Below are positions 1 through 20,510 of a stretch of DNA of 20,510 nucleotides, piece after piece. The stretch is from a virus. The notes below the pieces were generated by a model that saw only the letters and a program-made list of their open reading frames with translations, searched no databases and had not been told where the DNA came from. Both the position numbers and the translations under genes were made by a program. How positions within the stretch are numbered: position 1 is the first letter of the stretch; each line of letters opens with the position of its first letter. Location: positions 1-20,510 of the IMG/VR virus record IMGVR_UViG_3300027917_000197. The stretch is one strand, 5' to 3'.

Positions 1-92
1 TCGCCTTCGTACAGCCTGAAAAAGCCGGTCGATCCGACCTCCGTATTCAGCGCGTCAAGCATCGCCGCGGTGACTGTCGTGGTTAATTTCAT
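1..92 (-). CDS. phage hypothetical protein, 5' part only
   Basis: An open frame starts with ATG at 92 and runs off the left edge, leaving about 30 codons (it begins MKLTTTVTAAMLDALN). An AGAGGA ribosome site lies 9 bases upstream. The frame overlaps the end of the preceding gene by 38 bases. The N-terminus resembles small phage virion-associated proteins that start with a short amphipathic helix, but too little is visible to assign a function. It is the last visible gene of the leftward structural operon. Confidence 0.6.
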   Translation of the reverse strand, partial: MKLTTTVTAAMLDALNTEVGSTGFFRLYEG

Positions 93-228
93 CGTTGGTT
101 TCCTCTGATGTTTCTGGCCGCTTGACTTCCACGCTGGTCAGTTCAAGTTCAGCCTTGACGTTACCGTCCTTGTCCTTAATGGTCACAAGGCCGGTTGCCT
201 TTGCATGGTCAATCGATACTCTAGTCAT
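55..228 (-). CDS. small hypothetical protein (57 aa)
   Basis: This is a 57-codon frame beginning MTRVSIDHAK and rich in charged residues (KDKDGNVKAELEL). Its ATG lies inside the last codons of the upstream 108-aa gene (8-base overlap) with an AGCAGG-like ribosome site, which suggests translational coupling. The middle looks like one or two beta strands and the C-terminal third is acidic and probably disordered. No family was recognised. Position alone suggests a minor tail-associated or late protein. Confidence 0.6.
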   Translation of the reverse strand: MTRVSIDHAKATGLVTIKDKDGNVKAELELTSVEVKRPETSEETNDEINHDSHRGDA

Positions 229-547
229 CCTGCTCTATTCCTGTACACGTAAAGCTCACGTTGCCGCTGGCTGATCGAACCCTGACGACATCGCCATCGC
301 CGAGAGTGTACGTTACCGAGGTAACCGCATCCTTCCCGGCCAAGACAAAATCATAAGCCAGATAGTGTTCGTCTACCAGCGAAGCGCCATTCGGGCTGAC
401 GGCCAGACGCACGGTCTCTGCCACATTGGCCCGGTTGGCAAACACCACCTTCACGGTGGCATTCTTACCGGCTGGGACGGTGTACAGGGTTGTCACCACC
501 CCACCGGATGGTGCCTCCTGTCCCAATATGCCTTTCACCGTCGCCAT
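221..547 (-). CDS. small beta-rich phage structural protein
   Basis: This 108-aa protein starts MATVKGILGQ. It has a strand-rich pattern with a TTLYTVPAGKNATVKVVFANR segment split around residues 19-40, a motif common in small phage virion proteins linked to tails, necks or fibres. There is no signal peptide or membrane segment. Its start codon overlaps the stop of the upstream gene in a TGATG junction, so it is probably made by coupled translation. The placement after the gp10-like and fibre-like proteins supports a role at the tail or head-tail interface. The structural class is inferred from composition and neighbours, and the exact function is unknown. Confidence 0.7.
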   Translation of the reverse strand: MATVKGILGQEAPSGGVVTTLYTVPAGKNATVKVVFANRANVAETVRLAVSPNGASLVDEHYLAYDFVLAGKDAVTSVTYTLGDGDVVRVRSASGNVSFTCTGIEQDD

Positions 548-960
548 CAGTCATCCATGAAGAAGGCATACGCCTCGTCTTTGAGGCTCGATATTTCGAC
601 CTTCTTGCCGCCAGTTTCGGAAACATCGTACGTGACTACGTAGTCGCCCGGAGCCGGGTTGGTATCAGCCGATAGCAGATTGATGTTGTCACCTACGTTG
701 TTGTTGTTCCACAGCGGGAACGAATTGAAACGCGGGTTGTTGCCGGAAAAGGTTTTCAGGCCGGTAATGGTCTGGTTGCCATCAAGCGTGACAAAATTAT
801 CGATGTCTATTCCCCACGGCGGATCACCGGGGTCCGGTACGGGTGGTGAACTGCTGCCCGTCAAGGCATCAATGGTCGATGACAGTTCGTTGATGAACTT
901 CGTCCAGTCCCTTGAGTTCAGTGGCATGGTCGTGATGCCGGGATTGTTCTTGATCGACAT
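547..960 (-). CDS. putative tail-fibre-like structural protein
   Basis: This is a 137-aa protein. After an alpha-helical N-terminus (residues 1-35) comes a Pro/Gly-rich linker (about 36-50), then the segment VTLDGNQTITGLKTFSG (about 57-73). A repeat of this type (NQTITGLKTF) is common in tail fibre and collar fibre proteins of many phages. The rest is Asn- and Gly-rich and probably beta-structured. The start overlaps the stop of the gp10-like gene (TAATG), and its own stop overlaps the next start. At this length it is more likely a short fibre or fibre-adaptor protein than a full tailspike. The fibre motif is visible; the function is inferred. Confidence 0.7.
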   Translation of the reverse strand: MSIKNNPGITTMPLNSRDWTKFINELSSTIDALTGSSSPPVPDPGDPPWGIDIDNFVTLDGNQTITGLKTFSGNNPRFNSFPLWNNNNVGDNINLLSADTNPAPGDYVVTYDVSETGGKKVEISSLKDEAYAFFMDD

Positions 961-2741
961 TACTGCGACTCCAGAGCCTCGCCGTCAATCATAGCCCACG
1001 CGCCCTTGATGGCGACCCGACTGGTCGTCCATGTGCGCACCCGGAACCGCCAGTTGCGGCCCCACCCAAGTTTACGCCAGATGACGCGATGGGTGTATTT
1101 ACCGGTGCCGCCGAGTGATTTCGGGCGCTCGCTGGACCACGTATGGCCGCCGTCCTTTGAGTACGACAGGTAAACAGTACCGTCGCTCAGACCTTCCTCA
1201 AAATCGATTTGGAACTGCGTGACGAAGGTTCTGGCTTCATTGTCAGCAGCAATCTGTTGTGAAGACCGTATGCGTTCAATAGGCGACGGCTCTGACAGGT
1301 AGGCGACTACCCTGTTGCCCTCGGATGCGGCGCTGGGCAACCCGTCAATGGCGGCCTCACCCGGTGCCCAGTAGGAGCCCCATGAGGTGTGTATGCTGCC
1401 ATTGTCGAGGGTGATGTCGTAATACTGGCCATCCGATGTGTCGTAAGAAAGGCCGGTAGCGGCGTCTTTCACCCAGATTCGTGGCGCTCCCAAGGCATAG
1501 TCATCGGCCAGATACAGTTCAATGCGCCAGCCTTCTTCCTCAAGGTAGCCAGCATCGGGTGATAGCTCATAAACCCGGCCATTTTCAAAGTCACCAAACA
1601 GGTGCTTGTTGTTATAAAACGCATGGCAGTTGTAGCGTTCTCTTGACAATTCGTTACCGATAACGTGGCCTCGGCGGTGCCATTGCTTGGTCAGTGCGTC
1701 GTATGCCCACGTCGCGTTGTCAGTCGGGAACGTGAGTACATAGAACTCATGGCCACCGTACTGGTACGTGTAGGCAAACGCATCATCGACGCGCAAATAC
1801 TGCTGCATGTGATAGCTGACTTCCGGCGTCGATATGATGATCGGCGTCCAGCCGTCACCGGCCCGCACAACCTGCACGCCGCCGCGGTCGTTCTGCGTCA
1901 GCCACACCACCGTGTTATCGAACTTCTGCGCTGAGAATCTGGCGATGATGCCCATTTCGATGTAGCCGCCCTGAAAGCGCTGGAACGGAATATCTGGATC
2001 GCCGGAGTTGTAGTAAACCTCCACGGAGCGGTCACCAAACGCCCACAGTTCGCGCCGGTCAGAAATCAGGGCTTCTACCGTGTCCGAGCGTCCCTCGGTG
2101 GTAACGAAGTTCTCAGCGGGCCATGAGGTACCATCACGCAGCGCTGAGTAGCGAAAGCGGTTGGTGCCGGGTTCAGTGGCAACGAAATAGCCATCCTGAA
2201 ACACCACCATGTCGGTCGGCACAAAATTAGGGTCGGAGATAATGCTTGGCGTTGTGCCCTCAAGAATCAGGCCAACCGAACCCTCTGCCAGCATAATCTG
2301 GCCAACATTGTTGCCAGCCATGGTGACCCGGCTCCGGTAGCTCGCAACGGGAAGCAGCGATGCCGTACCCCAATCACGGAGGTAGGGCTTCCCGTCAGCG
2401 GCAGCGGTGTAGTATTCGTACAATATATTCCTGATAAGGAAGAACAGGCGTCGTGAAGCAGGGATACCAGCCGACCCGACGTTGGTGGCGTCGTCATAAA
2501 CAAACGCACCACGCACCGGAAGTTGATTCGCTGGATAGTCCGGCATTTCCGGGTCAGCACCGCCGGGATAGGTTGATGGCCGCGTCGAATTTGCAAACAC
2601 AAGGCCACCATCGGTGCCTATCAGTGATCCGTCGTGCTTCTCACCGTCTGGCGGTGGTTCGTAATAGAGGTTGACGCATTCCTGCGAGGAAACGTCAGAG
2701 GACCTGCTATGGTAGGCTCCACCGAGGAACGGGACTTTCAT
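960..2741 (-). CDS. P22 gp10-like packaged-DNA stabilization / tail hub protein
   Basis: This 593-aa protein opens with MKVPFLGGAYHSRSS followed by SSQECVNLYYEP. That N-terminal signature is typical of P22 gp10-type proteins, which plug the portal after packaging and hold the genome in the head as part of the tail machine. The body is rich in Tyr, Trp, Gly and Asp with many short strands, as expected for the beta-propeller-like fold of this group. It is longer than P22 gp10 (about 470 aa); the extra sequence lies in a beta-rich C-terminal part (about 430-593). The gene starts 3 bases after the gp4-like gene, the same partner order as in P22. Assignment is from family knowledge and motif recognition. 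Confidence 0.85.
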   Translation of the reverse strand: MKVPFLGGAYHSRSSDVSSQECVNLYYEPPPDGEKHDGSLIGTDGGLVFANSTRPSTYPGGADPEMPDYPANQLPVRGAFVYDDATNVGSAGIPASRRLFFLIRNILYEYYTAAADGKPYLRDWGTASLLPVASYRSRVTMAGNNVGQIMLAEGSVGLILEGTTPSIISDPNFVPTDMVVFQDGYFVATEPGTNRFRYSALRDGTSWPAENFVTTEGRSDTVEALISDRRELWAFGDRSVEVYYNSGDPDIPFQRFQGGYIEMGIIARFSAQKFDNTVVWLTQNDRGGVQVVRAGDGWTPIIISTPEVSYHMQQYLRVDDAFAYTYQYGGHEFYVLTFPTDNATWAYDALTKQWHRRGHVIGNELSRERYNCHAFYNNKHLFGDFENGRVYELSPDAGYLEEEGWRIELYLADDYALGAPRIWVKDAATGLSYDTSDGQYYDITLDNGSIHTSWGSYWAPGEAAIDGLPSAASEGNRVVAYLSEPSPIERIRSSQQIAADNEARTFVTQFQIDFEEGLSDGTVYLSYSKDGGHTWSSERPKSLGGTGKYTHRVIWRKLGWGRNWRFRVRTWTTSRVAIKGAWAMIDGEALESQ

Positions 2742-2744
2742 CCA

Positions 2745-3455
2745 TCACGCCCTCTGGTTTTCGATAGTGAAAACCACGTTGGCGTTTTCCTGATTGTTGT
2801 CCAGCAGGTCATTCAGTTTTCGTTGGCCAATCAGGTACATTTCTGCACGTTTCTTGGCATCGACGCCATACTCGGGTGCGAGGTCGTGGGCCAGATTGAA
2901 TATCAGCGCATTGCCCCATTCGATGGGAAACTCGGGTTCATCCGTCGTCGAATCTAGGTCATCCACGTACATCCTGCACTGCAAAACGAGTTGCGTGTAA
3001 GGACAAGTGGATGACATGGTCGGCCAGACGTACAGTTCCCCGGTGGTACGTAGTTGCTTGTACCACAGGTTGGTCGGTATGCCCTGCTGCTGTTTCAGGC
3101 TCAGACGCTGGTATTCGCGCTCACCGATCAGATTCATCGGTACGTCGATATTATTGGTCGGGTCGCGTCGTGCGGCGTAAACGATGTCGTAGGGCTTGTC
3201 GGTCAGGACGCCGGATGGACCCAACGTGTAGACAACCTGCCCTGCCGTCATAGTGAGGATTTTTTCCTCGCGGACGAAAATATCCAGCCCGTGAGCGGAC
3301 CATTCCTTTGCCAGCAGATTCAGGGCCTGCATAGCGTCCTGCACTTCTTCGGCTGGGATGGCCTCGCCATGGTCGTACGCGCCCAGCTTCCTGAGCGCGC
3401 CGCCGATAATCTCGATGGCCGTGATCGAGTAGTTTTTCGACCCTGATGTCGCCAT
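2745..3455 (-). CDS. P22 gp4-like tail accessory factor
   Basis: This 236-aa protein has an N-terminal segment typical of the P22 tail accessory factor family: ITAIEIIGGALRKLGAYDHG, then AIPAEEVQDAMQALNLLAKEW, at residues about 10-55, followed by TAGQVVYTLGPSG (about 70-82). In P22, gp4 binds under the portal and extends the channel. This homologue is longer than the 166-aa P22 gp4. A ribosome site AAGGA lies 7 bases before the ATG. Genes upstream and downstream are head proteins and the gp10-like protein respectively, matching head completion. I see no lysozyme motif with confidence, although P22 gp4 itself has been reported to have muramidase activity. Confidence 0.85.
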   Translation of the reverse strand: MATSGSKNYSITAIEIIGGALRKLGAYDHGEAIPAEEVQDAMQALNLLAKEWSAHGLDIFVREEKILTMTAGQVVYTLGPSGVLTDKPYDIVYAARRDPTNNIDVPMNLIGEREYQRLSLKQQQGIPTNLWYKQLRTTGELYVWPTMSSTCPYTQLVLQCRMYVDDLDSTTDEPEFPIEWGNALIFNLAHDLAPEYGVDAKKRAEMYLIGQRKLNDLLDNNQENANVVFTIENQRA

Positions 3456-3464
3456 GGCTATTCC

Positions 3465-4109
3465 TTACGGGAATGCACGTTGCGATATCATAAACTGAAA
3501 CTCTGCTCCAGAATTGTAACTCGCTACCCTGACTCGCCCCGCGGTGGCATTGACCAACCCCTCGGTTGAAACGTCAGCCGTGAACGCCGGGGCAGGGGTG
3601 CCAAGTTCGGCAATCCAGTGCGGCGTCCAGCGAAGGTCGCTATTCGCAGTGCCGTCCCTGATGTCTTGGAAACATTCCTCGATCACCGCGGAAAACGTAC
3701 CGGTCGAGCCACTGATTCCGTAAGTGGCAGGTACGTCGCCACGCCAGTTCAGCGGAATGGTCGCGGTGACGCATTCGTCCACCCAGCCGATATCGAAAGT
3801 ATCGGTACCGATGGTGGCGCTTGGCGTCGCGCTGGTCAGCGTCAGGAAGTAATAGCTCGACTCCACCGTCGCTGCCGGACCCGGTCCAGTGACAACCTCC
3901 GTGATGGGAATGCCATTGGCATCGGTGCCGACCAGCGTGATCGTCTTGCCAGCATGGCTGTTGCCAGAATCGTTCTTGATCGATACCTGATGCGCCAGAT
4001 TGTCGCCAGAATCATTGGCCGTCAACGTAAACGAAGCGCCCGTTACATTCGAGGCAAATCCAGTCAGGTTGGCGTCAGCAGGGTCCACATCGAAATAACG
4101 TGGCCTCAT
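3465..4109 (-). CDS. phage virion protein, beta-rich
   Basis: This 214-aa protein is rich in Thr, Ser, Gly and Ala with alternating hydrophobic strands. It begins MRPRYFDVDPADANLTGFAS. Residues about 20-110 resemble an Ig-like or jelly-roll sandwich. The C-terminal half has a defined segment around WTPHWIAELGTPAPAF (about 160-175). There is no signal peptide. A GGGGGGTG ribosome site precedes the ATG. Its place between the capsid block and the gp4-like gene suggests a head-surface, head-completion or connector role. The family was not recognised by name. Confidence 0.7.
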   Translation of the reverse strand: MRPRYFDVDPADANLTGFASNVTGASFTLTANDSGDNLAHQVSIKNDSGNSHAGKTITLVGTDANGIPITEVVTGPGPAATVESSYYFLTLTSATPSATIGTDTFDIGWVDECVTATIPLNWRGDVPATYGISGSTGTFSAVIEECFQDIRDGTANSDLRWTPHWIAELGTPAPAFTADVSTEGLVNATAGRVRVASYNSGAEFQFMISQRAFP

Positions 4110-4121
4110 GTCACACCCCCC

Positions 4122-4367
4122 TTAATCGTCAGCCCAAAACGGAATTTTGTACGTCGTCCCGTTGACTACGATGGTGATGTAGCCGTCTTCTGCCGTGGTG
4201 CCGATGGTGTCATTGCTGAACGCCGATTCGGTACCGCCTGCTCCAGCCGCAAGACTCAATACATTGGTAGCAGTAACATCAGCCCGGATCAGGCTTGTTA
4301 CCGTACCTTCTGCCAGTTCGACGCCGTTGGTCTTGGTGCTGGTTTTGTATTTAACGATTGCAGTCAT
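4122..4367 (-). CDS. small phage structural protein (81 aa)
   Basis: The frame can start at 4382, but the ATG at 4367 is preferred because GGAGA lies 9 bases before it. The product (MTAIVKYKTSTKTNG...) is strand-rich with many Thr, Ala and Gly residues and ends in a hydrophobic-acidic tail, YKIPFWADD. It has no membrane segment or known motif. It follows the major capsid gene, where small decoration or head-stabilising proteins often lie. Function is inferred from position only. Confidence 0.65.
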   Translation of the reverse strand: MTAIVKYKTSTKTNGVELAEGTVTSLIRADVTATNVLSLAAGAGGTESAFSNDTIGTTAEDGYITIVVNGTTYKIPFWADD

Positions 4368-4427
4368 TCCATTTCTCCTCACTCGTCAGTAGACGCCGGT
4401 TCCTTCCATTGTCTGAGGCGGGTAGAG

Positions 4428-4454
4428 GTCAGGGGCGGAAATTCCACCCCTGAC
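4428..4454 (-). other. intergenic hairpin after the capsid gene
   Basis: An 8-bp perfect inverted repeat (GTCAGGGG at 4428-4435, CCCCTGAC at 4447-4454) with an 11-base loop lies in the 99-base gap behind the major capsid gene. There is no T-tract on either strand, so it is not a classic terminator. It may stabilise the capsid mRNA 3' end or partly reduce readthrough to later genes. Confidence 0.5.
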
Positions 4455-4466
4455 ATACACCGATTG

Positions 4467-5375
4467 TTACGCCGGAGCGCTGCCGTAGATTCCGCGCGGG
4501 TCAGTCCACCCTGCACTGAACCTCATGTACCCCTTCGCTTTCGCGTTGTCGGTATCGAAGTCCGTGTCCTTGGTGAACTCCACACCCTCGCGGTCGAACC
4601 ACTGCAACCCGTTCGGTGCGTTGGTTCGCATGAACCAGTTGTTCGCATCCGTCAGGTAGTGGTTAACGACCACTTCGGGAATCGTACCCTTGGTACGCAG
4701 CGCATTGGTGGCGTTGTTCGCCGTGTCGTTCTGCAACTGCGATTCGAGGATACGGCAAGACTCGAAGTACAACTGAACCGGCACGATGAGTCGCGTGGGC
4801 CGCAGACTGATCTTGAGGCCGCGCGAGTTCTTGGCACCCATGATCTGGATGGCAAGGTCCTCGATGGCCGCTTCGGTCAGGTCCGAGGCCGGGCTCAGTT
4901 CGTTCGACCAGTCGCCCGCCAGAGACGGGTGATCGGTGGCGCACATTTCCTTGCCGTCGCCGCCGAGGTACGAACCATTGAACGCCCGGTTGTAGATGTT
5001 TGCCGCTACGTTTTCGCGGGTCTGCGCCATGGAGAACGCCAGAGAGCCAGCACGCGCATTCGACACCTTCTGGTAGAGATTGTCCGCCAGTTCCTCGCGC
5101 GTCACGATGTAGCCGAGGCTATACGCAACGTGCTGGTACCGGGAGATATATCCCTGCACATGGGTATCGTAAGTCGTGGACTGACCTTCCGGTTTCACCG
5201 GGGCGAGCCCGAAAGACGTGTGTTCTACGTCTTCTTCGTAGGCCTGTCGGCTGGTAAGCACGGTGAACAACTGATTCCACTCGGGAGCATGTTGATCGTA
5301 AACCGCACCGAACCAGTCCTTTACACCCGGCCATAGGGCTTTAGGGTGATTGTCGCGTGAGATTGGTCCAGCCAT
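4467..5375 (-). CDS. major capsid protein
   Basis: This 302-aa protein begins MAGPISRDNHPKALWPGVKD. It has the expected features of a short HK97-fold coat protein: a helical N-terminal arm, a long central helix region with TREELADNLYQKVSNARAGS (about 92-111), and a C-terminal part with ANNWFMRTNAPNGLQWFDRE (about 245-264). It follows the scaffold and head genes and precedes the tail accessory factors, the usual place of the coat gene in a P22-like order. A GGAG ribosome site lies 7 bases before the ATG. No protease is encoded here and no propeptide is obvious, consistent with a separate scaffold protein. The call rests on gene order, size and motif resemblance. Confidence 0.8.
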   Translation of the reverse strand: MAGPISRDNHPKALWPGVKDWFGAVYDQHAPEWNQLFTVLTSRQAYEEDVEHTSFGLAPVKPEGQSTTYDTHVQGYISRYQHVAYSLGYIVTREELADNLYQKVSNARAGSLAFSMAQTRENVAANIYNRAFNGSYLGGDGKEMCATDHPSLAGDWSNELSPASDLTEAAIEDLAIQIMGAKNSRGLKISLRPTRLIVPVQLYFESCRILESQLQNDTANNATNALRTKGTIPEVVVNHYLTDANNWFMRTNAPNGLQWFDREGVEFTKDTDFDTDNAKAKGYMRFSAGWTDPRGIYGSAPA

Positions 5376-5377
5376 GA

Positions 5378-5947
5378 TTAGACTCCGATGTCGCCGCCAG
5401 CAAAGACTTGCTCGTTAACACGTACAAGCCACTTGCAGTGGTTTCCGATTGCATTGTCCGGGCGATCCACTGGTTGCAGCAACAGAAGGTTCAGACCCGT
5501 ACCGAGGTTGGACGAGTCGAGTTCCATTGCTGACAAACCGGTGGTTGTACTCCCGGAGCCAACGATGATGTCACAGGTTTCGCCGCAGGCATCGAGCGTC
5601 AGTGCGCCGCCGTCCGAATCTTCCTGAATCTCGAAAATGACATCGATAGCAGGAACAACTTTGCACTTACGCTGCGTGCTTGCAACGCGATAAATACTGG
5701 TGAGGTCCGCTGGGTCGTACTCGAAGCCAACCACGACACCAAAAAACTTGGTGGTGGCGGCAGCACCTTGCTTGACAGTCGGGCGATACGCCGTTCCAGC
5801 CGTGCCATCGAGTTCAACGAGGTCACCAATGAATGTAGCCGTCGAGTCCGCGGCACGGAATTGGCATTCGATGGTCTGCCCGTTCCACGGGCTGCCATCC
5901 AACATCATTACCGGGCGAAGACCAAACGGCGAATCAACATTAGCCAT
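5378..5947 (-). CDS. putative head decoration / minor structural protein
   Basis: This 189-aa protein begins MANVDSPFGLRPVMMLDGSPWNG split at residue 20. The opening (MANVD-PFGLRP) is familiar from a small-protein family found beside the major capsid gene in many marine and environmental podoviruses and siphoviruses. The sequence is beta-rich with Gly/Thr-rich turns and four Cys residues in the body. It ends 2 bases before the capsid start and has a GGAG ribosome site. A capsid-surface decoration or stabilising role is likely but not proven. Confidence 0.7.
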   Translation of the reverse strand: MANVDSPFGLRPVMMLDGSPWNGQTIECQFRAADSTATFIGDLVELDGTAGTAYRPTVKQGAAATTKFFGVVVGFEYDPADLTSIYRVASTQRKCKVVPAIDVIFEIQEDSDGGALTLDACGETCDIIVGSGSTTTGLSAMELDSSNLGTGLNLLLLQPVDRPDNAIGNHCKWLVRVNEQVFAGGDIGV

Positions 5948-5950
5948 GTT

Positions 5951-6364
5951 TTACTCCGCTGTGTGTTTGATAACGCTTTTGATGCCGCCTCCGTCTGGCG
6001 TGTAGACGTTGTCAACGGATTTGCCATCAAACTCCTGCCGGGCAATGGCTTTATCCACTTCCCGGTTGCGCTGCTCAAGTGCTTGCTGGTCTTCTTGGTA
6101 CAACTCAATCGGTATTTGCATAAATACCGACCGTTGCCCGGTTGCTTTGTCGCTAACGATTGAATGCTCGCTACCGACATTGCCTTGTGCGGTCTTCTCA
6201 GTCGATGTGACTGGAGTGTACCCCGCTGCTTTCGCTGCTTCAATACGCCCCGGTGCATCGGCAAACCAGTGGTAATGGTATTTCTTCTCATCCAGACCTT
6301 CGGGCGGCTGCAAACGGCGTGCGCCGAACTCGGAAAGGGGGATTCTGTCGCGTCGTTTGGCCAT
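5951..6364 (-). CDS. conserved phage protein near capsid genes (137 aa)
   Basis: The preferred start is the ATG at 6364 (MAKRRDRIPLSEFGARRLQP), just after the stop of the scaffold gene; an ATG at 6379 would overlap that gene and has no ribosome site. The protein is hydrophilic and helical with a basic N-terminus. It carries the segment YHYHWFADAPGRIEAAKAAGY (about 31-51, one residue over the quotable length when joined), a motif seen in small proteins of the head block of environmental podoviruses. It has no membrane segments. It probably acts in head assembly, but its function is unassigned. Confidence 0.65.
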   Translation of the reverse strand: MAKRRDRIPLSEFGARRLQPPEGLDEKKYHYHWFADAPGRIEAAKAAGYTPVTSTEKTAQGNVGSEHSIVSDKATGQRSVFMQIPIELYQEDQQALEQRNREVDKAIARQEFDGKSVDNVYTPDGGGIKSVIKHTAE

Positions 6365-6366
6365 GT

Positions 6367-7152
6367 CTATTCGTCCCATTCGTAGCTGGCGAGGTACTGA
6401 TCTTTACTGTAGCTCTTGCCGATTGTAGCCTGCAATTCCTTGTAGTCCTGATACGCCTGCTTGGCTTCCGGCGGCAGGTCGTCGAAGGTCCTTCTGCCCC
6501 GCGGCGGCGTGCGGCGGGCGGGCTCTACGCCGCCGTCACCGTTATCGCGCCGCATATTCCTGAACTTGTGCGGCATCGCCTTCTTCACCCGCTTCGCCAG
6601 TTCCTCAAGGTGCGCCGGGCCTTGCAGGTCCGGTTTCTCCTCCTTGAGCCTTATCGAGATTCCGTTGGCCATATCGCGCATGTCCGGGTCGTTTTCGTAC
6701 CACGGGTTGTCATCAAGCCATTGCTGGACGGGCGCTGGCGGTCCTTCGCCCTCGACGGGCGTATTCTGGAGCCGGGCGATTTCCTTCTCGGTCTCGATGA
6801 CGGTGTCGCCATCGGCGTCGGAAATGGCCTGTGCGCGCTTTTTCTGCAACTGGGCAATGGCCTGATCGCGCTCCTCGCGCGCCCGGCGCAGCGCCTGATT
6901 GGTGAAATCCGTGAATCGCGCCGTCTGCTGTTTCAGGCGGTCGATTTCCTCGCGCAGCGTCTCGTTGTCGGTTTTCAGTTCCTCGTTGCGCTTGGTCACT
7001 AATGGCAACGAGTTGTCACCGGCTTTCAGGAAGTCTTCTGCCGACACGAAACCGCGCCGCGGTGGTTCGCCCTTCCATTCCGACTCGGGTTTCCAGCCCT
7101 GATCGCGGGCGGCTTCCTCGATTTCGTCGGGGGTCATGTCGTCGAGGTTCAT
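6367..7152 (-). CDS. putative scaffolding protein
   Basis: This 261-aa, highly charged protein has an N-terminal motif, GWKPESEWKGEPPRRGFVSA (about 19-38), followed by a long predicted coiled coil (about 55-130, with heptads of Leu, Ile and charged residues) and a basic C-terminal half with RRTPPRGRRTFDD (about 215-227). Acidic/basic coiled-coil proteins upstream of the coat gene are typical scaffolds that direct procapsid assembly and then leave. The start overlaps the stop of the GroES-like gene (ATGA), with a GGGAGGTG ribosome site. No protease motif is visible. Confidence in the scaffold role is moderate to high. Confidence 0.8.
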   Translation of the reverse strand: MNLDDMTPDEIEEAARDQGWKPESEWKGEPPRRGFVSAEDFLKAGDNSLPLVTKRNEELKTDNETLREEIDRLKQQTARFTDFTNQALRRAREERDQAIAQLQKKRAQAISDADGDTVIETEKEIARLQNTPVEGEGPPAPVQQWLDDNPWYENDPDMRDMANGISIRLKEEKPDLQGPAHLEELAKRVKKAMPHKFRNMRRDNGDGGVEPARRTPPRGRRTFDDLPPEAKQAYQDYKELQATIGKSYSKDQYLASYEWDE

Positions 7153-7532
7153 GCCACACCTCCCTGACCGACGCTCATGGGCGTGCGCTTCTCGGTGAAG
7201 TGGAAGTCATGGAACTCAACGCCAGCGTCCAGCGTGGCGATGATGTCTACGTCGTTCACGACGCGGTACAGCTTGCCGTCCTTGCCGCGAAGCTGGATGC
7301 CGGAATGGCGCTGATACAGCACCCGGTCACCCACCGTGGCAAACGGTTCGGCGTAGTCGCTCCATGCGTCCTTGCCGGTAGCCACCAGCACCGCGGCCAT
7401 CTGCGCCGCAAGGTGCTTGTTGAGTTCGTTGATCGGGATAACGATACCACCAGCGGTGGTTTCCTCGATGTCCTCGACACGCACCAGCACGCGGTCGCCC
7501 TGCGGCTGGATGCCGGATTCGTTACTGCTCAT
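7149..7532 (-). CDS. GroES-like co-chaperonin (Cpn10)
   Basis: The frame extends to 7562, but the ATG at 7532 has a strong GAGGAG site 8 bases upstream and gives a 127-aa protein. It carries the Cpn10 core. QPQGDRVLVRV (9-19) matches the first strand. EETTAGGIVIP (23-33) is the mobile loop with an IVI tripeptide that binds GroEL. VGDRVLYQRHSGIQL (67-81) and YRVVNDVDIIATL (89-101) are the closing strands. About 25 extra C-terminal residues follow the fold. Known phage co-chaperonins such as T4 gp31 replace GroES so that host GroEL can fold the capsid protein. Its position between portal and scaffold fits the same job here. No GroEL gene is in the window. Confidence 0.88.
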   Translation of the reverse strand: MSSNESGIQPQGDRVLVRVEDIEETTAGGIVIPINELNKHLAAQMAAVLVATGKDAWSDYAEPFATVGDRVLYQRHSGIQLRGKDGKLYRVVNDVDIIATLDAGVEFHDFHFTEKRTPMSVGQGGVA

Positions 7533-7779
7533 CGTCTGCTCCTCGTATTTCCTTGTCGGCATTCATGTCCAGAAGCTGACCGGCCATCCACTCGGCACCA
7601 AGGTGCCACGAATGCCGCTCATGGGTCGTGAACGGCTCGCCGGGGACAAAGCAGTTCTGCTTGTCTTCGTGAAGCCTGTCAGCAATGGATTGTATGCAGG
7701 TGAAAAAGTATTCAGTGATCGGGTTGGCGAACCAGTCCTCAATCTCCGTTGTCGGTATCTGGCTTGGATTGCTGCTCAA
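7522..7779 (-). CDS. small protein overlapping the portal gene end
   Basis: The best start is TTG at 7779, because AGAGGA stands 6 bases in front. An ATG at 7800 would give 92 aa but has no ribosome site. The product (85 aa) is helical, with TTEIEDWFANPITEYFFTCI (about 10-29) and RHSWHLGAEWMAGQLLDMN (about 55-73). It overlaps the portal C-terminus by 41 bases in another frame and the GroES-like gene by 11 bases. Similar small genes often follow the portal in environmental podoviruses. Its function is not known. Confidence 0.65.
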   Translation of the reverse strand: MSSNPSQIPTTEIEDWFANPITEYFFTCIQSIADRLHEDKQNCFVPGEPFTTHERHSWHLGAEWMAGQLLDMNADKEIRGADDEQ

Positions 7780-9760
7780 TTTGTTTCCTCTTTGTTGCAT
7801 CGTTAATCAGGACTTCGAGCGCCTGACGCTTCTCTGAAATCTGTTTTAGCTGCGCTTCGTACAGCTTGATGGCGACGGTGTCGCTGACTTCCTGCGCGCG
7901 GGCGAGATTCAGGCGGGCGCGGGTTTCGAGTTCCAGCACCTGCGCTTCGCCGACCATGGCCTTGGTCATGGCCTCGATTTCCTGCACCTTGCCTCGTTGC
8001 ATGCCTTCCAGTTGGCGACGCTGTTCCTCGGCGACCTTGATTTCGACTTCCGGGTTCGGCGGCGGCTGGATCGCGGGCTGGCCGGACTGCGGGTCGATGG
8101 GGAAAATGCGGTCGGCATTCGGATGCTCGATGGCTTCCAGCCAGTCGCGCTCGACCTCGGCTTGGTTGTAGCCCGCCACCATCTGTGCGCGCTCCAGCAC
8201 CATCGAGGCCATCTGGATACGGGTTTCCCTGAGTGCCTGATTGGGGTCGGCTGCCGGGCTCAGGTCCTTCGGGTCCGCGCTGTAATCCTTCTGGAACACG
8301 GCCTGATCGCCGGAGTCGCCGAAGCTGAAATACTCCTCGGGGTTCAGGTATTCGCGGTTCAGCAGGTAGAGCTTGCGGTACTCGTCGCGCATGTTCCTGA
8401 AAACGCGTTTGAAAATACCGGTGAAAACCTGCATGCCCTGATTGATAAGTTCCCGCATGTTGTAGGCGGGGGTGTTCTGGCCGGGGTTTTTGCCCTGCAT
8501 CATTTCGGTGACGCTGGACACCTGCTGGCCGTACTGCACCAACAGGCCCAGAAGCTGAAAAAGCACCGGGGAGGGCGGATTGACCGGCAACGGCACGATG
8601 GAATCTTTCAGGGTGGCTCCAGAGGTATTCACCCTAATCCATTCGTACGGGTGCTTGAAGCGGATTTGACCGCCTTGGAACCGCGCACCTCGCCCGATGA
8701 AGCCACGGGAACCAACCTGCATGGTGCCAGAGTCGATGATCTGGTTTATGAGCGAATTGACCGACTCATTGATCGGGCCGAGTAGGCAGCCAAATCCCAG
8801 TTCATAGAAGGACCCATCAGGGGCTGGCAGGAACCCGTATTTGGTGAAGTAGTGTTTCGGCACGACGCGCGTGATCTGCTTGCCGTCCGACATCACTGCT
8901 TCAAATCGATTCTGGATACGGACCACTTTCGAGGACGAGCGATCCACTGTCACCACGTACGGTTCCTCAAGGCCGTCGTTGTCGAGGTCCAGCCAGCGGT
9001 GCTGTTCCAGCATTTCGTGCTGGTCATCGACGGTGGTGGCGGTGCGTTTTTCGCGCTCACCGGCAGCGGTTGGCTCTGGTGTTCCCGGTGTGCCGAGGTC
9101 TTTTTTCGTGTACAGGCCGGAGCGCTGCCGTTCCGTGATCTGTCGCGTGGACAGGTTGTAGACGTGCGTGATGGTGGCGTCTTCGATGCTGGTGGCCCAG
9201 TAATTGACCACTACTTCGTGCGGCAGGCAGAGTTCCGAGCGGTTGTGCCCGGCGACCCGGTCGAAATAGGACTTCTTGTACGCGATGCCGGAGATAGGCA
9301 GCACGGCGAGCAGCTTGTCGTGGTGTTCTTCCCATTGCTCGTCCTGATCGAGAAGCTGCCAACTCATGTGTTCCGCGACCCGGCGCGCCCGTTGTCGTTT
9401 CTGACCATCACGGTCTTCGCCATTCACCCGCATGCGAACAAGCGTTGGGGGTCTGACCAATGCGGGGTATGCCCGAGAGGCGAATTGCAGGGCGGCGATG
9501 GTCAGCAGGGGGAACTTGACATTCGACGCACCGGGCCACGGAAAGGACTTCTCTTTGGCGACCTGCATGGCCAGTTCGCGCCAGTCCTTGGCGGTTTTGT
9601 CCCAGTCGGAACGGGACATCAGGTCGTTTTCGTACTCGTCGATCACCATTCGGGCGATGGTGTCGGACTCCTCATCGCTCAGGAACTCGTCGATGTTGCC
9701 CGGTTCCTGCAAAATCTCGATGCTGAGACCCTGTTTTTCAAAAATCGGTACGGCACTCAT
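7739..9760 (-). CDS. portal protein, P22-like
   Basis: At 673 aa this is close to the roughly 725 aa of P22 portal. The layout is typical. There is an acidic N-terminal helix region (1-70), then SGIAYKKSYFD (157-167) in the wing, followed by NYWATSIEDATITHV (186-200). The segment LGFGCLLGPINESVNSLINQ (321-340) lies before the stem/crown. The C-terminal part (570-660) is a long, Gln- and charge-rich coiled coil that would form the barrel. It starts 1 base after the terminase stop with an AGGA site. Twelve copies would form the DNA entry ring that binds terminase and later the gp4-like factor. Confidence 0.9.
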   Translation of the reverse strand: MSAVPIFEKQGLSIEILQEPGNIDEFLSDEESDTIARMVIDEYENDLMSRSDWDKTAKDWRELAMQVAKEKSFPWPGASNVKFPLLTIAALQFASRAYPALVRPPTLVRMRVNGEDRDGQKRQRARRVAEHMSWQLLDQDEQWEEHHDKLLAVLPISGIAYKKSYFDRVAGHNRSELCLPHEVVVNYWATSIEDATITHVYNLSTRQITERQRSGLYTKKDLGTPGTPEPTAAGEREKRTATTVDDQHEMLEQHRWLDLDNDGLEEPYVVTVDRSSSKVVRIQNRFEAVMSDGKQITRVVPKHYFTKYGFLPAPDGSFYELGFGCLLGPINESVNSLINQIIDSGTMQVGSRGFIGRGARFQGGQIRFKHPYEWIRVNTSGATLKDSIVPLPVNPPSPVLFQLLGLLVQYGQQVSSVTEMMQGKNPGQNTPAYNMRELINQGMQVFTGIFKRVFRNMRDEYRKLYLLNREYLNPEEYFSFGDSGDQAVFQKDYSADPKDLSPAADPNQALRETRIQMASMVLERAQMVAGYNQAEVERDWLEAIEHPNADRIFPIDPQSGQPAIQPPPNPEVEIKVAEEQRRQLEGMQRGKVQEIEAMTKAMVGEAQVLELETRARLNLARAQEVSDTVAIKLYEAQLKQISEKRQALEVLINDATKRKQIEQQSKPDTDNGD

Positions 9761-9761
9761 A

Positions 9762-11258
9762 TCAGTATCCTGTCACCGCGGAACGCCCGAAGTCGGCAAA
9801 TTCCTCGTAGTCTTCTTGGTAGGCCCACTCGTCTTCTTCGTCCTTGCTGGGGGCGCGCACCATGTCTTGGAAAATCATGCCCAGCCATGCGAAGGCGTCC
9901 ACTTGGTCCTTGCGGGCAGAGCGCGGGAAGGCAGCGATTTCGTCCTCGAAATCGGGGTACCAGTCGGCGTCCTTGTCGAAGCGCACGCGTCCGGCGCGCA
10001 TCATGGTGGCGATGGCGGTGGCGCGCTGATCCTTGTCCCTGACGGGTCGTTCGGTGTCGAGGTTGATCCACGTACCGCGGCGATCCATTTCATCGAACAG
10101 GAAGCCGCCGAGCGCGCGGGCGATATTTTCTTCTTCCACCTTGAAGATGTCAGGGTTGTATCTGGCGTGGATGTTGAACATTTCCTCGACAATCTCCGGG
10201 CCGTCCCATTTGCCGCGCCGAACGTCCACTATGTGCAATATATTATCAGCATCCAGCCCGCCAACCACAAATACCGAGAATGCGCTCTGTTTTTGCTCAC
10301 CGATGGCGAGGTCGCCGCCGACGTAGTAGGCCATCTTGCGTTCATGGTCGCGCTCGCTCATGGCGATGAAATCCTGCCGCCGGAACTTGGCGGTGGCTTC
10401 ATCGAGCGGTTCGTTGAGGTATTCCTGCGCGTACACGTCGAGCATGCCCTGTTCGGCAAAGTCAGAACGGATTGCGCGCAAGGTTTCCGCGGGGAACTGT
10501 TCCGGCCAGAGGATTTGTGAGAAATCCGGGGTATGGGCGCGGTACAGCAGGCTGGTCCAGCCGCGGCGCACCTTGGAGTACACCTTGATGCCGTCGTCGT
10601 AGGTATCGATGGAGCTTTTCGGCGGCATCATGCGATTCAAGAGCGCATCGACGTGCAGGATGGTGCCAGCGCCGCGGATTTTGCCGCCGGAGCGCACAAT
10701 CGGGCGTACTGCGCCGTAGAACCAGCGGCGGAACTTGTCGCGGCGCACGTCGTTCAGCACGATTTCGTCGTCTTCCAAGTCGTCGAAGATGACGGTATCC
10801 GGGCGTTTGCGTTCCCATTTCATGCCACGCATGCGCTGCATGGCACCTTTGCAGATGACGCGGAACTTCTCGCCGTCCGTGAAGCGGCCAACGAGTTCGG
10901 TTTCGGAGTCTTTCAGCCAGCGGTCGAACTGGAAGGCGGAAATCAGGCCCTCGTTTTCCTGTAGCTCGATCTTGATGTCGTTGACGAAGCTGGCGGCCAG
11001 TTCTTCGTTGGCCCCCAGTATCAGGAGGTGGCGCGATTCCCGAAAAAGCAGTAATGCCAAGGCATACGCGAAGGTGATGGCGGTGGATTTGGCATGGCCT
11101 CGGGGCGCGGCAATGGCCACCTGCCGGTCATCGGAGCAGCAGATATCCCACCATTCGTAGTGACAATCCGGTACCGGGCGCGGTTCGTCATAACGGGGTG
11201 CCAGCAGTGACGTTGTCAGGCCAAGAATATCATCAGCGGTGAGCTTCTTGACGGTCAA
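9762..11258 (-). CDS. terL: terminase large subunit (packaging ATPase-nuclease)
   Basis: This 498-aa protein has both terminase domains. The ATPase has a Walker A-like loop APRGHAKST (51-59) and a Walker B strand TVIFDD (155-160) followed by acidic LEDDE. A Thr-containing coupling motif is likely near GAGTILHVD (196-204). The RNase H-like nuclease has candidate metal ligands D316 in GGDLAIG, E375-E377 in KVEEEN and D451/D454 in KDQVDAFAW. It packages DNA into the procapsid through the portal, which is the next gene. The start overlaps the upstream gene by 4 bases (ATGA). All key motifs appear intact. Confidence 0.95.
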   Translation of the reverse strand: MTVKKLTADDILGLTTSLLAPRYDEPRPVPDCHYEWWDICCSDDRQVAIAAPRGHAKSTAITFAYALALLLFRESRHLLILGANEELAASFVNDIKIELQENEGLISAFQFDRWLKDSETELVGRFTDGEKFRVICKGAMQRMRGMKWERKRPDTVIFDDLEDDEIVLNDVRRDKFRRWFYGAVRPIVRSGGKIRGAGTILHVDALLNRMMPPKSSIDTYDDGIKVYSKVRRGWTSLLYRAHTPDFSQILWPEQFPAETLRAIRSDFAEQGMLDVYAQEYLNEPLDEATAKFRRQDFIAMSERDHERKMAYYVGGDLAIGEQKQSAFSVFVVGGLDADNILHIVDVRRGKWDGPEIVEEMFNIHARYNPDIFKVEEENIARALGGFLFDEMDRRGTWINLDTERPVRDKDQRATAIATMMRAGRVRFDKDADWYPDFEDEIAAFPRSARKDQVDAFAWLGMIFQDMVRAPSKDEEDEWAYQEDYEEFADFGRSAVTGY

Positions 11259-11554
11259 TCGGTAAAGTCCCCGCGGCCCAGTGCATGGTCAATCTTGGAA
11301 TGATTGCGATTGCACAGATGCTCGATTTCTTCGACCTTGGCTTCCATCCTTGTCAGTCGCCGTTCCGATTCGAGTTTGTGTGAGCGGTAGTCGTTGGACA
11401 GCGACTCGATGGTATTCAGCACCCGGTCGGTCGATTTCTCGACGGTGGCTTTCCAGTGAATCAGGGCCTGAGCCCAGCTACGAAACGACAATCCGAACAT
11501 CCCTAGTACGAGGCCGACGATCATTTCCCCGGCATGCTCTGTGAGAAAATCCAT
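11255..11554 (-). CDS. small membrane-anchored coiled-coil protein
   Basis: This 99-aa protein has one hydrophobic segment near the N-terminus (GEMIVGLVLGMFGLSF, about 9-24) followed by a charged helix with heptad-like spacing (about 35-82). It looks like an N-terminal membrane anchor with a coiled-coil tail. A lysis role (holin-like or spanin-like) is possible, since small membrane genes often lie by the terminase, but nothing in the sequence proves it. Its start overlaps the stop of the gene before it (TGATG) and its end overlaps terminase, so it is translationally coupled. Confidence 0.65.
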   Translation of the reverse strand: MDFLTEHAGEMIVGLVLGMFGLSFRSWAQALIHWKATVEKSTDRVLNTIESLSNDYRSHKLESERRLTRMEAKVEEIEHLCNRNHSKIDHALGRGDFTD

Positions 11555-11868
11555 CAGGTGTCATCTTTCTGGCCCGTGACCTTTCGTCGTTCCGAGAAGT
11601 TGTTGGGCGGGACCGGCAACTCTGGATTCCAGCTACGGGAGAGATTCTTCGGCGTCATATAGTGTTCATGCAACACCTGATACAACGTCTTGATATCATC
11701 ACCCTCGACAATGAATCCCCTCGCTTCTCGCATTTCTTCTCGGTCGGCCTGTGGGTCCCCGGCGCGCATAAAGCACAGTCGCCGGGTCTTCCGGTTCCAC
11801 GTAAACGCGCCATTGAAATTCAGGGGGTAGGCCAGCGTATTCTTGTGAAAATGGCGCTTATCGGGCAT
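11554..11868 (-). CDS. hypothetical protein (104 aa)
   Basis: The frame is open to a TTG at 11892, but the ATG at 11868 (MPDKRHFHKNTLAY) is chosen because GGGGTAGGA lies just upstream. The protein is basic and hydrophilic, with AFTWNRKTRRLCFMRAGDPQ (about 21-40) and a helical region around DIKTLYQVLHEHY (about 57-69). It has no membrane segment or known catalytic motif. It lies in the packed group of small genes before the terminase. No family was recognised. Confidence 0.65.
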   Translation of the reverse strand: MPDKRHFHKNTLAYPLNFNGAFTWNRKTRRLCFMRAGDPQADREEMREARGFIVEGDDIKTLYQVLHEHYMTPKNLSRSWNPELPVPPNNFSERRKVTGQKDDT

Positions 11869-11873
11869 CAATC

Positions 11874-12098
11874 CTACCCCTGAAAGCTGCAATGAACAGG
11901 AACACCGTTAATCACCACAGCCTTGCGATGAACCTTGGCTATCCGCTCCAAACGCTCGGGTGTAGACCACATCGCAAACATCTTAGGATCGGCGGCATAG
12001 CGAACAATATGATCGTCTTCATACAGCGTGCAGGCGTTCCGCGTAAATTCACGCACCAGAAAGTCATCCCAATCAAATAACCGCTGCTGCTCACCCAC
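11874..12098 (-). CDS. hypothetical protein with GTG start (74 aa)
   Basis: The open frame extends upstream to 12206, but that extension only translates the neighbouring small gene in the wrong frame and yields an Arg-rich artefact. The likely start is GTG at 12098 (GEQQRLFDWDDFL follows), with an AGGG site about 11 bases upstream. The product is acidic at the front and basic at the end, with MFAMWSTPERLERIAKVH near the middle. No motif was recognised. The GTG start is a judgement. Confidence 0.5.
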   Translation of the reverse strand: MGEQQRLFDWDDFLVREFTRNACTLYEDDHIVRYAADPKMFAMWSTPERLERIAKVHRKAVVINGVPVHCSFQG

Positions 12099-12111
12099 CG
12101 GAGTATATTCC

Positions 12112-12243
12112 CTACTTCCTTTTCTTTTTGCCTTTCTTCGCCAGATACGCCTTGTAGGCCGCCTCAGCCTTCGCCTTGGACGTGTACATGCACTTCCCCG
12201 AGCCAATGGCCCACTTCCCGTTGCTGCACTTCCTGACCGGCAT
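12112..12243 (-). CDS. small basic phage protein (43 aa)
   Basis: This ATG frame gives MPVRKCSNGKWAIGSGKCMY, then TSKAKAEAAYKAYLAKKGKKKRK. The pattern (KCSNGKWxIGxGxCMYxSK..AExAYxAYLAKK) is one I recognise from tiny proteins near the terminase of many podoviruses. Two Cys residues (C6, C18) may pair or bind metal, and the C-terminus is strongly basic, so nucleic-acid binding is possible. Its ATG overlaps the stop of the membrane peptide gene in TGATG. The family's function is unknown. Confidence 0.7.
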   Translation of the reverse strand: MPVRKCSNGKWAIGSGKCMYTSKAKAEAAYKAYLAKKGKKKRK

Positions 12244-12377
12244 CAGAGTAACGGCATCCAGATATCAACCCCGAATATGGCCGCCACAATAGCAATAATC
12301 ATCCACGGCAGGAAGACCACTATCGCAAGCGCCGAAAACAACGGCAACACGTACCAAATCAACTCAGAAAACTTCAT
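12243..12377 (-). CDS. small hydrophobic membrane protein (44 aa)
   Basis: This 44-codon ATG frame encodes a protein that is nearly all hydrophobic from residue 6 to 36 (IWYVLPLFSALAIVVFLPW, then MIIAIVAAIFGVDIW), enough for one long or two short membrane spans around a Pro24-Trp25 break. The start overlaps the previous stop (ATGA) and the stop overlaps the next start (TGATG), which strongly supports it being a real gene. A holin-like role is conceivable but not shown. Confidence 0.65.
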   Translation of the reverse strand: MKFSELIWYVLPLFSALAIVVFLPWMIIAIVAAIFGVDIWMPLL

Positions 12378-12649
12378 TTGCCACTCCTGTACGCCCGCAT
12401 GTAATCCCGCTGATAAGCGTTATACCGCTCCCGGTTCTTCGCCCGCCATTGCCGCTTCCTGACCGTCTCCGGGTTCTCAACAGGACTGAGGCTCTTTGGC
12501 TCTACAAACTCAGGCTCCGTCATACGACGAGGCTCAATCCGTACACCAGAGGTATCAAGGTTAACCCTTGATCCAACCGGCCTCGGAACACTTAAGTTCG
12601 GACACTGACCCCCAAAATGCGCCGTACTTCCACATCGATTGCAATACAT
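12374..12649 (-). CDS. CCHC zinc-knuckle protein
   Basis: The first residues of this 91-aa protein, MYCNRCGSTAHFGGQC, fit C-x2-C-x4-H-x4-C exactly (C3, C6, H11, C16), the zinc knuckle that binds single-stranded nucleic acid in retroviral nucleocapsids and many RNA-binding proteins. A flexible Pro/Glu-rich middle follows (about 25-60). The basic helical tail RKRQWRAKNRERYNAYQRDY (about 64-83) is a motif seen in small phage proteins. It is the first gene behind the candidate promoter at 12681-12709. Nucleic-acid binding is likely, and a regulatory or packaging role is possible. Confidence 0.75.
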   Translation of the reverse strand: MYCNRCGSTAHFGGQCPNLSVPRPVGSRVNLDTSGVRIEPRRMTEPEFVEPKSLSPVENPETVRKRQWRAKNRERYNAYQRDYMRAYRSGK

Positions 12650-12651
12650 AC

Positions 12652-12694
12652 GTTAGTCCCTAGGTTTCATCGCCCTAGTGAGTATGGGACTAAC
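12652..12694 (-). promoter_or_regulatory. operator-like inverted repeat GTTAGTCCC/GGGACTAAC
   Basis: A perfect 9-bp inverted repeat has arms at 12652-12660 and 12686-12694 with 25 bases between; a smaller TAGG/CCTA pair is nested inside. One arm overlaps the spacer and -10 of the candidate promoter, and the other lies just before the zinc-knuckle start codon. Two-fold symmetry around a promoter suits a dimeric repressor. A nested RNA hairpin is the alternative. Confidence 0.5.
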
Positions 12695-12709
12695 AGCAGA
12701 GAAGGTCAA
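12681..12709 (-). promoter_or_regulatory. candidate sigma70-like promoter for the packaging operon
   Basis: On the minus strand TTGACC (12709-12704) and CATACT (12686-12681) are separated by 17 bases, a 5/6 match to the -35 and 4/6 to the -10 consensus. It would start transcripts about 25 bases before the zinc-knuckle gene and drive the terminase-to-tail operon. It is predicted from sequence only. Confidence 0.4.
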
Positions 12710-12805
12710 GACGGAGCGGGTGGTGGGATATATGAATATATGCGCTGCGAGCTTTTGCCCCCCGCCCGGTCCTTCCTATGGGACCCGCTCCTGCCAATCC
12801 ATTGT

Positions 12806-12965
12806 GACGCCCTGAGACGCCCTGAGACGCGCGCTAGGCCTAGTCTGGGGCTGGGTATGGGTTGAGTTGAGTTCGTGGATTGGGGGCGCTGAGATTTGGT
12901 CTCAGTGGGCGTTGCAATCCCCCATCCCGCACTGAAACTGTCCCTGCTCTGAGATGTACTGAAAC
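12806..12965. repeat. CTGAGA repeat cluster in the gap behind the small terminase
   Basis: The stretch 12650-12971 has no gene. Besides the promoter/operator it holds a 10-bp tandem repeat GACGCCCTGA (12806-12825). CTGAGA occurs at 12812, 12822, 12889 and 12949, with an inverted copy at 12900-12905 that makes a perfect 6-bp hairpin with the 12889 copy. ACTGAAAC is repeated at 12931 and 12958. Repeats beside a small terminase gene can be packaging (pac) or terminase-binding sites. This is a hypothesis only. Confidence 0.45.
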
Positions 12966-12971
12966 GAGTTG

Positions 12972-13484
12972 TTACCGGGTTACCGTGTTATCTGGGTCGT
13001 GTTCGATAGCGGTCTGGTCCTTGGTCTGTTTAGCGCGGTATGAGCTAGCGAACTGTCGGAAGCTGTCCTGTAAGTCGGCAAGCTGGTAGTTCGCGTTCTG
13101 CTGCGCCTGTATTCCTGCTGCCTTCTCGGACCTTGTCGCCAGCACGTTGACGATAGTCGATAGGTCACGGGCCTTGATCGGGGCTCGATACTGATACGGC
13201 TGTCCGTCCTTGTCGGTCCTGACGTGAATGTCCCCGCGATGCAGTCGGTCTTCAAGTTCATCCAGTGCCGTGCCCAGTGCCCGGTTTGCTTTGGCTATCG
13301 TGGATTGAACCTGCTGGGATTGCATTGTGGATAGCATGTCCTTGAACCATGCCTGTCGAATCCACCCTTTCAGTGTCTGGATACCCACACCGGTCCTGTC
13401 GGCCACGGTATGCGGGTCACCATACAGCGCGTATTCTGCGCAAATCCGGCGCTTTTCCCGATCAGAGTAGTTGGTGATGCCCAT
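12972..13484 (-). CDS. putative terminase small subunit (HTH protein)
   Basis: In this 170-aa protein, residues about 6-50 (SDREKRRICAEYALYGDPHT, then VADRTGVGIQTLKGWIRQAW) form a helix-turn-helix of the kind used by small terminases to bind pac DNA. A helical middle (about 55-90) and a segment with KARDLSTIVNVLATRSEKA (about 103-121) follow, typical for oligomerising small terminase proteins. The C-terminus is hydrophilic. It is first in the leftward operon, upstream of terL, though separated from it by small genes. A transcription factor is an alternative. The start codon has only a weak ribosome site. Confidence 0.65.
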   Translation of the reverse strand: MGITNYSDREKRRICAEYALYGDPHTVADRTGVGIQTLKGWIRQAWFKDMLSTMQSQQVQSTIAKANRALGTALDELEDRLHRGDIHVRTDKDGQPYQYRAPIKARDLSTIVNVLATRSEKAAGIQAQQNANYQLADLQDSFRQFASSYRAKQTKDQTAIEHDPDNTVTR

Positions 13485-13554
13485 TATCTGCTTTTGTAAC
13501 TCACTGAATGTAAAGCGCTTCTCAAATTAATCCTAATTCACATTGCGTTGGGTA

Positions 13555-13582
13555 TTGCATTCCGTGTTGCAACCCCTATCAT
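13555..13582 (+). promoter_or_regulatory. candidate plus-strand promoter
   Basis: TTGCAT (13555-13560) and TATCAT (13577-13582) are 16 bases apart, matching the sigma70 consensus 4/6 and 5/6. Transcription would begin near 13588, exactly where the hairpin-rich stretch starts, and read into the eight-gene operon. It is predicted from sequence only. Confidence 0.4.
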
Positions 13583-13587
13583 GTTCC

Positions 13588-13975
13588 CTGCCACGCCGTG
13601 AGGCGTCGCGCCCCGAGAGGGGCAGGGTGGTCCAGATAGACCGGCAACGGTCGCCACGTACTGGCAGAGTGAGACCTCGCCACCCACGGTACCCAATCCG
13701 TCGCACGGCTCCGACGAGCGTTGCTGACCTGCGGTGAACACCGCAGCGAGACGCCCCAGCCCGTCACGCGTCATTCCGAATCATACGATTCTCTCCTGCC
13801 CCGGCCTTGTGCCGGGGATGCCGCGGGGACAGCAAAGCGCGCTGTTCCTGCTCCTGCCAGTGGGCTTGCCCACAAAGGAAACTGACGACTGAGACGTGAC
13901 CGAATCGGGGTCACATAATCCTCAGAATCCGTTGCTGATTTTAGCACGGATTGCCGCTGTGGCGAGCGGCGAAAC
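13588..13975 (+). ncRNA. candidate structured RNA or long structured leader
   Basis: No convincing gene lies in 13485-14041. From 13590 the plus strand holds a dense chain of perfect hairpins: ACGCC/GGCGT with GTGA loop (13593-13606), GCCCC/GGGGC with GAGA loop (13610-13623), GACCG/CGGTC with GCAA loop (13639-13652), CGTCG/CGACG (13699-13716), CTGCGGT/ACCGCAG (13729-13746), CCCCGGC/GCCGGGG (13799-13817), ACAGC/GCTGT (13829-13845), GTGGG/CCCAC with CTTG loop (13860-13873) and GTGACC/GGTCAC (13896-13914). GGGTGG (13625-13630) and CCACCC (13680-13685) could close a multibranch junction. GNRA loops appear only on the plus strand, which fixes the sense. It matches no RNA family I know (not RNase P, tmRNA or a group I intron). 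Confidence 0.5.
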
Positions 13976-13993
13976 CAAACCGGCGTGACCCTC

Positions 13994-14041
13994 GCGGGGC
14001 TTCGGCCCCGCTGGTCTTTGGCAACCCTAGGAGAATCCATC
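13994..14041 (+). promoter_or_regulatory. gene-start module copy 1
   Basis: GCGGGGC/GCCCCGC with a TTCG loop (13994-14011), then the 14-mer variant GGTCTTTGGCAACC (14013-14026) and AGGAGA, 29 bases from 14-mer start to ATG. It is the first of eight such modules and is not preceded by a gene on this strand. Confidence 0.85.
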
Positions 14042-14179
14042 ATGGCAATCGCTGAACTCGTTTTCATCGCGCTGTTCGCAGTCACCCTGCTAGTCCCCGC
14101 TTTCCGCCGGGACCGGAGCAATATCCGTGGATACCCCACAATCGAAAACGGCAAGATGCAGTTCAACACCCCGGAATAA
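14042..14179 (+). CDS. small membrane-anchored protein (45 aa)
   Basis: The frame is open from 13985, but translation should start at the ATG at 14042 behind the AGGAGAATCC site. The product starts MAIAELVFIALFAVTLLVPA, one membrane helix (about 2-20), followed by a basic FRRDRSNIRGYP and a short polar tail. It is most likely an inner-membrane peptide with a cytoplasmic C-terminus, or a weak signal anchor. The stop codon lies in the loop of the next module's hairpin. Function is unknown; a superinfection or lysis-timing role is possible for a phage micro-protein but not shown. Confidence 0.7.
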   Translation: MAIAELVFIALFAVTLLVPAFRRDRSNIRGYPTIENGKMQFNTPE

Positions 14180-14214
14180 CCGGGGGTCTTGGTAAACCCA
14201 CAGGAGAACCGATT
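14169..14214 (+). promoter_or_regulatory. gene-start module copy 2
   Basis: CCCCGG/CCGGGG (14169-14174, 14180-14185) whose loop AATAA holds the TAA stop of the previous gene; then GGTCTTGGTAAACC (14185-14198) and AGGAGAA. The spacing from 14-mer start to ATG is 30 bases. Confidence 0.85.
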
Positions 14215-14433
14215 ATGACTAAAACCCGCAATTTTTCGACTACATCAGTAAGCGTAAACACTTGCCGCGGCTGTCTCGTTTTAACTTTTCGGACGCGACG
14301 CGCTGCTCAAGAATTTACCCTCAAATTATACGACCGAGACGATGTTCTCGACTGGGAAGTGCATGATTCTATTAGCGTTTATCGTAATGCTGATTGCGGC
14401 ATCAAAGAGTTAGATTTTTTCACCGGGGCGTAA
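14215..14433 (+). CDS. hypothetical protein (72 aa)
   Basis: This is a small protein with strands and charged turns, MTKTRNFSTTSVSVNTCRGC at the start and DREDDVLDWEVH-like acidic residues in the middle (YDRDDVLDWEVHDSISVY). Two Cys residues are close together (C17, C20: CRGC), with one more near the end (C61). It has no membrane segment. The DNA is visibly more AT-rich than its neighbours (runs such as tttttc and attata), which may indicate recent acquisition. No family was recognised. It is expressed from the module in front of it and ends in the loop of the next module. Confidence 0.7.
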   Translation: MTKTRNFSTTSVSVNTCRGCLVLTFRTRRAAQEFTLKLYDRDDVLDWEVHDSISVYRNADCGIKELDFFTGA

Positions 14434-14469
14434 AGCCCCCGGTTTTGGCAAACCCACAGGAGAATCACC
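14423..14469 (+). promoter_or_regulatory. gene-start module copy 3
   Basis: GGGGC/GCCCC (14425-14429, 14435-14439) with loop GTAAA containing the upstream TAA stop. GGTTTTGGCAAACC (14441-14454) follows; here the 14-mer itself is a perfect 5-bp hairpin with TGGC loop. The distance to ATG is 29 bases. Confidence 0.85.
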
Positions 14470-15321
14470 ATGAATAACATCATGTTAGCATCATTTAGCT
14501 GCAAGCTCTGGCCCGTCCAGCGGCAAGACCGGCGCATCACTAGCGCCATTGCCACGAAGGTCGGCCTCGGCGGAAAGTCGGGCGTTTTCAAGAAGTTCCG
14601 AATCAACACGCATCGTGACGAATGGTTGCGGATCACCCGTAACCGCGACGCGTTTCGGGCCTTTCACTACGCTATGACGATCCCGTACAAGCACGGCGCA
14701 TCGCTCCTGAACCCGCTCGCTTTTGACGAGTATCAGGATCGCTTCAATGCCGCGCAAATCGAGCATGACGATGCTGTCAACGCGTTCTTCTTAAACCTCG
14801 ACAGCATACTAGCCGAAGCGCGGCTTGCGCTGACAACCGATGACGGTACCTGCTATTTCCGCGAATCAGACTATGCGGACCTGACGCCCGACGCGTTCAC
14901 GTTCGATATGCTGGTCGAACCGTTAGTCCACGATGCGACGTTCGATGCCTTCTCTGACCTAATCGGCGCTGAGAAGGCGCAGGAACTCGCTGACAAGCTC
15001 GCGGCGGAAAACGATAGGGCATTCAGGGCCTCAGTCGATAGCGTCTCACAGCGCGTCTCAGACGCTCTGATGCGCGCTGCTGACCGGCTCCACAATGCCG
15101 AGCGCTGGAACCCGTCCGCGGTCGAAGCGTTGCAGGAACTCACGGACCTGCTGCCGGTGTTGAACATCACGAATGACCCGAAAATTGAGCAGACTCGCAA
15201 GCAAATCGCGAGCCTGTTCCGGGCCTATTCGGTCGATTCGTTCAACGACAAGGCAACGCGGCAGTCCTGCGCACACAAGGTTGACCAAATCTTGTCCAAA
15301 TTTGGTCGGTCGGGGAGTTAA
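14470..15321 (+). CDS. DUF3150-like protein next to MoxR ATPase
   Basis: This 283-aa, mostly helical protein has no membrane segment. Residues about 10-35 include CKLWPVQRQDRRITSAIATK, like the N-terminus of DUF3150 proteins, and the middle (IEHDDAVNAFFLNLDSI, about 97-113) fits the helical part of that family. A Ser/Ala/Glu-rich helix with EKAQELADKLAAENDRAF (about 168-185) and a C-terminal basic tail follow. DUF3150 proteins are often found next to a MoxR-type ATPase and a VWA protein, and that is exactly the case here. The family link is a recognition by pattern and context, not a proven match. Its molecular role is unknown; it may be a substrate or adaptor of the ATPase pair. Confidence 0.6.
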   Translation: MNNIMLASFSCKLWPVQRQDRRITSAIATKVGLGGKSGVFKKFRINTHRDEWLRITRNRDAFRAFHYAMTIPYKHGASLLNPLAFDEYQDRFNAAQIEHDDAVNAFFLNLDSILAEARLALTTDDGTCYFRESDYADLTPDAFTFDMLVEPLVHDATFDAFSDLIGAEKAQELADKLAAENDRAFRASVDSVSQRVSDALMRAADRLHNAERWNPSAVEALQELTDLLPVLNITNDPKIEQTRKQIASLFRAYSVDSFNDKATRQSCAHKVDQILSKFGRSGS

Positions 15322-15356
15322 TCCCCGGTCTTGGCAAACCCTCAGGAGAATCCATT
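15311..15356 (+). promoter_or_regulatory. gene-start module copy 4
   Basis: CGGGGA/TCCCCG (15311-15316, 15322-15327) whose loop GTTAA holds the upstream TAA stop; GGTCTTGGCAAACC at 15327-15340; AGGAGAATCC. The distance to ATG is 30 bases. Confidence 0.88.
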
Positions 15357-16349
15357 ATGAGCAACAAAGTATCCATCGCACAGGCCGCCCGGATCATGTC
15401 CACGGCCTACAAAAACCGCAAGCGCAACGGCAAGCCTTTCAAGGTCCTGCTGCTGGGTCCACCGGGCGTCGCAAAAACCGCGGCAGTCCGTCAACTTGGC
15501 CAGTCGGTCGGCATGCCGGTCGTGGAGTGGCTGCTGTCGAACAAGGCACCCGAGCATATAACGGGTTACCCGTACCTCGACAACGGCGTGATGAAGTACG
15601 CCCGGCCTGTTTTCTGGCCGACTGAGCAATGCGTTCTACTGGTCGATGAACTCGGACAGTGTCCGATTCAAGTCCAGAACGTCGCCATGCCGGTTGTCTA
15701 CGAAGGCACCAACGGCGTGCATACGCTGCCGGAAGGCACAATCACAATCGCTTGCGCGAACCGCGCGGAAGACCGGGCTGGCTCAACGGTACTGACAACG
15801 GCGCTCCGGCGTCGCTTCGATATCATCGTTGAGGTCGAACCCACGAAGGCCGAGTGGCTGGACTGGGCGAAAGCCAATAACGTCAACCCGTTCGTCGTAG
15901 CGTGGGTCGAATCGAACCTGAATACAGTCCTAGACTTCGATCCGAAGTCGAAGGAAGGTTACCTCGCACCCGCTACGCTGGAGCAAGCCGGGGATCAAGT
16001 CGATATGTACAACAACGACTGCAACAACCCCGATTTGGCTGTCACCCTGCACGGTACCCTCGGCGGCGACTACGCGTCGAAGCTGCTGGCGTTCATGGAA
16101 ACATACGACGCCCTGCCTAGCTACGACGATATCCGCACGTCACCCGAAACCGCCGCGGTATGCCCCGAGCATATCTCAGCGGTCGCGTCGATGCTGGCTG
16201 GCAACGCCCGGTACGTTCACGGTGCCGCGCTGGTCCGCTACATGATGCGCTACACGCCCGAAGCTCAGGCGCGGCTGGTCACGGCCCTGTCCGAAGCAGT
16301 ACGGCAACACCCCGAGGTCTCGGCGCTCGCTGAGACGCTGGGCCTCTAA
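15357..16349 (+). CDS. MoxR-family AAA+ ATPase
   Basis: This 330-aa protein has Walker A GPPGVAKT (34-41), Walker B VLLVDE (93-98), sensor 1 in ACANR (132-136) and a candidate arginine finger LRRRFD (150-155). MoxR-type AAA+ proteins form hexameric rings that remodel partner proteins, often together with a VWA-domain protein bound to metal, which is the next gene. Annotation pipelines may label such phage proteins CobS (cobaltochelatase), but no cobalamin genes are here. N4-like phages also carry a MoxR/VWA pair among their conserved genes. The gene starts at an AGGAGAATCC site 30 bases behind the 14-mer. All motifs look intact, so an active ATPase is expected. Confidence 0.88.
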   Translation: MSNKVSIAQAARIMSTAYKNRKRNGKPFKVLLLGPPGVAKTAAVRQLGQSVGMPVVEWLLSNKAPEHITGYPYLDNGVMKYARPVFWPTEQCVLLVDELGQCPIQVQNVAMPVVYEGTNGVHTLPEGTITIACANRAEDRAGSTVLTTALRRRFDIIVEVEPTKAEWLDWAKANNVNPFVVAWVESNLNTVLDFDPKSKEGYLAPATLEQAGDQVDMYNNDCNNPDLAVTLHGTLGGDYASKLLAFMETYDALPSYDDIRTSPETAAVCPEHISAVASMLAGNARYVHGAALVRYMMRYTPEAQARLVTALSEAVRQHPEVSALAETLGL

Positions 16350-16358
16350 GGCTCAACC

Positions 16359-16408
16359 GCGGGACCTTGTGTCCCGCCGGTCTTGGCAAACCTACAGGAG
16401 AATCCATT
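16359..16408 (+). promoter_or_regulatory. gene-start module copy 5
   Basis: GCGGGAC/GTCCCGC with loop CTTGT (16359-16377); here the stop codon is 9 bases upstream of the stem. GGTCTTGGCAAACC at 16379-16392; AGGAGAATCC. The distance to ATG is 30 bases. Confidence 0.88.
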
Positions 16409-17863
16409 ATGAACTACGCGAAATTTCAACACCCGCTGATTGAAACCGCGGTGCGCCATATCTGGCATCCGTGGATCAAGCGCATCATCAAGCGCTTGCC
16501 GATTGTTGACGGGTCGGCAGTCACCAAAACCATGGCGACTGACGGGGCGCGGATTTTTGTGAATCCGCACTACATCACGACTCTCAGCATCGGTGAATTG
16601 GCCGCTGTTCTCGTTCACGAAGCGCTGCACGTTATCATGCGGCATCCGCTTCGTCGCAATGGCCGCGACCCGCGCAAGTGGAACGTGGCATGCGATCATG
16701 CAATCAACTGGATCATCGACAAGCTCAACTACACCCTGCCCAAAAACGTGCTGGAAGGCCGTGAGGGGTCGGCAGAGCAAATCTACGGTCAGGTTGAGCG
16801 CGAGTACGAGCAAGAGCAGCAGTCGCGTCAGCAGAATAACGGCGAATCGTCGAAGTCTGAACAGTCAGATGACAATGCACAATCGAATGGCAGCAACGAA
16901 TCCAAGGATTCCGAGCAGCAGGACGGTGGTGATTCAGAGTCTGGCGAGCAGGGCGAGCAGGGCGAAAGTGGCGAATCCGGTCAATCCGGCGAGGCTGCCG
17001 AGTCTGGCGAGTCTAGCTCAGAATCGACTGCTGGTAACAGCGGCGATCCGGGCAACGCTTACGACGATGACGGCGTGGACCTGTTCGACTATCCGCTGGA
17101 AGACGGCGAAACAATGGCCGACGCCGAGCGGCGAATCGACAGGCTTTGCGCCGGGGCTTCCATGGATATGGAACACGACGACGAAGAACCTTCGCACTAC
17201 GAGAAGGAACTGCTGATTGACCGCGCCGAGACGGAACTCGACTGGCCGAAGGAACTGGAAGAATACATCCAGAACCTCGGCGGTGCCGAATACAGCATGA
17301 ATCCACCGCACATCGGATTCATGCAGCAGGGCATCATCTGCAATCAGTTGAACCCGTCCGGTATCGGCAACGTAGTGCTAGCAGTTGACGTGTCTGGCTC
17401 CATCGACAAGCCGAAGCTCAAGCTGGTCATCACGCACCTGATGCTGTTCATCGAGAACATCGACTACGAATCGCTGCGAATCATCACCTGCGATACCTCG
17501 GTGCGGTTTGACGAGACGTACTTCCGCGGTGTACCGGTAGACTGGAACGACTTGGTTCGTCGGGGCATCACGGGCGGCGGCACTAAGGTGAAACCCGTTT
17601 TCGACAAGCTCAACGACGAAGGCGTGACGCCTGACCTGCTGATTTACTTCACGGACCTGCTGATGCCGCGCAAAGGCATCAGCATGCGCGAAAGAGCGAT
17701 TCAGGAAGACGATCCGGGCTACCCGGTAGTCTGGCTGGTCGATCAGGAAGGCGCTTGTGACGGTACCGGTGGTCTCAACGACCCGGAAGAATCCACGGAC
17801 AATATGTGGAAAACGTACGGCTGGGAACCGGAGTACGGCATCGCAATCGACGCTTGCAAGTAA
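16409..17863 (+). CDS. metallopeptidase-like/VWA protein, MoxR partner
   Basis: This 484-aa protein starts at the ATG at 16409 (frame open from 16367). The N-terminal domain has HEALHVIMRH (70-79), an HExxH zinc-peptidase-type motif, then CDHAINWIID (96-104), as in DUF2201-type putative metallopeptidases. A long acidic, Ser/Gln/Gly-rich linker follows (about 128-225, with repeated ESGE and GEQGE units). The C-terminal VWA-like domain has MIDAS DVSGS (327-331), TGGGTKV (388-394) and FTD (414-416). Such proteins pair with MoxR ATPases, here the previous gene. Phage versions are often called CobT-like; the HExxH domain argues against a plain cobaltochelatase. Peptidase activity is possible, and metal-dependent binding by the MIDAS is likely. 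Confidence 0.88.
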   Translation: MNYAKFQHPLIETAVRHIWHPWIKRIIKRLPIVDGSAVTKTMATDGARIFVNPHYITTLSIGELAAVLVHEALHVIMRHPLRRNGRDPRKWNVACDHAINWIIDKLNYTLPKNVLEGREGSAEQIYGQVEREYEQEQQSRQQNNGESSKSEQSDDNAQSNGSNESKDSEQQDGGDSESGEQGEQGESGESGQSGEAAESGESSSESTAGNSGDPGNAYDDDGVDLFDYPLEDGETMADAERRIDRLCAGASMDMEHDDEEPSHYEKELLIDRAETELDWPKELEEYIQNLGGAEYSMNPPHIGFMQQGIICNQLNPSGIGNVVLAVDVSGSIDKPKLKLVITHLMLFIENIDYESLRIITCDTSVRFDETYFRGVPVDWNDLVRRGITGGGTKVKPVFDKLNDEGVTPDLLIYFTDLLMPRKGISMRERAIQEDDPGYPVVWLVDQEGACDGTGGLNDPEESTDNMWKTYGWEPEYGIAIDACK

Positions 17864-17869
17864 CACCCG

Positions 17870-17917
17870 CGGGGGCGCAAGCCCCCCGGTCTTGGCAAAC
17901 CTCAAAGGAGAATCACT
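17870..17917 (+). promoter_or_regulatory. gene-start module copy 6
   Basis: GGGGGC/GCCCCC with a GCAA tetraloop (17871-17886), 7 bases after the previous stop; GGTCTTGGCAAACC at 17888-17901; AAAGGAGAATC. The distance to ATG is 30 bases. Confidence 0.88.
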
Positions 17918-18217
17918 ATGAAAAACACGTTAGTAATTAGAACCGACAGCGACGATGACTTCCGCGCTATGCACAAGATGTTTTCGGATATCCTGCGCGC
18001 GGTCTCGTCCGCTGGTCAGACTGACGGACCCATTACGATGTTCGGCGTGGCTGGCGATGAACCCGGCACGGATCAAATCCGCGCGGAGATTGACAGCATC
18101 GAACAGCGGGTCCTGATTCGCGCGGTACCCAACGGCAACGCAAAGCACGTTCATCCCGATACGGATGAAGACGAGGTGCTGCGCGAACTGCCTGAGTTTG
18201 TGCCGATGATGCACTGA
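17918..18217 (+). CDS. hypothetical acidic protein (99 aa)
   Basis: This acidic protein starts MKNTLVIRTDSDDDFRAMHK and has two likely helices (about 12-30, 55-67) around short strands. The C-terminus is Asp/Glu-rich (HPDTDEDEVLRELPEF). It has no Cys, membrane segment or catalytic motif. It follows the VWA gene and shares its transcription unit, so it may belong to the same system, but the sequence gives no direct evidence. Acidic small phage proteins can mimic DNA or bind host proteins; that is speculation here. Confidence 0.75.
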   Translation: MKNTLVIRTDSDDDFRAMHKMFSDILRAVSSAGQTDGPITMFGVAGDEPGTDQIRAEIDSIEQRVLIRAVPNGNAKHVHPDTDEDEVLRELPEFVPMMH

Positions 18218-18222
18218 CCGGT

Positions 18223-18267
18223 CGGGGCTTCGGCCCCGGTCTTGGCAACCCTAAAGGAGAATTGATT
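18223..18267 (+). promoter_or_regulatory. gene-start module copy 7
   Basis: CGGGGC/GCCCCG with a TTCG tetraloop (18223-18238), 5 bases after the previous stop; a one-base-shorter motif GGTCTTGGCAACC (18238-18250); AAAGGAGAATTG. The distance to ATG is 30 bases. Confidence 0.87.
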
Positions 18268-18474
18268 ATGAAAACTTACCAAGTATTTTGTGCGAATTGC
18301 TGGCAGGAATACCGGCAACGATGCAGCACGGAACCAAAGATATGCGGCGCTTGCGGCGCTGACTATATCGCAACCCGCGAAGATCGCTGCACTGTGCGCT
18401 CCGAAATTACCGGCGAGCGCTGCATCAAGCGACGCGATCACTTAAACGCGCACCAGTGGCGCAATCGGGGTTAA
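18268..18474 (+). CDS. small double zinc-site protein (68 aa)
   Basis: The start is ATG at 18268; a TTG at 18262 is in frame but less likely. Eight likely ligands are in order: C8-x2-C11 and C26-x2-C29 form a zinc ribbon, and C41-x10-C52-x5-H58-x3-H62 forms a second CCHH site. The rest is basic. Zinc-ribbon micro-proteins in phages usually bind nucleic acid or host RNA polymerase or ribosome parts. No known family match was recognised. The stop lies in the loop of the next module's hairpin. Confidence 0.75.
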   Translation: MKTYQVFCANCWQEYRQRCSTEPKICGACGADYIATREDRCTVRSEITGERCIKRRDHLNAHQWRNRG

Positions 18475-18511
18475 TACCCCGGTCTTGGCAAACCCTAAAG
18501 GAGAATCCATT
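18466..18511 (+). promoter_or_regulatory. gene-start module copy 8
   Basis: CGGGGT/ACCCCG (18466-18471, 18476-18481) with loop TAAT containing the upstream TAA stop; GGTCTTGGCAAACC at 18481-18494; AAAGGAGAATCC. The distance to ATG is 31 bases. Confidence 0.88.
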
Positions 18512-18862
18512 ATGAACAAACCCGTTACTCGATTATTCACCCGGTCTGCGCTCGAAAATTGGTTCGGCGCTACCGGCGACAAGGCACCCGACTGGGTTGG
18601 GGGCCGTGAAACAATGGAACTGTGCCGCGATGCGCTTCGGCAACTGTGGGATTTCCCAAAGGACACCAAACGCATCTGGCTCACAGCCAGCACGGTGCCG
18701 ACACCCGGCGAGTCATATCGTCTGAAAAGGGCCGGGGTTGGCTGGCTGGACAACGGCCCGAGCTACGAAAGCGGACGGTTTTCGTTTGACAGTTCAGCCC
18801 AGCGGTACCTCGGCAGGCGATTCGACACGAAGTACGTCTATATCACAATGGAATATGAGTAA
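18512..18862 (+). CDS. hypothetical protein, last gene of plus operon (116 aa)
   Basis: The start is the ATG at 18512 behind the AAAGGAGAATCC site. The protein is basic, with a helical N-terminal half containing WVGGRETMELCRDALRQLWD (about 28-47) and a strand-rich C-terminal half (RIWLTASTVPTPGESYRL, then KYVYITMEYE at the end). It has no membrane segment. It is followed at once by a strong terminator, so it closes the operon. The family was not recognised. Confidence 0.75.
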   Translation: MNKPVTRLFTRSALENWFGATGDKAPDWVGGRETMELCRDALRQLWDFPKDTKRIWLTASTVPTPGESYRLKRAGVGWLDNGPSYESGRFSFDSSAQRYLGRRFDTKYVYITMEYE

Positions 18863-18870
18863 GACCTTGA

Positions 18871-18905
18871 GCCCTGCTCCCCGTCCGGGGGGCGGGGCTT
18901 TTTTT
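18871..18905 (+). terminator. Rho-independent terminator of the plus operon
   Basis: A 12-bp GC-rich stem with two G-U pairs (left arm 18871-18882, right arm 18887-18898, TCCG-type loop) is followed by seven T (18899-18905), 8 bases after the last stop codon. It ends the eight-gene transcript. Confidence 0.85.
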
Positions 18906-18972
18906 ATGTCCACGCAAGATTTCTTATGCCAGAAGGGATGCGGCGAGCGCTGCGGAGTTGCGGCTCGCGCTT

Positions 18973-19011
18973 AAAAAAAGACCCCGCGGCGAGCGTCCTT
19001 ACCGCGGGGTC
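18973..19011 (-). terminator. Rho-independent terminator for leftward transcript
   Basis: A perfect 10-bp stem (GACCCCGCGG at 18980-18989, CCGCGGGGTC at 19002-19011) has seven A on its left (18973-18979), which read as a T-tract on the minus strand. It lies 53 bases behind the end of the leftward gene at 19064 and blocks it from running into the plus operon. Its right arm also serves as the stem of the ninth copy of the start module. Confidence 0.8.
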
Positions 19012-19048
19012 GGCTTTGGCAAGCCCAGCAAGAAAAGGAGAATCCTTG
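19012..19048 (+). repeat. orphan ninth copy of the gene-start module
   Basis: GGCTTTGGCAAGCC (19012-19025) is a perfect 5-bp hairpin with TGGC loop; AAGGAGAATCC follows (19034-19045), but no ATG: TTG CTG stands where ATT ATG is expected, and only sequence antisense to the leftward gene follows. About 7 extra bases lie between the 14-mer and the ribosome site. It is probably a remnant left after loss or exchange of a gene. Confidence 0.7.
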
Positions 19049-19063
19049 CTGCCTGTAAATATA

Positions 19064-20143
19064 TCACAAATCGTCGGCTGTCACGCCACTTGGATAATCC
19101 TCATACACGTAGCGATCCGTTTGTTCGGGCCGTTTCGATCCTTCCTGATCGTCACCCACACCCCTCACAAAATCCTGAATATTCCTCCTCTCCCACGATT
19201 TTTCTCGGACCATTGCCCCGGTCCACTCCTCAACTAACCCATTACGCCTTACCCTAAACCCGCTCCTGTCACAGATTTCGTATTGCGACGGATACTCGTC
19301 GGCATTCGGATTCAGGATGCTGTAGTCGCCATTGAAGGTCGGCGGCGGTAGTGACAGTTCAGGGCGGCCAAAAACGAAGTGTAACTTACCGTCCAGATAG
19401 CGATGCGCGACTTCTGGTATGCGGACATTCGCAACCGGGACACCAGCAATGATCGTGTGATTGGCATACAAATGCTCAATCAGCCCACCGGTATTGATTA
19501 GCCAGCCAATACCTGCTGCTGGCGAATCGTACCCTGTCAGCGACAAGCTGGCTGGTATTGGCTGAACATTGACGTTGTTGTTCGCAATGACATTGTTTCC
19601 TGTCATCGCGAGATGGGCGATGTCGCCTACGCCTACGCTCGTTCCATTATTAGTAAACGTGCTGGGAGCAAACGCCGTCATCGTCCCAGACGGCGTACCC
19701 GGAAGAAGATTCCACGTTACTGTGATGGTGGATTCAGGTGACAGCGTAACCCAAATGTCACCAAGCACATAACCAGACCCGTCTATATCAAGCGACAGCG
19801 GCGAGAGCGAGAGCCCAGCCAGCGTAACCGGGATGTTCTGTCCGTAAACAGCATCAGGATCAAATGCGTTGAGAGTAAGCGCCCCAGTGGGAGCGAACAC
19901 CGCTGGGCCAGAGGTTACCGCCGTGACAAATTTGGCGAGCGTGAGTGTGCCGTCATCTGTGACGTACACGTCACCGATTTCACGACTTGACGTTGCCCAA
20001 TAATTGGTCGCCCAGTAATTAGTCGCCCAATAACTGGGTAGCCAATAACCACCTACCTCGGTTGGCTCACCCCAATACTCGTCAGCCCAGTAGTTACTGG
20101 CGAAGTATTTGCTGGCAAACCATCCTGCGCCGCCCGCTGCCAT
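19064..20143 (-). CDS. putative tail/fibre protein with YWAT repeats
   Basis: The N-terminus of this 359-aa protein has aromatic repeats (FASKYFASNYWADEYW, then YWATNYWATNYWATS, about 9-52), a pattern of five-residue A-[TS]-[NK]-Y-[WF] units seen in phage proteins of unknown role. The middle (about 55-260) is Thr/Ser/Gly-rich and beta-structured. The C-terminus has YEICDRSGFRVRRNGLVEEW (about 287-306), then ERRNIQDFVRGVGDDQ (about 319-334), close to the CDRTGF...WEPRHPQDFVR motif of small phage proteins, here fused to a long N-terminal part. It lies 4 bases behind the upstream gene and ends before the minus-strand terminator. Confidence 0.75.
   Translation of the reverse strand: MAAGGAGWFASKYFASNYWADEYWGEPTEVGGYWLPSYWATNYWATNYWATSSREIGDVYVTDDGTLTLAKFVTAVTSGPAVFAPTGALTLNAFDPDAVYGQNIPVTLAGLSLSPLSLDIDGSGYVLGDIWVTLSPESTITVTWNLLPGTPSGTMTAFAPSTFTNNGTSVGVGDIAHLAMTGNNVIANNNVNVQPIPASLSLTGYDSPAAGIGWLINTGGLIEHLYANHTIIAGVPVANVRIPEVAHRYLDGKLHFVFGRPELSLPPPTFNGDYSILNPNADEYPSQYEICDRSGFRVRRNGLVEEWTGAMVREKSWERRNIQDFVRGVGDDQEGSKRPEQTDRYVYEDYPSGVTADDL
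19995..20039 (-). repeat. 15-bp tandem repeat inside the YWAT protein gene
   Basis: Three near-identical 15-bp units (19995-20009, 20010-20024, 20025-20039), each starting GCCCA on the plus strand, encode repeated W-A-T-N-Y units; a degenerate fourth follows. Length variation between related phages is likely here. Confidence 0.75.
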
Positions 20144-20147
20144 CGTC

Positions 20148-20510
20148 TTACGACGACGGGCTAAGCGTCATCGCCGTCCTGTTGTTGCTGGCATCGAGCG
20201 TAGAGCTTACTCGGTCTTCGTTATCGCCCGGATCGCGGAATACCGTGCCATTGGTATTCGTCTCTCCGGCCAAAACCGCAAGTATGATGCTCATAATCTG
20301 TTGTGCGGTGTAGGAACCGTTCGTCTCGCAAACCTTGGCCCAGATTTCCGTGACATACGTGCTGTCCAGTGCATCGGACGTAAACGCATTAGTGGCAATC
20401 TTGGCTGCGGTGATCGCGTCCGAGTCCAGTGACGATGCGGTTATCGCGTTGGCAACAGTATCGTTCACGGTAACCAGCGGCGTGGCATCGTTCAGGTCGA
20501 AGTCCAGTAA
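20148..20510 (-). CDS. phage structural / fibre-like protein, C-terminal part
   Basis: The frame is open to the right edge, so the start is outside the window; a GTG at 20468 is only an internal codon. The visible 120 residues have AITASSLDSDAITAAKIATN, a repeat type common in tail fibre and related proteins. A C-terminal domain follows with YTAQQIMSIILAVLAGETNT, then FRDPGDNEDRVSSTLDASNN and RTAMTLS, matching a motif I know from phage virion proteins (FRD..D.KDRVTATVDA.GNRTAV). It ends 4 bases before the YWAT protein gene. A fibre or upper-baseplate role is likely. Confidence 0.75.
   Translation of the reverse strand, partial: LLDFDLNDATPLVTVNDTVANAITASSLDSDAITAAKIATNAFTSDALDSTYVTEIWAKVCETNGSYTAQQIMSIILAVLAGETNTNGTVFRDPGDNEDRVSSTLDASNNRTAMTLSPSS

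Follow-up and report, generated by a model that had tools for sequence, protein, structure and literature searches.

A hairpin-dense region between divergent transcription units of a phage genome, a candidate structured leader RNA of an operon

Genes and signals around the region

The window, the whole stretch of DNA analysed here, corresponds to a linear virus record 20,510 bases long. Its late genes for portal, TerL, capsid and a probable TerS lie on the minus strand, to the left of the region at 13588-13975, and eight plus-strand genes, g1 to g8, span 14042-18862. The region sits between these divergent units, ahead of g1. The first gene, g1 (14042..14179, plus strand), was recognized by its open reading frame (ORF) and Shine-Dalgarno (SD) sequence; its 45-amino-acid product has one hydrophobic stretch near the N-terminus and no Pfam or PHROGs family match. 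Among g2-g8 (14215..18862, plus strand), family matches assigned g4 (15357-16349) to the MoxR-like AAA ATPases and g5 (16409-17863) to the DUF2201 metallopeptidase/VWA-like proteins. Sequence and fold indicate an intrinsic terminator of the operon at 18870..18905 (plus strand), a G+C-rich hairpin followed by seven T. Another hairpin that resembles a terminator and has a run of A/T, at about 18970-19015, faces the tail genes of the minus strand, so that the plus-strand operon and the genes at 19064-20510 end convergently.

The gap between the divergent units, 13485..13587, is low in G+C (0.40 versus 0.57) and is the likely place of both promoters. An earlier note, made by reading the sequence, had placed a sigma70-like promoter just before the first stem of the region. 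Such a site does exist (TTGCAT-16-TATCAT, 13555-13582, plus strand, score 8/12), but it is weak, and 86 sites on the plus strand of the window score at least 8/12, so that it is no better than expected from chance density. No plus-strand promoter was reported by the promoter scan at 9/12.

Four ORFs overlap 13588-13975. None has the AGGAGAAT site seen at the operon genes, and family searches with all four gave no match, in agreement with the description of the region as gene-free. Leader-peptide attenuation through a small ORF at 13818-13892 (MPRGQQSALFLLLPVGLPTKETDD) was considered and set aside, as this ORF lacks a spaced SD sequence.

Each junction from g1/g2 to g7/g8 carries a G+C-rich hairpin on the plus strand. 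The upstream stop codon lies inside the hairpin loop in five of the seven junctions, the loops of the other two are GCAA or UUCG, and the g4/g5 junction has an additional hairpin with a CUUGU loop. These hairpins belong to a cassette that is repeated before every plus-strand gene from g2 onwards: a G+C-rich hairpin, CGGTCTTGGCAAACC or a close variant, AGGAGAA(T), and ATG. Within 14154-18514 it stands before 14215, 14470, 15357, 16409, 17918, 18268 and 18512, and a partial copy precedes 14042. Searches of the viral collection for exact cassette patterns found five single-copy matches, none of them a repeated cassette.

The first of these intercistronic-type hairpins is GCGGGGC-UUCG-GCCCCGC at 13994..14011 (plus strand; pair probability 0.99), enclosed by GACC/GGUC. 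Its 16-mer CGGGGCTTCGGCCCCG recurs at 18223-18238. It is also the one weak terminator-like match between the region and g1, with the tail TGGTCTTTGG. The region is thus 5′ of a same-strand gene with no strong terminator between them, and it shares the operon's style of stable plus-strand hairpins, which gives indirect support to co-transcription with the operon.

Excess of hairpins and stable tetraloops on one strand

We counted as a perfect hairpin at least 5 Watson-Crick pairs with a loop of 3-8 bases, and as a stable tetraloop GNRA or CUUG. The 388 bases of 13588-13975 contain 11 perfect hairpins, where the earlier note had seen about nine or more. Dinucleotide-shuffled sequences had 2.6 +/- 1.6 (maximum 9; none of 2,000 shuffles reached 11), and windows of equal length across this DNA had 2.9 +/- 1.8 on average. 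Stable tetraloops numbered four, against a mean of 0.03 and a maximum of 2 in 10,000 shuffles. All of them (GUGA, GAGA, GCAA and CUUG) are on the plus strand and none on the minus strand, where the same hairpins have the loops UCAC, UCUC, UUGC and CAAG; the strand bias reported earlier was therefore borne out. A fifth stable loop, the UUCG of 13994-14011, lies beyond the 3′ end of the region. No 450-base window with at least three stable-tetraloop hairpins was found on either strand of 1.63 Mb of related phage DNA. Taken together, the hairpin, tetraloop, strand and related-DNA counts make chance very unlikely.

The folding energy of the region was -180 kcal/mol, lower than that of shuffled sequence (z -4.78). 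By strand, z was -4.6 on the plus strand versus -2.4 on the minus strand, and the region ranked third of 104 plus-strand windows. This value is not unique in the genome: coding windows reach z of -4.2 to -6.0, and some on the minus strand exceed the region. The density of the hairpins and the identity of their loops therefore carry the argument, rather than the folding energy. These two features and the strand bias support the proposal of a selected RNA fold, of which the fold itself is a prediction, and we consider it quite probable that selection acted at the RNA level on the plus strand.

Predicted fold of the transcript

In a computed base-pairing model of the transcript, probabilities exceeded 0.9 for most hairpins. 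The 5′ domain (13588..13765, plus strand; pair probabilities mostly 0.84-0.99) has tetraloop hairpins at 13593-13606 (GUGA) and 13610-13623 (GAGA) and further hairpins at 13686-13701, 13703-13724 and 13729-13746. It also includes a cloverleaf-like four-way junction of three hairpins at 13625..13685, closed by GGGUGGU/GCCACCC (probability 0.95), with the GCAA hairpin (13639-13652) inside it. In spite of its shape, this junction is not a tRNA according to ARAGORN. The 3′ domain (13778..13975, plus strand; pair probabilities mostly 0.91-1.0) has hairpins at 13778-13791, 13799-13817 (CUUGU loop), 13823-13851 (11 bp), 13860-13873 (CUUG), 13896-13914, 13926-13952 and 13953-13970. Of the multibranch closing that had been suspected, the stem joining the 5′ and 3′ ends of the region is predicted to form only in a minority of structures (probability at most 0.33), and the favoured closings are GGGUGGU/GCCACCC and a pairing with the SD sequence of g1.

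In the latter pairing, a predicted anti-Shine-Dalgarno sequence, UCUCCUG (13792..13798, plus strand), meets UAGGAGA, the SD sequence of g1 (14028..14034, plus strand). Its modelled probability was 0.67-0.93 in most of the transcript lengths tried, and about 0.2 in two of three transcripts ending at the start codon. In the models, the g1 SD sequence was unpaired in 4% with the real leader versus 41 +/- 12% with shuffled leaders, none of 300 being as low, and 0.3% of shuffles reached the observed pairing between the SD sequence and the region. This single test followed the discovery of the pairing, and the complement UCUCCU is no more than six bases long. The SD sequences of g2-g8 were 27-62% unpaired in local folds. 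Control of g1 at the level of translation is supported by this test but not established. A trans-acting role, in which the region would pair with the SD cassettes that recur along g1-g8, was rejected, the pairing energy being no better than that of shuffles (P 0.18).

Searches for known families and relatives

No Rfam 15 covariance model matched the window at the gathering score, and ARAGORN found no tRNA or tmRNA gene there. With a permissive threshold, the best Rfam match was SorX, on one hairpin only (12.1 bits versus 46.6 for gathering, E 5.9). The empty searches are in line with the earlier statement that the region resembles no RNase P, tmRNA, intron or riboswitch. A blastn search for DNA homologues in phages, plasmids and 50 viral records gave chance-level pieces only. 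Two single-sequence covariance models, one for each half of the region and run without a positive control, matched nothing in the 50 viral records. The nearest relatives have 55% identity in TerL and 62% in capsid; searches through g3, TerS, VWA, capsid and tail proteins, the operon cassette and bacterial genomes found none nearer. The region therefore matches no known family, and it is not to be called a new class short of relatives or transcripts.

We also examined the early/late junctions of relatives. In one of them, L008, a gene-poor stretch (L008:98-481) directly upstream of TerS has 10 perfect hairpins per 388 bases, and it is the only one in 1.66 Mb to equal the density of our region. 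It is a positional, not a sequence, counterpart. Its fold z is -8.8 on the early strand and -7.5 on the late strand, its loops on the TerS strand are UAAA and AGUA, and it had no Rfam match. Among 40 distinct TerS-upstream stretches, several, including those of L074, L069, L039 and L007, were strongly structured; strand preference was mixed, and A+T tracts may inflate some of the values. The junction of another clade has a single six-pair hairpin with three two-sided changes, which is too little for covariation.

Interpretation and alternative explanations

The feature is real and very unusual, and a structured operon leader RNA is its most likely identity. The earlier note had left a choice between a stand-alone RNA and a leader of the eight-gene operon. 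The leader fits better because the region runs on into the operon without a strong terminator before g1, and because the predicted fold captures the ribosome-binding site of g1. In such a scheme, plus-strand transcription would start just upstream of 13588 and run into g1-g8, and the leader RNA is predicted to fold into two hairpin-rich domains, of which the 3′ domain would set UCUCCUG opposite the SD sequence of g1 and close on it. Initiation at g1 would then be poor unless the SD helix were opened by a bound protein or ligand, by translation, or by a change in transcription or processing; the pairing could in this way act as a regulator of g1. The GNRA, CUUG and UUCG hairpins might also stabilize the 5′ end of the mRNA. 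This full reading, in which 13588-13975 is the structured 5′ leader of the g1-g8 mRNA and hides the ribosome-binding site of g1, is held tentatively, at somewhat less than an even chance. Against it, g1 is a 45-amino-acid orphan and an odd target for a 400-base leader, and the equally placed dense region of L008 has a strong z on both strands, as a DNA-level element would too.

A less likely rival is a separate non-coding RNA of the phage, about 400 bases long, that is either processed out of the operon mRNA or terminated ahead of it and serves in protein binding or as a scaffold. Most of the hairpins and the junction at 13625-13685 form without the operon, and the lack of an Rfam match suits this reading. 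Structured RNAs of similar size are made by phages, cabRNA of about 400 nt being one (PMC10686824), and bacteria have large ornate RNAs, among them GOLLD and ROOL (PMC12286853). Its 3′ end, however, would have no terminator save the UUCG hairpin with a weak T-rich tail, the predicted fold runs into the SD sequence of g1, and no homologue was found elsewhere, whereas the known large RNAs are widespread. Because the dense region of L008 lies upstream of TerS, we kept a further rival in which the early/late junction carries an element that works as DNA, for instance an origin of replication or a site for packaging, so that the hairpins matter as DNA and the RNA loops are incidental. TerS-adjacent DNA is a usual place for pac sites, the L008 counterpart is strongly structured on both strands, and so are the junctions of L074, L069 and L039. 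This explanation is nevertheless unlikely: in our region the stable RNA tetraloops are on one strand only, with a far stronger fold z there, and a check by origin criteria found no direct repeats (iterons), no A+T-rich unwinding element and no GC-skew switch. If the L008 stretch is instead taken as a counterpart made as RNA, one may think of a new large phage RNA class, made early in infection at the early/late junction, whose architecture of roughly twelve stable hairpins in two domains, and not its sequence, is kept between phages; we rate this as quite unlikely.

We regard as improbable a cis-acting antitermination leader like put of HK022, in which the nascent RNA would bind RNA polymerase and let it pass the intergenic hairpins. 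The region would stand at the head of an operon transcript in which each gene junction has a G+C-rich hairpin, but these intercistronic hairpins lack T runs, so that no antitermination is needed, and put is much shorter and simpler than this region. Even less probable is that the phage has collected palindromes of bacterial type, REP-like elements or terminators, that share no function. For the stem CCCCGGC-CTTGT-GCCGGGG, exact matches of 20-21 bases occur in unrelated plasmid records from Alphaproteobacteria (Shinella, Pannonibacter and Ketogulonicigenium), and this CUUGU-loop stem is the only hairpin that SorX matches. The palindrome matches are weak, however (E about 1-4), the other ten hairpins have no plasmid match, and the hairpins of the region differ from each other in sequence, with no repeat family among them.

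Comparison with known systems

The T4 gene 32 leader and related translational operators are phage mRNA leaders with translational control (PMC3014915, PMC535899). As there, a structured RNA would precede a phage gene and is predicted to affect how ribosomes reach it. Our region differs in being far longer, with many more hairpins and no known regulator, and its predicted SD pairing uses a strand 230 bases upstream. HK022 putRNA, a cis-acting antitermination element (PMC9378689), resembles it in that an early transcript of the phage would begin with hairpins; unlike putRNA, the region is about 400 bases long with more than ten hairpins, and its operon has no internal terminators in need of antitermination. 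The cabRNA of staphylococcal phages is likewise a hairpin-bearing phage RNA of about 400 bases beside terminase genes, and it too has no sequence common between phages. It arises within terS/terL on a late transcript (PMC10686824), whereas our region is outside terS with its structure on the opposite strand. GOLLD and ROOL share with it the character of a large ornate RNA (PMC12286853), but they are larger and widespread, and the region has no Rfam match at a useful threshold.

If the RNA is made, it would be an unusually elaborate leader before an operon with a MoxR-type ATPase and a DUF2201 VWA-like protein, and the idea would become testable that in this phage group the junction stays structured even as its sequence changes. 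Phage structured RNAs are usually found by comparing relatives. This region, with no relatives in the collections searched, was visible solely from its own loops and stems.

Further observations on junctions and neighbouring genes

The TerS-upstream stretch of L009 appeared by eye to be partly tRNA-gene-like. A+T-rich (TA)n tracts occur in the divergent non-coding junctions of both L068 and L069, and the two junctions also have patches of sequence in common. L068 (Manatee Spring phage, MW202796) has an int-alpA RNA (RF02996) at 7904-7970, just upstream of TerL.

MoxR and VWA here resemble proteins of N4-like phages, which prompted the idea of N4-type DNA-hairpin promoters. This was set aside: the window has no gene for a giant virion RNA polymerase, and the loop sizes vary. 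The g4-g5 module was absent from the head-gene relatives tested. In L065, g3 (of no family), g4 and g5 (14470-17863 in the window) co-occur in another order at 26-28% identity, so that g3 may belong to a MoxR-VWA module.

Follow-up and report, generated by a model that had tools for sequence, protein, structure and literature searches.

A geneless copy of a repeated start module as a candidate antisense element at the border of two convergent phage operons

Bacterial 3'-end small RNAs end in the terminator of the very mRNA to which they belong. They are presented, in the sections of PMC9438474 dealing with them, as regulatory RNAs located at the 3' end of an mRNA. Among phages, the relevant sections of PMC12197685 describe the C4 RNA of P1/P7 and the sar RNA of P22 as RNAs that pair with a target mRNA and block its translation; C4 pairs in the region of the ribosome-binding site, and the complementary stretches probably lie in loops. 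Repeated elements at gene starts are known from the cluster K mycobacteriophages, which contain 11-19 start-associated repeats (SAS). For the related ESAS repeats, the pertinent part of Pope et al. 2011 (PMC3203893) reports little support for the formation of RNA hairpins, and putative promoters were seen in ESAS of Adephagia according to the corresponding part of PMC11373665. Passages of reports from 2024 and 2025 (PMC11373665, PMC12699233) describe the role of SAS in cluster K as unknown or as still requiring verification, and no stated function for a reverse SAS copy was found in the portions of the cluster K literature that were covered.

The window, by which the whole stretch of 20,510 nt analysed here is meant, is the record of a 20.5-kb virus, whose minus strand carries structural genes (terminase, head-closure protein, portal and capsid, with the names portal and capsid resting on our own reading and on matches among relatives). 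Convergent with this structural cluster is a plus-strand operon of eight genes (14042-18862), which includes a MoxR-like ATPase (PF00004/PF07728; phrog_1297) and a DUF2201/VWA-like gene (PF13203/PF09967; phrog_1314). This gene pair (15357-17863) is also present in the contigs L002 and L003, and the L002 homologue of p3 (14470-15321) is placed between the MoxR and VWA homologues. The pair presumably also occurs in N4-like phages, and it stands here beside head genes of what we take to be a P22-like kind. The structural gene adjoining the junction (19064..20143, minus strand) encodes a protein of 359 aa with a conserved C-terminus and repeated aromatic NYW-type motifs, which are also seen in the protein of L004:6717-8066; matches to this NYW-repeat protein were found in 16 of the 65 loci compared, mostly over the C-terminal part. 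The GC content, being 0.571 in the structural part, 0.57 in the plus operon and 0.54 at the end of the window, is nearly constant and hence gives no sign of recent foreign origin. As a metagenomic record the window may be a chimeric assembly; gene order on both sides of the junction agrees with that in two related contigs, L004 and L005.

Every gene of the plus operon is preceded by one start module composed of a GC-rich hairpin, GGTCTTGGCAAACCC or a sequence near it, AGGAGAA and in most cases TCCATTATG. Modules 1 to 8 are located on the plus strand at 13994..14041 (before p1), 14169..14214 (p2), 14422..14469 (p3), 15308..15356 (MoxR-like ATPase), 16359..16411 (DUF2201/VWA-like gene), 17871..17917 (p6), 18220..18267 (p7) and 18464..18511 (p8). 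AGGAGAA is found in all eight (at 14029, 14202, 14458, 15344, 16396, 17906, 18255 and 18499), and the GC-rich hairpin ends 13-19 nt upstream of it in each case. These hairpins differ in sequence and pair in 8/8 modules, with stem scores of 17-21, each of which is reached by 1.0-4.4% of random 48-mers, and in the control all 18 minus-strand gene starts score 14 or less, none of them (0/18) reaching the weakest module hairpin. Within 14169-18511, four of the seven modules located behind another operon gene have the stop codon of that gene in the hairpin loop, so that a ribosome finishing that gene would melt the hairpin immediately ahead of the start that follows. Five of the nine module copies also match the sigma-70 consensus (TTGGCA, a spacer of 16-17 nt and a CATTAT-like sequence; 15331, 16383, 18242, 18485 and 19016), and promoter-like sites number 12 in 10000-20510 as compared to 5.3 in shuffles. 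A reading of the module as a sigma-70 promoter (TTGGCA-16/17-CATTAT) was rejected, since the -10 element would overlap the start codon and four of the eight modules (14018, 14189, 14445, 17892) are unflagged.

For the junction itself, the initial annotation had claimed a strong terminator at the end of each operon and a ninth, geneless module copy sharing its stem with the minus-strand terminator, and all three features were recovered. The plus terminator, proposed at 18871-18905, corresponds to an intrinsic terminator at 18869..18906 on the plus strand, located downstream of the p8 stop codon (18860-18862) and comprising a 14-bp stem with a T-tract, which folds at -29.7 kcal/mol (z = -4.45). 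The minus terminator, proposed at 18973-19011, has a 10-bp stem (18980-18989/19002-19011) behind which the minus strand carries a T7 tract (18973..18979), and its omission by the terminator scanner is presumably due to a loop of 12 nt exceeding the scanner limit of 8. The ninth copy extends over 18980-19051, and the hairpin at 18980..19011, designated HP3, serves on the minus strand as the terminator hairpin of the transcript and on the plus strand as the hairpin of this orphan module. The orphan copy carries TTGGCAAGCC and AAAAGGAGAATCC, with the Shine-Dalgarno block and the TTGGCAA core intact. No ATG or GTG is present within 19037-19300, and the earliest start is a TTG at 19046, which opens 63 codons antisense to the structural gene. 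Relative to the other modules, 6-7 extra bases precede the Shine-Dalgarno sequence, and these bases enclose it in a perfect inverted repeat of 7 bp, which lengthens to 9 bp on the minus strand when G-U is counted. Between the two terminators lies a 66-nt fragment (18907..18972, plus strand), possibly the remnant of a duplicated p7 tail, which has in common with p7 the 13-nt in-frame word CGGCGAGCGCTGC (18941-18953 and, in p7, 18411-18423). The stretch 18931-19052 is diverged and collinear with the p7 tail plus the p8 module, the word having P = 0.0015 against random window segments, uncorrected.

In the 5' to 3' direction of the minus strand, 12 nt separate the stop codon of the structural gene (19064-19066) from HP1, after which HP1 (19026..19051), HP2 (19012..19025) and HP3 follow one another without spacer in the 3'UTR of this gene. 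HP1, with the sequence CAGCAAGGA-UUCUCCUU-UUCUUGCUG, has a 9-bp stem (7 Watson-Crick pairs flanking the core) and an 8-nt loop that is the complement of AAGGAGAA, and HP2 (GGCUU-GCCA-AAGCC) is the antisense of the TTGGCAA core, from whose module consensus it has three differences that jointly give a perfect 5-bp stem. The predicted fold of the 91-nt minus-strand RNA reaches -46.5 kcal/mol (z = -6.93), with a single structure accounting for 82% of the ensemble. When HP3 is left out, HP1 plus HP2 give z = -2.91 on the minus strand (0/200 shuffles) versus z = -0.65 on the plus strand (47/200), and the plus strand of the same stretch with HP3 included is also structured (z = -3.93). The strand difference in HP1 arises because a G-U pair is possible in the minus RNA only, extending the stem from 7 to 9 bp. 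In calculations made after the feature had been seen, and uncorrected for this, 156 of 9828 triple changes (1.6%) yield an HP2-like perfect stem, 0.12% of random flanks enclose the fixed Shine-Dalgarno core in a perfect helix of 7 bp or more, and 0.19% reach a minus-strand HP1 energy as low (P = 0.0019). Among the 12 TCTCCT sites on both strands of the window, an enclosing helix of at least 7 is found only at the orphan copy (9), the remaining 11 having 2-6. The promoter scan lists no sigma-70-like site close upstream on the minus strand, and the RNA would thus have to ride on the structural mRNA. No Rfam match at gathering score was obtained either in the window or in the genome record of mycobacteriophage Anaya (L106).

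The HP1 loop UUCUCCUU is complementary to the AGGAGAA of all eight plus modules. In a comparison of 31 gene starts by duplex energy with the HP1 loop region, which excludes the cost of opening either partner, the eight plus starts occupy ranks 1-8, with values of -12.6 to -19.4 for the plus-operon starts versus -10.7 or weaker for 23/23 minus-strand starts. This ranking follows from the sequence shared by the plus starts, and what it adds is that the structural genes are mostly spared. With the whole of HP1 plus HP2, seven plus starts stand on top and the minus-strand g18 (-30.1) outranks p2 (-29.0). Approximately 1.9% of random 50-mers bind the HP1 loop as well as the weakest plus target does, and accessibility is moderate, the eight target modules having a Shine-Dalgarno core that is only 25-68% unpaired on average. 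Since complementarity to the modules is automatic for an inverted module copy, the added stem, the strand bias and the position alone count as independent, and each had been noticed before it was tested.

The reading preferred here, tentatively and at slightly under an even chance, is that the orphan copy serves, within the 3'UTR of the structural-gene transcript, as a non-coding antisense element able to block all eight plus genes. Its anatomy, predicted fold and complementarity are established directly, and its transcription and action are inferred. Transcription of the structural genes would yield an RNA whose 3' end carries HP1-HP3, and this 3' end could act while still within the mRNA, or as a small RNA that is processed from it or has a start of its own. 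The HP1 loop would contact the AGGAGAA Shine-Dalgarno cores, by which initiation would be blocked at the eight plus genes together. Structural transcripts would in this manner turn off the non-structural set, a translational switch for which the division into early and late transcripts is assumed from gene content. The element probably originated as a diverged copy of the p7/p8 junction, which would also have supplied the terminator hairpin.

The junction had furthermore been interpreted as a module border at which a cassette with its own start module was deleted or replaced by the structural gene cluster. The nearest relatives found, L004 and L005, have large terminases with 55% and 52% identity, and in both of them the open frames behind the homologue of the 19064-20143 gene keep to its strand as far as the small terminase, the plus-operon proteins being without any match in L004 or L005. 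The border as such is therefore upheld, the plus operon being absent at this place in 2/2 nearest relatives, whereas replacement of a cassette by the structural cluster is contradicted, since the cluster is continuous in both and it is thus the plus operon that interrupts the structural cluster. As for a deleted cassette, such a relic would imply that a cassette was deleted or truncated and that its start module stayed behind at the meeting point of plus operon and structural cluster, and this is regarded as an unlikely account of the orphan copy. It draws support from the diverged collinear match of 18931-19052 to the p7 tail and p8 module with its exact 13-nt in-frame word, and from the continuity of the structural cluster in L004 and L005. 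However, with the p7-like word upstream of the orphan copy, nothing gene-like was recognised downstream: the module is followed by neither an ATG nor a recognisable gene remnant, and just 12 nt lie between the HP1 arm and the neighbouring stop codon. Moreover, the 6-7 extra bases create a perfect inverted repeat, the fold is stronger on the minus strand, and the search revealed no relative with an extra cassette. Deletion is weakly supported as an origin by the 13-nt p7 word and the collinear p7/p8 junction, and it accounts poorly for the present copy with its intact blocks, new stem and minus-strand fold; the loss of a gene may describe the origin only.

Another possibility, to which we assign a rather low probability, is that the region functions only as a border terminator, for which a module copy was recruited on account of its GC-rich hairpin, with the antisense match as a by-product and with HP1 and HP2 merely capping the mRNA 3' end. 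Convergent operons call for terminators, HP3 with its T7 tract looks good as a minus-strand terminator, and the ten bases before the hairpin hold seven A in the orphan copy as compared to 1-4 in the other eight modules; yet a terminator has no need for an intact Shine-Dalgarno block of 12-13 nt or for a new framing stem with an 8-nt loop. The presence of AAGGAG a few bases before TTG 19046, with the frame open for 63 codons, might also be taken to indicate a real start module for an antisense small protein. This is highly improbable in view of its position downstream of the plus terminator, the TTG start versus ATG in the eight modules, a frame running antisense to the conserved C-terminus of the structural gene, and a Shine-Dalgarno sequence located in a hairpin loop of the predicted fold.

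Pattern searches of viral contigs and genome contigs together with flanking-gene searches revealed no relative carrying the repeated module. The strict module pattern gave 0 viral-contig stretches and a looser one gave 30, which is about the chance level by our estimate, made without a shuffle control. Among these 30, one stretch is module-like (L095 at 1509, within L095:1470-1848 of an unrelated-looking viral contig): 2 nt separate a 5-bp hairpin from the TTGGCAAACC behind it, after which come AAAGGAGAA and the ATG of a frame open for 104 codons. The 39-kb record holds one copy of TTGGCAA-N(2-10)-AGGAG, and the site, which could be a real relative of one module, is treated as isolated. In several others of the 30 the motif precedes a start codon, with no hairpin of this kind. 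The module pattern had two matches in genome contigs, both rejected as modules, the one in L104 being antisense to a protease-like gene and the one in L105 being a lone copy that lacks a start codon and is preceded by an 11-bp hairpin. When viral contigs were searched for the antisense arrangement, 59 stretches were obtained, and among the 86 loci from the two viral pattern searches none has two or more modules; a helix of 7 or 8 near the motif in 4/86 loci (three being the same sequence) was provisionally judged to be chance. The records of L004 and L005 contain no GGCAAACC-N(1-8)-AGGAG. Searches with the flanking genes 19064-20143 and p8 confirmed no relatives in viral contigs, and those with MoxR gave none and with VWA two, which lack repeated modules. 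In a k-mer test of start regions (L002-L007, L009 and L010, with L072 and L073), no repeat exceeded the shuffled level by more than one count; applied to Anaya as a positive control, this test found another repeat (GACAACTGAATA) and missed SAS, its sensitivity being incomplete. An array of 12-nt direct repeats is present in the related phage contig L007 (1193-1432) beside a 300-nt direct repeat with copies 94% identical. No DNA match to the window was found in the phage collection.

A parallel is offered by cluster K. Bases 12000-60835 of Anaya contain 16 forward SAS matches and one reverse match with 1 mismatch, and because shuffled Anaya gives a mean of 0.96 SAS matches in all at the mismatch level used, the reverse match alone could be due to chance. 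It is located in the unannotated 385 nt that separate genes 96 and 97 and constitutes, when read on the same strand as these neighbours, the loop (CCUCCUAUCC) of a long hairpin. The element around it was found in 177 phage records, all of Mycobacterium phages, and spans approximately 300 nt close to the right end of the genome, including a conserved TTTTAGACT block (L106:47690-48067 in Anaya, L107:399-830 in Adephagia, and others). With at most 2 mismatches, the reverse SAS is present in 14 of 25 cluster K loci, each time at the loop of the same hairpin, and missing from 11, which is not a frequency, as the 25 loci were chosen by us from 60 of the 177 records, the last 8 mostly near Anaya. Across 10 sequences, 157/158 cells keep the hairpin pairing and 2 pairs have both partners changed, a count omitting 4 of the 14 anti-SAS loci (L108, L184, L185 and L186) that are the same or near-same as rows kept. 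The covariation score for these 10 related sequences is reached by 8/500 shuffles, which is only suggestive, and on the first 6 sequences it was not above shuffles (79/500 reach it). The Anaya hairpin region alone has z = -1.63, with 12/200 shuffles folding as well. An open frame passes through the reverse copy in Anaya and a hypothetical gene is annotated over the element in some records; the element may be coding. By its predicted structure, a second phage group with repeated start elements thus appears to show a reverse copy in an RNA loop.

It is conceivable, though doubtful, that phages in which many non-structural genes share one ribosome-binding element also possess this element in reverse within a hairpin loop, as a master antisense switch that evolved independently in the window phage and in cluster K. 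If true, such independent evolution would account for the reverse SAS copies for which no explanation was given in 2011, and it would provide start-associated repeats with a directly testable function and explain why a start signal is kept without a gene. One small RNA would then regulate a whole phage operon via a shared start element, as the RNA counterpart of a one-operator regulon. The literature covered here yielded no account of an RNA directed against a start element that several genes share, and Dedrick et al. 2019 (ZoeJ), lying outside the search, may contain one.

In comparison to the known systems, the likeness to SAS/ESAS lies in a repeat restricted to non-structural gene starts, in one orientation and with a rare geneless exception: in the window it is present at 8/8 plus-operon starts and in 1 geneless copy, with none listed at structural genes. 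This is an analogy and not homology. SAS/ESAS is a 13-bp GGGATAGGAGCCC repeat before start codons and the repeat of the window (GGTCTTGGCAAACCC...AGGAGAATCCATTATG) is unrelated in sequence; in addition, RNA hairpins of ESAS are little supported in the part of PMC3203893 concerned, while the module hairpins pair in 8/8 cases here. With the 3'-end small RNAs of bacteria the locus shares the position of HP1-HP3 behind a stop codon and an end in HP3 plus T7, provided that it is transcribed as we infer, and it differs from those covered by the source cited above in being phage-encoded and in having targets that would be set by a repeated start element. As in C4 and sar, the complement of the target ribosome-binding region is located in a loop (HP1 UUCUCCUU, in the predicted fold). 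However, whereas the target of C4 and sar is an antirepressor mRNA, as far as the sections describing them extend, here a single loop would match eight genes via their shared module, from the 3'UTR of a structural gene.
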